Part shown: piece after piece, positions 1 to 64,000 of the stretch
Numbering within the stretch: position 1 is the stretch's first letter
Layout: each line of letters begins with the position of its first letter
Assembly (NCBI RefSeq): GCF_000426045.1
Contig: NZ_KE384490.1
Span: 62,001 to 126,000 of the forward strand
Length of the DNA stretch: 64,000 bases
From: Marmoricola sp. URHB0036
GTDB taxonomy: Bacteria > Actinomycetota > Actinomycetes > Propionibacteriales > Nocardioidaceae
Direction: 5' to 3'
Made by a program: the position numbers and the translations under genes
The notes under the pieces: model-generated
Told to the model about the DNA's origin: nothing
Seen by the model: only the letters and a program-made list of their open reading frames with translations
The model's database searches: none

Positions 1-2163
1 GATCTGTGGGTTCAGTGCGCTGATGCTGCCGTAGAAATCTGGCTCGGTCTGCTCGACCTGCGCCAGGAGGTGGGAGATGCCCTCCGGCGTGGTGAAGGAG
101 TGGTCAAGCAGCATTTCGTTCGGCAGGACGCTTCGGTAGTAGAACGTCTCGGCGTCAATTCCGGCGAAGGTGCCGTAGAACGCTGCCGAGTAGGTAGCGA
201 AGTTGCGGTTGATGAAGCCACTCCGTACGAGCTCGCGCGCTAGCTCGGACGGCAAGGCCTCCACGTGCTCATCGAAGGTCTTGCCATCTGAATCCTTAAT
301 CTCTTCTTCCTTAGCGAGCTCGGAGTAGTCGGCACCGCGCAAGGCGTCGATCTCGGCGTCCAGTTCCTTGATGCGCTTTTCCTGCGCCTGGGATAGTGTG
401 TCGCTCCACGTCTCCTGGTCCATGCCGTCACTGAACGCGTGCTTCAGTTCTTGGGCGTTCCACGTCACGACATCGGTGATGGCGTCGTCGTTCGTGTCCC
501 GGGCTTGGACGGTTATCGCCTGGTGCTCTGCGACCTTCTGCCAGAACAGCGGAGTGCGCGCGGTGTCCGCTGTGAAGGTGTCATTCCCCACGTGCAGGGC
601 GATGGCGTGTTTGGGGTAGCTCGGCTTCACGGCCAGGTTCGCGGCAGCGACGACCATGCGTCCGAGTCGATCGGCGACTGGACTGGTGTTTCGTTGCCGA
701 GCAACGTGATCCGCGGCTGCCGACTTCTGTGCCTGGCGCGCACTGACTGCCGCGCGGACCATTTGTCGATGTTTCTGATCGAGACTATCCAGCGTGCTTT
801 CTCGCGCGGGTACTGCCTCGAAGTCGGCGAGATGGAAGTTCTTGTACGCGACCAGTGCGAACAGGCGATCGCCCGTGATCTCGGGTGCTGGCTTCTTTAC
901 CCACAACAGGTGCTCGGCATAGACCACGAACTCATTCAGGATGTTCAGCATCAACCGCATGTCCGTTGTGTGCCGAGCAACCAAGGACAACAACCCTCGC
1001 GACACGGTTCCCTCGGGGACGTCGCGCTTCCGCATTTCGTGGTCCAGGACGTCACGGGCGTTCCGGTGGGAAAGGAACGGCACCATCGGAATGACGACGT
1101 CGAAGAACTTGGTTCGGTTCGCCCTCTCGGCCATCGAGCCACGGACGGCGCGGCTTGGATCCTCGCCGAAGGCGCTTGGTTGGATTGCCGTCACCTCCTG
1201 ATGGGACATGGCCTTGTCATCGGGGGCATCCGAGGAGCCGTCAGTGTCTGCGGACTCTGTCTCGCCGAGTCGCTCGAAAAGACTGTCCTTGATTGCGTAG
1301 ATGAAGCACAGCTGCCTCTTGTCGGACTTCTTCACTCGGCGAGGCGAGGCGTTGAGGATCGTGTTGAGCTCGCGGAGCGAGTCGAAGATCTCCGGGTCGT
1401 CGAACCGGTCCAGGTCCTCGAAGATGACGTAGTCCTCTCGACCTCCGTCGAAGTACGTCACCAACTCGTCCAGGTAGGCGTCGAAGTAGGTGTCTTCGCG
1501 TTCCTTGAGCGTGATCGAAGCGCCGGCCGTCGACAGGCCGGTGATGATGCGGCTACCGAGCGCCATCCGCGCCGCCCATGCCGCCAGGGTCGTAAGGACG
1601 ACGAACAGCAGCCACGCTGCGATCCGTGTCGAGGTGGTCTCTTGGTGCGCGGTTCCGGCTATGTGGGGCAGCCAGCCCGTCAGCATGAGTAACGGAAGGA
1701 CGACCGCCACGGCGGCCGCAGCCTGCCCGAGAGCTTTCCACGGGTTCAGGGGATCGGTGCGGGCGAAACGGGAGGAGCGCAGATCGGCGGGCTTGGTCCG
1801 ATAGATGAGCTGCTTGACCAGTTCCTTCTGGATCCGATTCGTGAGTCCCTCGTCGTCACGGTCCGGGCCGAGTGTGGTGATACTGACGCGCAGGGTGCGA
1901 TCCCGATGCTTCTCCTCGAATTTGTCCAACACACTGGACTTCCCGGTGCCGTAGCGCCCGGTGAGCGCAATGTTCCTGTTCTTGGGGTCGGAGACGGCCG
2001 CTTCTAGGTGCGCGACATAGTTGCCGTGCTGGTCGGCTTGAAAAGTTGCAGCCAAGGACTGAAGTTTGTGTGCGGGGTCGTTTCCAGTCTGACCGTCGGC
2101 CCTGTTGTCGCGGGAAGCAATTGTCTGCTGTGTGGTGATGTCGGGATCTGACACTGCGACCAT
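1..2163 (-). CDS. YobI/KAP-like membrane P-loop NTPase (3' end off window)
   Basis: An open frame of 721 codons starts with ATG at 2163 and runs off the left edge. It has a Walker A motif GRYGTGKSS at about residues 69-77 and a Walker B-like VIFEDLDRF at about 246-254. Between them are two hydrophobic segments, about residues 147-163 and 180-200. A P-loop split from Walker B by a membrane hairpin is the hallmark of KAP/YobI-type NTPases, which sit at the inner membrane and recur in accessory and defence loci. The region after Walker B is soluble and helical. The molecular role is unknown; a defence function is inferred only from its family and its place on a mobile element. Confidence 0.75.
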   Translation of the reverse strand, partial: MVAVSDPDITTQQTIASRDNRADGQTGNDPAHKLQSLAATFQADQHGNYVAHLEAAVSDPKNRNIALTGRYGTGKSSVLDKFEEKHRDRTLRVSITTLGPDRDDEGLTNRIQKELVKQLIYRTKPADLRSSRFARTDPLNPWKALGQAAAAVAVVLPLLMLTGWLPHIAGTAHQETTSTRIAAWLLFVVLTTLAAWAARMALGSRIITGLSTAGASITLKEREDTYFDAYLDELVTYFDGGREDYVIFEDLDRFDDPEIFDSLRELNTILNASPRRVKKSDKRQLCFIYAIKDSLFERLGETESADTDGSSDAPDDKAMSHQEVTAIQPSAFGEDPSRAVRGSMAERANRTKFFDVVIPMVPFLSHRNARDVLDHEMRKRDVPEGTVSRGLLSLVARHTTDMRLMLNILNEFVVYAEHLLWVKKPAPEITGDRLFALVAYKNFHLADFEAVPARESTLDSLDQKHRQMVRAAVSARQAQKSAAADHVARQRNTSPVADRLGRMVVAAANLAVKPSYPKHAIALHVGNDTFTADTARTPLFWQKVAEHQAITVQARDTNDDAITDVVTWNAQELKHAFSDGMDQETWSDTLSQAQEKRIKELDAEIDALRGADYSELAKEEEIKDSDGKTFDEHVEALPSELARELVRSGFINRNFATYSAAFYGTFAGIDAETFYYRSVLPNEMLLDHSFTTPEGISHLLAQVEQTEPDFYGSISALNPQI

Positions 2164-2372
2164 GCCTCTCAGTTAGGGGTGCTCGACAATCACTCTGCCC
2201 GACCAACCTGACAAACGGCGGTTTGTTTCCACGCATGTGGTGGCGAACACCCGCGTGACTGCTCCTGCTCGAGCCGGTATTTGAGCTCGAGGATTGTGTC
2301 GGCGGGGTCCTCCATAGTGACGGTGAGGCGGCCCGCGATGGGCGGATGGCTGTATTCAGAATGGAGATACGA

Positions 2373-2555
2373 ATGAACGAGGATCAATGGGGAGCAGTGA
2401 TCGGGCTCGGTCTTGCGATCGGCCTGGTTGCTGTCGCCCGTCAATTGGCGCGTAGTCAGGGCGCGGCGCTCGGGCTGAGTCCGGCCCAGGCCCAGGCGCT
2501 GGTCGCGATCAGCGCCTCGGCGGTACTGGCCGGCTACGAAGCGCTGCAGGCTTAG
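2373..2555 (+). CDS. Small predicted membrane protein
   Basis: This short gene encodes about 60 residues. The start at 2373 is chosen because a GGAG ribosome site lies six bases upstream; upstream in-frame ATGs at 2346 and 2361 lack this. A short acidic N-terminus is followed by a hydrophobic stretch rich in Gly, Leu, Ala and Val (about residues 8-22), then an amphipathic Ala-rich tail. It ends two bases before the DUF3892 gene, so the two are probably co-transcribed. I recognise no family; the function is unknown. Confidence 0.55.
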   Translation: MNEDQWGAVIGLGLAIGLVAVARQLARSQGAALGLSPAQAQALVAISASAVLAGYEALQA

Positions 2556-2557
2556 TC

Positions 2558-2833
2558 ATGGCTGTGTACATCCAGGCCATCCACATGGAGCCCTCCAATG
2601 CCTCTGACCACGAGCACATTGGCGCTGTGCAATGGCTGGAGTCGGGCAAGCAGCAGATCGGCTACTCCAACACCGACCAGATGGTGACGTTCATCAATCA
2701 AGGCGGCGACGTCCGCGTGGCCGATCAGCAAGGCGAGGTACACGTCGGCGTCGTCAACGCATCGCCGCCCTATCTCCGGACGCATGCTGACGGTCGCTGG
2801 ACGGACAACTTGCTGTCTCTGCCTCGCTACTGA
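2558..2833 (+). CDS. DUF3892 domain protein
   Basis: This 91-residue protein fits the small DUF3892 family along its whole length. Visible traits are the N-terminal IxAIHMxP strand, an HEHIGAVxW block, a QMVTFINxGGDVxVxD core and the C-terminal VNASPPYLRTHADGxWTDNLLSLPRY signature. The biochemical role of the family is unknown. It starts two bases after the upstream small membrane-protein gene, which suggests translational coupling. Its place on the mobile element marks it as accessory cargo. Confidence 0.85.
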   Translation: MAVYIQAIHMEPSNASDHEHIGAVQWLESGKQQIGYSNTDQMVTFINQGGDVRVADQQGEVHVGVVNASPPYLRTHADGRWTDNLLSLPRY

Positions 2834-3048
2834 CTCGCATAGCCTGCCTCATCGCTTACCCCGGCTTGATAACTATTCAACCGATCCTGGGCTGCGGTCC
2901 CCGCAAAGTTGCTAAGCCTCAGCTCGTGATCCTTGAGCACCCGGATGGCGTTGGGCAGGTCGAAGTTCATGACGGGCAGAACTGTGTTGAACAGCACGAT
3001 GCTTCCTGGGTCAGCGACCTTGGTTCGGCGGGGAGGTTGATTGTCCAC
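2827..3048 (-). CDS. Hypothetical small protein (weak call)
   Basis: A 73-codon frame starts with GTG at 3048 and has a GAAGG sequence about ten bases upstream. It ends inside the 3' end of the convergent DUF3892 gene, overlapping by seven bases. Composition is protein-like (mixed polar and hydrophobic, no long Arg/Pro runs as in shadow frames). I recognise no family and the coding status is uncertain. Confidence 0.3.
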   Translation of the reverse strand: MDNQPPRRTKVADPGSIVLFNTVLPVMNFDLPNAIRVLKDHELRLSNFAGTAAQDRLNSYQAGVSDEAGYASQ

Positions 3049-3256
3049 CCAGTGCCTTCGCTCTTCCCGTCTGGCACGTTGCGTCTTGCAGTCGCCCTCG
3101 GGGGGTCCGCGACGTCATGCAGGAGCGCCCGGAGTTGGGTGCGTCACGTCCTTTGGGCCGCTCAGGCTTTGCGCGGTGGTCGGCCTGGGTTGTGGCTTTC
3201 GCGGAACGCCTTGATCTCGCCCCACCGCGTCGGTGTGTGACCCTCCGGCCAGCGCG

Positions 3257-4378
3257 TTAGCCGCCGGTCGATGCCTGCTTCTGATGCTTGCCCTTGTTTC
3301 GGCGCAGGGTGGCGCTAACGGTCCAGTCGATAACTTTGCTGATTTTTGGAATGAGGTAAATCGCGACAAGCACGAGAATCCAGTCCAGCCATGCCGGCAG
3401 GCCGACCAAGAAGTCGTAGGCCGTTCTGGCCATGAAGTCGGCTGGGGTCGGTAGGTCGTCGGGGTCGATCGTGAGTGTCTCTTCGACTGTGACGTTTGCT
3501 GGCCTCGCGGTGATGAGAGACGGTCCTCCGCCGTTGCCGAGGAGCACCAGTCCCGGTTCGTAGGTGACTGGCCAGCCGAAGGTGATAGGCGTGGTTACGG
3601 TCGGGCGCTTGAGCTTGACCTCGGCCGTAGTTGCGTCAGCGATTCGCTTGACGCCCCCCGAGGGATGTTGAAAGTTGCGCAGGTCCTTGAATTCGCCTAC
3701 TTGAATGACCTGCGAGTGCCCTCCGATGCGGATGTCGACTTCTTGGGTCTTGGAGGGCTTGGCATTGTCTGAGCCTTGGTCGAGCGTGACTGCTACCAAG
3801 AGGGTTCGCCAGTCCGCGGCCCGTAGGTAGGGCCGCAGTCCGTAGTTGCCGAACGTGAGGGCGGCCGTGCCGTTGTTTGGGGCGTGCCGCGCGATGTAGG
3901 ACGCTCGCCTTCGAAGGGCCGTGTCGGGCACGCTCGCCTTCGTGATCTGCATTAGGTGTCCTGTTGACCAAATGGCTACCTGCTGAGCCGCGGCCTCCAA
4001 GTCGTCTGACACGAGCTGCGTGCCAGGTGGGGTTGAGTGGACGAGCCAGAGCGCGGTGACTACGCCGTGGAGACCGGGGGTGTTGGGTTGCCCGATCTCC
4101 CAACTCTGTTCTGAACGCAAGCCAGAAGGGTCCAAGCGGTATACCGGGATGACTTCCTTGCTACGCAGGCGGATTTCGTACTGCCCGGCGTGCACGCGCT
4201 GGCCTTGCACGTAGACGACGTCCCGGTCCCCAAGAAATTGTCGCGACTGAAATGAGGCACCTAGAGGGTCCGGGGGAGAGTCGGCGGCACTTGCTGACGC
4301 TGGAAGGGCTCCCATTGCGAGGGGGATGCCGAGGAGCGAACCTGCAGCTGTCTTGATGATCCGGGTGAGTCTCTGCAA
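3257..4378 (-). CDS. Secreted, C-terminally membrane-anchored protein, thioester-domain-like
   Basis: About 373 residues from a TTG start at 4378. That start is preferred because CCTCCCC on the plus strand (4387-4393) gives a GGGGAGG ribosome site eight bases upstream and the N-terminus becomes a clean signal peptide (basic IIKT, hydrophobic core, ASASA cleavage region). A single C-terminal membrane helix (WILVLVAIYLIPKI) and a basic tail follow, so the body should be extracellular. The central AAAQQVAIWSTGH segment resembles the Gln-containing helix of surface thioester (TQXA/Cys-Gln) domains, but I see no partner cysteine in the mature part. The family call is tentative; secretion and anchoring are well supported. 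Confidence 0.6.
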   Translation of the reverse strand: MQRLTRIIKTAAGSLLGIPLAMGALPASASAADSPPDPLGASFQSRQFLGDRDVVYVQGQRVHAGQYEIRLRSKEVIPVYRLDPSGLRSEQSWEIGQPNTPGLHGVVTALWLVHSTPPGTQLVSDDLEAAAQQVAIWSTGHLMQITKASVPDTALRRRASYIARHAPNNGTAALTFGNYGLRPYLRAADWRTLLVAVTLDQGSDNAKPSKTQEVDIRIGGHSQVIQVGEFKDLRNFQHPSGGVKRIADATTAEVKLKRPTVTTPITFGWPVTYEPGLVLLGNGGGPSLITARPANVTVEETLTIDPDDLPTPADFMARTAYDFLVGLPAWLDWILVLVAIYLIPKISKVIDWTVSATLRRNKGKHQKQASTGG

Positions 4379-4686
4379 TCTCTTAACCTCCCCGCCTCCG
4401 GTGTTGTTGCGGGCCGCTATCCGCCAGTCCAGGGAGGCGGATATAGCCAGAATGCATGACCACACCGTGCACACGCGTGTTGGTCTCATCTGCTGGTGGA
4501 TCACGAGTAGGGCCCGCTCTGCGGGTCCCCTGTTGCCGTTCCGCCTGGGGACCTGCGGCCTGTACAGGCGGTGGACGCAACTCTGGACGCCCTAGCTGGG
4601 CAACACTCTCCGCCGCGCGGCCCAGCGCCTTTTGGACCCGCCACGCTGTGTGGGTCTTTCCGCCGCGATCGCCGGCACTCGTGCTG
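4379..4686. other. Intergenic stretch without a convincing gene
   Basis: This lies between the secreted-protein gene and the pentapeptide-repeat gene, both on the minus strand. It carries the ribosome site of the former (plus-strand CCTCCCC at 4387-4393). Short frames on both strands are Arg/Pro-rich and look like chance frames. I see no hairpin terminator or clear promoter. Confidence 0.5.
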
Positions 4687-5160
4687 CTATCCGCTGCTAC
4701 AGGCCGAAGTCGAGTTGGGCACCTCGTCTGGCAGTCCAACCGTTCCGGAGGTAGTCGCAGCAGTCAGGTCAGCGCCGGTCAGGATGGCGCCTGTGAGGTC
4801 AGCTCGATCGAGGTGCGCGCCACGAAGGCAGGCACCGCGCAGAATGGCCCCGCCCAGGTCGGCACCACAAAGCTTGGCGCCTGCGAGCCTCGCGTCAGTC
4901 AGATCGGCGCCGTGCATATCGGGGCCGCTTGTGCCGGCGCGCTCGGAGCCGATTGCGCACTGATCGACTCTGTGCGGGCTGACCAGCCCGAGGGTGGTAG
5001 CGCATAGCCCGCCGGCTATGAACAGAAGGAGCGCCAGGAGGAGCAGCCAGAGGGGGCTGGGTAAGGAGCGTGTCCGCGTTAAGGCGCTCCCTGGGTCCGC
5101 GGCTGCTCGGCCGCTATCCAACTCCACATTGGAAGCGCTACACCTCCTTTGAGGCGTCAT
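4687..5160 (-). CDS. Membrane-anchored pentapeptide-repeat protein
   Basis: A 157-residue protein. Residues 1-35 are polar, residues about 36-58 form one hydrophobic helix (LWLLLLALLLFIAGG), and residues about 78-135 are pentapeptide repeats of the A(D/K/H)LxG type (ADLTD, AKLCG, ADLGG, AHLDR, ADLTG). Such repeats fold as a right-handed quadrilateral beta-helix. The short stack of about ten pentapeptides is too small to mimic DNA as Qnr proteins do; the role is unknown. The ATG at 5160 has a poor ribosome site, while a strong AAAGGAGG lies inside the frame near codons 4-6, so the true start may be a GTG about 12 codons in. Confidence 0.75.
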   Translation of the reverse strand: MTPQRRCSASNVELDSGRAAADPGSALTRTRSLPSPLWLLLLALLLFIAGGLCATTLGLVSPHRVDQCAIGSERAGTSGPDMHGADLTDARLAGAKLCGADLGGAILRGACLRGAHLDRADLTGAILTGADLTAATTSGTVGLPDEVPNSTSACSSG

Positions 5161-5175
5161 TGGGTAGGCACGCCG

Positions 5176-5204
5176 TGTTCAGTTCGCGGATTTCGCAATA
5201 GGAT
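5176..5204 (+). promoter_or_regulatory. Possible promoter for the 5240-6571 gene pair
   Basis: TAGGAT at 5199-5204 is a good actinobacterial -10 box. The -35 candidate TGTTCA (5176-5181) is weak but spaced 17 bases away. It sits 35 bases upstream of the start at 5240. Confidence 0.35.
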
Positions 5205-5239
5205 GACCGTGCATCAATGACGTAGGTCAAGGTGAAGCT

Positions 5240-5467
5240 ATGCGACTGCCGCTTTTGCTCATAGGCATTGGGGTTGCGTCTGCATGGCTTCCCGACCGCG
5301 GAGACCCGCGCAGGGCTGGCGAAAGTGATGCCACGGCGCCTAGGTTCTGCCCCCAGAAAGGCTGCGGCCTGGCGCTCTTCAAGGAAGATGACGAGTACGT
5401 CTGTGACGGCGGGCACGTGCACTCCTGGGACGACGCCGCGCGCGAACTTGTGCTCGTGGACGACTGA
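5240..5467 (+). CDS. Small zinc-ribbon-like protein
   Basis: This 75-residue protein starts with ATG behind an AAGGTGAAG ribosome site. Residues about 37-62 carry CPxxxCG, then xYxCDGGHxHSW: three Cys and two His spaced as in a compact zinc ribbon or treble clef. The first 18 residues are hydrophobic and could be a short membrane segment or part of the fold. The stop is directly followed by the start of the next gene, so the two are very likely co-translated. I recognise no named family. Confidence 0.6.
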   Translation: MRLPLLLIGIGVASAWLPDRGDPRRAGESDATAPRFCPQKGCGLALFKEDDEYVCDGGHVHSWDDAARELVLVDD

Positions 5468-5470
5468 GTG

Positions 5471-6571
5471 ATGCCCGGGTTTTCGCCAGTCGACGCTGCC
5501 GTGTCTTCGAGCGCCAGTGTTGGAAAATACTTCGCCGTCACCAACGCCATTCCATCTGCACTTCTTGTGGTTTATGTCTGGCTTCTGCTCTCGGTTGGGG
5601 CCTGGCGTGGTCCCATCGATGTCGGACGTCTTGCGCCTGCCCTGCACGGATTCGGATGGCAAGACCTCGCGTGGTTCATTGCGGCGTCCCTTGTCGTCGC
5701 ACTCCTTATCCACCCACTGCAATTTGTCTTTACGCAGGTCTTGGAAGGCTATTGGGGCGTGAGTCGCCTCGGTCGAGCCTTGGCACTTGCCCAAGTCAAG
5801 CGTCACCACCGGAACGCCGTGAGCTTGAGAAAGGCCCGCGACTGTTCGTACCAAGATTGGGTTGTGAGAGGGGAGCGCTTGGCGAACGCGACAGATACCG
5901 CGCCCGTCGCCCCCAGAGGAGAAGACTGGGCGCGAAGGGAAAAGCGTGCGCGCCGCGCCTTGGCGCGTCCAGGTGGCCGAGTGATGCTGCCTGCCTACTT
6001 GGCACAACAAGCTTACGAAAGACAGCTTCGTTCGTACCCAGCGAAGCTCTACCGAGTCATGCCTACCCGACTCGGAAATGTGCTGCGCCGATCGGAAGAC
6101 GAAGCGGGTACCCAGTACGGGCTCGAGACTGTAGTCATCGCCCCGCACCTGAGCTTGATCGCGGATCCAAGCCACTACGCATATGTAGAAGACCGACAAA
6201 AAGCCATGGATCTAGCGATCACGATGTGCCTAGTGGGCGCGCTCGCTACGGCGATAACCGCAGTGCTCTTCTCTGACGACGGGCTCTGGTGCCTCTTCGC
6301 ATTGGTCCCGTTCGCACTCGCGTACGCGTCCTATCTGGGGGTCGTAGCTTCGGCCGCCTCCTACAACGTTGCGATCGAAACGGTTACGGACCTTTCGCGC
6401 TTCGCGCTATACGACGCCCTGCACGTGACGCCCCCCACCACAGGCGGCGAAGAATTCGACACGGCGCGTGAGCTCATGGCTCTGCTGAAGGGCGAGCGAT
6501 CACCCGGAATCACGTTTGCGCAACGAGAGGTGGAGCCGGACAACGACGGAGAGGTCACCGCAATCGACTAG
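5471..6571 (+). CDS. Four-helix membrane protein of unknown function
   Basis: About 366 residues. Two hydrophobic helices lie near the N-terminus (about 26-46 and 68-90). A charged soluble middle domain of about 145 residues follows, rich in Arg/Lys with an RLGNxLRRxEDEAGxxYGLE segment. Two more helices (about 238-258 and 264-290) precede an acidic C-terminal tail. ATG 5471 is preceded by an in-frame GTG at 5468 that touches the stop of the zinc-ribbon gene, so the two form a coupled pair. The architecture (paired helices around a cytosolic sensor-like domain) is compatible with a membrane effector, but no family is recognised and no function is claimed. Confidence 0.65.
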   Translation: MPGFSPVDAAVSSSASVGKYFAVTNAIPSALLVVYVWLLLSVGAWRGPIDVGRLAPALHGFGWQDLAWFIAASLVVALLIHPLQFVFTQVLEGYWGVSRLGRALALAQVKRHHRNAVSLRKARDCSYQDWVVRGERLANATDTAPVAPRGEDWARREKRARRALARPGGRVMLPAYLAQQAYERQLRSYPAKLYRVMPTRLGNVLRRSEDEAGTQYGLETVVIAPHLSLIADPSHYAYVEDRQKAMDLAITMCLVGALATAITAVLFSDDGLWCLFALVPFALAYASYLGVVASAASYNVAIETVTDLSRFALYDALHVTPPTTGGEEFDTARELMALLKGERSPGITFAQREVEPDNDGEVTAID

Positions 6572-6684
6572 CGGTCAGCTACGGGGAGTCGGACCCAAGG
6601 CAGAGCGCCATGAGATCCGCAGTGCTGCACCCGCTGCCGTCTCTCTGCCAACTCGCGTCTTTTCGCCGCGGATGACCAAGATCC

Positions 6685-7599
6685 TCAGCTCGCGTGATGC
6701 TGAACGACGTTGAGCACGTTGCCATCGGGAGCGCGGACGAAGAAGCGTGTCACGCCCCAGGCCTCGGTTGTCAGGGGATGCACGATCTCGTACCCACGAT
6801 CCTGTGCTTGGCGGTAGGCGGCCTCGACGTCATCGACCATGACCGAGACCACGGGGTCCACGGGCGCGGTGGCATCGCTGGTCATCACCTGAAGCGTCGC
6901 CCTGGTTACTGGTGACGTGTGGCGGGCCACCCAGCCCAGGTTGAACTCCTCTTCGGCTAAACCGAGGTAGTCGCTGTAGAAGCTCCTGGAGGCTGGGAGG
7001 TCGGGTACCTGGAGGTCGGCGATGATCTGCATGACGCGGATATGCGACGGGTTGGCACTCCCAGCTGGGCCGGTTTGGCCTGAGGTCCGCTCCGACTCGG
7101 CGCCCAGGACGTGGATCCAGCGCGGATCCTGCTGGCCAGACCGGCGCTCGAGTTCGCACACCAGCGGTTGCGGGCGGCTCGCCATCCGGCGCAGGCACTC
7201 CTCGACCTGGCCCCGGTCGGTGAACCCGTGCAACCGCTCGGTGCGAGTGCGCAGCTCACCCGGCGCCTGCGCGCCGCGGAGCAGCAGCACCGTGAGCAGC
7301 GCCCGCTCGTCGGGCTCGAGGGCGAGATGCTCGTCGAGGGTCTGGTGGTACTTCAGCGTCCGGCGCCCGGTATCGGACCACACGATCCGCAGCAGCCCGC
7401 GTTCCTTAAGCGACTTCGCGGTCCGCTCGACGGTCCGCTGGTCGAGGTCGGTGACGGGGTCGCGGCTGCTCGTCTGGTTGCACGCCGACACCAGTGCGTT
7501 CGCGGAGAGGGGATAGGTGGCGGGCACGGTCACCTGCTTCTCCAGCAGGCTGCCAAGGATGCGCTGGTCAGTCGCATCGAGGACGGGAAGTTCTCTCAC
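6685..7599 (-). CDS. YceH (DUF480) - VOC/glyoxalase fusion protein
   Basis: A 304-residue protein from GTG 7599. Residues 1 to about 165 match the YceH/DUF480 family: an RILGSLLEKQ N-terminus, YPLSANALVSACNQxxSRDPV, and a second winged-helix part with RGAQxPGELRTRTERLHxF. Residues about 188-304 form a vicinal-oxygen-chelate domain: DLPASRSFYSDYLGL, then VDDVEAAYRQAQDRG and APDGNVLNVVQH. YceH normally ends near residue 200 without this domain. The fusion suggests a two-winged-helix protein with a ligand-binding or antibiotic-binding module; specificity is unknown. No frameshift is visible across the junction. Confidence 0.85.
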   Translation of the reverse strand: MRELPVLDATDQRILGSLLEKQVTVPATYPLSANALVSACNQTSSRDPVTDLDQRTVERTAKSLKERGLLRIVWSDTGRRTLKYHQTLDEHLALEPDERALLTVLLLRGAQAPGELRTRTERLHGFTDRGQVEECLRRMASRPQPLVCELERRSGQQDPRWIHVLGAESERTSGQTGPAGSANPSHIRVMQIIADLQVPDLPASRSFYSDYLGLAEEEFNLGWVARHTSPVTRATLQVMTSDATAPVDPVVSVMVDDVEAAYRQAQDRGYEIVHPLTTEAWGVTRFFVRAPDGNVLNVVQHHAS

Positions 7600-8080
7600 G
7601 TCACGACCCTAGGCCTGCCTTGGCACGAGCGCGGATTGAGCAGCGTCCTTTCACCGCTTGTAGGACGCGCCGGAGTAACCGGATCTCTCGATGCGTGGGC
7701 GGGTGACACACGAGCCCAGCAGGGGTATCTGTTGGCGCGTAGGTTTCGAGTTGGTCAGTGCGAGCCCGGGGCTCGAGTCTGCGCCCGTACCTGGCGACCG
7801 GGGTCGGAGTGCCCAAACTTCCAAACCGCTATGTACAAGCCGGGCCGCGAAGGTCGATGGTCGAGCGTAGGCACCGAAACGTTCCCAATCGAAAGCCTGC
7901 GCGTGCTCAGGTGCGCAGCATGCGAGCCCAGAACGACGTCCCAGTCTTCGTTGTAGGGGGAAACATGGAACCCGCTAGGTCTCCGCAGGATAGCCAGCGT
8001 CGAGCCGACATCTCGATGACAGGTGTGGCGTGGAACGCCGGATTGTCGCCTTCGCGGTCCGCGTTCGTCGGGGGCGCACC
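7600..8080. other. Intergenic stretch between divergent genes
   Basis: This 480-base gap separates the YceH-VOC gene (minus) and the DUF4386 gene (plus) and must hold both promoters. Frames on each strand are short, overlapping and compositionally unlike the neighbours. I can support no gene, repeat or structured RNA here. Confidence 0.5.
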
Positions 8081-8869
8081 ATGAGGCAAGCATCGGAACA
8101 ACCCCTGACGACAGCCCCCGAACCGTCACAACTTGTCGCTGGCACCTCACCTCGCCGGCTGGCCAGGATCGCGGGGGCTCTTTACCTCGTCAACATTATT
8201 GGTGGCGCCTTCGCGATCGGCTTCGTGAACGGCACACTGTTCACGACGGATCCGGCCACCACGGCGCAGAACATCCAGTCGCACGAGCTGTTGTACCGTG
8301 CCGGGCTCGCTGCGCACATCGTCGTGGTCGTGACAAACGTCCCGCTCGCTCTGCTCTTCTATGAGCTGTTCAAGGTAGTGAATAGAAGGCTGGCCCTGCT
8401 TGACGCGTTCTTCGTCCTGGTCGCCACAGCCATCGAGGCCGCCAGCATCATCACCCAGTTCGCACCGCTGGTGCTCCTGAACAGTGCCTCTTATGCCCAC
8501 GCCCTGCCGACTCAGCAACTTCAGGCGCTGGCATCCCTGCCCGGCGAACTTTCCGACGGTGCCTACAACATCTACACCGTGTTCTTCGGCCTGGACATTC
8601 TTTGCTTGGCCTACCTGGTGTTCCAGTCAGGGTTCCTACCGCGGGCCCTTGGTGTCTTGTTGGCGATTGACGCCGTGGCCTACCTCGTCTACGCCTTCGC
8701 GGATGTCCTGACACCGAAAAATGCCGACAACCTGGTCCCTTGGATCCAGTTGCCCGCACCTCTCGCCGAAGGTTCGCTGGCCCTGTGGCTTCTCCTTGTC
8801 GGGCTGAACACGGCGAAGTGGACAAGGAGAGCGACCGCGGCTGTCACACCCGCCGAAGCCCTGGTATGA
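8081..8869 (+). CDS. DUF4386 family integral membrane protein
   Basis: About 262 residues from ATG 8081, which follows a GGGGGC sequence; an upstream frame to 8030 adds an Arg-rich tail without hydrophobic or conserved character. The RRLARIAGALYLVNIIGGAFAIGF opening and six hydrophobic segments match DUF4386. The family has no known activity. It sits at the cytoplasmic membrane. The next gene, also for a membrane protein, follows after 43 bases and may be co-transcribed. Confidence 0.8.
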   Translation: MRQASEQPLTTAPEPSQLVAGTSPRRLARIAGALYLVNIIGGAFAIGFVNGTLFTTDPATTAQNIQSHELLYRAGLAAHIVVVVTNVPLALLFYELFKVVNRRLALLDAFFVLVATAIEAASIITQFAPLVLLNSASYAHALPTQQLQALASLPGELSDGAYNIYTVFFGLDILCLAYLVFQSGFLPRALGVLLAIDAVAYLVYAFADVLTPKNADNLVPWIQLPAPLAEGSLALWLLLVGLNTAKWTRRATAAVTPAEALV

Positions 8870-8912
8870 CCACCGTCCGGGCGAAGATCGTCCCTCGGCC
8901 AGCGAGCTTGGC

Positions 8913-9359
8913 ATGAGCGAGTCCGGCCACCCGATGCGCCGGGTTCCTGCAGAAATTCAGACGGCACCAGATCCCGGCGGCCGGCGATTCGGCAGCATCT
9001 GGATGGTTCGAGCCTTGATGGTCGCCCAAATAGCGATCTTCCTTGTCCTGATGTCGATCCACTTCGGCGCGCTCATAGGCGGCTACCGCCATCACGCCGC
9101 CGGAGCCACCGAGGCGTTGATTTCAGCCGTTTTGATCCTCGGTCTCCTGCTCACCTGGACGCGCCCACCCTGGAGCCGTCGGGCTGCTTGCGCGGCACAA
9201 TGCTTCGCAGCCTTGGGCGCCTTGGTGGGGCTGACAACAATCGCACTCGGGATCGGCCGCCGCACCAGTCTCGACCTCAGCTTGAATCTGATCTTGCTCC
9301 TGGCCCTGGGTACTGGTCTGACCCTCACAAAGAGATCACGCGCCGTATCCGCCCACTGA
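8913..9359 (+). CDS. Small polytopic membrane protein
   Basis: A 148-residue protein with four predicted membrane helices (about 31-52, 64-80, 91-110 and 122-138) and a short polar N-terminus. The ribosome site is weak. An alternative ATG lies seven codons downstream. It follows the DUF4386 gene closely on the same strand. No family is recognised; a role linked to the upstream membrane protein is only guessed from proximity. Confidence 0.6.
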   Translation: MSESGHPMRRVPAEIQTAPDPGGRRFGSIWMVRALMVAQIAIFLVLMSIHFGALIGGYRHHAAGATEALISAVLILGLLLTWTRPPWSRRAACAAQCFAALGALVGLTTIALGIGRRTSLDLSLNLILLLALGTGLTLTKRSRAVSAH

Positions 9360-9455
9360 TGGCGAGCCATGGCCGGATCTGCCGCGATGAGTGCACTCGA
9401 CGAACCGCGTCTTACCGCCGCCTTAGCTCGTGCACATCGACGCGGCTGATGATGG

Positions 9456-10028
9456 TCACCCGCTCTCGAGTCGAGCGCCACGTCCTTGCTCGCCGGCTTC
9501 GCATGACGCGCGCCTGCCCCGGTCGCCGTAAGCATGTCGTGGGCGCTCTTGGTGAGCACTGGCGCAGTCGAGGGCGAAGGGCCCATGTTCGAGGCGGTAG
9601 AGAACGCCGGGAAGCCACCTGTCGTGCCACTCCGCAGGAGCGGCCAAAGAGGCGTGGCGGTCCTCGTAGGCCTGTTGCCATGCGAGCCACAGCGCGGTGA
9701 GTTCCTCGACGACCTCGGTGTGTTTGGCCCAGCACGGTGGGATTCGCTTGGCCAACGGATAGCGGTGTCGGATCCACGCGACCCACGCCGTGAGCTGCGA
9801 CCAGAGTTCCTCCTCTGCCCGTGGCCCTATGCCGCGCCAGTTCCAGGCACGCGGAGCGGCAGCCCCGTTCGTCGAGTCGAGGTCGTCGATCCTGCCCATC
9901 AAACCTGCAGCCGTGTCTGCGAACTCGCTCGCGAGCTCGTCGAGGTCGCGGCGGAGGCGGCTGATTAGCTCCGCCTGGCTCACGAGAAGCCGTTCGAAGG
10001 GGCTGTCGCCGGCGCTGTCGTGACTCAT
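9456..10028 (-). CDS. DUF4913 family protein
   Basis: A 190-residue protein. Residues about 60-150 carry the DUF4913 pattern: WNWRGIGPxxxEELWxQLxAWVxWxxxRY, then IPPCWAKHxxVVEELTALWLAWQxAY and a final WHDRWLPGVLYRL. The family is common on actinobacterial plasmids and conjugative elements, often next to the coupling-protein gene, as here. Its start codon overlaps the stop of the coupling ATPase (ATGA type, 10025-10028), so the two are translationally coupled. The N-terminal 50 residues look like a short coiled coil. The Arg-rich C-terminal 35 residues are not conserved-looking. Confidence 0.8.
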   Translation of the reverse strand: MSHDSAGDSPFERLLVSQAELISRLRRDLDELASEFADTAAGLMGRIDDLDSTNGAAAPRAWNWRGIGPRAEEELWSQLTAWVAWIRHRYPLAKRIPPCWAKHTEVVEELTALWLAWQQAYEDRHASLAAPAEWHDRWLPGVLYRLEHGPFALDCASAHQERPRHAYGDRGRRASCEAGEQGRGARLESG

Positions 10029-11719
10029 GCGAGCCCCTTCAAGTGACGGAACCTTCGATCGGCGAACCAGGGGAGCAAACGAACTCGCGCGGGCGGCAGG
10101 TTCTGGTACAGCACGATCGCCTCACCGTCCGGCAATTGCTGCAGCACATGGGGAGGAGCGAGGGCGATCTCATGCTGGTTGCGAGTCTGGCTGCGACGGC
10201 CATCGTGGCTGGTGGTCGTTCCCTCGCTCTCCGTGAGGGTTCTGCCCATCAGATCTGACCAGTACTTCAGTGTGTCGAGATCCCCTACGCCCGGCAACAG
10301 CATGCGCATCTTGGCATTGGAGAGCACCGTTCGTCCTACCTCGCGACCTCCGTACAGATGCTCGAGCTGCGCCAGGTCGTGGTAAATCAGTAGCAGCTGA
10401 ATGCCGTTGCCGCGCGCCGTGGTGAGCAGGTGCGGGAGGCGGGGGTAGCGGAAGACGTTGCCAGCCTCGTCGAGAGCCAGCAGCAACCTTGGTTCGATGG
10501 GTCGTGCCTGGGCGGCAGCCCGACTCTCTGCCTCGTGAATGATGGCGCCGACCACTGTGGTGAAGTACGGCGCGAAGCGCTCACCCTCACCGCTGGGACT
10601 CACTATGCACAGAGTGCTGGTGCGGTCCAGCAGGTCGGTGGGGGAGAACCCGCCGCTGTCAGACGCTGCCATGATCCCCGGTCGCGAATAGGTGTCCGCA
10701 AGGCCGAGAGCGGTGAACAAGACCGAGCCCTTGCCATCCTCGTGGATGAGCCATGTGGATGCATACTCCTGCGCCGTGCTCTCGTGCCCGGCTGATCGCA
10801 GGATCTCCTCGACGTGATCCCGAACCCGCTCACCCGCGTGAATCCATCGGATCCATTGACTGATGCCACCGCCGACGAGATGTGACGCGAGAAGGAGTCC
10901 CTTCAGGTATTTGCGCGCCTGCGCGTTCCACGGCCGGCCCTTGGGATCCGATGTCATGCCTGAGGAATCGACCATCCACTCGGCCACGCGATCAGCCGTT
11001 TCAGGATCTCGCGCCGCGGCGACGGGCGACCACCCGACGGTTTCGTGGCCTTCAGCGCCGCCCGGAGCAACGATCCATACCGGTCCGACCTGGGCACGGG
11101 CGGTGCAGATCGGTTCGAGATCTTGAACCTTGGCCGTGGTGAGCACCACCGGTCCGTCCCAATCCAGGACGTTCGGAACGATCAGACCCGTGGTCTTTCC
11201 CGATCCATTCGGGCCGAAGGCGACCGCCGAAACACAGTCGGCGCCCGCCAGAAGTCGATGACTCGATGCCCCGCGTCCCGCGACGAGGCGCCAGCGCCGA
11301 CGTGTTGGCTTTCGACGGACGGCCATGCGCCTTTCGTCGGATCGTCCGGCCCAGTGGGCCGGATCCGATGCGGTGGTCTTGCTGTGCGGCCAGGTCAGCA
11401 GAACCCAGACACTGGTTGCGAGAACCAACGCGGCATAGCTCACGAGAACCCACCAGAACGTGCCCGCATGCAGCGGCTCGGCATCGACGTACGAATCTGC
11501 CCACGCGTTTTCTGCTGGAGTTCCTTGTACAAGTCTGAACACGAACTCAGGGCTGCTGGAGAGCGGGGTGTTGTGCGGCCCTTGTCCGTCCAGAGCCAGA
11601 GCGGACAGCGAGGCAAGCCAGACAAGCACGCACGCGGCGAGGGCAAGTGCCAGGCACCAGATCGCTGTTAGGCCGATCGCCATCTCATCCTCGTCACCCT
11701 GCTGGGTCACCGTCACCAC
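10025..11719 (-). CDS. Type IV coupling ATPase, TraG/VirD4-like
   Basis: About 564 residues. Two N-terminal membrane helices (about 15-43 and 88-110) precede the ATPase. Walker A is GPNGSGKTT (about 169-177) and Walker B LLLALDEAG (about 412-420), followed by the TTARGNGIQLLLIYHDLAQ segment typical of TraG/VirD4. The protein should link the relaxase-bound DNA to the secretion channel or act as the DNA pump at the membrane. It is the fourth gene of the minus-strand transfer operon. The start may instead be ATG 11683, which has GAGGATGAG just upstream. Confidence 0.92.
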   Translation of the reverse strand: MVTVTQQGDEDEMAIGLTAIWCLALALAACVLVWLASLSALALDGQGPHNTPLSSSPEFVFRLVQGTPAENAWADSYVDAEPLHAGTFWWVLVSYAALVLATSVWVLLTWPHSKTTASDPAHWAGRSDERRMAVRRKPTRRRWRLVAGRGASSHRLLAGADCVSAVAFGPNGSGKTTGLIVPNVLDWDGPVVLTTAKVQDLEPICTARAQVGPVWIVAPGGAEGHETVGWSPVAAARDPETADRVAEWMVDSSGMTSDPKGRPWNAQARKYLKGLLLASHLVGGGISQWIRWIHAGERVRDHVEEILRSAGHESTAQEYASTWLIHEDGKGSVLFTALGLADTYSRPGIMAASDSGGFSPTDLLDRTSTLCIVSPSGEGERFAPYFTTVVGAIIHEAESRAAAQARPIEPRLLLALDEAGNVFRYPRLPHLLTTARGNGIQLLLIYHDLAQLEHLYGGREVGRTVLSNAKMRMLLPGVGDLDTLKYWSDLMGRTLTESEGTTTSHDGRRSQTRNQHEIALAPPHVLQQLPDGEAIVLYQNLPPARVRLLPWFADRRFRHLKGLA

Positions 11720-11835
11720 CTCGGATTGCTCGTGGGTCGCTGCTATTGGCTGGTGTTGATGGACCCACGATCGAGATCACGATGCCGCGGATCTATACGG
11801 CGGGGAGCCATGAGTGGACAGTCTGTGGATAACTT

Positions 11836-12894
11836 CTACGTCGAAAGGCGAGCGCGGTGAAGCCTTGTCGTCGGCGCCGCGACTCGCTCGGCGAGCTCGC
11901 GTGTCACCGTCTGCTGGCTGAGGTTCAGCGCCGCGGGAAGCCTCCCGGCTTCTCGGGTTAGGTCCGCGGGTCCCATGCACGCAACGAGGGCCGCCGTCTC
12001 ACGCAGACAAGCGACTCGTGCCTCTGCGTTGTCGTCGAGGTTGGGCCACGAGGCGAGCCGGTCGTCGACCAGCTGGTCCGCGAGGGGACGAGTGGATGCC
12101 AAGTGCTCACGCAGCGTGATCCCACCCGAGGCCCGGAAGATGTCGGCCGGGTCGTGGTCTAGAGGAAACGTTGGGCATAGAAGATGCTCGATTCGGTCGC
12201 GCAGCTGCAGGTATGCGCGCTCGCGCCCTGAACGCCCGGCCGCGTCCTCGTCGAGCACCACAATCACTGCGCGTGGACTGAGGGATTGGACATGACCCAC
12301 ATGTGTCGCGCTGAGCACGGTCCCGCAGAGTGCGAGTGCTGAAATATGGTCGGGTGACTCTCGCCCGGCGATGTCGATGGCGATCGCGTCCAGCGGTCCC
12401 TCCACAATGGCCACGAGCGTCGACTCGGCCCCGTGAATGACCTGCTCGCCCAAGCCGAACAGCTCCGCGCTCTTATGGAAGAGCCTCGTGGCAGGGGTGT
12501 TCAGGTACTTCGGAACGCGGGCATCCGCATAGGGAGCCGAGCGGGCAGTAAAGCCGACGAGCTCTCCCGCATCATTTCGTATGCCGAATGTGATCCGTCC
12601 GCGGAAGCGGTCGTATGGTCCTCGCCGGCTTTCGGCCAGCAGGCCGGCCGAAAGCAGCGTTTCATTCGTGTACCCCAGTGCCGACAGGTGGTCGCGGAGA
12701 GACGTCCACCCGTCTGGCGCGAAACCCACGGTCCAGTGGTTGTCCTCGAGCAACTGCCCGAAGCCTCTCTGGGAGAGGTAGGCGCGCGGCCCAACATTTT
12801 CAGGGCTCATGAGTTGTCGTCGATAGAAGGTGGCTGCGTCCTCGTTGGCTGCGACGAGCCGGTCTGTGGAAGCAGGGGATGCGTTTGTGCTCAT
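11836..12894 (-). CDS. Toprim (DnaG-like) primase
   Basis: A 352-residue protein. Residues about 20-150 resemble the DnaG N-terminal catalytic fold (YLSQRGF, then FRGRITFGIRNDAGELVGFTAR and PKYLNTP). The Toprim motifs follow: VEGPLDA (about 164-170, catalytic Glu) and VVLDEDAAG (about 212-220, metal-binding Asp pair). The N-terminal CHC2 zinc finger of chromosomal DnaG is absent, as is common in plasmid and ICE primases. It probably primes the transferred or replicating single strand. Its ATG overlaps the stop of the upstream gene (12891-12894). Confidence 0.9.
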   Translation of the reverse strand: MSTNASPASTDRLVAANEDAATFYRRQLMSPENVGPRAYLSQRGFGQLLEDNHWTVGFAPDGWTSLRDHLSALGYTNETLLSAGLLAESRRGPYDRFRGRITFGIRNDAGELVGFTARSAPYADARVPKYLNTPATRLFHKSAELFGLGEQVIHGAESTLVAIVEGPLDAIAIDIAGRESPDHISALALCGTVLSATHVGHVQSLSPRAVIVVLDEDAAGRSGRERAYLQLRDRIEHLLCPTFPLDHDPADIFRASGGITLREHLASTRPLADQLVDDRLASWPNLDDNAEARVACLRETAALVACMGPADLTREAGRLPAALNLSQQTVTRELAERVAAPTTRLHRARLST

Positions 12895-14225
12895 CGCTGC
12901 ACCGAGTGGGGGTGGGCGTGACTCCGATGCAGACCCCTTGCTGCCGCGGGGAACGTCTCCACCGGCTCGTGGCTGGTGACACTGGGGCGACCTAGGGCTG
13001 CCATCGCAGCAGATGCGGCTCCTGCTTCGGCGAACAGATCCGCCAGGGCCTCCCGATGTTCAAGGTTTAGTGGACGCCAGTGAGCCTGCAGCGCCCCGGG
13101 CTCGCGCTGGCGGCTCACCAGTGCGTTATGAAGCGCAAGCTGACGGACGGTGTCGCCGGCACGGCGCCCGAGCTCGGGAAGCGCCCGAGCGATGGCGCCG
13201 CGAAGGGCCGGGTCAAGCGGCCCCTGCAGCTGCTCGATTGCCAACGCGTATTCGCGTGGTGCTTTCGACAGTCCCTGAGTCTGCGTCAGCAGATGATCAG
13301 CAAGCTGCTGCCATGACTGGTGGGCAAAGTCCAACTGATCCCGGAAGTGCGCGTGCTCGAGGCGGAGCACGGGGTTTGCGCTCTCCTCGAGGTCGCCGAG
13401 TTGCGACGGATCCGTGACCAGCGCGCCGAGGAGAGCCAGGTCGCGAAGGCTGATGGCACTTGCTGGTACCTCTCCGTGCCCTTGCCTGCGCACGAAGTGA
13501 CGAAGTAGTCGCAGCGCTTGCAGGCAATCCTCGAACCGTGGTGCGCGACTGATTCGGGACAGTGGCGCGGCCGCCAGGGATTGAAAGCCGTCCACGGGCG
13601 AGGGTGGCTTCGCCTCGCGCAAGTCCCAGTGTGCGGCGCGGCCGTAGACGGCGATCGCGCGACTTGCGGACCGCAGGACGCTGTAGTGGCGCGTCGTGGT
13701 TGGGTGAGCCTCGGTCTGCCTCTGCCGCCTTGCCGCCCTGTCGAGCATGTGCTCGCCGGCTTGCGCAGCTGCCTCGAGTCGATCCAACATCTCGCGCGCC
13801 GTCGAGATCACTTCTGGCCCGCCGGCGAGGTCTTCGATCTCCGGCGTGCGCAGGCCACGGTCAGGGCCCACGTGCGTCGAGACGAGGTCGTGTGCCGTTC
13901 CCAACAGTGAGGCTGCCCGCGACCACCTTCCCTCGCTGGACTCCCACGTCGGCAGGTGTGCAAGTCGCTCGCTCAGGGTGCGCCAGGCCCTCGAGTCGGT
14001 CTGGGCCAGGAACGCCAAGAGACTGAGGTGGTGCCCCGAAATGCGCAGGAATCGCTCGTAGCCAAGAATCTCGGCATGTGCTCGATGTACGTCGATCGGA
14101 CGTTGATCCGAGATCGTCAGTGCCTGGTCGAGCTCCAACCGAACCTGTGCCATCAGCGTGCCGTAAGTCGCCGGAGCGAACGAGATCGCGCGCGAATCTT
14201 CCAGATTTTGGGTGTGCGAAGCCAA
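12891..14225 (-). CDS. Hypothetical helical protein of the transfer operon
   Basis: A 444-residue protein with no recognised motif. It is almost entirely helical by composition (Ala, Leu, Arg, Glu, Gln), with no signal peptide or membrane helix, and residues about 145-180 look like a coiled coil. It sits 42 bases after the relaxase gene and overlaps the primase start by four bases, so it belongs to the processing module rather than to cargo. A role as relaxosome or primase accessory is inferred from position only. Confidence 0.7.
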   Translation of the reverse strand: MASHTQNLEDSRAISFAPATYGTLMAQVRLELDQALTISDQRPIDVHRAHAEILGYERFLRISGHHLSLLAFLAQTDSRAWRTLSERLAHLPTWESSEGRWSRAASLLGTAHDLVSTHVGPDRGLRTPEIEDLAGGPEVISTAREMLDRLEAAAQAGEHMLDRAARRQRQTEAHPTTTRHYSVLRSASRAIAVYGRAAHWDLREAKPPSPVDGFQSLAAAPLSRISRAPRFEDCLQALRLLRHFVRRQGHGEVPASAISLRDLALLGALVTDPSQLGDLEESANPVLRLEHAHFRDQLDFAHQSWQQLADHLLTQTQGLSKAPREYALAIEQLQGPLDPALRGAIARALPELGRRAGDTVRQLALHNALVSRQREPGALQAHWRPLNLEHREALADLFAEAGAASAAMAALGRPSVTSHEPVETFPAAARGLHRSHAHPHSVQR

Positions 14226-14267
14226 GGCTCCTCCTCGATGGAGTGCCGCGTGGGTGGTGGGTTCAGA

Positions 14268-17200
14268 TCAGCGGTGCAGGTGTGGGCCCCGATGCCGTGA
14301 ACGTTGAGAACGAGGTGGAGTCATGGACTCCGACGACTGTGTTGTTCGTGAAGCCTTCGATCGGCCGGTCTCGAGGCGATCGTCGCCAAGCAGGCTGTAT
14401 GCGTGCTCTCGTCGTGTTCCGGGCTCGGGGGGCTCGCCCAACCCATCTCGGTCCGAAATACCGAACTCTTCGCGATATGCGGCGGACAAGCCGCCCAGTT
14501 CCTCCACGCGCTGTTCGATGAGACGCGCTCGCTCGCGTAGGTACGGTCGCCAACCGGCGTCCCCGACTTCGGGAGTCGGCAGCCAGGGCAGGGGAGCCGC
14601 GACGATTGGCTCGGTGGGGACGCCGAGGGAGTCGGCGTAGTCCTCGATGCGCGAGGCGAGCACCATTGCCGGAGAACGAACGTGATCGAGGTCTTCGAGG
14701 TCGAAGACAGCTCGCAGGAGGACTGCCGGGTCGGCGCCACGACCGGCGGCCGATGCGAGGGTCTTTGCGAGGTAGGTCGCGCCGGTCGCACCAAGTACAT
14801 GAGCGCGGACGTCTGTTGGCAGGACCCGGGACGCATGAATGAGCGACGAGTCGGCGGCCAGCACTCGTGCGTGTTCATAGCGGCTGACAAGTGATGGCAG
14901 GGCACACGCCTCGTCAAAGGTAGACCCGATGGTGCGTGTGGCGGACGACTCGGCGCCGGACCGTCGAAGTACCGATGTGAGCACCTCCACTGCTGTACGA
15001 GGACCTTCCGGTTCCGCGTCGCAGTCCATGCCGACCGAGGGCTCCGTCACGACATACAACTTGGTTCCGCGGCGCCCTCGCGTCGAGCTGACGTAAAGCG
15101 CCTCCCGGGTCATGGCGGGAGAGACGAGCGCGTGGGCGGTGTCCGTCGTCACGCCCTGCACCCGATGGGCCGTCGCGGCGTAGGCCAACTCAACTGACTC
15201 GGACGCGTATCCAACAGGAAGCCGAACCGTGCCGTGGTTCTCCCTGTGCTGGACTGTCAGCGAGCCGTCCTCATGGCGACTCACGACTTTCCACACATCG
15301 CCGTTGTGCACCCACCGCGCTCGCCTGGAATAGCGCAAGCCTCGGGCATTGGTGCGGGTCACCACCCAGTCACCGATGCCGGCGACGTTGCCGTCGTGGA
15401 GCTCGGTGCCGTCGAGACTCACCTGACCCGCTCGAACTCGCTCCGTGCGCGCCCGGATGTTCAGCGCGGCGACGTCGGAGGTGGCGGCTGCGATCAACAC
15501 GGAGCTCAGCCCGGCGCGCACGTCGCGGGCCCATGCGTCGTACGCCGATTCGAGCATCGCGTCACGAGACCCTGCGGAGATGCGATCGGCCGATCGGTAG
15601 AAGTCCAAGGCACGTGCGTCCCCCGCGCGGATGGCCATCGTTGCTTGGGCCTCCTCGGGATCCTCGAACCGATGCAGCTCGGTGAGATAACTGGCGCCGA
15701 CTTCGTGCTCGAGAAGGTCGAGAGCTCCGCCGACATCGACGGCGGCCAGTTGAGATGGGTCGCCGAGTAGTCGCACGGCCGCACCGCTCTCGGCGGCCCG
15801 CTCGAGCAACGCGTCCAGCTGCAAGGTCCCCGCCATCCCAGCCTCGTCGACGAGGACGACGTCGCCGGACCTCAGGGCGTACCAGGGATCACGAGGCGTT
15901 TCAGCGCCGTTCTCGTGTAAGAACTTGTGCATGTTCTCGGCCCGTAGCCCGAGCTCGGCGCCCAGGACCTGGGCAGCCTTGGAGCTCGTCGCCAGAGGGA
16001 CCAGCCTTCCCCCGGTTGGTCCCGCCGACGACCACGCGTGTGCGAAGGCCCGCATCGCAGTCGTCTTGCCCGATCCGGCGGGACCGATTCCCACGCCAAG
16101 CCGAGCCTTTGACGTGGCGAATGCCTCCACGAGAGAGCGTTGACCGGCATCGAGCGTGAGATGCGTCCGGGACTCTTCGATGGCCAGCGAGGCCTCGAGT
16201 ACCGCTTCATCGATGTAAGGCCCGTCGGTACTGCGTGCGGCGGCGACCAGACGGTCTTCGGCCAAAAGGACTTCACTGGTCGTGAACCTGTCGGTGCCGT
16301 GAGAAACGAATACGCTCTCGCCGTCGCTCTCTCTGCGGAGCGCGGGCGCCTCGGTAACCAACTCCGGCTCAGCGATTCGAATTGAGAAGTTGGGTCCCGT
16401 GGCCGCTTCGACGACCGCCGCGGTGAAGTCCTCGCGCTCGTGTGCAGAGGAAAAACGACGACCGCGGGACTGCCGCTCGGTCTCGGCGTAGACATTCCCG
16501 ACTGACCACGTCGATCGCTGTCCCGAGACGGTATGGATAACGGACTTTGCTGTGTCGCGCACCGATGTCGTGTCCGATCCCGTGCAGCCGTCCTCGCGGT
16601 CGATGCAATCCTCAATCAGGCGGTCCATCGCACTGTCTCCGAGGACCCGGCGCGCTTGGCCCGTCCAGTCCTCGACCTGTTCGTCCAAGGTGCGGCCCGG
16701 TCCCTTGCCCTCGCGAGTCTCCAAGGTCGCTTGTTGGGCGAGGTGCAACTGTGTGGCTCGGCCTGGCTCACGCCCATGAGTTGCGCGGTACTCGGCATGG
16801 AGCTCGGCATAGCGATGCTCGATGAGCATGCGGCGTCGCGAGAAATGCCGGATCAGCTCGTGGGGGACGCCGACGATCTCTCTGATCGGCCGTTTCCCGG
16901 CGACGCCACCAGGTCGCTCCGCGAAGTCGACTCCGAGTCGACGCGCCATCCCGTCCTCGAGCCTGGTGTTGTATCGCTCTGAAGCAGCGACCCCGAGCGC
17001 GTAGAGCCCACGAGCATCCAGCGAACGCCACTTGCCGTCGGTGCCGCATACCTTGTTGGCCACCGCAACGTGTGTATGCAGGTCTGGGTCGCCGCTCCTC
17101 GACTCACGATGGTCGAAAGCAACAGCCAGAAGACCGGTGGTGTCGACCTGCGCAACGCCCCCGTGGCCTGTCCGCGTGAAGGCCGCGTGTTCTTCGAGCC

Positions 17201-17759
17201 AAGCCAACGTGGAGCCGACTGCTTCGTGGTGGGCGGCCTCCACTTGTGCCCGTACGCCCGGACCTCCTAATGCCCACAGCAGCGAGACGGACTTCACGGG
17301 AGTGAACACCAGATCGAAGCCAGCCACCGCTCGTCGCCCGCGCCGCGCCTCATTGGCAGCCAAGCGCGCTCGTTCGGTGTCGGTGGCGGGCCGTCCGTTC
17401 GTCAGCTCGAAGTCCCTCGTCGCCTGAGCCACGCGTTCTACGTAGGGCGCGAGCTCGGCGTACGTGGGGTAGGCGGTACCAAGACGCGTCGACCGTTCGG
17501 TCGCGCCAGTTGCGCGCATGTCATCTGCGTTCGGATGGCACCCTTTTCCGAATAGCGAACGCATCTGGGCTTCCGACACTTCGGAACCGGCGAGACCGAG
17601 CTGGTGCGCTCCCTTTCCGAGCCACACGCCAGGTGGGTTGCCGCGCGCGACGTAGTAGTCCGCGAGCGACTGACCCTGGGCTCGATGTTCATCGGCGGAT
17701 GCGACCTGTCGCGTGAGGTAGGTGTAGCCATCTCCAGCGGTCAGCTTGTGCACCGTCAT
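14268..17759 (-). CDS. traA: MobF-type relaxase-helicase (TraA/TrwC-like)
   Basis: About 1,163 residues from ATG 17759; this start gives the family-typical MTVHKLTAGDGYTYL opening, and the frame upstream is Arg-rich. The relaxase domain (about 1-360) has catalytic-tyrosine candidates near the N-terminus and the HUH metal motif DLHTHVAVAN (about 227-236). The C-terminal half is a RecD-like helicase with Walker A GPAGSGKTT (about 559-567) and Walker B VLVDEAG (about 635-641). It nicks oriT, stays covalently bound and unwinds the strand for transfer. It is the first gene of the transfer operon and lies next to the right attachment site. Confidence 0.95.
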   Translation of the reverse strand: MTVHKLTAGDGYTYLTRQVASADEHRAQGQSLADYYVARGNPPGVWLGKGAHQLGLAGSEVSEAQMRSLFGKGCHPNADDMRATGATERSTRLGTAYPTYAELAPYVERVAQATRDFELTNGRPATDTERARLAANEARRGRRAVAGFDLVFTPVKSVSLLWALGGPGVRAQVEAAHHEAVGSTLAWLEEHAAFTRTGHGGVAQVDTTGLLAVAFDHRESRSGDPDLHTHVAVANKVCGTDGKWRSLDARGLYALGVAASERYNTRLEDGMARRLGVDFAERPGGVAGKRPIREIVGVPHELIRHFSRRRMLIEHRYAELHAEYRATHGREPGRATQLHLAQQATLETREGKGPGRTLDEQVEDWTGQARRVLGDSAMDRLIEDCIDREDGCTGSDTTSVRDTAKSVIHTVSGQRSTWSVGNVYAETERQSRGRRFSSAHEREDFTAAVVEAATGPNFSIRIAEPELVTEAPALRRESDGESVFVSHGTDRFTTSEVLLAEDRLVAAARSTDGPYIDEAVLEASLAIEESRTHLTLDAGQRSLVEAFATSKARLGVGIGPAGSGKTTAMRAFAHAWSSAGPTGGRLVPLATSSKAAQVLGAELGLRAENMHKFLHENGAETPRDPWYALRSGDVVLVDEAGMAGTLQLDALLERAAESGAAVRLLGDPSQLAAVDVGGALDLLEHEVGASYLTELHRFEDPEEAQATMAIRAGDARALDFYRSADRISAGSRDAMLESAYDAWARDVRAGLSSVLIAAATSDVAALNIRARTERVRAGQVSLDGTELHDGNVAGIGDWVVTRTNARGLRYSRRARWVHNGDVWKVVSRHEDGSLTVQHRENHGTVRLPVGYASESVELAYAATAHRVQGVTTDTAHALVSPAMTREALYVSSTRGRRGTKLYVVTEPSVGMDCDAEPEGPRTAVEVLTSVLRRSGAESSATRTIGSTFDEACALPSLVSRYEHARVLAADSSLIHASRVLPTDVRAHVLGATGATYLAKTLASAAGRGADPAVLLRAVFDLEDLDHVRSPAMVLASRIEDYADSLGVPTEPIVAAPLPWLPTPEVGDAGWRPYLRERARLIEQRVEELGGLSAAYREEFGISDRDGLGEPPEPGTRREHAYSLLGDDRLETGRSKASRTTQSSESMTPPRSQRSRHRGPHLHR

Positions 17760-17793
17760 CACGGTGACCACGACCCGCACAGTGCGACCAATT

Positions 17794-17883
17794 CTGCGAC
17801 CAGAACGCAGCGGAAACCGTCGTGAGCGCCCGGACGACGTGGGACGGGCGAGACGCATACGCGCAGGTCAGACGGCACGTCTG
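17794..17883. repeat. Inverted repeats between relaxase gene and attachment site
   Basis: Two perfect inverted repeats lie in the non-coding gap: CTGCG-7-CGCAG (17794-17810) and CAGACG-3-CGTCTG (17869-17883). A hairpin beside a relaxase gene is a common oriT layout; integrase or excisionase arm sites are the alternative. Neither can be proved from sequence alone. Confidence 0.4.
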
Positions 17884-17916
17884 GGATCGGGCGGGACGCC
17901 AGAGATGCGGGTCGAA

Positions 17917-17965
17917 TGGGCTCATAACCCAGAGGTCGCAGGTTCAAATCCTGCCCCCGCTACCA
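17917..17965 (+). tRNA. 3' fragment of initiator tRNA-fMet (attachment site duplicate)
   Basis: The stretch begins in the anticodon stem and runs through the CAT anticodon, variable loop, T-arm (GCAGG-TTCAAAT-CCTGC), the 3' acceptor strand CCCCGCT and an encoded CCA end (ACCA). The anticodon stem has the three consecutive G-C pairs (GGG/CCC) specific to initiator tRNA. The 60 bases upstream contain no matching acceptor 5' strand or D-arm, so the gene is incomplete. This is the direct-repeat scar left when an element integrates at the 3' end of a tRNA gene. The intact copy is expected at the other end of the element. Confidence 0.88.
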
Positions 17966-17970
17966 ACAGG

Positions 17971-18015
17971 AAGAACCCGGTGACCTGCGGAAACGCAGCA
18001 GTTCACCGGGTTCTT
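17971..18015 (+). terminator. Intrinsic terminator behind the tRNA scar
   Basis: A 13-bp perfect stem (AAGAACCCGGTGA at 17971-17983 with its complement at 18003-18015) encloses an inner CTGCG-GAAA-CGCAG hairpin with a GNRA tetraloop. It ends in CTTTG rather than a long T-tract. It is presumably the original tRNA-fMet terminator, displaced together with the tRNA 3' end. Confidence 0.75.
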
Positions 18016-18210
18016 TGCTGTCTCGACCCTCCTCACCCTCTGGGTGTCCCGAGGTGCGTCCCGGCGACCCGTGGCGGCGGAGAACCCGTCCGTCCCGACC
18101 TGCGCGGCGGTTCCGCGTTCCGGGGATCACCCGCGTGCTGACCGGGCCGCGCCGTGTCCAGCAGATGTTCATGGCAGGTCAACACGCCGACCGGTCAGAC
18201 CGCGCTGGGG

Positions 18211-18239
18211 TTGTGCGCAGCCACGCAACTTTGTACAGT
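18211..18239 (+). promoter_or_regulatory. Promoter of the ABC importer operon
   Basis: TTGTGC (18211-18216) and TACAGT (18234-18239) are spaced by exactly 17 bases and lie 18 bases before the GTG at 18258. An ACTTTG block in the spacer recurs upstream of the XRE-cupin gene and of the EboE-like gene, a possible regulator site. Confidence 0.55.
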
Positions 18240-18257
18240 CTCGCTCAACATCACGGC

Positions 18258-19320
18258 GTGAGCGCCGTCACAGAGGGCGAGGTACAGGTGGCAGTCGCGG
18301 ACCCGGTCGAGCAGGAGCGTGCTGAGCTCAGGAGCGCACGGTTCTCGGTCTCCAAGGGCCTGGTGACGATCGGTACGGCGACCATCCTGCTGTTCATCGT
18401 GAGCGCATTGCTCGACTCGGCCAGCGTCTCCTCCACCTCCTTCTCGGGGATGCTGCCCGTGGCGGCCGTGCTCGCGATCGCCGGCCTCGGCCAGATGCTG
18501 GTGGTCCAGCAGGGGGGGGATCGACCTCTCCGTCGCGGGCGGGATCTCGCTGTCGCTGATCATCGTGACCCACATTCCAGACGGGGACAGCTCAAAGCTG
18601 CTGCCGGCGATCCTGCTGGCGATCGTGTTCGCCGTCGGTGCGGGGCTGCTCAACGGCGTGCTGATCGGCGGGTTGGGGCTGAACGCGATCATCGCGACGC
18701 TGGGCACGAATGCCGTGTTGTACGGCATCAACCTCGGCATCTCCGGAGGACGGCCGAGGATCACCACGCACGCGCTGGGCAGTGTGGCCGGCGGATCGAC
18801 GGCCGGTGTCCCCAACTCCATCTTCTTCGCGGCCGTGGCCCTGGCCGTCGTCTCCGCGATCGTGAAGCGCACGGTGAGTGGTCGACGCTTCGAGGCGATC
18901 GGCGCGAACCGTGAGGCGGCCCGAGCAGCCGGTCTCCGGGTGCGGACCGTCCAATCGCTCGGCTACGTGTGGGCCCAGCTGCTCTACTGCCTGGCCGGGG
19001 TCCTGATCGCCGGCATCACGGCCCAGCCCACGGCGTACGCCGGCGACACGTTCCTGCTCCCGTCGATCGCGGTCGTGGTCCTGGGTGGCACCTCGCTGCT
19101 GGGCGGGCGTGGCTACCCCCTGCCGACCGTGATCGCCGCGATCTTCCTCCAGCAGCTCATCCAGCTGGTGAGCGTGCTCGGCGTCTCACCCGCCATCTCC
19201 CCGCTGGTCCAGGCAGCGGCCCTCGCGATCGGGATCTCGCTCTACACCCTCGATTGGCCGGCGATCGTCAGGTCGGTCGTACGGCGTTCGCCCACGCCTG
19301 CTCAGGGCCAGACAGCATGA
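18258..19320 (+). pseudogene. Ribose-type ABC permease, frameshifted
   Basis: This is an RbsC-like inner-membrane permease (BPD_transp_2 family). The first frame runs from GTG 18258 through LLFIVSALLD and AIAGLGQMLVVQQGG. The second frame then gives IDLSVAGGISLSL and the rest of the permease through VLGGTSLLGGRGYPLP to the stop at 19320. The whole is 1,063 bases, one more than a multiple of three, and the break falls in a run of eight G at 18522-18529. Dropping one G restores a normal permease of about 353 residues. It could be a sequencing error, a true mutation or slippage-dependent expression. GTG 18562 or 18565 could start the C-terminal piece alone. Confidence 0.8.
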
Positions 19321-19387
19321 CCAGTTTTTCGGCTTCGGGGCCGGCAGAGCGTGACAGCACGTCGCGCGCAAACAAGAGGAGAGAAAG

Positions 19388-20488
19388 ATGAAGTCTCGCA
19401 CCAGGATCGCGGCGATCTTCGGATCAGTCGCGGCGGTGTCCATGGTCCTCGCCGGCTGTGGAAGCTCAGGAGGACAAGCCAACGGGCCAGGCGGGCCGGT
19501 CACCCACGTCAAGGGGGCTCCGGACTGGTGCGGAACCAAGAAGGTCGACTTCGCCCTGCTGGACGGGTTCGGCGGCAACAGCTGGCGTCTGGTCACCACG
19601 GCCTCCGGCAAGGACGAGGCCTCGAAGTGCCCGAGCGTGACCAAGTTCCGCTACGCGGACGGTCAGGGCAACACCCAGAAGGCGATCTCCGACATCAAGG
19701 GCATGGTGTCCTCCGGCGTGGACGCGATGGTGGTCTTCCCCGACGCCGGCAAGGCTGTGCTGCCCGCCCTCACCAGCGCCTTCAAGGCGGGCGTGGTCAC
19801 TGTTCCCTACCGCGTCGACCCCGGTGGCAAGGCGGGTGTGAACTTCGACAAGTGGATCGGCGACGACTTCGCGAACGACGGCAACAACTGGGCCGCCTGG
19901 ATCAAGAAGAACGTGCCGAACGGCGGCAACATCCTGTTCCTGGGTGGACCCGCGGGCAACAGCCAGAGCACCACCGAGTACGAGGCACTGCGCAAGAACC
20001 TGCCCGCCAGCTACAAGTTCATCGGGCAGACGCCGTTCCAGCCGACCAACTGGGACCCGACACTGACCCAGCAGCTGCTCACGGCGGACATCGCGAAGTA
20101 CCCGAAGATCGACGTGATCGTGTCTGACTTCGGACCGACCCTGGTCAGCTCGCTCCCGCTGTTCCCCAAGAGCAGCCGCGCGATCCCGGCCCTGGCCACC
20201 TCGGACGGGAACTCGTTGAGCTGCTTCTGGCAGGACAGCCAGGCCAAGAGCCCGTTCAAGATGGTCACGGTGGCCACCGGCAACGACAACGTCCGCCTCG
20301 CGGTGGACTACGCCGTCGCGAAGGCAACGGGCGGCAAGATCCCCGAGGCCGATTCCTTCAAGGGGCCGGTCTTCGAGGACTCCGTCAGCAAGCAGCCCAA
20401 CGGGGTGCAGTGCAAGAAGGACCTGCCCGGTGACGTCTACCTCTCCGCGCAGATGCCCGGTGATGAGCAGGCCAAGCTCGGCAAGTAG
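19388..20488 (+). CDS. Sugar-type ABC substrate-binding lipoprotein
   Basis: A 366-residue protein behind a strong AGAGGAGAG ribosome site. A lipoprotein signal ends in the lipobox LAGC with Cys 24. The body is a periplasmic-binding-protein type 1 fold (Peripla_BP_4): VDFALLDGFGGNSW at the N-lobe, DIKGMVSSGVDAMVVFPD, GGNILFLGGPAGNSQS, and VDVIVSDFGP. It should capture the solute for the flanking permease and fused ATPase. The substrate cannot be read from sequence; ribose-family binders take sugars, polyols, autoinducer-2 and related compounds. Confidence 0.9.
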   Translation: MKSRTRIAAIFGSVAAVSMVLAGCGSSGGQANGPGGPVTHVKGAPDWCGTKKVDFALLDGFGGNSWRLVTTASGKDEASKCPSVTKFRYADGQGNTQKAISDIKGMVSSGVDAMVVFPDAGKAVLPALTSAFKAGVVTVPYRVDPGGKAGVNFDKWIGDDFANDGNNWAAWIKKNVPNGGNILFLGGPAGNSQSTTEYEALRKNLPASYKFIGQTPFQPTNWDPTLTQQLLTADIAKYPKIDVIVSDFGPTLVSSLPLFPKSSRAIPALATSDGNSLSCFWQDSQAKSPFKMVTVATGNDNVRLAVDYAVAKATGGKIPEADSFKGPVFEDSVSKQPNGVQCKKDLPGDVYLSAQMPGDEQAKLGK

Positions 20489-20560
20489 GCACACGACCAC
20501 ACGCTGGTGCTCGGGGTCGACGACGACCCGACCCCGAGCACCGCGGATTCGAGAGACGAC

Positions 20561-23101
20561 ATGCAAGGGACTGCTGTGACCCAGGAGTACGTCGACGTGC
20601 AGAGCCACCTCGAGGAGGTGGGCGACCTGACCCTCGAGATGGCCCACATCTCGAAGCGCTACGACGGTGTCGCGGCGCTGACGGACGTGTCCATCCGTGT
20701 TCTCGGAGGGGAGGTCCACGCCATCCTCGGTGAGAACGGCGCCGGCAAGTCGACGCTGGTCAACATCGCCACGGGCACCACACACCCCGACGAGGGCACC
20801 ATCACGGTCCTCGGCACCGAGCTGACCTCGCTCAACCCGAAGACCGCGGCCTCGCTGGGGATCGCGATCGTGCACCAACATCCCGCGGTGCTCCCGGACC
20901 TGACCGTCCTGGAGAACCTGCAGGTGGCGCTGCCACGGTCGGTCTTCGCCGGGGCACCGGAGAAGAAGGTGGCGCGGGCGCTCCTCGACGGCGTGGGGCT
21001 CCAGGTCCACCTCAGTGACCGCGTCGAGTCGCTGACCCTGGCCGAGAAGCACCTGCTCGAGATCGCCAAGGCGTTCGCCTTCGAGCCCAAGCTGCTGATC
21101 CTCGACGAGCCGACGGCGCCCCTGGGCGGCGACGCGGTGGACCTGCTGTTCCGACGGGTGCGTGACGCAGTGGCGGAGGGCACCTCGGTCATCTACATCA
21201 CGCACCGGCTGGCGGAGGTGCGCGAGCTGGCGGACCGAGTGACCGTGCTGCGCGACGGTCGGGTCCGGGGGACCTCACAGGTCGCCGACATCTCCGATCC
21301 TGAGCTCCTGGCCCTGATCGTCGGTCGCACCCTCGACTCGACGTTCCCGGACAAGCACGTCGCCCAGGAGCCGGGCGAGCCGAACTTCGTGCTCGACGAC
21401 CTCTCCGGGCCGGGCTTCGTCTCCGTGTCGATGTCAGCCACGCGAGGCGAGATCATCGGGGTCGCGGGTGTGGTCGGCAACGGCCAGACCGAGCTGCTCC
21501 GTGCTCTTGCCGGCCAGGAGTCGTTCACGGGGACGGTCAAGGTCGAGGGAACGAAGCTGTCCGCTCGGGACCTGCTCCGACGCAGTGCCTACATGCCCTC
21601 GGACCGGCACTCCGAAGGTCTGATGATGAGCCTGTCGGTGCGGGAGAACTCCGCGCTGTCGGCTCTGACCAAGTTCAAGTCCGGACCTTTCCTCAACCGT
21701 GGTCGCGAGGTCGAGAGCGTGCGCGGCTCGCTCCGGTCGCTGTCGGTCAAGGCGCCCTCCCTGGACGCGTCGGTGTCAGCACTCTCCGGTGGCAACCAGC
21801 AGAAGGTCGTCATCTCGCGTGCCCTGCTCTCGGACCCGCCGTTGCTGGTGGCCGACGAGCCCACGCAGGGCGTCGACGTGGGCGCCCGCGCCGAGATCTA
21901 CGGCATCCTGCGCGAGGCCTCGGCCCGTGGTGTGCCGGTGATCGTGTCGTCCTCGGACGCGAAGGAGCTCGAAGGCCTCTGCGACCAGGTGCTGGTCATG
22001 TCGCGCGGACACGTCGTCGAGACGTTGAAGGGTGCCGACGTGACCGAGGAACGCATCATCTCGGCTGCGGTCACCTCCACCGCGGAAGCGGTCTCCGTGG
22101 CCGCGGCACAACGTGAGGCCAGTGCTCCGGCCCTGCGTCGCTTCATCCAGGGCGACTACACGCCGACCGTGCTCCTGCTGGTCGTGATGGTGGGCCTGGC
22201 GGCGTACATCGCCCCCGGCAACGAGCGTTACCTGTCGAGCTTCAACATCACCAACCTGCTCACGGCGGCCACGGCCATCGGATTGATCGCGATGGGCCAG
22301 AACATCGCCCTGCTCACCGGAGGCATCGACCTCTCGGTGGGTCCGCTCGCCGGCTTCCTCGTGGTGATCTCCTCCTTCTACGTCAACGACGGGAAGTCAC
22401 CATGGGAGCTGGTGGTCGGGCTCGTCCTGATGATCGCGGCGGCGACCGTGGTCGGCCTGATCAACGGATCCCTCATACGTTTCGGGAAGTTCACGCCGAT
22501 CGCGGCGACGCTGACCCTCTACATCGCGCTGGGCGGCATGGCGTTCCTGCTGAGGTCGACCCAGGGTGGCTACATCAGCCTGTCGTTCCAGAACGCGGTG
22601 AACTACACCTTCGGTCCGATCCCTGCTGCCTTCATGGCCTTCGTCGCGCTGGCCCTGGTCATGGAGTTCCTGCTCCGACGCCGTCCGTGGGGCTGGCAGC
22701 TGCGGGCTGTCGGGTCCAACGAGGACTCGGCGCGACGGCTCGGCATCAGCATCAACCGCACGATCCTGTTGGCGTACGTCGGTTCCTCGCTGTTCGTCTT
22801 CCTCGGAGCCCTGATGTTCATGGGCCAGTACGGCATCGGCGACCCGTCGCAGGGGAGCGCCTTCACCCTGACCAGTGTCACGGCAGTCGTGCTCGGCGGG
22901 ACCAGCCTCCTCGGTGGCCGCGGAACCTTCGTGGGCACCCTGGTCGGTGCCGTCCTCCTGCAGCAGCTGCTCAACGCCACGACGTTCCTCGGGCTCGGGT
23001 CCACCTCGCAGTACTACTTCCAGGGAGTGCTGATCCTCGTTGCGGCCGTCGTCTACACGCTGGCCCGATCACGTCGTCAGAAGCGCACGTTGGTGACCTG
23101 A
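20561..23101 (+). CDS. ABC importer fusion: two ATPase domains plus permease
   Basis: About 846 residues from ATG 20561 (GTG 20576 is also possible). Domain 1 (about 25-245) has Walker A GENGAGKST and Walker B LLILDEPTAP. Domain 2 (about 260-500) has the degenerate P-loop GVVGNGQTE, the signature LSGGNQQ and LLVADEPTQGVD, as in RbsA. From about 530 to the end it is a full RbsC-like permease with QNIALLTGGIDLSVGPLAG and VLGGTSLLGGRGTFVGT. RbsA and RbsC are normally separate proteins. With the frameshifted permease upstream, the intended importer would have two different membrane halves. No stop or frameshift lies at the junction. Confidence 0.92.
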   Translation: MQGTAVTQEYVDVQSHLEEVGDLTLEMAHISKRYDGVAALTDVSIRVLGGEVHAILGENGAGKSTLVNIATGTTHPDEGTITVLGTELTSLNPKTAASLGIAIVHQHPAVLPDLTVLENLQVALPRSVFAGAPEKKVARALLDGVGLQVHLSDRVESLTLAEKHLLEIAKAFAFEPKLLILDEPTAPLGGDAVDLLFRRVRDAVAEGTSVIYITHRLAEVRELADRVTVLRDGRVRGTSQVADISDPELLALIVGRTLDSTFPDKHVAQEPGEPNFVLDDLSGPGFVSVSMSATRGEIIGVAGVVGNGQTELLRALAGQESFTGTVKVEGTKLSARDLLRRSAYMPSDRHSEGLMMSLSVRENSALSALTKFKSGPFLNRGREVESVRGSLRSLSVKAPSLDASVSALSGGNQQKVVISRALLSDPPLLVADEPTQGVDVGARAEIYGILREASARGVPVIVSSSDAKELEGLCDQVLVMSRGHVVETLKGADVTEERIISAAVTSTAEAVSVAAAQREASAPALRRFIQGDYTPTVLLLVVMVGLAAYIAPGNERYLSSFNITNLLTAATAIGLIAMGQNIALLTGGIDLSVGPLAGFLVVISSFYVNDGKSPWELVVGLVLMIAAATVVGLINGSLIRFGKFTPIAATLTLYIALGGMAFLLRSTQGGYISLSFQNAVNYTFGPIPAAFMAFVALALVMEFLLRRRPWGWQLRAVGSNEDSARRLGISINRTILLAYVGSSLFVFLGALMFMGQYGIGDPSQGSAFTLTSVTAVVLGGTSLLGGRGTFVGTLVGAVLLQQLLNATTFLGLGSTSQYYFQGVLILVAAVVYTLARSRRQKRTLVT

Positions 23102-23183
23102 CCGGCCGGGTCCTGCCCAGAGCACGACCCGCACACGTCCCCTCCAACTCGCTGTCCGGCAGACAGAAAGGCTTGAGAACAGC

Positions 23184-24575
23184 ATGAGCACTGCAACGTA
23201 CGGCACCAACGCCGTCGACTGGGAAAGCCGCATCTCGTTCGACCGCCTGCGCACCGAGCGCCTGGCGAGACTCAAGAATGAGCTCGAGGCCTCCGACCTC
23301 GGTGCCTTGCTGGCCTTCGACTTCTCCAACATCCGCTACATGTCCTCCACCCACATCGGCACCTGGGCGATGGACAAGATGATCCGGTTCTCGCTCCTGA
23401 CACGGCACTCCGACCCGATCGTGTGGGACTTCGGCTCGGCGGCGCGCCACCACCAGCTCTTCAACCCCTGGCTCTCGACCACCACTGCCGAGATGGACGC
23501 CGACCCGCACGCCCCACACCACGGCGCGGTGCGACCCCGCCGGGAGTCGGGTGCGCGTGCCGGCATCTCGACCCTCCGCGGAGCGTTCAACCCCGACGCC
23601 GGGATCGCCGAGGAGGTGGCCAGGAAGATCAAGCGCGAGCTGGAGGAGTTCGGGCTGCTCGACGAGCCACTCGGGGTGGATGTGATCGAGCTGCCCATCC
23701 TGTTCGCCCTGCAGCAGGCCGGAGTGACGGTCGTCGACGGCCAGCAGGTGTTCCTGAACGCCAGGGCGATCAAGACCGAGGACGAGATCTCGCTGCTGAC
23801 CCAGGCCGTCTCGATGGTCGACGCCGCCTACGACCAGCTCTACGAGTTCCTCCGCCCCGGGGTACGGGAGAACGAGACGGTGGGGCTGGTCTCCAAGGTG
23901 CTCTACGACCTCGGCTCGGAGTACGTCGAAGGCGTGAACGCCATCTCGGGGGAGCGGTGTTCTCCCCACCCGCACGTCTACTCGGACCGGATCATCAGGC
24001 CGGGGGACCCCGCGTTCTTCGACATCCTGCACAGCTACAACGGCTACCGGACCTGCTACTACCGGACGTTCGCGGTGGGCTCGGCGAGCCACGCGCAGCA
24101 CGACGCCTACACCCGTGCGCGTGAGTACATGGATCGAGCGATCGCGCTGGTGAGGCCCGGCGCGACGACCGCCGACATCGTGTCGGTGTGGCCGACGGCG
24201 CAGGAGTTCGGGTTCCCCGACGAGGAGGCCGCCTTCGCCCTCCAGTACGGGCACGGCGTGGGCCTGTCGATCTGGGAGAAGCCGATCTTCTCCCGGCTCG
24301 TGTCCCTGGACCACCCCGAGGTGCTCGAGGAAGGCATGTTCTTCGCACTCGAGACCTACTGGCCATCGGCGGACGGCATCGGCGCCGCCCGCATCGAGGA
24401 GGAGCTCGTCGTCACCGCGACCGGGTGCGAGGTCGTCACCAAGTTCCCGGCGGAGGAGCTGCTCGTGGCGGGACAACGCTACTTCTCGGTGGGCGGCCAG
24501 CTGCCGGTGATCCGCAGCTCGCAGTCGCACCTGAACACCGCGGCCGGTCGAGGCGAGCAGCCCGGGGATGCGTGA
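23184..24575 (+). CDS. M24 family (creatinase/Xaa-Pro peptidase-like) hydrolase
   Basis: A 463-residue protein. The N-terminal creatinase-type domain (FDFSNIRYMSSTHIGTW) is followed by a pita-bread M24 domain. Metal-site positions are visible: Asp in FFDILHSYNGYRT, His in YGHGVGL, Glu in FFALETYW and Glu in IEEELVV. The second Asp of the canonical GYxSDxTRT segment is replaced: here it reads GYRTCYYRT, with Cys in the Asp position. Some M24 members (creatinase, DMSP lyase DddP) are not peptidases, so this may act on a small metabolite brought in by the importer. Its stop overlaps the next start (TGATG), indicating coupling. Confidence 0.85.
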   Translation: MSTATYGTNAVDWESRISFDRLRTERLARLKNELEASDLGALLAFDFSNIRYMSSTHIGTWAMDKMIRFSLLTRHSDPIVWDFGSAARHHQLFNPWLSTTTAEMDADPHAPHHGAVRPRRESGARAGISTLRGAFNPDAGIAEEVARKIKRELEEFGLLDEPLGVDVIELPILFALQQAGVTVVDGQQVFLNARAIKTEDEISLLTQAVSMVDAAYDQLYEFLRPGVRENETVGLVSKVLYDLGSEYVEGVNAISGERCSPHPHVYSDRIIRPGDPAFFDILHSYNGYRTCYYRTFAVGSASHAQHDAYTRAREYMDRAIALVRPGATTADIVSVWPTAQEFGFPDEEAAFALQYGHGVGLSIWEKPIFSRLVSLDHPEVLEEGMFFALETYWPSADGIGAARIEEELVVTATGCEVVTKFPAEELLVAGQRYFSVGGQLPVIRSSQSHLNTAAGRGEQPGDA

Positions 24576-25636
24576 TGAGGGCCTCCGTCTTCCACGGTGC
24601 CCACGACGTGCGCGTGGAGGACGTTCCCGAGCCCGTGCGAGGCGAAGGTGAGGTCGTGCTTCGCGTGCTGCGCAGCGGGATGTGCGGGACCGATGCCACC
24701 GAGTGGTCCAGCGGTCCGAAGACGTTCCCGGTCGACCGGGTCCACCCGGTGACCGCGCACACCGGGCCCATGGTGCTCGGGCACGAGTTCGTCGGCGAGG
24801 TCGTCGAGACCAGCGAGTCCGGTCGGTTCGCCGTGGGTGACGTCGTTGCCTCGGGAGCCGGCGTCTCCTGCGGCAAGTGCCTCCGCTGCCGTGAGGGGCG
24901 GACGAACATCTGTGACCGCTACTACACCCTGGGACTCAACGCCGCCGGGGGCATGGCCGAACTCGTCGCCGTACCCGAGAGCGTACTGACGCTTGTGCCT
25001 GACTCGGTCTCGGTCGACCGGGCGGGGCTGGCACAGCCGATGGCAGTCGGCCTGCACGCGGCTCGGCGGGCGGGTGTCGCTGCAGGAGACCGTGTCGTCC
25101 TGATCGGCGCGGGAGCCATCGGTTCGTTCGTCCTGGCCGGTCTGCAGTCACTCGTCGACGCCGACATCACCGTGATCGACTTTCCGGGCACCCGGCTGGA
25201 CCGGGCTGCCCGCCTGGGAGCATCGCGGACGGTGGCGGCCGGCGACGACGTCGTGGCTCGGGTGCGCGAGAGCCTGGGCGGAGGTTCGGTCGACGTCCTC
25301 ATCGAGGCCAGTGGTGCGCCAGGCCAGCTGAACACGGCGATCGAGATCGTCCGCACGGGCGGGACCATCCTGCAGGTCGGCCTGCCGTCCACCCAGCAGG
25401 AAGTGGACGTGCACACTCTCGTGATGCGGGAGATCTCGGTGGTCACCACCCTCGCGCACGTCTGTGCCGAGGATCTCGCGGCAGCGCTGCAGATTCTCGA
25501 AGGTACGGCGCTGGCCGACGAGCTGCTCGAGGCGGTGCTCCCTCTGGAGGACCTGCCCGAACAGCTCGAGCTCTTGGCGACAGGACAGCTCGAGGGCAAG
25601 GTGCTGTTCGACCCCGCGCTGGTGCCTGCCCCATGA
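24575..25636 (+). CDS. Zinc-dependent MDR alcohol/polyol dehydrogenase
   Basis: A 353-residue medium-chain dehydrogenase. Catalytic zinc ligands are Cys in SGMCGTD and the GHEF histidine. The structural-zinc lobe is complete (CGKCLRCREGRTNIC, four Cys). The Rossmann motif is VVLIGAGAIGSFV. The closest general pattern is threonine/sorbitol/butanediol dehydrogenase. ATG 24575 overlaps the M24 stop. It is the first of three consecutive MDR genes, suggesting successive oxidations of a polyol or secondary alcohol. Confidence 0.9.
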   Translation: MRASVFHGAHDVRVEDVPEPVRGEGEVVLRVLRSGMCGTDATEWSSGPKTFPVDRVHPVTAHTGPMVLGHEFVGEVVETSESGRFAVGDVVASGAGVSCGKCLRCREGRTNICDRYYTLGLNAAGGMAELVAVPESVLTLVPDSVSVDRAGLAQPMAVGLHAARRAGVAAGDRVVLIGAGAIGSFVLAGLQSLVDADITVIDFPGTRLDRAARLGASRTVAAGDDVVARVRESLGGGSVDVLIEASGAPGQLNTAIEIVRTGGTILQVGLPSTQQEVDVHTLVMREISVVTTLAHVCAEDLAAALQILEGTALADELLEAVLPLEDLPEQLELLATGQLEGKVLFDPALVPAP

Positions 25637-25694
25637 CGACCGCGCACACCCGCCCCACTCCTCCCACTCCGACGAACGCAAGGGAAGCCCACCG

Positions 25695-26753
25695 ATGAGA
25701 GCAGCAGTCTTCTACGGAGATCACGACATCCGCGTCGAGGACGTGACCCGTCCGGAGAGTCCCGGGCCGGGCGAGGTCCTGCTCCGGCCCAGCTGGTGCG
25801 GGATCTGTGGCACCGACCTGCACGAGTACGCCATGGGCCCGATCGTCATCCCGGCCTCACCGCACCCCCTCAACCAGTCACAGCTACCGCAGATCCTCGG
25901 CCACGAGTTCTCCGCCGAGGTGGTGGAGGTGGGTCCCGGCGTCTCGGGGGTGCAGCCAGGTCAGAGGGTCTCGGTCATGCCCCTGCTCTACTGCGGGGAG
26001 TGCTACTACTGCCGGCGCGGGTTGAACCACCTGTGTGTGTCGATGGCCTGCGTCGGACTCAGCTTCGGGTGGGGTGGGATCGCCGAGCTCGCGGTGGTCC
26101 CCGCCAGCCATGTCAGTGTGCTCCCCGAAGAGGTCTCCGACCTGCAGGGCGCCCTCGTCGAACCGGCTGCCGTCGCGGCGTACGGCGTGGACACGGCGCA
26201 GGTGCGACCGGGCGACACCGTGCTCGTCACAGGGGCGGGGCCGATCGGTGCTCTCGCGGCCCTGTACTCGTCCGCGGTCGGGGCCGACGTGGTCGTCTCC
26301 GAGGTCAACCCCGTCCGGGCCTCCCTCGCTCGTAGCCTCGACGTGGGGGAGGTGCTCGACCCGTCCGAGACCGACGTCGCTGCGTGGGTCAAGGACCGCA
26401 CCGGCGGCATCGGCTTCGATGCAGTCATCGAGTGCTCGGGCAACGAGCGTGCGTTGCAGACCGCCATCGCGGCTGTCCGGTCCGCGGGCCGCATCTCCCA
26501 GACCGGCCTGCACACCAAGGCGGCCTCGATCGACCCGATGGTCCTGGCCGAGCACGACATCACGCTCGCCGGGACGTGGTGCTATCCCGTGCACGACTGG
26601 CCCCGCATCATCGGGCTGATCTCCAGCGGTCGCTATCCCGTGGAGAAGGTGGTCACGGCTCAGATCGCCATGGCCGACGTCGTCCAGGCCGGCTTCGAGA
26701 CGCTCCTCTCGCCCACCGGCGACCAGGTCAAGGTCCTGGTCCAGGCCCGCTAG
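25695..26753 (+). CDS. Zinc-dependent MDR dehydrogenase, butanediol-dehydrogenase-like
   Basis: A 352-residue protein. It shows CGICGTDLHEY, GHEFSAEVVEVG, the structural-zinc lobe CGECYYCRRGLNHLC and the cofactor loop VLVTGAGPIGAL. The long insertion IVIPASPHPLN before GHEF and the DLHEY motif resemble (R,R)-butanediol dehydrogenases. The start at 25695 follows GGAAGCCC. Acting on a vicinal diol or ketol would fit the E1/E2 genes downstream in the region, but the substrate is not known. Confidence 0.9.
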   Translation: MRAAVFYGDHDIRVEDVTRPESPGPGEVLLRPSWCGICGTDLHEYAMGPIVIPASPHPLNQSQLPQILGHEFSAEVVEVGPGVSGVQPGQRVSVMPLLYCGECYYCRRGLNHLCVSMACVGLSFGWGGIAELAVVPASHVSVLPEEVSDLQGALVEPAAVAAYGVDTAQVRPGDTVLVTGAGPIGALAALYSSAVGADVVVSEVNPVRASLARSLDVGEVLDPSETDVAAWVKDRTGGIGFDAVIECSGNERALQTAIAAVRSAGRISQTGLHTKAASIDPMVLAEHDITLAGTWCYPVHDWPRIIGLISSGRYPVEKVVTAQIAMADVVQAGFETLLSPTGDQVKVLVQAR

Positions 26754-26779
26754 ACCCACACGGAAATGCAGGAGGACGC

Positions 26780-27754
26780 ATGAAGGCGCTGCAGTACCAG
26801 GACAAGAGCGTGGCCACGGTCGTGGAGCTCCCGACGCCGCAGATCGCGGATGACGAGGTGCTGGTCGCCGCGCGCTCCGTGGGCGTGTGCCACTCCGACA
26901 TCGACCTGCTCGAGGGTCGCTACATCATCCCGTTCTCCTATCCACTCATCCCTGGCCACGAGTGGTCCGGCGAGGTGGTGGCGGTCGGAAGTGCGGTCAC
27001 CACCCTCTCGCCGGGAGACCGGGTGGTGGGGGAGTGCGTCATCGGTGCCGACCACTTCGGGTTCTCGATCAGCGGCGCGGCAGCGGAGTTCTTCGTGGCA
27101 CGCCCCGAGTGGCTGCACCGGCTGCCCGACGAGCTCTCCTACACCATGGGTGCGCTCGTCGAGCCGTTCAGCGTTGCCTACTACGCCCTGGTGCGGGCTG
27201 GTGGTGTCGACGCGAGCGATGTCGTCGTCGTGCTGGGCGCCGGACCCGTCGGTCTCGCAGTCGTGGCTGCGGCCAGGGCCATGGGTGCCGTGGTCGTGGT
27301 GGTCGAGCCTTCCGCCGACCGTCGTACGTCGGCGGAGGCGTTGGGTGCCCATCACACCGCCCACCCCGACGACGTCGACGACCTGCTGAAGGACCTGACC
27401 GCCGGTCGCGGCGCCGACGTCGTGGTCGAGGCGAGCGGTCGTCCGGCCGTGATGGCCCGCGCGCTCGAGCTCGTGGCGTTCCAGGGACGCATCGCCTACA
27501 TCGGCATCGACGTCGGCCAGGAGGCGCCGGCCAAGCTCGGACTCATCCAGTCCAAGGAGCTACGCATCACCGGCTCCATCGGCTCGCCGGGCGTGTGGCC
27601 GGAGACCCTCCGGTTCCTGGCCAACAGCGGCATCGACCTCACCGCCGTGGTGACCCAGCGCTACGGGATCGACAAAGCGGTCGAGGCGTTGGAGGCGGCG
27701 CACCACCCGGAGTCGACGATCAAGGCACACATCGAGCTGACAGCCGCGCTCTGA
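26780..27754 (+). CDS. MDR dehydrogenase lacking the structural zinc lobe
   Basis: A 324-residue protein behind an AGGAGG ribosome site. VGVCHSDIDLLEG and PGHEWSGEVVAVG give the catalytic-zinc region and VVVLGAGPVGLAV the cofactor site. Unlike its two neighbours it has no four-cysteine structural-zinc loop; the segment reads GECVIGADHFGFSISG. That makes it a shorter, distinct subfamily. Three MDR paralogues in a row probably handle different steps or stereochemistry of one pathway. Confidence 0.88.
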   Translation: MKALQYQDKSVATVVELPTPQIADDEVLVAARSVGVCHSDIDLLEGRYIIPFSYPLIPGHEWSGEVVAVGSAVTTLSPGDRVVGECVIGADHFGFSISGAAAEFFVARPEWLHRLPDELSYTMGALVEPFSVAYYALVRAGGVDASDVVVVLGAGPVGLAVVAAARAMGAVVVVVEPSADRRTSAEALGAHHTAHPDDVDDLLKDLTAGRGADVVVEASGRPAVMARALELVAFQGRIAYIGIDVGQEAPAKLGLIQSKELRITGSIGSPGVWPETLRFLANSGIDLTAVVTQRYGIDKAVEALEAAHHPESTIKAHIELTAAL

Positions 27755-27758
27755 GGAC

Positions 27759-28844
27759 TCACGGGATGACGCGCGCCTTCCGGTAGCGCTCGGCGTACTC
27801 GAAGAAGCTGTCGCGGGTGTCGCGAGAGCCGGTGAAACCCGCCTTCCGGCTCTTGTTCATGTCGGTCATGACCTCGATGTTGCGTCCGAGATCACCGTCG
27901 GTGTGCCACCAGGAAGCGATCCGGGACAGGTCGCCCTCCACGAGGCCGTGCTTGTCGGCGATGCACCGCCAGACGTCCTCCATGCCGGCCATCGAGGTCT
28001 CCAGGGTTCGCGGAGTGCCCTCGAAGCCCTCCCAGTCCACGCCGAAGTACGCCGCCACCTGCGGCCACAGCCAGCGCCAGCGGAAGACGTCGCCGTTGGC
28101 GATGTTGAACGCCTCGTCGTGGCCCGCCTCCTCGGTCCCGGCCCAGAGGATCTGCTCGGCCAGGAGCTCAGCGTCGGTGACGTCGGTGACCGCGTTCCAC
28201 TGCGTCTCCGAACCCGGGAAGACGAAGGGCAGCCCCTGCTCCTTGCAGATCGTGGCGTAGGCACACAGCGTCGCCACCATGTTCATCGCGTTGCCAGTGG
28301 CAAAGCCGAACACCGTGTGCGCCCGGTGCACGCTCCAGGTGAAGTCGTTGCGCTCTGCCGACGCGAACAGCTCGTCCTCCTGCGCGTAGTAGAAGTTGGG
28401 CGAGTCGAGTCGGGGCTCCTCCTCGTGGAAGGGCGTGTCGGCCATCTCCCCCACGGCGTACGCCTCGAACGGGCCGAGGTAGTGCTTGAGCCCTGTCATG
28501 AGGGCCACGTGCCTGACCGACCTGGCGGGTTCGAGCGCGGCCAAGAGGTTGCGTACGGCGCCACCGTTGACCGCGATGTTCTCGGCCTCTGTGTCCTGGC
28601 GTGTCCACGCCGTGATGGCGACCAGCTCGGGGGCGACGCCCTCCAGCGCCACGGCGAGGGCAGTGGGGTCCGACAGGTCGGCTCGCAGGGTGGTCACGTG
28701 GTCGCCGATGCTGGTGCCGCTGCGACAGAGGCCGTAGGTGTCCCACCCCTCGGCGTCCAGCTTGGCGGCCACCGCCTGCCCGACGATCCCGCTGACCCCC
28801 ACCACGAGGGCCCGTCCCTGACTCCCTGGTGCCGCCACTGTCAC
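27759..28844 (-). CDS. PRISE-like atypical short-chain reductase
   Basis: A 361-residue protein. The N-terminal cofactor site is VVGVSGIVGQAVA. LMTGLKHYLGPFEAY and NFYYAQED are hallmarks of the progesterone-5beta-reductase/iridoid-synthase (PRISE) type of SDR, where the Tyr of NFYYxxED acts with a Lys (TGLKHY). GFATGNAMNM and NIANGDVFRWRWLWP also fit. The family reduces activated enones with NADPH. The gene is convergent with the third MDR gene (stops four bases apart) and divergent from the XRE-cupin regulator. An enone intermediate is therefore possible in the pathway. Confidence 0.85.
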   Translation of the reverse strand: MTVAAPGSQGRALVVGVSGIVGQAVAAKLDAEGWDTYGLCRSGTSIGDHVTTLRADLSDPTALAVALEGVAPELVAITAWTRQDTEAENIAVNGGAVRNLLAALEPARSVRHVALMTGLKHYLGPFEAYAVGEMADTPFHEEEPRLDSPNFYYAQEDELFASAERNDFTWSVHRAHTVFGFATGNAMNMVATLCAYATICKEQGLPFVFPGSETQWNAVTDVTDAELLAEQILWAGTEEAGHDEAFNIANGDVFRWRWLWPQVAAYFGVDWEGFEGTPRTLETSMAGMEDVWRCIADKHGLVEGDLSRIASWWHTDGDLGRNIEVMTDMNKSRKAGFTGSRDTRDSFFEYAERYRKARVIP

Positions 28845-28971
28845 GCCCCTCGCTCGTTCATCGACCTTGACCCTACTGTTGCATGTGGATTAACAGCAAG
28901 GGCATCGGTCGTCCCATTTCTCGGCTGGGCAGTCGCGTGTGGAGGCGAATTGTCACCTGATCGAGGCGACT

Positions 28972-29001
28972 TTGACTTCTGGACCGTACAGTGCTGCTAA
29001 T
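28972..29001 (+). promoter_or_regulatory. Promoter of the XRE-cupin regulator
   Basis: TTGACT (28972-28977) and GCTAAT (28996-29001) are spaced by 18 bases. The -35 lies in an ACTTTGACT block identical over nine bases to one upstream of the EboE-like gene (29772-29780 region), which suggests autoregulation. Confidence 0.5.
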
Positions 29002-29069
29002 CTTCGGGCGACGCCGCACACAGGATCGCGCGTCGCCGGGTAGCTCCAGAGAGCGGGCAAGGACATCCG

Positions 29070-29717
29070 ATGGATCATCTGGGTCAACGGCTCAAGGACG
29101 TCAGGCTGAAGGCGGGCTTGAGCCTGCGTGAGCTCGCACGCCAGGCCGACGTGTCACCGTCGCTGATCTCCCAGATCGAGAACGGCAAGTCCCAACCCTC
29201 CGTCGCCACCCTCTACTCGTTCTCCAGGCTGCTGAACGTCTCCGTCGACGAGCTCTTCGAGGACCGGGAGGCCTCGGCGTCCGACGGGGCTGCCGCCGCG
29301 GAGCGTGCCAGGGCTGTAGGGGCCAACGGCCACATGGACCCCATCCACGCATGGCAGCCTTCGGAGTACTCGAACCGCGTCTCCGTGGCGCATCCCTCGC
29401 ACCGGCCGCACCTGACGATGGCGGAGGGAGTGATCTGGGAGCGTCTTGCTGCGACCCCGGAGCACGGTGTCAACTTCATGAAGATCGCCTACGCGCCGGG
29501 CGCGACCTCGAGCGCCGGAGGCGACCTGATCACCCACGACGGCTACGAGTACGGCTACGTACTCGCGGGCGTCGTCGAGGTCACCGTCGGTGACGAGCTG
29601 TTCGTGCTGCACGCAGGCGAGTCGCTGGGCTTCGACTCCTCGATCCCGCACACGCTGCGCAACCCCGGCACCGCCCTGTTCGAGGGCATCTGGTTCGTGC
29701 ACGGTCAGCGACACTGA
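29070..29717 (+). CDS. XRE-cupin transcriptional regulator
   Basis: A 215-residue protein. Residues about 6-60 form an XRE helix-turn-helix (RLKDVRLKAGLSLRELARQADVS, SLISQIENGKSQPSVATL). Residues about 140-212 form a cupin_2 domain (HDGYEYGYVLAGVVEVTVGDE, AGESLGFDSSIPHTLRNPG). Such regulators (PuuR type) bind a pathway metabolite in the cupin and act as local repressors or activators. Position, between the ABC/MDR operon and the EboE-like operon, makes it the likely controller of both. Confidence 0.92.
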   Translation: MDHLGQRLKDVRLKAGLSLRELARQADVSPSLISQIENGKSQPSVATLYSFSRLLNVSVDELFEDREASASDGAAAAERARAVGANGHMDPIHAWQPSEYSNRVSVAHPSHRPHLTMAEGVIWERLAATPEHGVNFMKIAYAPGATSSAGGDLITHDGYEYGYVLAGVVEVTVGDELFVLHAGESLGFDSSIPHTLRNPGTALFEGIWFVHGQRH

Positions 29718-29765
29718 CGGTCGCGCTCGACCCGCCTTGACGGCGGTGTCGCGTCAGCCTACGTT

Positions 29766-29788
29766 TGTGTTCACTTTGACTGAACACA
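29766..29788. promoter_or_regulatory. Palindromic operator candidate before the EboE-like gene
   Basis: A perfect 8-bp inverted repeat TGTGTTCA-7-TGAACACA lies 13 bases before the start codon at 29802. It encloses the TTTGAC block seen at other cluster promoters. It is likely the binding site of the XRE-cupin protein encoded just upstream. It overlaps the leader, so it would block expression when bound. Confidence 0.55.
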
Positions 29789-29801
29789 GGAGCGCTCCGT
29801 C

Positions 29802-31001
29802 ATGGACATCGGCAATGGTCTCGGTCACCTCTCGTACTCGACACTCGTGCATCCGGGAGACACCTGGGCCGAGATGCGGGCGAGCCTCGAGCAGCACCTG
29901 CCAGCAGTCAAGGAGCGCGTGTCGCCCGGCAGCCGATTCGGCGTCTCACTCCGCATCTCGGCCGACTCCGCCCGGACGCTGGGTGCGGACGAAGCACAGC
30001 GTGCGGACCTGAAGGACTTCCTCGAGTCCCACGACATGTACGTCTACACGGTCAACGCCTTCCCCTACGGGCCGTTCAAGGGAGGCAGCGTCATGGAGCG
30101 GGTCTACGAGCCCGACTGGACCACCCAGGACCGCGTCTTCTACACCAACCAGGTAGCCGACATCCTGGCCGACATCTCCCCGACCGACGTCAGCCCCAGC
30201 ATCCAGACGGCACCACTGGCGTTCAAGCCGAAGGTGACCGACGAGGCGTACGTCGCACTGTTCACCACCAACCTGTTCCGCGTCGTCGCACACCTCGTCG
30301 AGGTCGAGGCCCGCACCGGTCGACGGGTGAAGCTGGCCCTCGAGCCCGAGCCGGCCTGCTACCTGGAGTCGACGAAGGAGACGATCGCCTACTTCATCCA
30401 CCACGTGTACGCCGAGACGGGGGTGCGGGAGTTCGCCAGGATCGCGGCGGTGCCCATCTCCGAGGCCGAAGGGCTGCTGCGCCGGCACCTGGGAGTGGTC
30501 TTCGACATCGGTCACCAGTCCGTGGGCTTCGAGGACATCGGTGACTCCCTGCGCGGGCTGGTCGCGGCCGGGATCCCGATCTTCAAGCTCCAGGAAGCAG
30601 CGGCGCTCTGGGTGGAGCACCTCACCACGGAACAGATCCCCAGGCTCCGGGAGTTCACCGACACGATCTATCTCAGCCAGACCACGATGCGTCGTGGTGG
30701 CGAGGTGGCGAAGTACCTCAACCTGGGTGAAGCGCTCGACGACTTCGAGAAGGACCCGCGCCCGGCGGAGATCCGCACGCACTTCCACGTGCCCGTCTTC
30801 CTCGAGGAGATCGGCCCGTTTCGTACGACGAGGTTCGCCGTGCAGGACGCCCTTCGGATGCACCGGGAGACACCCTTGTCGGACCACCTCGAGATCGAGA
30901 CCTACACCTGGGACGTGCTGCCGGCTCACCTGAAGACCGGCGACATCACGGACTACGTCGCTCGCGAGATCGAGTTCGTGCAGCACGAGCTGGTGGGCTG
31001 A
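29802..31001 (+). CDS. EboE-like TIM-barrel (isomerase/epimerase-type) protein
   Basis: A 399-residue protein. GHLSYSTLVHPGDTWAEM at the N-terminus, YVYTVNAFPYGPFKGG, KLALEPEPACYLE, VFDIGHQSVGFEDI and IFKLQEAAALW follow the pattern of EboE, a xylose-isomerase-like TIM barrel from the ebo (eustigmatophyte/bacterial operon) metabolite-traffic cluster. Glu, His and Asp residues in these strands suggest a metal site. The other ebo genes are not present here, so this copy probably has a catabolic rather than a trafficking role. It overlaps neither neighbour; the next gene starts one base after its stop. Confidence 0.75.
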   Translation: MDIGNGLGHLSYSTLVHPGDTWAEMRASLEQHLPAVKERVSPGSRFGVSLRISADSARTLGADEAQRADLKDFLESHDMYVYTVNAFPYGPFKGGSVMERVYEPDWTTQDRVFYTNQVADILADISPTDVSPSIQTAPLAFKPKVTDEAYVALFTTNLFRVVAHLVEVEARTGRRVKLALEPEPACYLESTKETIAYFIHHVYAETGVREFARIAAVPISEAEGLLRRHLGVVFDIGHQSVGFEDIGDSLRGLVAAGIPIFKLQEAAALWVEHLTTEQIPRLREFTDTIYLSQTTMRRGGEVAKYLNLGEALDDFEKDPRPAEIRTHFHVPVFLEEIGPFRTTRFAVQDALRMHRETPLSDHLEIETYTWDVLPAHLKTGDITDYVAREIEFVQHELVG

Positions 31002-31002
31002 G

Positions 31003-32046
31003 ATGGCCCTCCCGGACCGGCCCCGGATCGCGGTCCTCGGCACCGGCGCCAACGGCGCCGCGATCGGTGCCGACCTCACCCGGGCCGGTCACGACGTGAC
31101 CTTCATCGAGCAGTGGCCCGCTCACGTCGAGGCCATGCGCGAGCACGGGGTCCGGGTGGAGATGCCCGACGAGGTGCAGACGACGGACGTGCGGGTCATC
31201 CACCTGTGCGAGGTGGCCACCCTGCGACGGCCGTTCGACCTGGTGTTCGTGGTGGTGAAGGCCTACGACACCCGATGGGCGTGCGAGCTGATCAAGCCCC
31301 TCGTGGCCTCCGACGGTCTCGTCGTCGGGCTGCAGAACGGCATGACCCTCGACGACATGGCCGAGGTGGTCGGTCCCGACCGGACCTTGGCCAGCGTGAT
31401 CGAGGTGTCCTCGAACATGTTCGTGCCCGGTGTCGTCGAGCGACAGAGCCCACCCTCGCGATCCTGGTTCGCGGTCGGCGGTGTCCGGGCCGGTGTGCAG
31501 GCAGGAGCCGAGGAGGTGGCGGCCGTCCTGAGCGCTGCTGGGACGGTCGAGGTCTCGGACGACATCCGTTCCTCGAAGTGGATGAAGCTCGTGGTCAACG
31601 CGGCAGAGCTGGTGCCCTCGGCCGTTCTCGACCTGCCGCTCGCGGATGCCGAGGCCCTGCCCGGCATGCGCGACTTCATGCTTCGTGCCGGCCGGGAGGC
31701 GCTGCAGACCGCCATCGACACCGGCAACCGGGCACGGCCCATCTTCGGCCTGACGGACGCCGAGGTCTCCGATCCCGCGCGCTATGTGGAACAGCTCTTC
31801 GACCAGGTGCTTCAGCACTTCACCCTCCCGGAGACCCGGACGACGGTGCTGCAGGACTGGATGAAGGGCCGTCGCAGCGAGGTGCGCGAGATCAACGGTC
31901 TGGTGGTCGACGAGCAACGGCGCCGGGGCGGGAGCGCCCCCGCGAACGCAGCGACGGTGGAGCTGGCCCTGCTCATCGAGGAGGGTGACCTGAAGGCATC
32001 CCCCGACAACCGCGATCGCCTGCTGGGCCTGGTCAACGCGGTCTGA
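31003..32046 (+). CDS. Ketopantoate reductase family (PanE/ApbA) oxidoreductase
   Basis: A 347-residue protein. The Rossmann loop is VLGTGANGAAIG, followed by VVVKAYDT and QNGM as in PanE, and the SSKWMKLVVNAAELVPSA segment supplies the catalytic Lys/Asn positions. The C-terminal ApbA_C domain has KGRRSEVREINGLVV. It should reduce or oxidise a 2-keto or 3-hydroxy acid with NADP(H). In this context a pathway-specific role is more likely than pantothenate synthesis. It starts one base after the EboE-like gene, a clear two-gene operon. Confidence 0.87.
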   Translation: MALPDRPRIAVLGTGANGAAIGADLTRAGHDVTFIEQWPAHVEAMREHGVRVEMPDEVQTTDVRVIHLCEVATLRRPFDLVFVVVKAYDTRWACELIKPLVASDGLVVGLQNGMTLDDMAEVVGPDRTLASVIEVSSNMFVPGVVERQSPPSRSWFAVGGVRAGVQAGAEEVAAVLSAAGTVEVSDDIRSSKWMKLVVNAAELVPSAVLDLPLADAEALPGMRDFMLRAGREALQTAIDTGNRARPIFGLTDAEVSDPARYVEQLFDQVLQHFTLPETRTTVLQDWMKGRRSEVREINGLVVDEQRRRGGSAPANAATVELALLIEEGDLKASPDNRDRLLGLVNAV

Positions 32047-32058
32047 ACGGCGACGGCG

Positions 32059-32742
32059 CTAGGGCGCGACCACCGTGTCGAACACCTCGGGGTGGACGCG
32101 CAGCTCGACCCGGGTCCGACGGATGTGCAGCTCGAGAATGCGCTCGGCCTCGTCGCCATCCCTGTCGCGGAGCGCCTGGATGAGCAACCGGTGCTCGGCG
32201 TTGATGATCCAGGTGCGGGACTCTCGCGCCAGGTGGCTGAACGCGCGTCGATAGTGCTGGGTGGTGTCCCACAGCCGGCCGATGATGGTGGCGAGCTCGC
32301 GTGCGTCGTTGTGCCTGTACGTCGCCCAGTGCAGGGCGCGATCGAGCACCAGGAACTCCTCGACATCGGCGGCTGCCTCGATGCGTTCCTGCAGCTCGTC
32401 GAGCTGGGCCAGGTCCTCGGTGGTGATCCCAGGCATGCTCTCCCTGAGCAGGAGCGGTTCGAGCCGTTCGCGGATCTGGTAGCTGCGTTCGCAGTCCTTC
32501 TGGTCCAGGCGGGTCACCCACGCGCCCTTGTTGGACTGCAGCGTCACCAGTCCGGCCGACTGCAGGATCCGAAGGGCCTCGCGGACAGGCAACCGGCTGG
32601 CACTGAGCTCCTCGGCCAGCTCGTCCTGACGGATCCGCGCCCCGGGCTTCAGCACGCCGGAGAGGATCTGCTCGCGGACATGGTCGGCGATGCGCTGGCT
32701 CGCGACGGCGGCAGGTGGTGCCGTGTCGTAGAGCTCGCTCAC
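32059..32742 (-). CDS. GntR family (FCD) transcriptional regulator
   Basis: About 227 residues from GTG 32742. Residues about 15-80 are a GntR winged helix (RIADHVREQILSGVLKPGARIRQDELAEELSASRLPVREALRILQ). The C-terminal FCD domain carries the metal-binding pattern DRALHWATYRHND and later His residues (INAEHRLL, LHIRR). The start overlaps the stop of the upstream VOC gene (GTGA), so both come from one transcript. The two ATGGATCCAT palindromes in the divergent promoter are its probable operators. Confidence 0.92.
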   Translation of the reverse strand: MSELYDTAPPAAVASQRIADHVREQILSGVLKPGARIRQDELAEELSASRLPVREALRILQSAGLVTLQSNKGAWVTRLDQKDCERSYQIRERLEPLLLRESMPGITTEDLAQLDELQERIEAAADVEEFLVLDRALHWATYRHNDARELATIIGRLWDTTQHYRRAFSHLARESRTWIINAEHRLLIQALRDRDGDEAERILELHIRRTRVELRVHPEVFDTVVAP

Positions 32743-33254
32743 ATGGGCACCTGTCCCCCCTTGTCGAAGGCCTTGCCGTGCGGGTAGGAGACTAGCTCGA
32801 ACTGCATGCCCCACGGTGACAGGAAGTAGATCCAGCGCTGTCCTTCGCTGGGCCCACTGCTGGCGGTCGGCTCACCCAGGACCCTCAGGCCGAGACGGTG
32901 CAGGTGGGCGACCGCGGCGTCGAGGTCCGTGACGTAGAGGGCGACGTGGTGCCCGCCGATGTCACTGTTGAGGGGCGGGGTCGGGTTCTGGTCCTCGGCG
33001 TCGTACTCGAAGACCTCGAAGATCGCCTGGCCGCCGAGACGGAAGAAGTGCAGCTGCCGCATCACCGTGGTGTCCGCCACGTTGAGGTGCTCGCTCATCC
33101 AGCTGTCGTCGTGGGCGAACGGGCCGAGTGTGTACATGTACTCGCAACCGAGCACCTCGACGAAGAACGCCCGTGCCGCGTCCAGGTCCGGCACGGTCAC
33201 GCCGATGTGGTCGACGCCGGTGACCCCGGGGATGGGGCCGGTCTGCTCGCTCAT
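32739..33254 (-). CDS. VOC family (glyoxalase/dioxygenase-fold) protein
   Basis: A 171-residue protein from ATG 33254. VDHIGVTVPDLDAARAFFVEVLG at the N-terminus, GGHHVALYVTDLDAAVAHLHRLG in the second half and the C-terminal FLSPWGMQFELVSYPHG give the paired beta-alpha-beta-beta-beta units. Metal-ligand positions are His of VDHIG and Glu of QFELV. Possible activities include lyase, epimerase or extradiol-type cleavage. It is the first gene of the VOC-gntR operon and divergent from the E1/E2 genes. Confidence 0.88.
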   Translation of the reverse strand: MSEQTGPIPGVTGVDHIGVTVPDLDAARAFFVEVLGCEYMYTLGPFAHDDSWMSEHLNVADTTVMRQLHFFRLGGQAIFEVFEYDAEDQNPTPPLNSDIGGHHVALYVTDLDAAVAHLHRLGLRVLGEPTASSGPSEGQRWIYFLSPWGMQFELVSYPHGKAFDKGGQVPM

Positions 33255-33274
33255 GGGGGCTCCCCAACGCTTGT

Positions 33275-33286
33275 AATGGATCCATT
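33275..33286. promoter_or_regulatory. GntR operator candidate 1
   Basis: The 12-bp perfect palindrome AATGGATCCATT lies 20 bases upstream of the VOC start. Short palindromes of this kind with an NG-rich half-site are typical for FCD-type GntR regulators, and a gntR gene lies in the same operon. Confidence 0.7.
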
Positions 33287-33358
33287 GCTCACCTAGATTG
33301 TGAGGGGCGCTACATCTGAGCGCAACATCCAGGCTCAGAGATCGCGCCCATGCTCCAC

Positions 33359-33370
33359 AAATGGATCCAT
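33359..33370. promoter_or_regulatory. GntR operator candidate 2
   Basis: ATGGATCCAT recurs at 33361-33370, 16 bases before the E1 start codon. With the first copy 84 bases away, it brackets the divergent promoter region, suited to joint control of both operons or to looping. Confidence 0.7.
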
Positions 33371-33386
33371 AGTACAGAGAGGCGTC

Positions 33387-35567
33387 ATGGCAAAGAAGAA
33401 GCGGCTGGCTCCCGCGTCTGCCTGGGTCGAGCTGACCACGACCAGGTCCGACTGGGACGCGTTGCCGGCCGCAGACCTGCGGATGATGGTGGTGCAGACG
33501 CTCTGGATCCGGGTCTTCGAGGAGTACGTCCTCGAGCTGGCCGCCGACGGACTGGTGCACGGCCCGGCCCACTCGAGCATCGGCCAGGAGGGGGGTGCTG
33601 TCGGTTCGATCCTCGACCTCGAGACGACCGACTTCGTCAACGGCTCCCACCGGGGGCACCACCAGTTCCTCGCCAAGGCCTTCGGCCACGTGATGGAGCC
33701 GGCCGGTGACGGGGTCCCCGAGCTCACCGACGAGGTGCACACCGTGCTGCGGCGCGCCCTGGCCGAGATCTGTGGGCTCGCGGAGGGGTTCTGCAAGGGA
33801 CGCGGCGGCTCGATGCACCTGCAGTGGCGCGAGGCCGGCGCGATGGGGACCAACGCGATCGTCGGGGGCGGCGTACCCCAGGCACTCGGCTTCGCGTTCA
33901 ACCAGCAGCGGGCAGGCAGCGAAGCCGTCACGTTCACCTACTTCGGCGACGGCGCGGTCAACATCGGGTCGGTCCTCGAGTCGTTCAACCTGGCGGCCGC
34001 GCGGCAGCTCCCGGTCTGCTTCTTCATCGAGAACAACATGTACGCCGTCTCCACCCCGCTCTCGACGTCCACGGCCGAGCCACGGCTCTCGGCACGCGGG
34101 CTCGGCTTCGACATCCCGAGCTGGCGTGTGGACGGCATGGACCCGCTCGCCGTCAGGCTGGCCACGGCCGAGGCGCTCGAGCACATGCGAACCGGCCAGG
34201 GCCCGACCATCATCGAGGCCGAGGTCTACCGCTACTTCCACCAGAACGGCCCGTTCCCGGGAAGCGCCTTCGGCTACCGGACCAAGGACGAGGAGAGCAG
34301 CTGGCGGGAGAGAGACCCGCTCGACCTGCTCCGTCGACACGTCGTACGCCGCGAGCTGATGACCGAGGACGAGCTCGAGACCAAGAAGCAGGAGATCACC
34401 GACGCCATGGGCGCGATCGGCGACGAGCTCTTCGAACCGGTGCCCGACGGCAAGCCGGGGCAACGCCGTGTGCGAGCCGACAAGTGGCCCGATCCCGGGT
34501 TCGTCGACGTCGGCATCAGGGGTGACCTCAGCGAGCTCGACGACAGTCGCTACGAGGAGCAGGACACCTTCGACGGCGAGCTGACCGATCGCCGGTTCAT
34601 CGACGTGGTCAGCGACGTGATGGGCCGGGCGATGGAGCTCGACGAGTCGATCGTTGTCCTCGGAGAGGACGTCGACGGCCTCAAGGGCGGCACCAACGGC
34701 GCCACCAAGGCTGCCCTGGAGAAGTTCCCCGAGCGCGTTCTCGGCACCCCCATCAGCGAGAACGCCTTCGCCGGCATGGGTGGAGGGATGGCCCTGGACG
34801 GTCGCTTCCGTCCGGTCGTGGAGTTCATGTACGCCGACTTCATGTGGGTCGCGGCTGACCAGATCTTCAACCAGATCGCCAAGGCCAGACACATGTTCGG
34901 CGGCGAGAGTGCCGTGCCATTCGTGCTGCGGAGCAAGCTGGCGGCGGGGACGGGCTACGGCTCGCAGCACTCGATGGACCCGGCCGGCGTGCTGACCACG
35001 GCGGCCGGGTTGCGCGTGGTGGCTCCGTCGAACCCGTTCGACTACGTGGGCCTGATGAACACCGCGCTCGCGTGCGACGACCCTGTCGTCGTCCTTGAGC
35101 ACGTCGACCTCTACTCGAGCACGGGCACCGGACCGGCGGACGACCTCGACTACCGGATCCCGGTCGGCAAGGCGGCGTTGCGCAGCGAGGGCGACGACGT
35201 CACCGTCATCTCCTACCTCTCGATGGTGCGCCACTGCCTGGAAGCGCTGGAGCAGGTCCCCGAGGTGTCGGCCGACCTGATCGACCTGCGGTGGCTCGAC
35301 CGCGCCTCGGTGGACTGGGACACGATCACCGCCAGCGTGCGCAAGACCAACCGGGTGCTGATCGTCGAACAGGGCGCCGTGGGCACGTCGTACGGCGGAT
35401 GGCTCTCAGACGAGATCCAGCGGCGGCTCTTCGACTGGCTCGACGCTCCCGTCACGCGCGTCACGGGATCGACCGCCTCGCCGAGCATCAGCAAGGTGCT
35501 CGAGCGTGCCGCCATCGCCCGCACCGAGGAAGTCGTGGAAGCGCTACGACGACTCCCCAACTTCTGA
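33387..35567 (+). CDS. 2-oxoacid dehydrogenase E1, alpha and beta subunits fused
   Basis: A 726-residue protein from ATG 33387. The alpha part (about 25-385) has HSSIGQEGGAVG, GRGGSMH and the thiamine-diphosphate motif GDGAVNIGSVLES to FFIENNMYA. The beta part (about 400-726) has VVLGEDVDGLKGGTNG, TPISENAFAGMGGGMAL, QHSMDPAG and VVAPSNPFDYVGLM. Acetoin, branched-chain and pyruvate E1 enzymes of this class are usually two separate chains. A ketol/acetoin-type substrate is possible given the nearby butanediol-type dehydrogenase. The E2 gene follows after 31 bases; no dedicated E3 is visible. Confidence 0.92.
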   Translation: MAKKKRLAPASAWVELTTTRSDWDALPAADLRMMVVQTLWIRVFEEYVLELAADGLVHGPAHSSIGQEGGAVGSILDLETTDFVNGSHRGHHQFLAKAFGHVMEPAGDGVPELTDEVHTVLRRALAEICGLAEGFCKGRGGSMHLQWREAGAMGTNAIVGGGVPQALGFAFNQQRAGSEAVTFTYFGDGAVNIGSVLESFNLAAARQLPVCFFIENNMYAVSTPLSTSTAEPRLSARGLGFDIPSWRVDGMDPLAVRLATAEALEHMRTGQGPTIIEAEVYRYFHQNGPFPGSAFGYRTKDEESSWRERDPLDLLRRHVVRRELMTEDELETKKQEITDAMGAIGDELFEPVPDGKPGQRRVRADKWPDPGFVDVGIRGDLSELDDSRYEEQDTFDGELTDRRFIDVVSDVMGRAMELDESIVVLGEDVDGLKGGTNGATKAALEKFPERVLGTPISENAFAGMGGGMALDGRFRPVVEFMYADFMWVAADQIFNQIAKARHMFGGESAVPFVLRSKLAAGTGYGSQHSMDPAGVLTTAAGLRVVAPSNPFDYVGLMNTALACDDPVVVLEHVDLYSSTGTGPADDLDYRIPVGKAALRSEGDDVTVISYLSMVRHCLEALEQVPEVSADLIDLRWLDRASVDWDTITASVRKTNRVLIVEQGAVGTSYGGWLSDEIQRRLFDWLDAPVTRVTGSTASPSISKVLERAAIARTEEVVEALRRLPNF

Positions 35568-35598
35568 ACCGCCGACGGAATCGAGGAACGAGCACCCC

Positions 35599-36876
35599 AT
35601 GGCCACGTTGATGCGAGTGCCCGAGGTCGCTGCCGGCGCCACCGAGGTGGTGCTGTCCGAGTGGTTGGTCGACGAGGGCGGCGACGTCCAGTCCGGTGCG
35701 CCGATCGTCGTGGTCGAGACGGAGAAGGCCATCGTCGAGGTGGAGGCCGAGGCGAGCGGCACGGTGCTCAGACGCCTGGTCGAGTCAGGCACCACGGTCG
35801 AGGTCGGGTCTCCGCTGGCGCTCGTCGGTGCCTCGGAGGAAGCGGGCGACACCGACTCGCTGCTGGCGGAGCTCGGAGTGACCCAGTCCGGAGGGAAGGA
35901 CCTCGAGCCGGCGCAGCAGGCATCCGAGGAGACCCCAGCCGAGACAGATCCGGAGTCCGGCGCCCCAGTGGCGGAGGAGCCGGCCCGCGAACGGATCTTC
36001 GCAACGCCACTCTCGAGGCGGCTGCTCGCCGAGGCCGGGATCGATCTCGAGGAGGTCTCTGGCACGGGGCCGAACGGCCGGATCACCAAGCGCGACGCGG
36101 TGCAGGCCTGTCGCGAACGAGAGACGTCCACGTCCACGACCGAGCCTGCCGACCAGCCGGCGGCGCAGCCCGCGCGAGCAGCGTCGACGCCCGGTCCGTC
36201 GTACTCCGAGGTCGAGCACACCCGGTTGCGCCGTGCCGTGGCGGCACGGCTGACCACCAGCAAGCATTCCGTCCCGCACTTCTACGTCAGGCGGGTGGTG
36301 CGCATCGATGCGCTTCTCGAGCTGCGCGCCCAGCTCAACGACGTCTCTGCGCAACGCATCTCGGTCAACGACCTCGTGGTCCGCGCGGTGGCGACCGCCC
36401 ACCAGGAGGTTCCCGAGGCCAACGTCGTGTGGACCGACGATGCGATGCGCCAGTACGACTCGGTCGACGTCGGGGTGGCCATCGCCTCGGAACGAGGGCT
36501 GGTGACACCGGTGCTCCGGGGCGTGCAGAACTCCACGCCCAGCGCCATCGCGCGCCGCGTCCGTGAGCTGGTGGACCAGGCCAACAAGGGCAAGCTCCAG
36601 CAGCGCGATCTCGAGGGCGGCACCATCAGCGTCACGAACCTCGGGATGTACGGCGTCGACGAGTTCTCCGCCATCATCAATCCGCCTCAGTCCGCGATCC
36701 TCGCCGTCGGAGCCGGGAAGCCTCAGCCGGTGGTGGCCGACGGTGCGGTGGAGGTGGCGACGCTGATGAACCTGGTGCTCTCCGTCGATCACCGAGCGAT
36801 CGACGGTGCCCTCGCGGCGCGATGGATGACTGCCCTCGCCTCGGTGATCGAGCAGCCGCTGAGGCTGCTGGCATGA
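35599..36876 (+). CDS. Dihydrolipoyl acyltransferase E2
   Basis: A 425-residue protein from ATG 35599. Residues about 1-78 form a lipoyl domain with the lipoylated Lys in VETEKAIVEVE. Residues about 134-172 are the E3/E1-binding domain (ATPLSRRLLAEAGIDL, GTGPNGRITKRD). Residues about 205-425 are the catalytic domain, ending in LSVDHRAIDGALAARW with the His and Asp of the active site. Flexible Ala/Pro/Glu-rich linkers separate the domains. It completes the complex with the fused E1 upstream and must borrow E3 from elsewhere in the genome. Confidence 0.95.
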   Translation: MATLMRVPEVAAGATEVVLSEWLVDEGGDVQSGAPIVVVETEKAIVEVEAEASGTVLRRLVESGTTVEVGSPLALVGASEEAGDTDSLLAELGVTQSGGKDLEPAQQASEETPAETDPESGAPVAEEPARERIFATPLSRRLLAEAGIDLEEVSGTGPNGRITKRDAVQACRERETSTSTTEPADQPAAQPARAASTPGPSYSEVEHTRLRRAVAARLTTSKHSVPHFYVRRVVRIDALLELRAQLNDVSAQRISVNDLVVRAVATAHQEVPEANVVWTDDAMRQYDSVDVGVAIASERGLVTPVLRGVQNSTPSAIARRVRELVDQANKGKLQQRDLEGGTISVTNLGMYGVDEFSAIINPPQSAILAVGAGKPQPVVADGAVEVATLMNLVLSVDHRAIDGALAARWMTALASVIEQPLRLLA

Positions 36877-36901
36877 CCGGCCGGACGATCGGCGCGGTGC
36901 G

Positions 36902-37792
36902 ATGACCACGGTCGCGTTCCTCGGGTTGGGGCGCATGGGCAGACCGATGGCCGCAAGCCTGCTGCGCACGAAGCACGACGTCGTGGTCTGGAACAGGACC
37001 CGCTCGACAGCCGAGGCGTTCGTCGCCGAGCACGGAGGGAAGGCTGCAGACACCGTGGCCGAAGCCGTGCGTGACGCAGAGATGGTGGTCACGATGGTGG
37101 CCGACGACGCTGCCGTGCTGCAGGTCTACCTCGGTGAGCGCGGCGTACTGGCCGAGCTGCCGGACCGGGCGCTGGCCATCGACATGAGCACCATCTCGCC
37201 GGCGACGGTGTCGACGGTGCACCGAGCACTCTCCGAGCGAGGCATCGGATTCGTCGACGCCCCGGTGTCGGGCAGCGTCGCCGCCGCCACTGCCGCGACC
37301 CTCACCATCATGGCCGGAGGAGAGGCGGAGGACGTGCAGCGAGCGCGCCCACTGCTCCTCGACCTCGGGTCACCGGTCATCGCACTCGGGCCGAGTGGAG
37401 CCGGGAGCAACATGAAGCTCGCCGTGAACGCCGTCCTGCACAGCCTCAACGGAGCCGTCTCCGAGGCACTGGTCTTCGCCGAGCGCGCGGGCATCGATCG
37501 GTCGCTGGCGTATCGGGTCTTCCTCGAGAGCGCGATCGCCGCTCCGTTCGTCCACTACCGGCAGGAGTCGTTCGAGCGGCCGGCGGAGGCGCCGGTGGCG
37601 TTTCGACTGGAGCTCGCGGCGAAGGACCTGCGGCTGGCCATCGCTGCTGGCGAGTCGGCGGGGGCCCAGCTTCCACAGGCCAGGGCAAATCTCGCCGTCC
37701 TGACCACGGCCATGGAGGACGGCTTCAAGGACCACGACGAGACGGCACTGGCCGAGCACTTTCGGCGGAAGAGCGCTGCCGGTTCGCCGTGA
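36902..37792 (+). CDS. 3-hydroxyisobutyrate dehydrogenase-like (beta-hydroxyacid) oxidoreductase
   Basis: A 296-residue protein. The cofactor site is VAFLGLGRMGRPMA. DAPVSGSVAAATAATLTIMAGG is the substrate-binding signature and the catalytic Lys lies in GAGSNMKLAVNAVL. It belongs to the beta-hydroxyacid dehydrogenase family (3-hydroxyisobutyrate, tartronate semialdehyde and 6-phosphogluconate type). It closes the E1-E2 operon after a 25-base gap. In a catabolic setting it would oxidise a 3-hydroxy acid or reduce a semialdehyde. Confidence 0.9.
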   Translation: MTTVAFLGLGRMGRPMAASLLRTKHDVVVWNRTRSTAEAFVAEHGGKAADTVAEAVRDAEMVVTMVADDAAVLQVYLGERGVLAELPDRALAIDMSTISPATVSTVHRALSERGIGFVDAPVSGSVAAATAATLTIMAGGEAEDVQRARPLLLDLGSPVIALGPSGAGSNMKLAVNAVLHSLNGAVSEALVFAERAGIDRSLAYRVFLESAIAAPFVHYRQESFERPAEAPVAFRLELAAKDLRLAIAAGESAGAQLPQARANLAVLTTAMEDGFKDHDETALAEHFRRKSAAGSP

Positions 37793-37915
37793 GGTCTGAG
37801 CGGGGACTCCTGCTACGCGCGGCCGGGGTCGCAGCGTCGGGGCGGACGGTTCCGGACGCGCTGCGGACCGCCCTCAGCGACCAAGGGCTGGCGGCACCCC
37901 CGGACGTCTCGGATG

Positions 37916-37948
37916 CGACTTGCCACGTTGTCACATCTTGACAAGTCG
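37916..37948. promoter_or_regulatory. Operator region of the XRE-TPR regulator gene
   Basis: CGACTTG (37916-37922) and CAAGTCG (37942-37948) form a perfect 7-bp inverted repeat with a 19-base spacer. Inside is TGTCACATCT (37929-37938), which recurs with one mismatch in the promoter of the secreted-peptide gene. TTGACA (37939-37944) could serve as a -35. The surrounding gap (37793-38110) holds no other supported feature; a possible 49-codon frame there is not convincing. Confidence 0.55.
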
Positions 37949-38110
37949 TGCTTAGATCAGGCTCCGAGGCGGGGCCTCTCGGGACCTCGTCGTTTCGGGA
38001 TTCGAGGTTGCGAGGGGTGCGCCTCGGGTCAGGGCGGCACGGGTTGCCAGTCGGGGTTGTCGCTTCTTGCCTGCTCAGGCCAATCGAGCGGGCACAATGT
38101 CGGCGTGGAC

Positions 38111-39460
38111 ATGCACTACGCCGAGCTGAGCCGGACCATCGACGCGGCCGAGCTGGGCCGGCGCATCCGGCACGCCCGGGTGGCTGCCGGGTTGACCCAG
38201 TCGCAGCTGGCCGGCGAGGACGCGTCGGCGGCGTACGTCTCCCGCATCGAGGCCGGTCAGCGCCGGCCCGAGGCCGGCCTGCTCGAACGGATGGCGACCC
38301 GGCTCGACGTGGGGCTCGAGCAGCTGCTGGGGGAGGAGTCGACGCCGGCGGATGCCGAGCGGCGACTCGAGGTCGACTACGCCGAGCTCTCGCTGGCTTC
38401 CGGAGACCCGGCCTCGGCGCTGGAGCGGCTCGACAAGGTGCTGGCCGACTCCTCCCTGGGGCTTGGTGGCGATCTCGAGCGTGCCGCTCGGCAGGCGCGC
38501 GCCCTCGCCCTGGAGGCACTCGGCCGGACCAGCGACGCGATCCAGCTGCTCGAGGACCTCGTGGCCGAGCCCCGGGCCGACGCGTCGTGGCTCAAGGCCC
38601 TGATCGCCCTGAGCAGATGTCATCGCGAGTCGGGCGACTTCGCCCGCGCGATCGCGGTGGGGGAGCAGGCGGCCGCCTACATCCAGGAGCTCGGCCTGGC
38701 CGGTACGACGGAGGCGATCCAGCTCACCGTCACCATCGCCGGCGCCTACATGGAGCGGGGCGACCTGGCCCACGCGATGCGCATGTGCCAGCGGGCCATC
38801 GACGAGGCCGAGCGTGTCGATTCCCCTGTGGCCAAGGGATCTGCCTACTGGAACGCCAGTGTCATCGAGTCCCGCCGGGGCTCGACCGTCACGGCACTGC
38901 AGCTGGCCGAGAAGGCGATGGCCCTCTTCGAGCTGGGCGACGACTCCCGCAACCTGGGGCGGCTGCGCACGCAGGTCGGGTTCATCCAGCTGCGTCTCGA
39001 CCCGCCGGATCCCGAGGGTGCCAAGAGCACGCTGCAGCAGGCCGAGCGCGAGCTGACCTGGTCCTCGGCAAGTGCGCTCGACCGGGCCGACCACCATCTG
39101 GCCGTCGCCAAGGCCCACCTCATGCTCGGGGAGCACCAGGAGGCGCTGACGCGCGTCGAGGAGGGTGAGGCGCTCATCGGGGGGCAGTCGCCGATGCTGC
39201 AGGCGGAGGCCCTCGTCGTGCGGGGACAGGTCAGCGCGGCCCGGGGTGATCTGGCCGCGGCACGAGAGAGCTACGGAGGGGCCATCCAGGTGCTGGCCGG
39301 TCTGGGCGTCGACCGCAACATCGCCCAGCTGTGGTTCGACCTGGCTGCCCTGCTCGAGGACGCCGGCGACTCGAACGCCGCGCTGGACGCCTATCGCCGG
39401 GGCGCGGCCTCGACAGGACTGGCGCGGCCGCGGTTCGCGGCCACGCCTGCCCCGTCGTGA
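38111..39460 (+). CDS. XRE-TPR cytosolic regulator (RRNPP-like receptor)
   Basis: About 449 residues from ATG 38111 (GTG 38105 is also in frame). Residues about 13-68 are an XRE helix-turn-helix (LGRRIRHARVAAGLTQSQLAG, AAYVSRIEAGQRRPEAGLLERMA). Residues about 80-440 are a TPR-like solenoid of paired helices with recurring Ala/Gly at TPR positions (LASGDPASALERL, ESGDFARAIAVGEQAA, ERGDLAHAMRMCQRAI, ARGDLAAARESYGGAI). This is the architecture of the peptide-binding RRNPP receptors PlcR, PrgX and Rgg. A tiny secreted-peptide gene lies seven bases beyond its stop on the other strand. No membrane segment is present. Confidence 0.85.
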   Translation: MHYAELSRTIDAAELGRRIRHARVAAGLTQSQLAGEDASAAYVSRIEAGQRRPEAGLLERMATRLDVGLEQLLGEESTPADAERRLEVDYAELSLASGDPASALERLDKVLADSSLGLGGDLERAARQARALALEALGRTSDAIQLLEDLVAEPRADASWLKALIALSRCHRESGDFARAIAVGEQAAAYIQELGLAGTTEAIQLTVTIAGAYMERGDLAHAMRMCQRAIDEAERVDSPVAKGSAYWNASVIESRRGSTVTALQLAEKAMALFELGDDSRNLGRLRTQVGFIQLRLDPPDPEGAKSTLQQAERELTWSSASALDRADHHLAVAKAHLMLGEHQEALTRVEEGEALIGGQSPMLQAEALVVRGQVSAARGDLAAARESYGGAIQVLAGLGVDRNIAQLWFDLAALLEDAGDSNAALDAYRRGAASTGLARPRFAATPAPS

Positions 39461-39466
39461 GCGTGG

Positions 39467-39589
39467 TCAGCAGCAGATGCGATCGGCCGCTCCGGCGGAA
39501 CCGGCAGCTCCCGTCGTTGCCGCGGTCACGCCGAGCACGCTTGCGATGACGATCAGGATCGTCGCTACGAAACGCTGTGCACCAGTCAT
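39467..39589 (-). CDS. Small secreted peptide (candidate signalling propeptide)
   Basis: This 40-codon gene starts with ATG 39589, eight bases behind a GAGGAGG ribosome site; a nearer ATG at 39597 in another frame is too close to that site. The product has a polar MTGAQR start, a hydrophobic core (FVATILIVIASVLGV), a small-residue Ala/Gly/Thr/Ser stretch with signal-peptidase-like AAG and GAA sites, and ends in ADRICC. After cleavage only about 5-12 residues would remain. That is the PapR/NprX pattern of peptide pheromone precursors. It is convergent with the XRE-TPR regulator gene, and its promoter shares sequence with that gene's promoter. Confidence 0.7.
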   Translation of the reverse strand: MTGAQRFVATILIVIASVLGVTAATTGAAGSAGAADRICC

Positions 39590-39648
39590 GAGTCATGCCT
39601 CCTCGGGTCACGCGCGGGGTGCGCGTGTGACACGAGGCGTAACATTCA

Positions 39649-39674
39649 GACAAGTCACATGACCAGATGTGTCA
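39649..39674. promoter_or_regulatory. Operator candidate of the secreted-peptide gene
   Basis: On the minus strand TGACACATCT (39674-39665) precedes GACTTGTC (39656-39649), the same two blocks in the same order as at the regulator promoter (TGTCACATCT then GACAAGTC). A CACAT-6-ATGTG inverted repeat spans 39656-39671. It lies about 60 bases upstream of the peptide start and also faces the divergent proline racemase gene. Confidence 0.5.
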
Positions 39675-39785
39675 GGCAGAGGCTCCGAGAGATGTAGTCC
39701 ACCTGGCAGAGCGGCGGAGGTCAGGCGTGGCCCACGGTCGTCGCTGATGCCACGCGCCCCGGATGGGCGTGGCAGGCTGCGGGGC

Positions 39786-40802
39786 GTGCTGCCCTCGACG
39801 ATCTCGACCAGCGACTACCACACCGGCGGCGAGCCGTTCCGGATCGTGGCCGAGCCTCCGGTGCCGATCGCAGGCTCAACCGTGGCCGAGCGGCGGGCCC
39901 GGGCGATCGAGGATCCTGCGGTGCAGGAGCTGCGCGCCGTGCTGTGCTCGGAGCCCCGCGGGCACGCGGACATGTACGGCGGCTTCGTGGTGCCACCCGA
40001 CGACGACGGTGCCCACCTCGGCGTGCTGTTCTGGCACAAGGACGGGTTCTCGACCGCCTGTGGCCACGGCACCATCGCCCTCGGGGCGTGGGCGGTGCAG
40101 TCCGGTCGGGTGCAGGCGCCGGAGAACGGCAGCGTCGACGTGGTGGTCGATGTCCCCTCCGGCCGCGTCACCGCGCGGGTGCACTGCGAGGCCGGTCGGG
40201 TGGTCGCGGTCGACTTCGTGAACGTGGCCAGCTGGGTGGTCGCACGCGAGGTGCCGGTCAGCACGTCGCGGGGACAGGTCTCCGTGACGGTGGCGTACGG
40301 CGGTGCGATCTACGCCACCCTGCCAGCGGAGCAGCTCGGCCTGTCCGTCACGCCGGAGCATCTCGGCGACCTCATCGCCCTCGGTCGCGAGATCAAGTGG
40401 GCGCTGAACGACAGCAGCCACGCCGTACACCCGACCGACCCGCGACTGAACGGCGTCTACGGCACGATCCTGTACGACGAGCTCGGTGACGACGACGCCC
40501 AGGTGCACCAGCGCAACGTGACGGTCTTCGCCGACGGCGAGGTCGACCGGTCCCCGTGCGGATCGGGCACCTGCGCGCGGCTCGCCGTCCTCGCGTCCGA
40601 CGGCCGACTGGGTGACGACAAGGTGCTGCGACACGACTCCATCGTCGGCAGCACGTTCATCGGGAGGGTGCTCGAGACCGTGGACGTCGACGGACGTGCC
40701 GCCGTGGTCCCGCAGGTCACCGGCAACGCCTACCGCACGGGCGAGCACACCTTCTCGATCGATCCCCATGACCCCCTGGTCCCCGGCTTCGTGCTGCGGT
40801 GA
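39786..40802 (+). CDS. Proline racemase / hydroxyproline epimerase family enzyme
   Basis: About 338 residues from GTG 39786; ATG 39747 in frame would add a 13-residue Arg/Gly tail with no family resemblance. Both catalytic cysteines are present: Cys in STACGHGTIALG and Cys in DRSPCGSGTCAR. That favours racemase/4-hydroxyproline 2-epimerase over the trans-3-hydroxyproline dehydratase subgroup, which lacks the first Cys. The N-terminal DYHTGGEPFRIV motif is diagnostic. The enzyme is cytosolic and cofactor-free. It is divergent from the peptide gene. Confidence 0.9.
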   Translation: MLPSTISTSDYHTGGEPFRIVAEPPVPIAGSTVAERRARAIEDPAVQELRAVLCSEPRGHADMYGGFVVPPDDDGAHLGVLFWHKDGFSTACGHGTIALGAWAVQSGRVQAPENGSVDVVVDVPSGRVTARVHCEAGRVVAVDFVNVASWVVAREVPVSTSRGQVSVTVAYGGAIYATLPAEQLGLSVTPEHLGDLIALGREIKWALNDSSHAVHPTDPRLNGVYGTILYDELGDDDAQVHQRNVTVFADGEVDRSPCGSGTCARLAVLASDGRLGDDKVLRHDSIVGSTFIGRVLETVDVDGRAAVVPQVTGNAYRTGEHTFSIDPHDPLVPGFVLR

Positions 40803-40887
40803 CCGCGGGTGCCACGGGCGGGAACCAACCCGGAAGGGGTGACCCCGAACTCCGGGAACGCTGAGACCCTGCCCGCATGGGGAGAGC

Positions 40888-42579
40888 ATGAGCGAGCCGC
40901 AGGGGAGGGTGACCCGGCTGCTGCCGATCGTCGGCTGGCTGCGCACCTACGACCGGAGCTGGCTGCGCGGCGACCTGATCGCCGGCGTGACCGTCGCGGC
41001 GCTGATCGTGCCCAAGAACCTGGGGTACGCCGGCATCGCCGGGATCCCCCTGCAGAACGGCCTCTACGCGGCGGCGGCCGCGGCCCTGTTGTACGCCGTC
41101 TTCGGGACCTGTCGACAGATCTCCATGGGGCCGAGCTCGGGCCTGGCCGCGGTGGCCGCCAGCGCCGTCGCGGCCGCCGGCCTGACCAGCGGAGGAGACG
41201 TCGCCGCCTTCGTCGCCGGGCTGACCCTGGCCTCGGGACTGCTCTTCCTCCTACTGGCCGTGTTCAAGATGGGGTGGGTCGCGCAGTTCCTGTCCCGCGC
41301 CGTCGTGACCGGCTTCCTGTTCGGCGCGGCCATCGACGTCGTCATCGGTGAGCTGCCGAAGCTCACCGGCACCGACGTCACCGGCTCGAACTCGTTCCAG
41401 GAGCTGCGGTCCTGGCTGGGGTCGCTCGGTGACACCAACACCGCGACGATCGTCGTCGGTGTCGTCGCTCTGGTGGTCGTCTTCGGGCTGCGGTCCGTGG
41501 CCCCGAACGTGCCGGGGGCACTGGTGCTCGTCGTCGGAGGGCTGCTGGCGTCGTACCTGTTCAACCTCGACGACCGTGGCGTGGCGCTCGTCGGGGACGT
41601 CCCGCGAGGCCTCCCGACCTTCGCCATTCCCGACATCTCCCTGATGGTCGACCATGCCGGGACCGTCGCGGTGGCCGCGGTCGCGCTGATGCTGATCGGG
41701 TTCTCGCAGACCGCGGGTGACGCCCGCGCCTTCGCCGCCAAGCACCGGTACCAGATCGACGTCGACCAGGAGTCCCTCGCCCAGTCGGCTGCCAACATCG
41801 GCTCCGGTGTGCTCCACGGGATGCCGGTCTCGACCAGCCTGTCGGCGAGCTCGCTCAACGACCACTCGGGCGCAAGGACCGGGTTGGCCTCGATCACCTC
41901 CGGCGTGACGGTGCTGCTCACCCTGCTGGTGCTGGCGCCGCTGTTCTCGCAGCTGCCGAAGCCGGTCCTCGGTGCGCTGATCATCGAGGCCGTGGTGATG
42001 GGCATGATGAACCTGCCGGAGATGCGGCGGATGTACCGGGTCAAGCGCTTCGACTTCTGGATCGCGGTGGCAGCGATCATCGGCACGCTGGCCTTCGGCG
42101 TACTGGCCGGCGTCATCATCGGGATCGGCCTGTCCCTGCTCTGGCTCGTCGGCGTCGCGACCCAGCCGCAGATGCCGACCCTCGGCCGCGAGCCGGGCAC
42201 CCAGGTGTTCCGCGACGTGCTCGACAACCCGGACGACGAGCTCGTTCCCGGCGTGGTCGTGGTGCGGCTCGACGGTGGGCTGTTCTTCGCCACCGCGGAC
42301 GCGCTCGAGGACAGGGTGCGCACCCTGATCCAGGCCCAGCCGGAGACGCACGGCGTCGTCCTCGACTGCGAGGGCATCAACTTCCTCGACTCGCAGGGGT
42401 CCGCCACGCTCGACGACCTGCTCGTGCTGTGCACGCAGGCAGGCGTCGAGCTCCGGCTCGCGCGGGTCAAGCCCGACGTACGCGCCGTCCTCGACCGCGA
42501 GGGCCTGGTCGAGAGGCTGGGCCGCGACCACCTCCACGGCAACGTGCACCGTGCCGTGGAGGCCCAGCTCGGCCGCTAG
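40888..42579 (+). CDS. SulP family anion permease with STAS domain
   Basis: A 563-residue protein. The N-terminal two thirds have about 12 hydrophobic segments, beginning with the SulP pattern DLIAGVTVAALIVPKNLGYAGIAGIPLQNGLYAA and including GSGVLHGMPVSTSLSASS. Residues about 440-555 form a cytosolic STAS domain (VVRLDGGLFFATADAL, LDCEGINFLDSQGSATL). It probably transports sulfate, bicarbonate or a related anion. Its last four bases overlap the convergent yidC-like gene. Confidence 0.93.
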   Translation: MSEPQGRVTRLLPIVGWLRTYDRSWLRGDLIAGVTVAALIVPKNLGYAGIAGIPLQNGLYAAAAAALLYAVFGTCRQISMGPSSGLAAVAASAVAAAGLTSGGDVAAFVAGLTLASGLLFLLLAVFKMGWVAQFLSRAVVTGFLFGAAIDVVIGELPKLTGTDVTGSNSFQELRSWLGSLGDTNTATIVVGVVALVVVFGLRSVAPNVPGALVLVVGGLLASYLFNLDDRGVALVGDVPRGLPTFAIPDISLMVDHAGTVAVAAVALMLIGFSQTAGDARAFAAKHRYQIDVDQESLAQSAANIGSGVLHGMPVSTSLSASSLNDHSGARTGLASITSGVTVLLTLLVLAPLFSQLPKPVLGALIIEAVVMGMMNLPEMRRMYRVKRFDFWIAVAAIIGTLAFGVLAGVIIGIGLSLLWLVGVATQPQMPTLGREPGTQVFRDVLDNPDDELVPGVVVVRLDGGLFFATADALEDRVRTLIQAQPETHGVVLDCEGINFLDSQGSATLDDLLVLCTQAGVELRLARVKPDVRAVLDREGLVERLGRDHLHGNVHRAVEAQLGR

Positions 42580-43367
42580 GACGCCCGGGCTGCGGCCGCT
42601 GATCCCGGTGTGGGGAACCAGCGCCACACCACGGCCGACTGCCCGAGGGTCCAGGCCCCGTTGCAGACCCAGTAGACGAGGAGCGCCACCGGTACGACGC
42701 CGCCGGCGACCAGCAGGCCGACGGCCGAGATGAGCGGCATCGACCGCTGGACGCGGGCCATCACCTCTGGGACGTCGGTGAGGACGGTGTTGGGGGCGAC
42801 CAGGAACCTCTGGTTCACGTAGGACAGCAGCGCCGCCGTACCCGCCAGGGCCGCCACCACGGCCAGATGCGACCAACCCGCACCCAGGTAGCCGCGCTCG
42901 GCGAGCGGGACGCCGAGCACCGTGGCCGCGCCCAGTGAGGCCACCAGGCCGGCGTTGACGGCGCCGACCGGTGTCCCGGCCGCGACGTGGGAGACCAGGT
43001 GGTAGAGCGCCAACCAGATCGGCGCCTGCACCAGCAGCGGCAGCAGGCTCCACCGCGACATCTGGTGCTCGGCCGCGATGCGACGCCGCTCCCGGACCAT
43101 CGCACGGAGGCTGTCCGGGTCCTTGCGGTTGCGGTAGCGCTTGGCCAGCGCGGCCAGGTGCGGTCGCGCTCGCGCCGCGGCGTGGGCCTGGCGGACGCCG
43201 TGGATCGCCAACGGGAGCAGGGCGATCCGGACGATGGCGACGAGGGCGGCGATGCACAGAGCCCAGGTGACACCCGAGGCCGGATCGGCCCCGAGCGAGG
43301 TGAGAGCGGTGTGGGCAGCGGCCAGCAGGGCTGCGAGGGCGTGCGACAAGGGGTCGAGAACAGACAT
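42576..43367 (-). CDS. yidC: YidC/Oxa1 family membrane insertase (paralogue)
   Basis: About 263 residues from ATG 43367, behind CAGGAGC. Five hydrophobic segments are visible. The family pattern WALCIAALVAIVRIALLPLAIHGVR has the membrane-embedded Arg needed for insertion, and EHQMSRWSLLPLLVQAPIWLALYHLV and VYWVCNGAWTLGQ follow. It lacks the rpmH-rnpA neighbourhood of the housekeeping copy and is short, so it is a second insertase. The DUF6412-like gene directly upstream is a frequent partner. Confidence 0.88.
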   Translation of the reverse strand: MSVLDPLSHALAALLAAAHTALTSLGADPASGVTWALCIAALVAIVRIALLPLAIHGVRQAHAAARARPHLAALAKRYRNRKDPDSLRAMVRERRRIAAEHQMSRWSLLPLLVQAPIWLALYHLVSHVAAGTPVGAVNAGLVASLGAATVLGVPLAERGYLGAGWSHLAVVAALAGTAALLSYVNQRFLVAPNTVLTDVPEVMARVQRSMPLISAVGLLVAGGVVPVALLVYWVCNGAWTLGQSAVVWRWFPTPGSAAAARAS

Positions 43368-43422
43368 GTGGTGCTCCTGGAGGTGTGGGGGTGAACGGGA
43401 CCGTGGCTCGCCGGGGCGAGCG

Positions 43423-43713
43423 TCAGGCCGTTCCAGGAGCACGAGGACGCAGCGGGTGGTGGGTCGGGTCGGTGACCCGGCCGGGCAGCAGCTGGTCGTC
43501 CGTCACGTCGTGCGCGCGCATCGCGACCTGGGTCTGCGGCGTGAGGCCCGGTCGGCCCGTGGCCATGCCGACCAGGACAGCGCACGCCACCGCGAGCACC
43601 GCCGTGGTGAGCGCGTCCGGAGTGGTGACCAGCAGCGACGGCAGGAGTACGACGAGCAGCGTCGCGAGCACGACCGCCGTACGCCGGGAAGCGTGGTCGA
43701 CGATGCTGCGCAT
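43423..43713 (-). CDS. Small membrane protein, DUF6412-like
   Basis: A 96-residue protein with two hydrophobic helices (about 11-30 and 34-52) and a polar tail ending LPGRVTDPTHHPLRPRAPG. That tail and the position just upstream of a yidC-type gene resemble DUF6412 proteins. The two genes are 55 bases apart on the same strand and probably co-transcribed. The assignment rests on pattern memory and is moderate. Confidence 0.6.
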   Translation of the reverse strand: MRSIVDHASRRTAVVLATLLVVLLPSLLVTTPDALTTAVLAVACAVLVGMATGRPGLTPQTQVAMRAHDVTDDQLLPGRVTDPTHHPLRPRAPGTA

Positions 43714-43742
43714 GCCCGGATGGTACGCCGAGATCCGGATCC

Positions 43743-45251
43743 TCAGCGCACGGTGAAGGTGGTCGACCCGACGCTGACGTACTGGTCGGTGAGCAGGTAG
43801 TGGGCGACATACCGACCCGGCGGCAGCGGCCAGGGCTTGCCCTGGTGCTCGCGGCCGAGGACGAGGTCACCCTCGGTGGTCGGGGGGAGAGCGCCGGCGT
43901 CGTGACCGCCGGTGTAGCCCCAGATCAGGTAGCTGTCCTTCTCCGGGTCGGCGGCCCTGGCGGGATAGACGCCGATCCAGTCCCAGCGGTTGGCCGGTCC
44001 GTCGGCCCAGCGCACGGTGATCGGATCGCCCACCCCGTAGGTCGGTGCGTCGGTGGTCAGCTCGACCTTCGCCGCCTGGGGTCGCACGTAGAGCTGGTTG
44101 GTGGCGACCACGTCGTCGCCGTGCACGAGGTCGACCTGGTACTGCCCGGGGGTCAGCTGGCTCGTCGGGACCGTGATCGTGCCCGACTCGCCGCTCACGT
44201 CGTACGACGCGCTGGCGGGGCCGGACAGCCTGACCGTGCCGCTGTCGACGCCCTGCGGCATCCGGAAGTACGCCGTCACCTGCTCGCCGACCGTGGTCAT
44301 CCGGCTGGACAGGGCGATGGTGGTCGGTATCGGTGCCGGGGTGACCTTCAGCCGGGAGAGGACGGCGCGGTGGTCGGAGGTCCACTTCGGGTAGCCGCGG
44401 TCGACGCTGTCGCCGCCGCGCTCGCCGACGACCTGGCTGCTCACCACGTCCACCGGCCCACCGACGTAGGCGAAGTCGATCCGCCGCGGACTGCCCTCGC
44501 TGCCCGCGACACCGCCCCAGGTGTTGCCCGGATCCGTGACCGGGTCGGGATGCGTCTCGCGGTAGGAGTCGTGCAGGCCAGCGCCCAGCAGCGCCTCGCT
44601 GACCGGCCAGGCGACGGCGCCGACGCCGCCGTGCTGCGACGCGGTCGCGGCCGTCCAGTCCAGGTGGGACGGCTCGTTGAGGTCGCCGGTGAGGAACACC
44701 GGCCAGCCCTGGTCGAGCAGCGTGGTGGCCGAGGGCAGCAGCGTCTGGATCGATGAGAGCCGGACCGCCTTCTCGGTGGCGACCACGTCGGCGACCGACG
44801 CGCCGCGGTTGAGGCGGTTCGGTCCGTCGTGCACGTAGTCGAGGTGGGTGTTGATCATCGCGACCGCCTCGCCGGGACGGACCTCGATGTAGGAGTACAG
44901 GCCGTCGGCTCCGGAAGGTTCGAGGATCGGGTACTTCGACATGATCTGCAGACCCACGTCGTAGTAGGGATAGCCGGCAGCGGCCGCGATCTTCGGCAGC
45001 CGGTTGTAGGACTCGAGCACCCCGACCACGTCGGCCTTCAGGTCGGCGATCACCGCGTCGGAGGCCTTGGTGCCGCCGTACTCCACGTTGAAGACCAGCA
45101 GCGACAGCGAGATCGGGCTGGCCTGCGCGGCGGGGGAGGAGGAGGGCTTCGCCGCTGCCTTCGGGCCGTCCGAGTCATCGCACCCCGCCAGTACGCCGAG
45201 AGCCACCAGGCTCGACGCGAGTACCAGCCGGACCACCGAGGTACGCCGCAT
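43743..45251 (-). CDS. Endonuclease/exonuclease/phosphatase-fold lipoprotein
   Basis: A 502-residue protein from ATG 45251. A lipoprotein signal ends in LGVLAGC. Residues about 48-320 match the EEP fold: LLVFNVEYGG, INTHLDY, LTGDLNEPSHLDWT and the final SDHRAVL, which supply the Asp, His and Asn active-site residues. Residues about 325-502 form one or two beta-sandwich domains. The protein should act outside the cell on phosphodiesters or phosphomonoesters. A perfect palindrome upstream (45271-45290) probably controls it. Confidence 0.85.
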   Translation of the reverse strand: MRRTSVVRLVLASSLVALGVLAGCDDSDGPKAAAKPSSSPAAQASPISLSLLVFNVEYGGTKASDAVIADLKADVVGVLESYNRLPKIAAAAGYPYYDVGLQIMSKYPILEPSGADGLYSYIEVRPGEAVAMINTHLDYVHDGPNRLNRGASVADVVATEKAVRLSSIQTLLPSATTLLDQGWPVFLTGDLNEPSHLDWTAATASQHGGVGAVAWPVSEALLGAGLHDSYRETHPDPVTDPGNTWGGVAGSEGSPRRIDFAYVGGPVDVVSSQVVGERGGDSVDRGYPKWTSDHRAVLSRLKVTPAPIPTTIALSSRMTTVGEQVTAYFRMPQGVDSGTVRLSGPASASYDVSGESGTITVPTSQLTPGQYQVDLVHGDDVVATNQLYVRPQAAKVELTTDAPTYGVGDPITVRWADGPANRWDWIGVYPARAADPEKDSYLIWGYTGGHDAGALPPTTEGDLVLGREHQGKPWPLPPGRYVAHYLLTDQYVSVGSTTFTVR

Positions 45252-45270
45252 GCCGACCCCTCTCGTCTTA

Positions 45271-45290
45271 CTGACTGATCGAACAGTCAG
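45271..45290. promoter_or_regulatory. Palindromic operator candidate upstream of the EEP lipoprotein gene
   Basis: A perfect 7-bp inverted repeat CTGACTG-6-CAGTCAG lies 20 bases upstream of the ATG at 45251. Size and spacing suit a TetR-type dimer. No tetR gene is adjacent, so the regulator would be encoded elsewhere. Confidence 0.5.
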
Positions 45291-45364
45291 CCTCGACGAT
45301 AGGTGAGGGCGCCGTGGGTGTACAGGAAAACCCGGGACCGACCCCCATCCGCTGGGTCTCCTTG

Positions 45365-45381
45365 TTGCGAATAGTGTGCAA
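45365..45381. promoter_or_regulatory. Nur-like box of the nickel/cobalt transporter gene
   Basis: TTGCGA-5-GTGCAA matches the Streptomyces Nur consensus TTGCAA-5-TTGCAA at ten of twelve positions. It lies 40 bases upstream of the transporter start, where bound nickel-Nur would block transcription. Confidence 0.6.
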
Positions 45382-45420
45382 GTACAAATAATGTCGAGCA
45401 GAGTCGAACCAGGAGCGGCG

Positions 45421-46593
45421 ATGACAGACCACGCGAGCGGAGCAGCAACCGCCACCGTGCCGGCCGAGCAGGTGGCTGTCGAGGTGTCCTCCCTGAGCAG
45501 GTTCTGGCGCAGCTTGGACCGTGGTGACTGGACGTCCCTCTGCGCGATGTCCGCCTTCATCGTGTTCCTGCACGTGGTCGGCTTCGGGATCCTGTTCGGC
45601 CTCGTGGTGCCCGAGCACTTCCGGATCGGCGGCGACAACCCGGTCTTCACCGCCGGGGTCGGCATCCTGGCGTACACCTTCGGTCTGCGCCACGCGTTCG
45701 ACGCCGACCACATCGCCGCCGTCGACAACGCCACCCGCAAGCTGATGGCCGACAACGCCGAGGGCCTCACCAGCCGCAAGCCGCTGTCGATCGGCTTCTG
45801 GTTCTCGCTGGGCCACTCCACGATCGTGTTCGCCCTGTCCTTCCTGCTCGCGATCGGAGTGAAGGCGCTCGCCGGCCCGGTCGAGGATGACAGCTCGATG
45901 CTGCACTCGGTCACCGGCGTGGTCGGCGCCTCGGTCTCCGGGGTCTTCCTGTGGGTGCTCGGCATCCTCAACCTGATGGTGCTGCTCGGCATCATCAAGG
46001 TCGCCCGCGAGATGCGTCAGGGACGGTACGACGAGGCGGAGCTCGAACAACAGCTGAACAACCGTGGCTTCATGAACCGGTTCCTCGGGGGCCTCACCAG
46101 GTCGGTCCGCAAGTCGTGGCACATCTACCCCGTCGGCGTGCTGTTCGGGCTCGGCTTCGACACCGCCACCGAGGTGGGGCTGCTCGTGCTCGCCGGTGGT
46201 GCGGCTGCCTTCAGCCTCCCGTTCTACGCGATCCTGGTGCTCCCGATCCTGTTCGCCGCCGGCATGTGCCTGATGGACACCGTCGACGGGGTGCTGATGA
46301 ACGGCGCCTACGGCTGGGCGAACGCACAGCCGGTGCGCAAGGTGTTCTACAACATCACCATCACCTCGATCTCGGTCGCCGTGGCGCTGATCATCGGCAC
46401 GATCGAGCTGATCGGCGTGGTCGCCGACCAGGCCGAGATCACGTCCGGGCCGCTGCGCGCGATCGCCGACATCCCCCTCGACTACGCCGGCTACGCCATC
46501 GTCGCGCTGTTCCTCGGTTCGTGGATCGTCGCGCTCGCCGTGTGGAGGTTCGGACGCATCGAGGAGCGGTGGTCGGCGAACCTGGGTCCCTGA
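45421..46593 (+). CDS. NiCoT family nickel/cobalt transporter
   Basis: About 390 residues from ATG 45421, behind AGGAGC. All four NiCoT signatures are present: RHAFDADHIAAVDN, FSLGHSTIVF, LGFDTATEVGLL and GMCLMDTVDG. Eight hydrophobic segments are visible. It imports Ni(II) and/or Co(II) for metalloenzymes such as urease, hydrogenase, nickel superoxide dismutase or B12; none of these is in the window. The upstream Nur-like box supports nickel-controlled expression and a nickel role. Confidence 0.95.
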   Translation: MTDHASGAATATVPAEQVAVEVSSLSRFWRSLDRGDWTSLCAMSAFIVFLHVVGFGILFGLVVPEHFRIGGDNPVFTAGVGILAYTFGLRHAFDADHIAAVDNATRKLMADNAEGLTSRKPLSIGFWFSLGHSTIVFALSFLLAIGVKALAGPVEDDSSMLHSVTGVVGASVSGVFLWVLGILNLMVLLGIIKVAREMRQGRYDEAELEQQLNNRGFMNRFLGGLTRSVRKSWHIYPVGVLFGLGFDTATEVGLLVLAGGAAAFSLPFYAILVLPILFAAGMCLMDTVDGVLMNGAYGWANAQPVRKVFYNITITSISVAVALIIGTIELIGVVADQAEITSGPLRAIADIPLDYAGYAIVALFLGSWIVALAVWRFGRIEERWSANLGP

Positions 46594-46697
46594 CCCGGCG
46601 TACCTCCCACAGGTCTGGACCCGTCGCGGCCGCACCAGCCTGACCAGCCGGTGCTCGGCTACCGTGCGCAGAGGGGGATCACCAGGGAGGGTCGACA

Positions 46698-48377
46698 GTG
46701 CTGTCGGACATCGAAATCGCCAACGCCGCAACGCTGCGCCCGATCAGGGACATCGCCGCCGAGACCCTCGGGATCGAGGAACGGCATCTGGTGCCCTACG
46801 GCCACTACAAGGCCAAGGTCGACCTGACCCATCTCGCGTCGCTCGCGGACAGGCCGCTGGGTCGTCTGGTGCTGGTGACCGCGATGTCCCCGACCCCGCC
46901 CGGTGAGGGCAAGACGACGACCACCGTCGGTCTCACCGATGCGCTGCACGGTCTGGGACACCGCACGGTGGCGTGCCTGCGCGAGCCGTCGATGGGACCG
47001 GTGTTCGGCATGAAGGGCGGCGCGGCCGGTGGCGGCTACAGCCAGGTGGTGCCGATGACCGACATCAACCTGCACTTCACCGGCGACTTCGCGGCCATCG
47101 CCGCGGCGAACAACCTGTTGGCGGCGTTGATCGACAACCACGTGCACCACGGCAACGAGCTGGACATCGACGTCCGCAACATTTCCTGGAAGCGCGTGCT
47201 CGACATGAACGACCGCGCGCTCCGCGAGGTCACCGTGGGCCTCGGTGGGCACGCCAACGGCTTTCCCCGTCAGGACGGGTTCGACATCGTGGTCGCCTCG
47301 GAGCTGATGGCGATCTTCTGCCTCACCGAGTCCTGGGGTGACCTGAAGCGTCGCATCGGCGACATCGTGATCGGCTACACGCGCGGGACCCAGCCGGTGA
47401 CCGCCCGCGACCTCGGCGCCGACGGGGCGATGGCGGTGCTGCTGCGGGACGCGCTCGCGCCCAACCTGGTGCAGACCCTCGAGGGCGCTCCGGCCTTCGT
47501 GCACGGCGGCCCGTTCGCCAACATCGCCCACGGCTGCAGCTCGGTGATGGCCACTCGCGCCGGCCTGCGGCTGGCCGACATGGTGGTCACCGAGGCCGGC
47601 TTCGGAGCCGACCTGGGGGCGGAGAAGTTCGTCGACATCAAGTGCCGCAAGTCCGGCCTGCGTCCCGACGTGGCGGTCGTGGTCGCGACGGTGCGGGCAC
47701 TGAAGTACCACGGCGGAGTGGCCCTCGCCGACCTCGGCACCGAGGACCTCGGTGCGGTCGAGGCCGGGATGGTCAACCTGCGTCGGCACCTGCACAACAT
47801 CCGCGAGGTGTACGGCGTGCCGTGCGTCGTCGCGGTCAACCGGTTCCCGACCGACACCGACGCCGAGGTGGCCAAGGTGGTCGAGCTCGTCGCAGCCGAG
47901 GGAGTCCGTGCCTTCCCGGCCACCCACTTCGTCGACGGCGGAGTCGGGGCGCACGACCTCGCGAAGGGCGTGCTGCAGGCGATGGACGAGCCCTCGCCGT
48001 ACACCTTCTCCTTCACCTACGACGACGACCTGTCGCTGACCGCGAAGGTGGAGGCCATCGCGGCCCGGCTCTACGGCGCCGGCATCGTGACGTGGGAGGC
48101 CAAGGCGCGTCGACGGTTGCAGCGCGTCGAGCGGGACGGGTACGGCGGACTGCCGGTGTGCGTGGCCAAGACGCAGTACTCCTTCTCCACCGACCCGGCC
48201 TCCCTGGGTGCGCCCTCAGGTCACGAGCTGCACGTCCGCGAGGTCAGGCTGTCGGCCGGCGCCGGCTTCGTCGTGGTGGTGTGCGGCGACATGATGACGA
48301 TGCCCGGGCTGCCGCGCGACCCGTCCGCCTCGCGCATCGACCTGGCCGACGATGGGACCATCCTCGGCCTCTCCTGA
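46698..48377 (+). CDS. fhs: Formate-tetrahydrofolate ligase
   Basis: A 559-residue protein of full family length from GTG 46698, behind AGGGAGGG. The ATP site is [40 protein letters not shown] and [10 protein letters not shown] are the family signatures. The enzyme makes 10-formyl-THF from formate, THF and ATP in the cytosol and feeds purine and one-carbon metabolism. smpB follows after 21 bases. Confidence 0.97.
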
Positions 48378-48398
48378 CTTCTTGGCAGAATCACCGGG

Positions 48399-48878
48399 AT
48401 GAAGAAGCCCCAGACCGATCCGGTCGTCGCGCGCAACCGCAAGGCGGCGCACGACTACCACCTCGGCGACTCCTGGGAGGCTGGGATCGTCCTCCAGGGC
48501 AGCGAGGTGAAGGCGTTGCGCGCGGGGCGGGCCTCTCTGGTGGACGGCTTCGCCGACATCGACGGCGGCGAGATCTGGCTGCACGGCGTGCACATCCCGC
48601 AGTACGAGCAGGCGACGTGGACCAACCACGCGTCGCGACGCAAGCGCAAGCTGCTGCTCCACCGCGCCGAGATCGACAAGATCGAGCGTCGGGTCAGCGA
48701 GAGCGGTTTGACGATCGTGCCGCTCAAGCTCTACTTCAAGGACGGTCGCGCCAAGGTCGAGATCGCGTTGGCCCGTGGCAAGAAGTCCTGGGACAAGCGG
48801 CACGCGCTCGCCGAGCGCCAGGCCGGTCGCGAGGCCGAGGCCGCCGTCAGTCGGCGGCTCAAGGGCATGCCGGACTGA
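48399..48878 (+). CDS. smpB: SsrA-binding protein SmpB
   Basis: A 159-residue protein. [35 protein letters not shown], the [10 protein letters not shown] segment and the basic C-terminal tail [20 protein letters not shown] are diagnostic. It binds tmRNA and delivers it to stalled ribosomes. No tmRNA gene is visible nearby. Confidence 0.97.
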
Positions 48879-48887
48879 CGCAGGGGG

Positions 48888-49214
48888 GTGGTGTGGGTGG
48901 AGGCGCAGGATCTCGGGTTCGTCCCGCTGGTCGTCGCGGTCGTGCTCGCGTGCTGGTGGGGAAGCCTGCAGCCCACCGTGCTGCGGCGGTTCGGCGCCTA
49001 CACCGTGAGCGCCGTGGTCATCGTGATCGTGGCGGCGAGTGCGGCCACGTCGATCTTCTCCGGCACCCAGTGCGGATCTGGCGAGGAGTGCGACATCGCC
49101 CCGGTCGCTGGACTGGTCTGGGGCGTCGTCTCGGCGGTCCTGCTGGTCGTGGGCTTCGCCGTCAACGAGACCCGGTTGATCGTGCGCAGGGTCCGGAGCC
49201 GTCCGGCTGACTAG
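48888..49214 (+). CDS. Small membrane protein, hypothetical
   Basis: A 108-residue protein from GTG 48888 (GTG 48891 also possible). Three hydrophobic segments lie at about 12-26, 38-58 and 72-92. Two cysteines (GTQCGSGEECD) in the loop after the second helix could form an extracytoplasmic disulfide. It lies ten bases behind smpB and overlaps the convergent WYL gene by four bases. No family is recognised. Confidence 0.6.
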   Translation: MVWVEAQDLGFVPLVVAVVLACWWGSLQPTVLRRFGAYTVSAVVIVIVAASAATSIFSGTQCGSGEECDIAPVAGLVWGVVSAVLLVVGFAVNETRLIVRRVRSRPAD

Positions 49215-50167
49215 TCGCTGGCTCCCGCGTCGAGCAGCCGCTGCCCCAGCTCGCGGGTCGTGTGCTGCAGCTCGACCCCGCCGAGGACCCGGAACGAGGC
49301 CGGGATGGCGGTCAGCTGCTCGGCGTACCAGTAGGGGTTGCCGGTGCTCGCCGTGAGCCGCGAGGTGTGGTCGTCGACCTCCTCGAGCCGGCCGAGGGCA
49401 CGGGGGACGCAGCGCCTGGCCTCCTCGACAGGAGCATCGATGACGACCTCCACGTCGAACTCCCAGCCGACCGCGAGGTGGTCCTCGAGCAGGCCGACCG
49501 GGTCCAGCTCGCTCGGCGGAGTGAAGGTGCGGTCGAGCAGGTCCACCGACTGCACGCGGTCGACCCGGTAGGCGCGGACGGCGTCCTTGGCCGGGACCTG
49601 GCACAGGAGGTACCACCGACCGTGGCGTACGACGACCGCCCACGGCTCGACGTCGACGGTCCAGGCCGACCCGGCCTCGGAGCGGTAGTCGATCCTGGTC
49701 AGCCGGTGCTGGCCGCAGGCCTCCACCAGCGCGATCGTGGTGCCGGACTCCGGGCGGGCAGCGGCGCGGTCTGGTGCGGGCGCGGCGGTGCGACGCACCG
49801 CCTCGGCCTGCGCTGCCACCGGCTCGGGCAAGGCCCGGACGATCTTGCCCAGCGCACTGCCGACCGGGTCGGCCGGATCGCCCGCCTGGTGGTGCCCGTC
49901 GAGCACGGCCATCACCAGGCCCAGGGCCTCGGTGGCGCTGAACACCAGCGGCGGCAGCCGGAGCCCGCGGCCGACCCGGTAGCCGCCGTACGGTCCGCGG
50001 ACGGAGTCGATGGGGATCTCGGCCTCGCGCAGGATGGTGACGTAGCGCCGCGCGGCCCGCTCTGAGACGCCGAGCTTGTCAGCCAGCCGCCCCGCCGTGA
50101 TGCCCGGACTGCCCTGGATCAGCTCGAGCGCCTGCAGCGCGCGAGCCGTCGGGCTGATCTCGGGCAC
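49211..50167 (-). CDS. WYL-domain transcriptional regulator (YafY/PafC type)
   Basis: About 318 residues from GTG 50167, behind CAGGAGAC. Residues about 5-65 are an HTH_11 winged helix (TARALQALELIQGSPGITAGRLADKLGVSERAARRYVTIL). Residues about 140-215 are the WYL domain, with GRWYLLCQVP as its core. A C-terminal WCX-like part follows. Such proteins sense nucleic acids or small ligands. It is divergent from the DinB-like gene, with two TCCGGAA copies in between. Confidence 0.9.
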   Translation of the reverse strand: MPEISPTARALQALELIQGSPGITAGRLADKLGVSERAARRYVTILREAEIPIDSVRGPYGGYRVGRGLRLPPLVFSATEALGLVMAVLDGHHQAGDPADPVGSALGKIVRALPEPVAAQAEAVRRTAAPAPDRAAARPESGTTIALVEACGQHRLTRIDYRSEAGSAWTVDVEPWAVVVRHGRWYLLCQVPAKDAVRAYRVDRVQSVDLLDRTFTPPSELDPVGLLEDHLAVGWEFDVEVVIDAPVEEARRCVPRALGRLEEVDDHTSRLTASTGNPYWYAEQLTAIPASFRVLGGVELQHTTRELGQRLLDAGASD

Positions 50168-50179
50168 GGCGTCTCCTGA

Positions 50180-50201
50180 TCCGGAAGTGGAACGTCCGGA
50201 A
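50180..50201. promoter_or_regulatory. TCCGGAA direct repeats in the WYL/DinB-like promoter
   Basis: TCCGGAA occurs at 50180-50186 and 50195-50201, 15 bases apart in the 53-base gap between divergent starts. Each contains the palindrome TCCGGA. They are candidate sites for the WYL regulator. Confidence 0.4.
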
Positions 50202-50220
50202 CCGACACTAGCGTCGCGCC

Positions 50221-50802
50221 ATGACTGAGAACACCGCCCCGAACCCCACATCGACCACGACCCTGGACACCCACATCGACGAGCCCTCGCTCACCCCCGA
50301 CGAGGTGGAGATGCTGCTGTTCGCCCTCGCTCGCTCGCGGGCGCAGTTCGCGTGGAAGGTCGGCGGCCTCGACGCCGCTGCCCTGCGACAGCCGCACCCG
50401 CCGAGCGCGATGACGATCGGCGGCCTGGTCAAGCACATGGCCGGCGTCGAGGAACGAATGATGGCCCGGGCCATCACCGGTCGGCGCCCCGCTCCGCCCT
50501 GGGACACCATCGACCCGGGGGAGGACCCCGACTTCGAGTGGCGGACGTCGGCCGACGACTCCCCCGAGGAGCTCTACGACCTGTGGCGCACCGCCGTGGA
50601 GAGGTCGAAGGCCGCGACCGCCGCGGCCCTCGCCGACGGCGGCCTCGACCGGCCGATCGCGATCCCGTTCGGTGAGTGGACGCCGAACCTGCGCCGGATG
50701 CTGGTCGACCTGCACGACGAGTACGCCCGGCACGTCGGGCACGCCGACCTGTTCCGCGAGGCGGTCGACGGCCTCGTCGGGGAGGACCCGCCGCAGGAGT
50801 GA
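50221..50802 (+). CDS. DinB-like (DUF664) putative thiol-dependent protein
   Basis: A 193-residue protein. SLTPDEVEMLLFALARSRAQFAWKVGGLD, MTIGGLVKHMAGVEERMM and the C-terminal LVDLHDEYARHVGHADLFREAVDG match the DUF664 branch of the DinB/mycothiol-transferase fold. His residues at KHM, LHDEYARH give the typical metal triad. The family catalyses thiol-dependent metabolic or detoxification steps in actinobacteria, but substrates are mostly unknown. Divergent control by the WYL regulator is likely. Confidence 0.85.
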   Translation: MTENTAPNPTSTTTLDTHIDEPSLTPDEVEMLLFALARSRAQFAWKVGGLDAAALRQPHPPSAMTIGGLVKHMAGVEERMMARAITGRRPAPPWDTIDPGEDPDFEWRTSADDSPEELYDLWRTAVERSKAATAAALADGGLDRPIAIPFGEWTPNLRRMLVDLHDEYARHVGHADLFREAVDGLVGEDPPQE

Positions 50803-50902
50803 GGCGGGCCAAGCATTTCCTGCCCGTCCACCCAGGTGCGAGTAGGTTGGAGGCCCAGCCACTCCAGACCCCGGCGGCGCCAGCCCGACACCGGGAGCCC
50901 CT

Positions 50903-51934
50903 GTGGCCAGCAACTCGATCCGTCCCTCACCCGCCGCCAACGGTTACGGCGATCTCGCCCGCGAGATCAGGGCCTTGGGCCTGTTGGACCGGCGGCCCTG
51001 GTTCTACGCCGGTGTCTTCGCCGTGATCGCTGTCGTCGGCGGCCTCGTCGTCGCCGGCATGGTCATGTGGTCCCACTCCTGGGCGTTGCTGGCACTGGCA
51101 CCGGTGCTGGCAGTGGTCTCCACCCAGCTGGGGTTCCTCGGCCACGACCTCGGCCACCTGCAGGTCACCCACAGCTCGCGTACCAGCCGCCGCCTCGGAG
51201 TCGTGTGCGGCAACCTCCTCGGTGGCCTGAGCTACAGCTGGTGGGTGGCCAAGCACAACCTCCACCACGCACATCCGAACGACCTCGACACCGACCCGGA
51301 CGTCTACGCCGGTGCCCTGGTCTTCGATGCCGGCCAGGCCGACCAGCGGCGAGGATTCCTGGCCTGGCTGACGCGTCATCAGGCCGGCCTGTTCTTCCCG
51401 ATGCTGCTGGGAGAAGCCTTCAACCTGCACGTCTCCAGCGTCCGCCAGCTGTTCAAGCCCGGTCTGCGTGGCCGGTCCAGCGAGTCGGTGCTGCTGGCCG
51501 GGCACTTCCTGGCGTACGCCGCCCTGCTGGCCACCACGCTCACCTGGGTCCAGGTGCTCGCGTTCATCGGTGTGCACAAGGGCCTGCAGGGGATCTACCT
51601 CGGGATGTCCTTCGCCCCGGGCCACAAGGGGATGCCGGTGATGGACGCCGAGCAGGCCGTCGACCCTCTGCTCCGGCAGGTCCTGACCTCCCGCAACATC
51701 CGGGGAAGCCGGTTCATCGACACCGCGATCGGCGGTCTGAACTACCAGATCGAGCACCATCTGTTCCCGAACATGCCACGTCCCAACCTGCGCCTGGCCC
51801 AGCCGGTCGTCCGTGACTTCTGCGAGCGACGAGGGGTCGGCTACACCGAGGCGGCGCCGTTCGCGGCGTACGCCATCGGGCTGCGGCACCTGCACCGGGT
51901 GGGAAGCGGGCTGCGATCAGCCGCCCGTGGGTGA
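50903..51934 (+). CDS. Membrane fatty-acid desaturase
   Basis: A 343-residue protein from GTG 50903. The three His boxes are HDLGH, HNLHHAH and QIEHHLF; the Gln in the third box is typical of front-end (delta-6-type) desaturases. Hydrophobic pairs flank the boxes. No cytochrome b5 domain is fused. It introduces a double bond into a membrane lipid or acyl chain at the cytoplasmic membrane, using a diiron centre. Its 3' end overlaps the convergent dioxygenase gene by 18 bases. Confidence 0.92.
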   Translation: MASNSIRPSPAANGYGDLAREIRALGLLDRRPWFYAGVFAVIAVVGGLVVAGMVMWSHSWALLALAPVLAVVSTQLGFLGHDLGHLQVTHSSRTSRRLGVVCGNLLGGLSYSWWVAKHNLHHAHPNDLDTDPDVYAGALVFDAGQADQRRGFLAWLTRHQAGLFFPMLLGEAFNLHVSSVRQLFKPGLRGRSSESVLLAGHFLAYAALLATTLTWVQVLAFIGVHKGLQGIYLGMSFAPGHKGMPVMDAEQAVDPLLRQVLTSRNIRGSRFIDTAIGGLNYQIEHHLFPNMPRPNLRLAQPVVRDFCERRGVGYTEAAPFAAYAIGLRHLHRVGSGLRSAARG

Positions 51935-52795
51935 CCTGTCCTCGGCCAGGGTGATGTCGAAGTCGATGACCTGGAACGGGTTGGGCAGGCCCAGGCTCGT
52001 CGCGGTCTCCTCGTCGTCCTCCTGCCTGACCGGGCGCACCAGGCTCTGCTTCACCCCGAACACGGTGTCGTCCTCGAGGTAGGGGCTGCCCTCCACGAAC
52101 AGGTGGGTGGTGACCGGGTTGTGCCCGGCCGCGCCGGCGATGAAGTGGATGTGCGCCGGCCGGTAGGGGTGCCGTCCCGTCGCACGCAGCAGCGCGCCGA
52201 CGGGACCGTCGTCGGGGATCGGGTAGTGGAGCGGCACGATCGTCCGGAACCAGAACCGGCCGACCTCGTCGCAGGTGAACAGCCCACGCAGGTCGGGCGC
52301 CAGGTCATCCTTCTGCACGTCGTAGAAGCCCTGGTCGTCGGCCTGCCAGACGTCGACCAGCGCGCCGGCGACGGGTCGGCCGTCGAGGTCGAGGACCCGG
52401 CCGCGGACCAGGCACCGGGGCGCCTCGTGGGCCTCGGCCAGGTCATCGCCGAGTGCACGGGCCGGCGACTCGACGACGTGGAACGGGCCGAGCACGGTGG
52501 ACTCCGTCGCGCCGACCGGTCGGCGGTTGTTGATCGCGTCGACCAGCATCGAGACGCCCATGACGTCGGAGAGCAGGATGAACTCCTGACGCCGGTCGTC
52601 GGAGAGGTGGCCGACCGCGGTCAGGAACCCGATCGCGGCCTCCCACTCGCCCTGGGTGGGCTCCACGTCGCGGACGAAGGCGTGCAGGTGCCGGGTGAAG
52701 GACTGCATCACCTCGCGCAGGCGCGCGTCGGGTGTTTCGGCGAAGCTCTCGACGACGGCGTCGGTAGCGGTGGCCTCGGAGAAGTCGCTTCCCAT
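51917..52795 (-). CDS. Intradiol ring-cleavage dioxygenase (catechol/hydroxyquinol type)
   Basis: About 292 residues from ATG 52795, behind CAGGAG. The N-terminal Dioxygenase_N helical domain (LREVMQSFTRHLHAFVRDVEPT, FLTAVGHL) precedes the catalytic barrel (VLGPFHVVESP, GALVDVWQADDQGFYD). The non-haem Fe(III) ligands are visible as Tyr in PLHYPIPDDGP, Tyr in HPYRPAHIHF and the two His of that motif. It cleaves catechol or hydroxyquinol to a muconate-type product. No other ring-cleavage pathway gene is adjacent, so the substrate is open. Confidence 0.92.
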   Translation of the reverse strand: MGSDFSEATATDAVVESFAETPDARLREVMQSFTRHLHAFVRDVEPTQGEWEAAIGFLTAVGHLSDDRRQEFILLSDVMGVSMLVDAINNRRPVGATESTVLGPFHVVESPARALGDDLAEAHEAPRCLVRGRVLDLDGRPVAGALVDVWQADDQGFYDVQKDDLAPDLRGLFTCDEVGRFWFRTIVPLHYPIPDDGPVGALLRATGRHPYRPAHIHFIAGAAGHNPVTTHLFVEGSPYLEDDTVFGVKQSLVRPVRQEDDEETATSLGLPNPFQVIDFDITLAEDRSPTGG

Positions 52796-53035
52796 GGGAA
52801 CTCCTGACGGGTCGGAGCCGGACAGAAACCCGGATCGCGCTAGTATTGGCCACGGCACCGCAGCGTGGATGGGCCATCGGGCCCGAAGCGTCGACCTCTC
52901 TCAGGTCCGCGGGCCGCGTCGCGGAGCAGCCGCATCCAGGCCCGTTCCGTACGACGCCCGGTCGCGCCGGCCATGGGTGCGAGCGGATGTGGTCCGGTGT
53001 GCGTAGGTGCCCCGGATACTCCGGAGGAGGAGTGA

Positions 53036-55210
53036 GTGGCTCGTCAGAGCAGACGTCAACCGCGGGGTCGCCGTACGCCGCAACGGGACCAGCAGGGTGC
53101 CCGGGCACGCGACAACGAGGGGATCATCCCGGTCCTCGCCCGCAAGGTGCGCGAGATCGAGACCAGGGTCGAGCGCGGCACGATGCGAGTCTCCGACCGC
53201 ACCATGTTCCAGGTGGTGGCGCTGCTCGTGCGCGATGAACGCGCCCGCATCAAGGCCGACAAGGACAGCACCGAGGCCCAGCGCGACGGACAGCTCAAGC
53301 GGCTCGACGGCATCGCGACGATCCTGGCCAAGACCGCCGCGCGCAACCCCTCCCTCTTCGAGCTGCTCGGTGAGGACGCCGTCGTCTCCGACGCCGCCAA
53401 GGCGCTGAAGCGCGAGATGCTCGAGGCCGGTGGTGTCGAGGCCGAGGTCGAGGAGCCGGCCCCCGAGACGACCTCCGACCGCCCCGCCGAACGACGCGTG
53501 GTGCCCCAGTCCGTGATCTCCCGCCAGCTGGCGAACCCGTTCCTCGCCCCCGACTTCTCCAACGCGGCGCCGCGCAACGTGCAGCCGCGAGCGCTCGCCA
53601 CCTGGGAGCTCCTCGGCCCGCTGTTCCGTGCGTTCGAGGAGCCCTCGGCCGGGGCCACCTCGTGCATGCCGCTCCCCGAGCCGACCTCGCTGTGGGCGCC
53701 GGGCGGCCAGGAGCTGATGCACCACCAGGCGCAGGTCGTCGCCGCCGCGAAGGCCGGCCACCGCACCTTCCTGCTGGCCGACGAGCCCGGCCTCGGCAAG
53801 ACAGCCCAGGCCCTGCTGGCTGCACAGGCTGCCAACGCCTACCCGCTGCTGGCCGTCGTACCCAACGTCGTCAAGGCCAACTGGGCCCACGAGGCCGAGC
53901 TCTGGACACCCCGTCGCAAGGCGACCGTCATCCACGGCGACGGCGACAACGTCGACGGCTTCGCCGACATCGTGGTCGTCAACTACGAGGTGCTGGACCG
54001 CCACGTCGGCTGGCTGGGCGACCTCGGCTTCCGCGGCATGGTCGTGGACGAGGCGCACTTCATCAAGAACAAGTCCTCGCAGCGCTCCCAGCACGTGCTC
54101 GAGCTCTCGGAGCGGATCCGCGCCCGGATGGGCCGCCCGCTCCTGATGGCGCTGACCGGCACCCCGCTGATCAACGACATCGAGGACTTCCGCGCGATCT
54201 GGCAGTTCCTCGGCTGGATCGACGAGAAGAAACCGCGTGCCGAGCTGATGCTGGCGCTCGAGGAGAACGGGCTGACTCCGGCCGACCGCGGGTTCTACGC
54301 CGCGGCACGCACCGCCGTCATCGACATGGGCATCGTGCGTCGCCGCAAGGTCGACGTGGCCGCCGACATCCCGGCCCGTCGGGTCGCGGACCTGCCGGTC
54401 GAGCTCGACGACGAGGTCGGCCGCTCCATCCGCGAGGCCGAGCGCGAGCTCGCGCGTCGCCTCGTACGCCGCTACGACAGTGCCCTGGCCACCCGCACCT
54501 CGGGCGTGGTCGTCGAGGGCATCGACCACGAGCTGGTCCGCCGGGTGGCGTCGTGGGAGCGCGAGGACAGCGACGCCGGCTCGGGCGAGAACGTGTTCAA
54601 CATGATGCGGCGCATCGGCCAGGCCAAGGCCGGGCTTGCTGCCGACTACACCGCCCAGCTCGCCCGCAGCGTCGGCAAGGTCGTCTTCTTCGCCAAGCAC
54701 ATCGACGTGATGGACACCGCCGAGGCGACCTTCGAGAAGCGTGGGCTCCGCTACTCCTCGATCCGCGGCGACCAGACCCCGAACGCCCGCAAGAAGAACA
54801 TCGAGGCCTTCGTCAACGACCCCGACGTCGCGGTCATCGTCTGCTCGCTGAGCGCGGCCGGCGTGGGCATCAACCTCCAGGTGGCCTCCAACATGGTGCT
54901 GGCCGAGCTCTCGTGGACCGACGCCGAGCAGACCCAGGCCATCGACCGGATCCACCGGATCGGCCAGGACGAGCCGGTCACGGCCTGGCGCGTGATCGCG
55001 GCGCAGACCATCGACACCCGCATCGCCGAGCTGATCGACAGCAAGGCCGGGCTCGCGGCTCGGGCGCTCGACGGCTCCGACGAAGAGGTCTCGTCCTCGG
55101 CCGACGTGCAGCTCGAGGCGCTGGTGACGTTGCTGACCGATGCGCTCACCGAGCGCGAGGAAGCTGCTGCCGAGGAGGCCGCGGAGATCGCGCCGATCGA
55201 AGAGATCTAG
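53036..55210 (+). CDS. SNF2-type DEAD/DEAH helicase
   Basis: A 724-residue protein from GTG 53036, behind GGAGGAGG. A basic N-terminal extension of about 225 residues precedes the motor. Motif I is ADEPGLGKTAQ, motif II VVDEAHFIKN, motif III LTGTPLIN, motif V CSLSAAGVGINLQ and motif VI QAIDRIHRIGQ. The order and spacing fit SMARCAL1/HepA-type translocases. No nuclease domain is fused. It may remodel DNA at forks or repair sites. It stands alone and is not part of a defence operon here. Confidence 0.92.
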   Translation: MARQSRRQPRGRRTPQRDQQGARARDNEGIIPVLARKVREIETRVERGTMRVSDRTMFQVVALLVRDERARIKADKDSTEAQRDGQLKRLDGIATILAKTAARNPSLFELLGEDAVVSDAAKALKREMLEAGGVEAEVEEPAPETTSDRPAERRVVPQSVISRQLANPFLAPDFSNAAPRNVQPRALATWELLGPLFRAFEEPSAGATSCMPLPEPTSLWAPGGQELMHHQAQVVAAAKAGHRTFLLADEPGLGKTAQALLAAQAANAYPLLAVVPNVVKANWAHEAELWTPRRKATVIHGDGDNVDGFADIVVVNYEVLDRHVGWLGDLGFRGMVVDEAHFIKNKSSQRSQHVLELSERIRARMGRPLLMALTGTPLINDIEDFRAIWQFLGWIDEKKPRAELMLALEENGLTPADRGFYAAARTAVIDMGIVRRRKVDVAADIPARRVADLPVELDDEVGRSIREAERELARRLVRRYDSALATRTSGVVVEGIDHELVRRVASWEREDSDAGSGENVFNMMRRIGQAKAGLAADYTAQLARSVGKVVFFAKHIDVMDTAEATFEKRGLRYSSIRGDQTPNARKKNIEAFVNDPDVAVIVCSLSAAGVGINLQVASNMVLAELSWTDAEQTQAIDRIHRIGQDEPVTAWRVIAAQTIDTRIAELIDSKAGLAARALDGSDEEVSSSADVQLEALVTLLTDALTEREEAAAEEAAEIAPIEEI

Positions 55211-55334
55211 GCGCGGCCAGGCGCTCATACCACCTAAATCGGACCTATCGGGTGAAAGTCTGTGGGTGGTTGATCGGTGGACCAGACCGGTTCTGTCCGG
55301 TTCTGGGCGATCCCCGGAAGCGGGGGGAGGATAT

Positions 55335-55370
55335 GCGAACGCGCCGCCGGGAGCGCGGTGTCGCGTTTGC
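55335..55370 (+). other. Leader hairpin upstream of the PKD protein gene
   Basis: GCGAACGCG (55335-55343) pairs with CGCGTTTGC (55362-55370, one G-U pair) and encloses CCGC/GCGG. It ends 17 bases before the GTG at 55388 and follows a GGGGGGAGG stretch that has no good start in the main frame. It might modulate translation. I could not match it to a known riboswitch class. Confidence 0.35.
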
Positions 55371-55387
55371 CTACGGGGGTCATCCGA

Positions 55388-58300
55388 GTGCGCAAGTACT
55401 TCTCCATGTTGCTGTTCGTCGTTCTGGTGGCGACGGGTGTCTCGACCCTGACGCCAGCCGCCCAGGCGGCCGACACCGGCAACACCGCCCCCCAGACGGG
55501 CAAGATCGTCAGCGACGAGCCGAGCGCCCTCACGCCGGACATCCTCGACGGCTCGACGTACTCGATCACCAAGGTCGGCAACCAGATCATCGTCGGCGGT
55601 CAGTTCACCCAGGTGCAGAACGCCAACACCTCCACGACCCTGACCCGGGTCGGCGTGCTCGCCTTCAACGCCACCACCGGCCAGGTCTCCACGACCTTCG
55701 CCCCCAACCCGCTCGGCACCGTCTACAAGGTGCTGCCGGCCGCGGACGGCCAGTCCGTCTACGTCGCCGGCTCGTTCACCTCGGCCGGCGGGCAGTCGAT
55801 GCCGGGCCGCATCTTCAAGATCAACGTCACCACCGGAGTCATCGACCCGACGTTCGTGGCGCCGACCATCAGCGGCGACATCCGCGACCTCGAGCTGGTC
55901 GGCACCCACCTGTTCGTCGCCGGCAAGATGACGCACTTCGCCGGCATCGCCCAGAAGGGTCTCGGCGCGCTGAACGCCGACACCGGCAAGCGTGACCCCT
56001 ACTTCAACGCCGTCATCGACGGGCTCCACCGTCCCGAGATCGCCGGCGCCGTCACCGACGTGCTGCAGATCTCGGTCAACAAGCAGAACACCCAGCTGAT
56101 GGCGGTCGGCAACTTCACCACCGTCGACGGCCAGGCGCGGTCCCAGATCGCCAAGTTCAACATCGCCAACTTCGCGAGCGCCCCTGCCGACCCCAACGCC
56201 CACCAGACGCTTTCGACGTGGTCGACCAACCAGTTCACCGCGGGCTGCTCCTCGAAGTTCGACACCTACATGACCGATGTCGAGTACTCCCCGGACGGCA
56301 GCTACTTCATCGTCTCCACCACCGGCGCCTGGGGCGGCACGCAGAGCAACAGCGGCACCATCGGCTGTGACGGCGTGTTCCGCTTCGAGTCCTCGGGCAC
56401 TGCTGCTGCCACGCCGGTGACCTGGTCGGCGTACACCGGCGGCGACACGACCTGGACCGTCGAGGTCACCGACAACGTCGTCTACACCGGCGGCCACATG
56501 CGCTGGCAGAACAACCCGTCGGCCGGAGACACCGCCGGTCAGGGTGCGGTCAGCCGTGAGGGCATCGCCGCGCTGAACCCGGTCAACGGCATGCCGTACT
56601 CCTGGAACCCGACTCGCGCCCGCGGCGTCGGTGTCCAGGACCTGCTCGCCACGAGCGACGGCCTGTACGTCGGATCCGACACCGAGCTGCTCGGGCACAC
56701 GACCGGTAACACCTACCACGCCCGCATCGCCTTCCTGCCCCTCGCGGGTGGCGGCAAGCTGCAGCCGCTGCAGTCCAACACGCTCCCGGCTGACGTCTAC
56801 AAGGTCGCGACCGCAGCCACCCAGCTGCAGAAGCGCACCTTCACCGGCACCACCGCCGGCACGGCCGCCAACGTCAACAACGGCCCGGGCTGGAGCACCA
56901 GCGTCGGTGCGTTCATGGTCAACGGCGTGCTCTACAAGCTGAGCACCGACGGTTCGATGACCAAGCAGACCTTCGACGGCACCAACTACGGCGCCGCCAC
57001 CGCGGTCAACACCTCGGACGCCCTGGTGGCCCAGACCGACTGGCACACCGACGTGAAGACGATCACCAGCATCTTCTACTCGGGCGGCTTCATCTACTAC
57101 ACGAAGTCCGGGACCACGACCGCCAACAACGTGCTCTACCGTCGGGCCTTCGAGATCGAGGACGGCGTGGTCGGCCAGCAGCGCTTCACCACCGCCACCA
57201 GCGGCACCGGCGGCATCGACTACCGCAACGTCCGCGGCGCCTTCGTCGCTGGCGGCAAGCTCTTCTTCGCCAGCTCCTCGGGCAACCTGTGGCAGGCCAC
57301 CTGGAGCCAGCCCAACCACGGCGCCGTCAACGGCACCGCTGCCGTCATCAGTGCCGCCGGCACCGGCTGGTCCTCGCGGGCCCTGTTCCCGATGCAGGTC
57401 AGCCCGGCCGCGGTGAACGACCCGCCGGTCGCCAACGCCTCCATCTCCTGCAACCAGCTCGTGTGCTCCTACGACGCCAGCGGGTCGACCGACCCCGAGG
57501 GTGGCGCGCTGACCTATGACTGGGACTTCGGCGACGGCACCGCTCACGGCACCGGCGCCACCGCGACGCACACCTACGCCTCCGCCGGTGACCGCCCGGT
57601 GACGCTGGTCGTGACCGACAACAAGGGTGCGACCAACGCGGTCACCCGGACGGCCACCGTGACCAGCTACGCCGACTCGATCAGCTTCGTGAACTCGGCC
57701 AACAACAACGGCAACCGCTCCAACCACACGATCACGGTGCCCACCGGCACCAAGGTCGGGGACACCCTGGTGCTGTTCTTCAGCGCCAACTCGACGACGC
57801 CCGTCTTCACCGGTCCTGCAGGCTGGACCCAGGCGGACAGCGAGAGCGCCGGCACCCAGATGGGCAAGGTCTACACGAAGACGGCCACCGCCTCCGACCT
57901 GGCCGGCACCGCCGTCACGGTCGTGACCACCAGCGCCGCCGATGGCACCCCCGTGCTCGTCAAGGACGACATGACGCTCGCCGTCTACCGTGGCATCGGT
58001 TCGCCGGCGGTCGCCGCGGTCGAGGGCACCAGCCAGACCGTCTCGACGGTCGTGCACCAGACCCCGACGGTCACGGCGCCCAACGGCACCGGCTGGCTGC
58101 TGAGCTACTGGTCCGACAAGGGCTCCACCACGACGGGATGGACCGGTCCGACCGGACAGACCCAGCGCTCCGAGGGCACGGCGTCCGGGACCGGTCACGT
58201 CTCCTCGCTGCTCACCGACAGCAACCGCCGGGTCAGCAGTGGCGTCCAGGGCGGCCTGAACGCCACGGCGGACCCGAGCAGCAAGAACTCCGGGCTGACC

Positions 58301-60052
58301 TTCAGCGTGCTGCTCAGCGGCCAGGGTGCTCCGGCTCCCAACCAGAACCCCGTGGCCCACGCCGCGCTGGTGGGCTGCACCGACCTGACCTGCTCCTTCG
58401 ACGGTGGCTCGTCGACCGACCCGGAGAGCGCCACGCTGACCTACGACTGGAACTGGGGTGACGGCACCACCCACGGCACCACCGCCACGGCGTCGCACGC
58501 CTTCGGGTCCAGCGGCACCAAGACCGTCACGCTGACCGTCACCGACCCGCAGAACGCGACCGGCACCGACACAGTGACCGCAGCGCCCACCGACCCAATC
58601 GTCAACACGGCTCCGACGGCGCACATCACCAGCACCGGCTGCACGGACCTGTCCTGCTCCCCGGACGGTTCGAGCTCCAGCGACCCCGACAGCGACACGC
58701 TGACCTACGACTGGAACTGGGGCGACAACAGCGCGCACAGCACCACCGCCAACCCCACCCACGTCTACGGCTCCGCCGGTGCGAAGACGGTCACGTTGAC
58801 CGTCAACGACGGCCACGGGCACACCGCGACCGACACGGCGACGCTGAACCCGACCGACCCGCCCAATACGGCTCCGACCGCACACATCACCGGGGTCAGC
58901 TGCACCAACCTGACCTGCTCGTTCACCGGGTCGACCTCGAGTGACCCGGAGAACGACACGCTGAGCTACAGCTGGGACTTCGGCGACAGCACGCCGCTGT
59001 CGACGAAGACCAACCCCTCACACACCTACGCCGCCTCGGGGGCCCAGACGGTGACGTTGACGGTCAGCGACGGCCACGGGCACACCGCCACCGACACGGC
59101 GACGGCGAACCCGACCGACCCGCCCAACACGGCTCCGACCGCGCACATCACCGGGGTCAGCTGCACCGACCTGACCTGCTCGTTCACCGGGTCGACCTCG
59201 AGTGACCCGGAGAACGACACGCTGAGCTACAGCTGGGACTTCGGCGACAGCACGCCGCTGTCGACGGAGACCAACCCGTCACACACCTACGCCGCCTCGG
59301 GGGCCCAGACGGTGACGTTGACGGTCAGCGACGGCCACGGGCACACCGCGACCGACACCCAGACGGCGAACCCGACCGACCCCGGCGTCGACCCGGTCAG
59401 CAACGTCGCGTTCATCGGTGCGGCGTCGACCGCCGGCAACCGCACCCTGGCCACGGTCACGCTGCCGAGCGGGGTGCACGTCGGAGACACCATGGTGCTG
59501 TTCTTCGGCGCCGCCAGCATCACGCCGACCTACACCGGTCCGAGCGGCTGGACCGAGATCGAGAACAAGAACGGCTCCAGCGCGATGGCCCTGCGGGCCT
59601 ACACGAAGACGGCGACCGCTGCCGACACCGCCGCCAACGTCAAGGTGACCGTGACGGCCTCGGCGATCGCCAAGTCCGACGTCACCGTCGCCGTCTACCG
59701 CAACACCGACGGCACCACACCGATCGCGGTGTCCGCCTCCAAGATCGACAACGCAGCCGGCGCCGCCCACACCAGCCCGGCCGTCACCTCGAGCGGGAGC
59801 ACGAACTGGCTGCTGACCTACTGGGCCGACCGGTCGAACACCTCGACCACGATCGCTGCGCCCACCGGTCCCAACGCGCCGACCGTCCGTGCGCAGGGTC
59901 TGCCCTCGGACACCGGCAGTGCCCACGCCGTCGGACTGTTCGCCGACAGCAACGGTCCGGTCGCCGCCGGTGCCCAGGGCCAGCTGACCGCGACCGCCAA
60001 CGGGGACAGCTCCCGCGGCGCGAGCGTGAGCATCCTGCTGAAGAGCAACTGA
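55388..60052 (+). CDS. Large secreted PKD-repeat surface protein
   Basis: About 1,554 residues from GTG 55388, which gives a clean signal peptide (VRKYFSMLLFVVLVATGV, cleavage near AQAAD). Residues about 40-460 are beta-propeller-like repeats of the delta-60/DUF5122 type (IIVGGQFTQV, VYVAGSFTSAGG, LFVAGKMTHFAG). Then come a PKD domain, a beta-sandwich module starting SISFVNSANNNGN, four PKD domains (each with YDWNWGDG or YSWDFGD), and a second copy of the sandwich starting SNVAFIGAASTAGN. The PKD modules have a conserved Cys pair (SCTxLTCSF). No membrane anchor or sortase motif ends the protein. Adhesion or matrix binding is likely; no catalytic domain is seen. Confidence 0.88.
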   Translation: MRKYFSMLLFVVLVATGVSTLTPAAQAADTGNTAPQTGKIVSDEPSALTPDILDGSTYSITKVGNQIIVGGQFTQVQNANTSTTLTRVGVLAFNATTGQVSTTFAPNPLGTVYKVLPAADGQSVYVAGSFTSAGGQSMPGRIFKINVTTGVIDPTFVAPTISGDIRDLELVGTHLFVAGKMTHFAGIAQKGLGALNADTGKRDPYFNAVIDGLHRPEIAGAVTDVLQISVNKQNTQLMAVGNFTTVDGQARSQIAKFNIANFASAPADPNAHQTLSTWSTNQFTAGCSSKFDTYMTDVEYSPDGSYFIVSTTGAWGGTQSNSGTIGCDGVFRFESSGTAAATPVTWSAYTGGDTTWTVEVTDNVVYTGGHMRWQNNPSAGDTAGQGAVSREGIAALNPVNGMPYSWNPTRARGVGVQDLLATSDGLYVGSDTELLGHTTGNTYHARIAFLPLAGGGKLQPLQSNTLPADVYKVATAATQLQKRTFTGTTAGTAANVNNGPGWSTSVGAFMVNGVLYKLSTDGSMTKQTFDGTNYGAATAVNTSDALVAQTDWHTDVKTITSIFYSGGFIYYTKSGTTTANNVLYRRAFEIEDGVVGQQRFTTATSGTGGIDYRNVRGAFVAGGKLFFASSSGNLWQATWSQPNHGAVNGTAAVISAAGTGWSSRALFPMQVSPAAVNDPPVANASISCNQLVCSYDASGSTDPEGGALTYDWDFGDGTAHGTGATATHTYASAGDRPVTLVVTDNKGATNAVTRTATVTSYADSISFVNSANNNGNRSNHTITVPTGTKVGDTLVLFFSANSTTPVFTGPAGWTQADSESAGTQMGKVYTKTATASDLAGTAVTVVTTSAADGTPVLVKDDMTLAVYRGIGSPAVAAVEGTSQTVSTVVHQTPTVTAPNGTGWLLSYWSDKGSTTTGWTGPTGQTQRSEGTASGTGHVSSLLTDSNRRVSSGVQGGLNATADPSSKNSGLTFSVLLSGQGAPAPNQNPVAHAALVGCTDLTCSFDGGSSTDPESATLTYDWNWGDGTTHGTTATASHAFGSSGTKTVTLTVTDPQNATGTDTVTAAPTDPIVNTAPTAHITSTGCTDLSCSPDGSSSSDPDSDTLTYDWNWGDNSAHSTTANPTHVYGSAGAKTVTLTVNDGHGHTATDTATLNPTDPPNTAPTAHITGVSCTNLTCSFTGSTSSDPENDTLSYSWDFGDSTPLSTKTNPSHTYAASGAQTVTLTVSDGHGHTATDTATANPTDPPNTAPTAHITGVSCTDLTCSFTGSTSSDPENDTLSYSWDFGDSTPLSTETNPSHTYAASGAQTVTLTVSDGHGHTATDTQTANPTDPGVDPVSNVAFIGAASTAGNRTLATVTLPSGVHVGDTMVLFFGAASITPTYTGPSGWTEIENKNGSSAMALRAYTKTATAADTAANVKVTVTASAIAKSDVTVAVYRNTDGTTPIAVSASKIDNAAGAAHTSPAVTSSGSTNWLLTYWADRSNTSTTIAAPTGPNAPTVRAQGLPSDTGSAHAVGLFADSNGPVAAGAQGQLTATANGDSSRGASVSILLKSN
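58860..59381 (+). repeat. Tandem near-identical PKD repeat units of 261 bp
   Basis: Copies at about 58860-59120 and 59121-59381 differ at only a few bases and encode two almost identical 87-residue PKD domains. The two PKD units before them are clearly more diverged. This points to recent in-frame duplication or homogenisation. Confidence 0.8.
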
Positions 60053-60072
60053 CACACGTCCTGTAGGACGAC

Positions 60073-60102
60073 GAGAGCCCGGGTCTCACGGCCCGGGCCC
60101 TC
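60073..60102 (+). terminator. Intrinsic terminator of the PKD protein gene
   Basis: GAGAGCCCGGG (60073-60083) pairs with CCCGGGCCCTC (60092-60102) with one mismatch and an 8-base loop, starting 21 bases after the stop. There is no U-tract, as is common in actinobacteria. Confidence 0.65.
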
Positions 60103-60141
60103 GCCGTTCCGGGGCAAGCTCGCGACCGCCATACTCGGCGC

Positions 60142-60948
60142 ATGGATCACGTGTTCGTCGACCGGCCGGTAGCCGGCGTCGCCCAGGTCACCTTGAACCT
60201 GCCCGAGCGGATGAACTCGATGTCGTTCGACGTGATGGTCCCGTTACGTGCACGACTGCGCGAGCTGTCCGACGACAACGACGTGCGCGCCGTCGTGCTC
60301 ACCGGGGCCGGCCGCGGCTTCTGCTCCGGTGCCGACCAGAGCGGTGAGCGCGGTCGGATGCCGAACACCTCGGGGCTCACGCAGGCGACGGTGGCGCTGC
60401 GCGCGATGGAGATCCTCGACGAGGTCGTGCTGGCCCTGCGCGGCCTGCACCAGCCGGTGATCGCAGCGGTCAACGGTGCGGCGATCGGAGGCGGGTTGTG
60501 CCTCGCCCTGGCCTGTGACATCCGGCTCGCCGCGGAGGGAGCCTTCTTCCGCGCCGCCGGCATCAACAACGGGCTGACCGCGAGCGAGCTCGGGCTCAGC
60601 TACCTGCTGCCTCGGGCGATCGGGTCCTCGCGCGCGTTCGAGATCATGCTCACCGGGCGCGACGTCGATGCCGCCGAGGCCGAGCGCATAGGCCTCGTCT
60701 CGCGCGTGGTCACGGCCGACGAGCTGCTGCCGGCGGCGATCGAGGTCGGCACCCGGATCGCGGGCTGGAGTCGGCCTGGTGTGGAGCTGACCAAGCGCAC
60801 GTTGTGGTCAGGCCTCGACGCCGGCAGCCTGTCGCAGCACATGAACGCGGAGGGCCTCGGCCAGCTCTACGTCCGGCTGCTCACCGACAACTTCGACGAG
60901 GCGGTGGCGGCCCGCCACGACGGTCGCGCCCCGGTCTTCAGGGACTGA
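60142..60948 (+). CDS. Enoyl-CoA hydratase/isomerase family protein
   Basis: A 268-residue crotonase-fold protein. The oxyanion-hole segments are GRGFCSGADQS and AAVNGAAIGGGLCLALACDIRLAAE. At the usual hydratase Glu positions, INNGLTASELGLSYLLPR keeps a Glu near the second site. It probably hydrates or isomerises an acyl-CoA; the substrate is unknown. It ends eight bases before the convergent GH16-fold gene. Confidence 0.9.
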   Translation: MDHVFVDRPVAGVAQVTLNLPERMNSMSFDVMVPLRARLRELSDDNDVRAVVLTGAGRGFCSGADQSGERGRMPNTSGLTQATVALRAMEILDEVVLALRGLHQPVIAAVNGAAIGGGLCLALACDIRLAAEGAFFRAAGINNGLTASELGLSYLLPRAIGSSRAFEIMLTGRDVDAAEAERIGLVSRVVTADELLPAAIEVGTRIAGWSRPGVELTKRTLWSGLDAGSLSQHMNAEGLGQLYVRLLTDNFDEAVAARHDGRAPVFRD

Positions 60949-60956
60949 CCCGCCGA

Positions 60957-61781
60957 TCAGCAGGCGGGGGCGTAGGTCGACTGGGTGAGCGCCGGTGCCT
61001 CGATCGACTGCGCGTTCGCGCGGTCGAGGGTGTAGTAGCGCATCCAGTCCATCTGCATCCGGCCGCGGTTCATCTTGGCCCCGGCCACGCCCTGCACCCG
61101 GAAGCGCGGCATCAGGGCGACGCCCTCGAGCGCCGCGGGTCGCCGCTCGGTGCGGATCACCTTGGTGTCGACGAACCAGGAGACGTGGTCGGGGGTGACC
61201 TCCACGGCGAAGGTGTGGAACTCGTTGTCGTTGAGGTACATCCACCGGCTCGTGGTGAAGTCGGTGTTCGGCAGGTTGCGCACGTGCATCTCGGCGGTGT
61301 TGGTGCCCAGCGTGTACTGGCTCAGCACGAGGTTGCCGGCGCCGCAGTGGTAGGGCTGGCTGCTCGGCACCAGCTCCCAGTACAGCGTGTACGGCCGGCC
61401 CCCCGACCCGTACTGCCGTCCGCGGACGCGGGCCTCCCAGCGGCCGTAGGTGCGGTTGTGCCCGCTGTACGTCGCGTACACGGTCGCGCCCGTGCTGGCG
61501 GTGTCGAGGGTGAGCATCCCGTGCTGGTTGCGTACCAGGCCCGGACGGTTCACCTTCCAGGTCGAGGACAGCGGGTTCACGAACTCGTCGCCCCACTGCT
61601 TGTTGCCCCAGCGGAAGATCTTGCCGGCGTTGGTGGGGTTCGGAGGCACCCAGGCCGAGGCGAGCTGCGGGTCGGCGGAAGGGGCCGCGACCGGCGCCGG
61701 AGCGGCCTGCAAGGTCGTCAGGACCGCCAGCCCGGCAAGGCCGGCCAGCACCGAGAAACGGACGAATCGGACACGAGGCAT
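60957..61781 (-). CDS. Secreted GH16-fold (concanavalin-like) protein
   Basis: About 274 residues from ATG 61781. A Sec signal (basic start, LAGLAGLAVLTTLQA) is followed by a jelly-roll domain: FVNPLSSTWKVNRPG, GRWEARVRGRQYGSG, NEFHTFAVEVTPDHVSWFVD and MDWMRYYTLDR, as in family 16 laminarinase-like folds. The family's catalytic ExDxxE strand is not recognisable; the region reads LYWELVPSSQPYHCGAGN. It may be a carbohydrate-binding or divergent hydrolase member. Two cysteines remain in the mature part. Confidence 0.78.
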   Translation of the reverse strand: MPRVRFVRFSVLAGLAGLAVLTTLQAAPAPVAAPSADPQLASAWVPPNPTNAGKIFRWGNKQWGDEFVNPLSSTWKVNRPGLVRNQHGMLTLDTASTGATVYATYSGHNRTYGRWEARVRGRQYGSGGRPYTLYWELVPSSQPYHCGAGNLVLSQYTLGTNTAEMHVRNLPNTDFTTSRWMYLNDNEFHTFAVEVTPDHVSWFVDTKVIRTERRPAALEGVALMPRFRVQGVAGAKMNRGRMQMDWMRYYTLDRANAQSIEAPALTQSTYAPAC

Positions 61782-61903
61782 GGCTCCACGGTAGGGACTG
61801 CCGTGCTGCCGCGTCCGGCAAACCACAGAACTCGGCAGGCGCTGGCGCCTAGGGTGACGATCGACCGGCGATCTCGCGCCGGCCCCGTCCCAGGAGGAGA
61901 GCC

Positions 61904-62386
61904 ATGTCGGAGACCAGTGATCCGGGACAGCAGGTCCCGCCGACCGCACCCCCGCCGGCCACCGTCGCACCCGGGTACGGCCAGATGATGCCGCCGCCGC
62001 CGCCGGGGCAGCTGGCGATGACCGGACCGGTCGGTCAGGTGCGCAGCACCGGCACCTGCGTGCTGCTCACGATCGTCACGCTCGGCTTCTACACGTGGTA
62101 CTGGTACTACAAGACGCACGACGAGATGAAGCGTCACTCCGGCCAGGGCATCGGCGGCGGCGTGGCGCTGATCCTCGCGATCTTCATCGGCATCGTGATG
62201 CCCTTCCTGAACTCCAACGAGGTGGGCGACCTCTACGAACGGCGCGGTCAGGCACGCCCGGTGAGCGCGATCACCGGGCTGTGGGCGCTGCTCCTGGGGT
62301 GGTTCTTCTTCGTCGGGCTGATCGTGTGGTTCGTGAAGACGAACGGCGCGCTCAACGCCTACTGGCGTTCGCTCGGCGCCAGCTGA
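61904..62386 (+). CDS. DUF4234 family membrane protein
   Basis: A 160-residue protein behind AGGAGGAG. The first 45 residues are Pro/Gly/Gln-rich and probably disordered. The DUF4234 core follows: VRSTGTCVLLTIVTLGFYTWYWYYKTHDEMKRHSGQ and three hydrophobic helices. The function of the family is unknown. It is divergent from the GH16-fold gene. Confidence 0.88.
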   Translation: MSETSDPGQQVPPTAPPPATVAPGYGQMMPPPPPGQLAMTGPVGQVRSTGTCVLLTIVTLGFYTWYWYYKTHDEMKRHSGQGIGGGVALILAIFIGIVMPFLNSNEVGDLYERRGQARPVSAITGLWALLLGWFFFVGLIVWFVKTNGALNAYWRSLGAS

Positions 62387-62392
62387 ACCACG

Positions 62393-63013
62393 TCAGGCGG
62401 CCAGGTAGGTCGACTCGGCGGCCAGCCGGCTGATCCGTGCCCAGTCGCCCTGGGCGATCGCGTCCGTCGGTGTCAGCCAGCTGCCGCCGACGCAGCCGAC
62501 GTTGGCCAGGCAGAGGTACGACGGTGCGCTGTCCGGGGTGATCCCGCCCGTGGGGCAGAACCTGGCCTGGGGCAGCGGAGCACCGGCCGCCTTGAGGAAG
62601 GCAGATCCGCCGGAGGCCTCGGCCGGGAAGAACTTCAGTTCCCGGTAGCCGAGCTCGAGCAGTCGGATGACCTCGCTGACCGTGGCGGCGCCGGGCAGGT
62701 GTGGCAGCCCGGTCTCCTGCATGGAGGCGGCCAGCTCGTCCGTCGTACCGGGGGAGACCAGGAACTGCGCGCCCGCGGAGAGCGCCTGCTTGGCCTGCTC
62801 GGGTACGACGATCGTGCCCGCCCCGACGAGGATGTCGGGCACGTTGCTCGCGATCTGCTCGATGCAGTCCAGCGCCGCAGGCGTGCGCAGGGTCAGCTCG
62901 ATCACGGGCACGCCTCCGTCCACGAGGGCCCGGGCGACGGGAACGGCATGGGCGACGTCGTCGAGCACGACGACGGGGATGACCGGCACGCGGTCGAGCA
63001 ACGACTCAGGCAT
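62393..63013 (-). CDS. eda: KDPG/KHG aldolase
   Basis: About 206 residues from ATG 63013. [32 protein letters not shown] with the Glu/Arg region, and [11 protein letters not shown] with the Schiff-base Lys, then [10 protein letters not shown], are the class I KDPG aldolase pattern. It cleaves 2-keto-3-deoxy-6-phosphogluconate to pyruvate and glyceraldehyde-3-phosphate. Its start lies inside the 3' end of edd (8-base overlap), with GGAGG in the edd coding end as ribosome site. Confidence 0.95.
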
Positions 63014-64000
63014 CGAGGTCCTCCACGAAACCGTGGGTCGGGAACACGCTGGCACCCTGGTCGGCCGGGCCGACGTGGGAGCGGAAGGCGGCGAACAGCT
63101 CCCGTCCCGTCCCGAAGACCAGCGAGTCGTCAGCCCGGGCGACGGGCCGGTTCTCTAGGTCGTACGCCGAGACGTGCACGTCGAGCAGGCCGGTGTCGGC
63201 GTCGAGACTGACCAGGTCGCCGTCCTGCACCCGGGCGAGTGGTCCGCCGACCGATGCCTCCGGGGTGAGGTGGATGGCAGCCGGGACCTTGCCCGACGCG
63301 CCCGACATCCGGCCGTCGGTGACGAGCGCGACCCGCTGGCCGCGGTCCTGGAGGACCCCGAGGGCCGGGGTCAGCTTGTGCAGCTCCGGCATCCCGTTGG
63401 CCGCCGGGCCCTGGAAGCGGATCACCGCCACGAAGTCGCCCTCGAGGGAACCGGCCTCGAAGGCACGCAGGAAGTCGGCCTGGTCGTCGAAGACCCGGGC
63501 CGGTGCCTTCACCTGGCGCTGCTCGGCCTTGACCGCCGAGGTCTTGATCACCGCACGGCCGAGGTTGCCGTCGAGCATCCGTAGTCCACCGTCCTTCGCG
63601 AACGGGTCGTCGGCGCCGCGCAGCACGTCGGTGTCGTGGCTGCGCTTGGTGCCCTCCTCCCACGTGAGCTCGGCCTTGTCACCGACGCCGGTCAGGCGGG
63701 CCTCGGTGGTGTAGCGCCACAACCCGTGCCCGGCCACGGTCTCGACGTCGTCGTGCAGCAGCCCGTGCTTGAGCAGCGAGTGCACGGTGAACGCCAGCCC
63801 GCCGGCGGCGTGGAAGTGGTTCACGTCGGCCTTGCCGTTGGGGTACACCCGCGCCATCAGCGGTACGACGGCCGACAGGTCGGCCAGGTCGTCCCAGGTG
63901 AGGGTGATGCCCGCCGCGCGAGCGATGGCGACGAGGTGCACGGTGTGGTTGGTCGAACCACCGGTCGCGAGCAGCGCCACGCAACCGTTGACGATCGCCT
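63006..64000 (-). CDS. edd: Phosphogluconate dehydratase, C-terminal part (5' end off window)
   Basis: The frame is open at the right edge; 331 codons of the C-terminal half are present. [30 protein letters not shown] holds a cysteine ligand of the iron-sulfur cluster, [13 protein letters not shown] and [26 protein letters not shown] follow, as in Edd/IlvD dehydratases. The HFHAAGG segment and the coupled eda gene assign it to Edd rather than IlvD. It converts 6-phosphogluconate to KDPG in the Entner-Doudoroff pathway. Confidence 0.95.

What the first reader, a model, noticed from the sequence alone, without database searches (positions are those of the whole stretch)
37916..39674. Candidate RRNPP-type peptide signalling pair in an actinobacterium
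An XRE-TPR cytosolic regulator is immediately next to (seven bases, convergent) a 40-codon gene with a strong ribosome site that encodes a signal peptide plus a tiny C-terminus ending ADRICC. This is the arrangement of PlcR/PapR and NprR/NprX, where the exported, processed and re-imported C-terminal peptide binds the TPR domain. RRNPP systems are established in Firmicutes; I know of no described actinobacterial counterpart with a Cys-Cys peptide terminus. The gene is short enough to be missed by standard annotation.
Basis: partly seen in the sequence, partly recalled or inferred. Interest (0 to 1): 0.82.

Follow-up and report, generated by a model that had tools for sequence, protein, structure and literature searches.

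The report
Actinobacterial peptide-pheromone and TPR-receptor pair
A tiny gene for a secreted peptide sits beside a gene for a DNA-binding receptor, and the same two-gene pair recurs in many Actinobacteria, which points to a peptide-based cell-to-cell signalling system that appears undescribed in this phylum.

Summary
An XRE-HTH/TPR regulator (38105-39460, +) converges, 6 nt apart, on a 40-aa gene (39467-39589, -) with an AGGAGG site, a Sec-like signal and the tail ADRICC. The peptide alone finds no convincing relative by similarity, but the gene is conserved by position. Of 113 non-redundant family receptors, 87 have a hydrophobic mini-gene ending in (or within one residue of) Cys-Cys within 600 nt; beyond 1.2 kb only 3 such ORFs occur in 390 kb. 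With no tail filter, 70 of 73 convergent candidates end in CC. Distant receptors often keep a mini-gene, usually divergent, with tails such as WPGMCC, NWPHH or GFPWPK. In one clade close receptors average 87% identity, signals 77%, tails 24%. Peptide promoters are rich in TTGYCA half-sites (106 against 11 expected). The fold is HTH plus TPR, with PlcR the best natural HTH-TPR match. Best explanation: an exported, re-imported peptide pheromone and its TPR receptor, RRNPP-like. Export, uptake, binding and targets are inferred; descent from RRNPP is unproven. Ten literature searches found no actinobacterial case.

The parts
38105..39460 (+). Receptor gene: XRE-type HTH plus nine TPRs, 451 aa from GTG 38105 (449 aa from ATG 38111)
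   Evidence: Pfam HTH_31/HTH_3 at residues 14-71 and TPR families over the rest; start by homologue N termini and CACAAT spacing; AlphaFold pLDDT 91.7
39467..39589 (-). Propeptide gene, 40 aa, signal peptide plus tail ADRICC
   Evidence: Open frame and ribosome site; positional conservation beside receptor homologues
39470..39487 (-). Codons of the likely released peptide ADRICC (cut after AxA at residues 32-34; DRICC is an alternative)
   Evidence: Inference from the AxA rule by eye; last two codons are the conserved Cys-Cys
39598..39603 (-). AGGAGG ribosome-binding site of the propeptide gene
   Evidence: Sequence
37928..37944 (.). Perfect palindrome TTGTCACATCTTGACAA, candidate operator upstream of the receptor
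   Evidence: Only copy of TTGYCA-N5-TGRCAA in the genome; same palindrome enriched in peptide promoters of relatives
39658..39675 (-). Degenerate copy of the receptor operator in the propeptide promoter (13 of 18 bases identical)
   Evidence: 4 of 2000 base shuffles reach 13 of 18; by the strict palindrome pattern the best match here has 4 mismatches
38093..38098 (+). CACAAT box 6 nt before GTG 38105, probable -10 element of a leaderless receptor mRNA
   Evidence: CA[CG]AAT 6-7 nt before the start in 58 of 113 family receptors; leaderless reading is inference

Best explanation
A two-gene peptide signalling module. The 40-aa propeptide is exported through Sec; signal peptidase, perhaps with a further trim, releases a short C-terminal peptide (ADRICC or DRICC here). 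The peptide is taken back up by an oligopeptide permease and binds the groove of the TPR domain. This changes how the XRE HTH domain acts on TTGYCA-type operators at the propeptide and receptor promoters (an autoregulatory loop) and probably at other targets. Shown here: both genes, their conserved pairing, coding and secretion-like features, conserved or variable tails, promoter half-sites, and the fold. Inferred: export, cleavage, uptake, binding, sign of regulation, target genes.
For: Positional conservation: 87 of 113 nr90 family receptors; 70 of 73 convergent candidates end CC without a tail filter. Same pairing in distant receptors: 33 CC plus 7 aromatic-Pro of 73 in the class set, 2 plus 8 of 18 in the phylum set, against 1 divergent, 3 convergent and 14 of any kind in 157 control genes. 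Tails diverge faster than signals and receptors in one clade; in seven receptors with non-CC tails, variable positions are 2 in the HTH and 134 in the TPR part. No third shared gene (largest flank cluster 14 of 75 loci). TTGYCA half-sites 106 against 11.1 in 76 peptide promoters and 45 against 11.9 in 113 receptor promoters; 10 sites in 315 control promoters. HTH-TPR model, PlcR as best natural profile match over HTH and TPR (E 2.7e-13). Five oligopeptide-binding proteins (SBP_bac_5) in the genome. Basic N terminus and hydrophobic core put the tail outside by the positive-inside rule (recalled).
Against: No binding, export or expression data. 26 of 113 family receptors, 28 of 73 class and 6 of 18 phylum receptors have no candidate under the filters used. 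One whole paralogue group (L270, L271, L295-L299) shows no signal-peptide mini-gene in close range. pN/pS of the mini-gene is only 0.68 pooled over 113 non-independent pairs. Groove positions are no more conserved than other helix-A surface positions (1.72 against 1.71 bits). The link of N248 to CC tails is not significant after tree correction. The window's own peptide promoter has no good strict palindrome, and its perfect palindrome lies about 160 nt before the presumed receptor start. Foldseek's top hits are mostly unrelated TPR proteins.
Confidence: 0.77

Rival explanations
1. The mini-gene makes a secreted effector (antimicrobial, or thiol/metal-binding peptide) that the XRE-TPR protein merely regulates; the ligand of the TPR domain is something else.
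For: Adjacency and shared promoter motif fit any local regulator-target pair; Cys-Cys could bind metal or form a disulfide.
Against: No shared modification, export or immunity gene; very short predicted tails; tails without Cys beside the same receptor family; TPR part and tail vary together in one clade while the HTH does not.
Confidence: 0.12
2. The mini-gene makes an uncleaved small membrane protein that tethers or titrates the regulator, a toxin-antitoxin-like or anti-regulator pair without cell-to-cell signalling.
For: Hydrophobic core in all accepted candidates (a filter condition); in other classes the products are 27-35 aa with little besides the core.
Against: The conserved C terminus would face outside by the positive-inside rule (recalled), away from the cytosolic TPR; AxA-type motifs before the tail in all 94 unique CC peptides by a loose pattern; no toxin or DUF397 domain found.
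Confidence: 0.08
3. The conserved TGCTGCTGA end is a DNA or RNA element (for example part of a convergent terminator), not a peptide.
For: 88 of 101 CC ends in the family are exactly TGC TGC TGA.
Against: Cys and stop codons vary (TGT, TAG, TAA); tails CCR, CCK, CCLV exist; the gene also sits divergent or upstream; start, ribosome site and signal are kept; no Rfam or terminator hit in the window.
Confidence: 0.03

Closest known systems
PlcR-PapR (RRNPP/RRNPPA family, Bacillus cereus group)
   Same: Cytosolic XRE HTH plus TPR receptor next to a small secreted-propeptide gene; best natural HTH+TPR profile match (E 2.7e-13 over residues 13-236); rank 2 in Foldseek
   Different: Nine TPRs here (model), PlcR is shorter (280 residues in 3u3w); tails end in Cys-Cys or carry aromatic-Pro, not the PapR end (recalled); Actinomycetota, not Bacillota; gene order is mostly convergent or divergent
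ComR-ComS and Rgg-SHP (streptococci)
   Same: HTH-TPR-like receptor with an adjacent short propeptide; ComR is the best single-sequence PDB hit, over the HTH (E 5.8e-05); aromatic-rich tails recall the ComS Trp pair (recalled)
   Different: No sequence similarity detected outside the HTH; Cys-Cys end; different phylum
Rap-Phr with repeated propeptides
   Same: TPR receptor and short pheromone; L267 has a mini-gene with a threefold repeat, reminiscent of tandemly duplicated propeptides (PMC11343458, listing abstract only)
   Different: Rap has no HTH DNA-binding domain (PMC9765709, passages)
NsdA family and FxSxx-COOH TPR proteins (NCBIfam)
   Same: Actinobacterial TPR regulators with weak similarity
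   Different: Scores far below the curated cut-offs (19.4 of 75 and 25.8 of 300 bits)
XRE-DUF397 pairs of Streptomyces
   Same: XRE regulator next to a small gene (PMC10364602, listing abstract only)
   Different: No DUF397 hit for the peptide; the partner here is a signal peptide with a short tail

Membership tests
RRNPP/RRNPPA | Cytosolic receptor with TPR peptide-binding domain, usually with N-terminal XRE HTH | tested here: met
   Pfam HTH and TPR; AlphaFold model
RRNPP/RRNPPA | Small propeptide gene next to the receptor | tested here: met
   87 of 113 family receptors; 135 of 204 receptors of the wider set have a CC or aromatic-Pro candidate
RRNPP/RRNPPA | Propeptide with a secretion signal | tested here: inconclusive
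   Basic start, hydrophobic core and AxA motif by eye and by simple scripts; hydrophobicity was a filter; no signal-peptide predictor or experiment
RRNPP/RRNPPA | Mature peptide re-imported by an oligopeptide permease | not testable with these tools
   Five SBP_bac_5 proteins in the genome make it possible
RRNPP/RRNPPA | Peptide binds the TPR groove and changes receptor activity | not testable with these tools
   Groove conservation and residue-tail association are suggestive only
RRNPP/RRNPPA | Common descent with Bacillota RRNPPA receptors | tested here: inconclusive
   PlcR is the best natural HTH+TPR match, but HTH and TPR are generic and designed or eukaryotic TPR proteins score alike in Foldseek
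XRE-DUF397 / type II toxin-antitoxin | Small partner carries DUF397 or a toxin domain | tested here: not met
   No Pfam or NCBIfam family for the peptide at E<=0.1; PADLOC not scanned

The most novel reading that the evidence does not exclude
A phylum-wide actinobacterial language of short peptide pheromones with aromatic-Pro and Cys-Cys ends, read by an HTH-TPR receptor family that arose or diversified apart from the Bacillota RRNPP receptors. In the commonest branch the C-terminal Cys pair could act as a redox mark, oxidised outside and reduced after re-import.
Probability: 0.35. Interest if true: 0.93.

Novelty: new variant of a known kind. Interest (0 to 1): 0.86.

Why it matters
In the passages read, RRNPP-type peptide sensing is described in Bacillota and actinobacterial quorum sensing as based on small molecules. 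A conserved propeptide/TPR-receptor pair in Nocardioides, Streptomyces and other lineages would open peptide signalling in the phylum best known for antibiotics. It can be tested directly with synthetic peptides of about 5-14 residues. Variable tails beside similar receptors offer a system for studying how signal specificity evolves. Genes this short are easily missed by annotation.

Tried and rejected
Similarity search with the 40-aa peptide: 12 of 294 family genomes match at E<=0.1 including the window's own; the others are weak (best 0.0016) and lie in other open frames of 76 aa or more, so conservation was judged by position and anatomy. Rfam and promoter/terminator scans gave nothing. Viral contigs: none of 19 candidate stretches confirmed. 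Phage records: one unannotated fragment. Plasmids: 18 records, 14 of them Streptomyces; six were opened and one, L274, has a convincing CC-ended neighbour, a 71-aa annotated hypothetical ending PLCC. Internal stops reported for some class matches were not followed as recoding: in the two loci rechecked, L237 and L238, the match within the ORF ends at model position 439, so the stop looks like the gene's own. Fisher tests linking groove residues to CC tails were set aside after tree correction. In the seven-receptor clade, variable positions are not concentrated in the groove: 24 of 54 groove positions against 134 of 360 TPR positions. One search was a wrong-frame translation and was not used. 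Literature: ten searches found no actinobacterial RRNPP-type system. PMC10075063, PMC9765709, PMC12700828, PMC4748050, PMC13220807 and PMC13419125 were seen as found passages only; PMC11343458 and PMC10364602 only as listing abstracts. No preprints are held and most subscription papers are missing, so absence from print is not proven.

Full report
What is in the sequence. The XRE-TPR gene and the 40-aa gene are present and convergent, with 6 nt between their stop codons. The regulator most likely starts at GTG 38105: homologues begin M-D-x-x-x-A-E-L, and CACAAT lies 6 nt upstream, as it does at 6-7 nt in 58 of 113 family receptors, which suggests a leaderless mRNA. The 40-aa product has a basic residue near its start, a hydrophobic core, an AxA motif (residues 32-34) and the tail ADRICC, behind AGGAGG. 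Pfam gives HTH and TPR families for the regulator and nothing for the peptide; NCBIfam has no hit above its cut-offs. The best named relatives are Nocardioides and Marmoricola.

Is the small gene conserved? By similarity, no: apart from the window's own copy there are only weak hits in other open frames in a sample of 294 family genomes. By position, yes. The regulator is found at E<=1e-20 in 100 of those 294 genomes. A first scan of 30 loci with no condition on the tail already showed CC-ended mini-genes in 18 of 30. I then took all matches: 142 ORFs, fragments included, of which 85 have a convergent CC-ended mini-gene with a ribosome site and hydrophobic core within 600 nt downstream and none a co-directional one. 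Of 113 full-length receptors non-redundant at 90%, 87 have a mini-gene with CC at or within one residue of its end: 75 convergent, 7 divergent, 4 upstream co-directional, 1 in two places. With no condition on the tail, 73 convergent candidates pass in 65 of 113 loci: 70 end CC, 2 have CC followed by a residue or two, 1 ends otherwise; the co-directional strand gives 3, none CC. In 75 receptors of named loci, 56 have such a gene; 62 such ORFs fall in 89,036 nt near the receptors and 3 in 390,634 nt beyond 1.2 kb, one of which (L169) looks like a real member. Among the 26 family receptors without a hit some have a start that my filter misjudges (L077, L057), a CCRR tail (L126), or lie in arrays of several receptors (L104, L107).

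Coding evidence. In 113 same-length pairs (not independent) the pooled pN/pS is 0.68 and 85% of pairs are below 1: modest support, uncorrected for saturation. Stronger is that the gene keeps start, ribosome site, signal and tail while its position changes.

Beyond the family. A profile found relatives in 98 of 394 sampled class genomes at E<=1e-25 and in 23 of 296 sampled phylum genomes at E<=1e-40, 21 of them outside the class. These are samples, and I examined only the loci that I fetched. Of 73 class receptors, 33 have a CC-tailed and 7 an aromatic-Pro-tailed mini-gene at close range, 5 another candidate, 28 none; of 18 from other classes 2, 8, 2 and 6. The same filter finds something near 14 of 157 control genes, mostly upstream co-directional (10); 1 divergent and 3 convergent. 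Tails include WPGMCC, GTWCC, FPPCC (Streptomyces fuscichromogenes, L207), GPGPCC with an extension (Streptomyces L209, L217), GIWCC, and outside the class GFPWPK, NWPHH, KWPWG, APWPHCC. In that last group a cut by the AxA-type rule, judged by eye, would release about 5-8 residues, the usual size of RRNPP pheromones (recalled). On a receptor tree of 204 rows the arrangement changes 10 times among 135 paired rows and the tail class 40 times. No third gene is shared: the largest flank cluster is in 14 of 75 loci.

Signs of a pheromone. In one unnamed family (L269, L281-L294) 15 receptors with a divergent mini-gene were compared. The 8 pairs over 75% identical average 87% in the receptor, 77% in the first 30 peptide residues and 24% in the last 12, compared without gaps from the end; the next 18 pairs average 68, 67 and 31%. 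In the seven receptors whose tails lack CC, 136 positions carry three or more residues: 2 in the HTH (residues 1-75) and 134 in the TPR part, though not concentrated in the groove. Within Nocardioidaceae tails are more conserved: of 94 unique peptides selected for a CC end, 62 have W at -3 and 41 R at -6. Eight of 113 loci have two or three convergent peptide genes in tandem (a ninth, L136, has two receptors). L267 has a mini-gene with the repeat TVGGSWPTSQDP.

Regulation. TTGYCA half-sites occur 106 times in 76 peptide promoters against 11.1 in shuffles (maximum 19), two or more in 36 against 0.87; receptor promoters hold 45 against 11.9 in 113. In 315 control promoters (upstream of long ORFs, not verified genes) there are 10 and none with two. 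The palindrome TTGYCA-N5-TGRCAA with up to two mismatches is in 36 of 76 peptide promoters against 0.65 in shuffles and in 12 of 113 receptor promoters (last 120 nt) against 0.75. The window has one perfect copy, 37928-37944, the only one in the genome, about 160 nt before the presumed receptor start. Its peptide promoter has no good strict match (best 4 mismatches) but a 13-of-18 copy of the receptor's operator at 39658-39675, reached by 4 of 2000 base shuffles. Part of the signal may be -35 elements; repetition and palindromy argue that it is not all.

Structure. AlphaFold gives a confident HTH plus nine-TPR superhelix (pLDDT 91.7, pTM 0.80). Foldseek's top hits are TPR proteins of many kinds, with PlcR-PapR-DNA at rank 2 and phi3T Rap at rank 11. 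A profile finds PlcR over residues 13-236 at E 2.7e-13, after three designed TPR proteins; the single sequence reaches ComR and PlcR only over the HTH. By the canonical TPR register (recalled) groove positions are more conserved than pooled surface positions in 87 family receptors (P 0.0002) but no more than other helix-A surface positions; W247, N248, R286, R169 and T208 stand out. N248 is kept in 7 of 8 CC-paired receptors of the L269/L281-L294 group and in none of its 7 others. Over all rows the link of N248 to CC is strong by Fisher's test but not after tree correction (median p 0.25).

Reading. The simplest account is an RRNPP-like pheromone system. Shown: the pair, its conservation, its anatomy, the promoter motif and the fold. 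Inferred: export, trimming, uptake, binding, sign of regulation, regulon. It works like PlcR-PapR as far as anatomy tells; whether it belongs to that family by descent is open. The papers seen (passages only) describe RRNPPA receptors in Bacillota and small-molecule signals in Actinobacteria, and ten full-text searches found no actinobacterial case, in a library without preprints.

Noticed in passing
window 55277-60052 (+), repeats 58374-59382: Large secreted-looking ORF (1591 aa by first start) with about four 261-bp repeats of a PKD-like domain (name recalled) and a strong base skew.
   Followed up: no
L104 and L107: Arrays of four to five receptor ORFs in tandem with only one CC-ended peptide gene found, at the end of the array: extra receptors may share or eavesdrop on one signal.
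   Followed up: partly
L267, about 75 nt divergent from the receptor: Mini-gene with a signal-like start and three copies of TVGGSWPT, two followed by SQDP: a possible multi-copy propeptide.
   Followed up: no
L270, L271, L295-L299: A second receptor paralogue group in the family that includes L269 and L281-L294 shows no convincing mini-gene close by.
   Followed up: partly
L274 and L275: Receptor homologues on large linear Streptomyces plasmids beside a BTAD regulator and cytochrome P450 (L274) or an amino acid adenylation gene (L275): possible control of metabolite clusters.
   Followed up: partly
L063, L069, L070, L075, L079, L084, L091, L098: Two or three tandem copies of the CC-tailed peptide gene with identical or near-identical tails downstream of one receptor.
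   Followed up: partly
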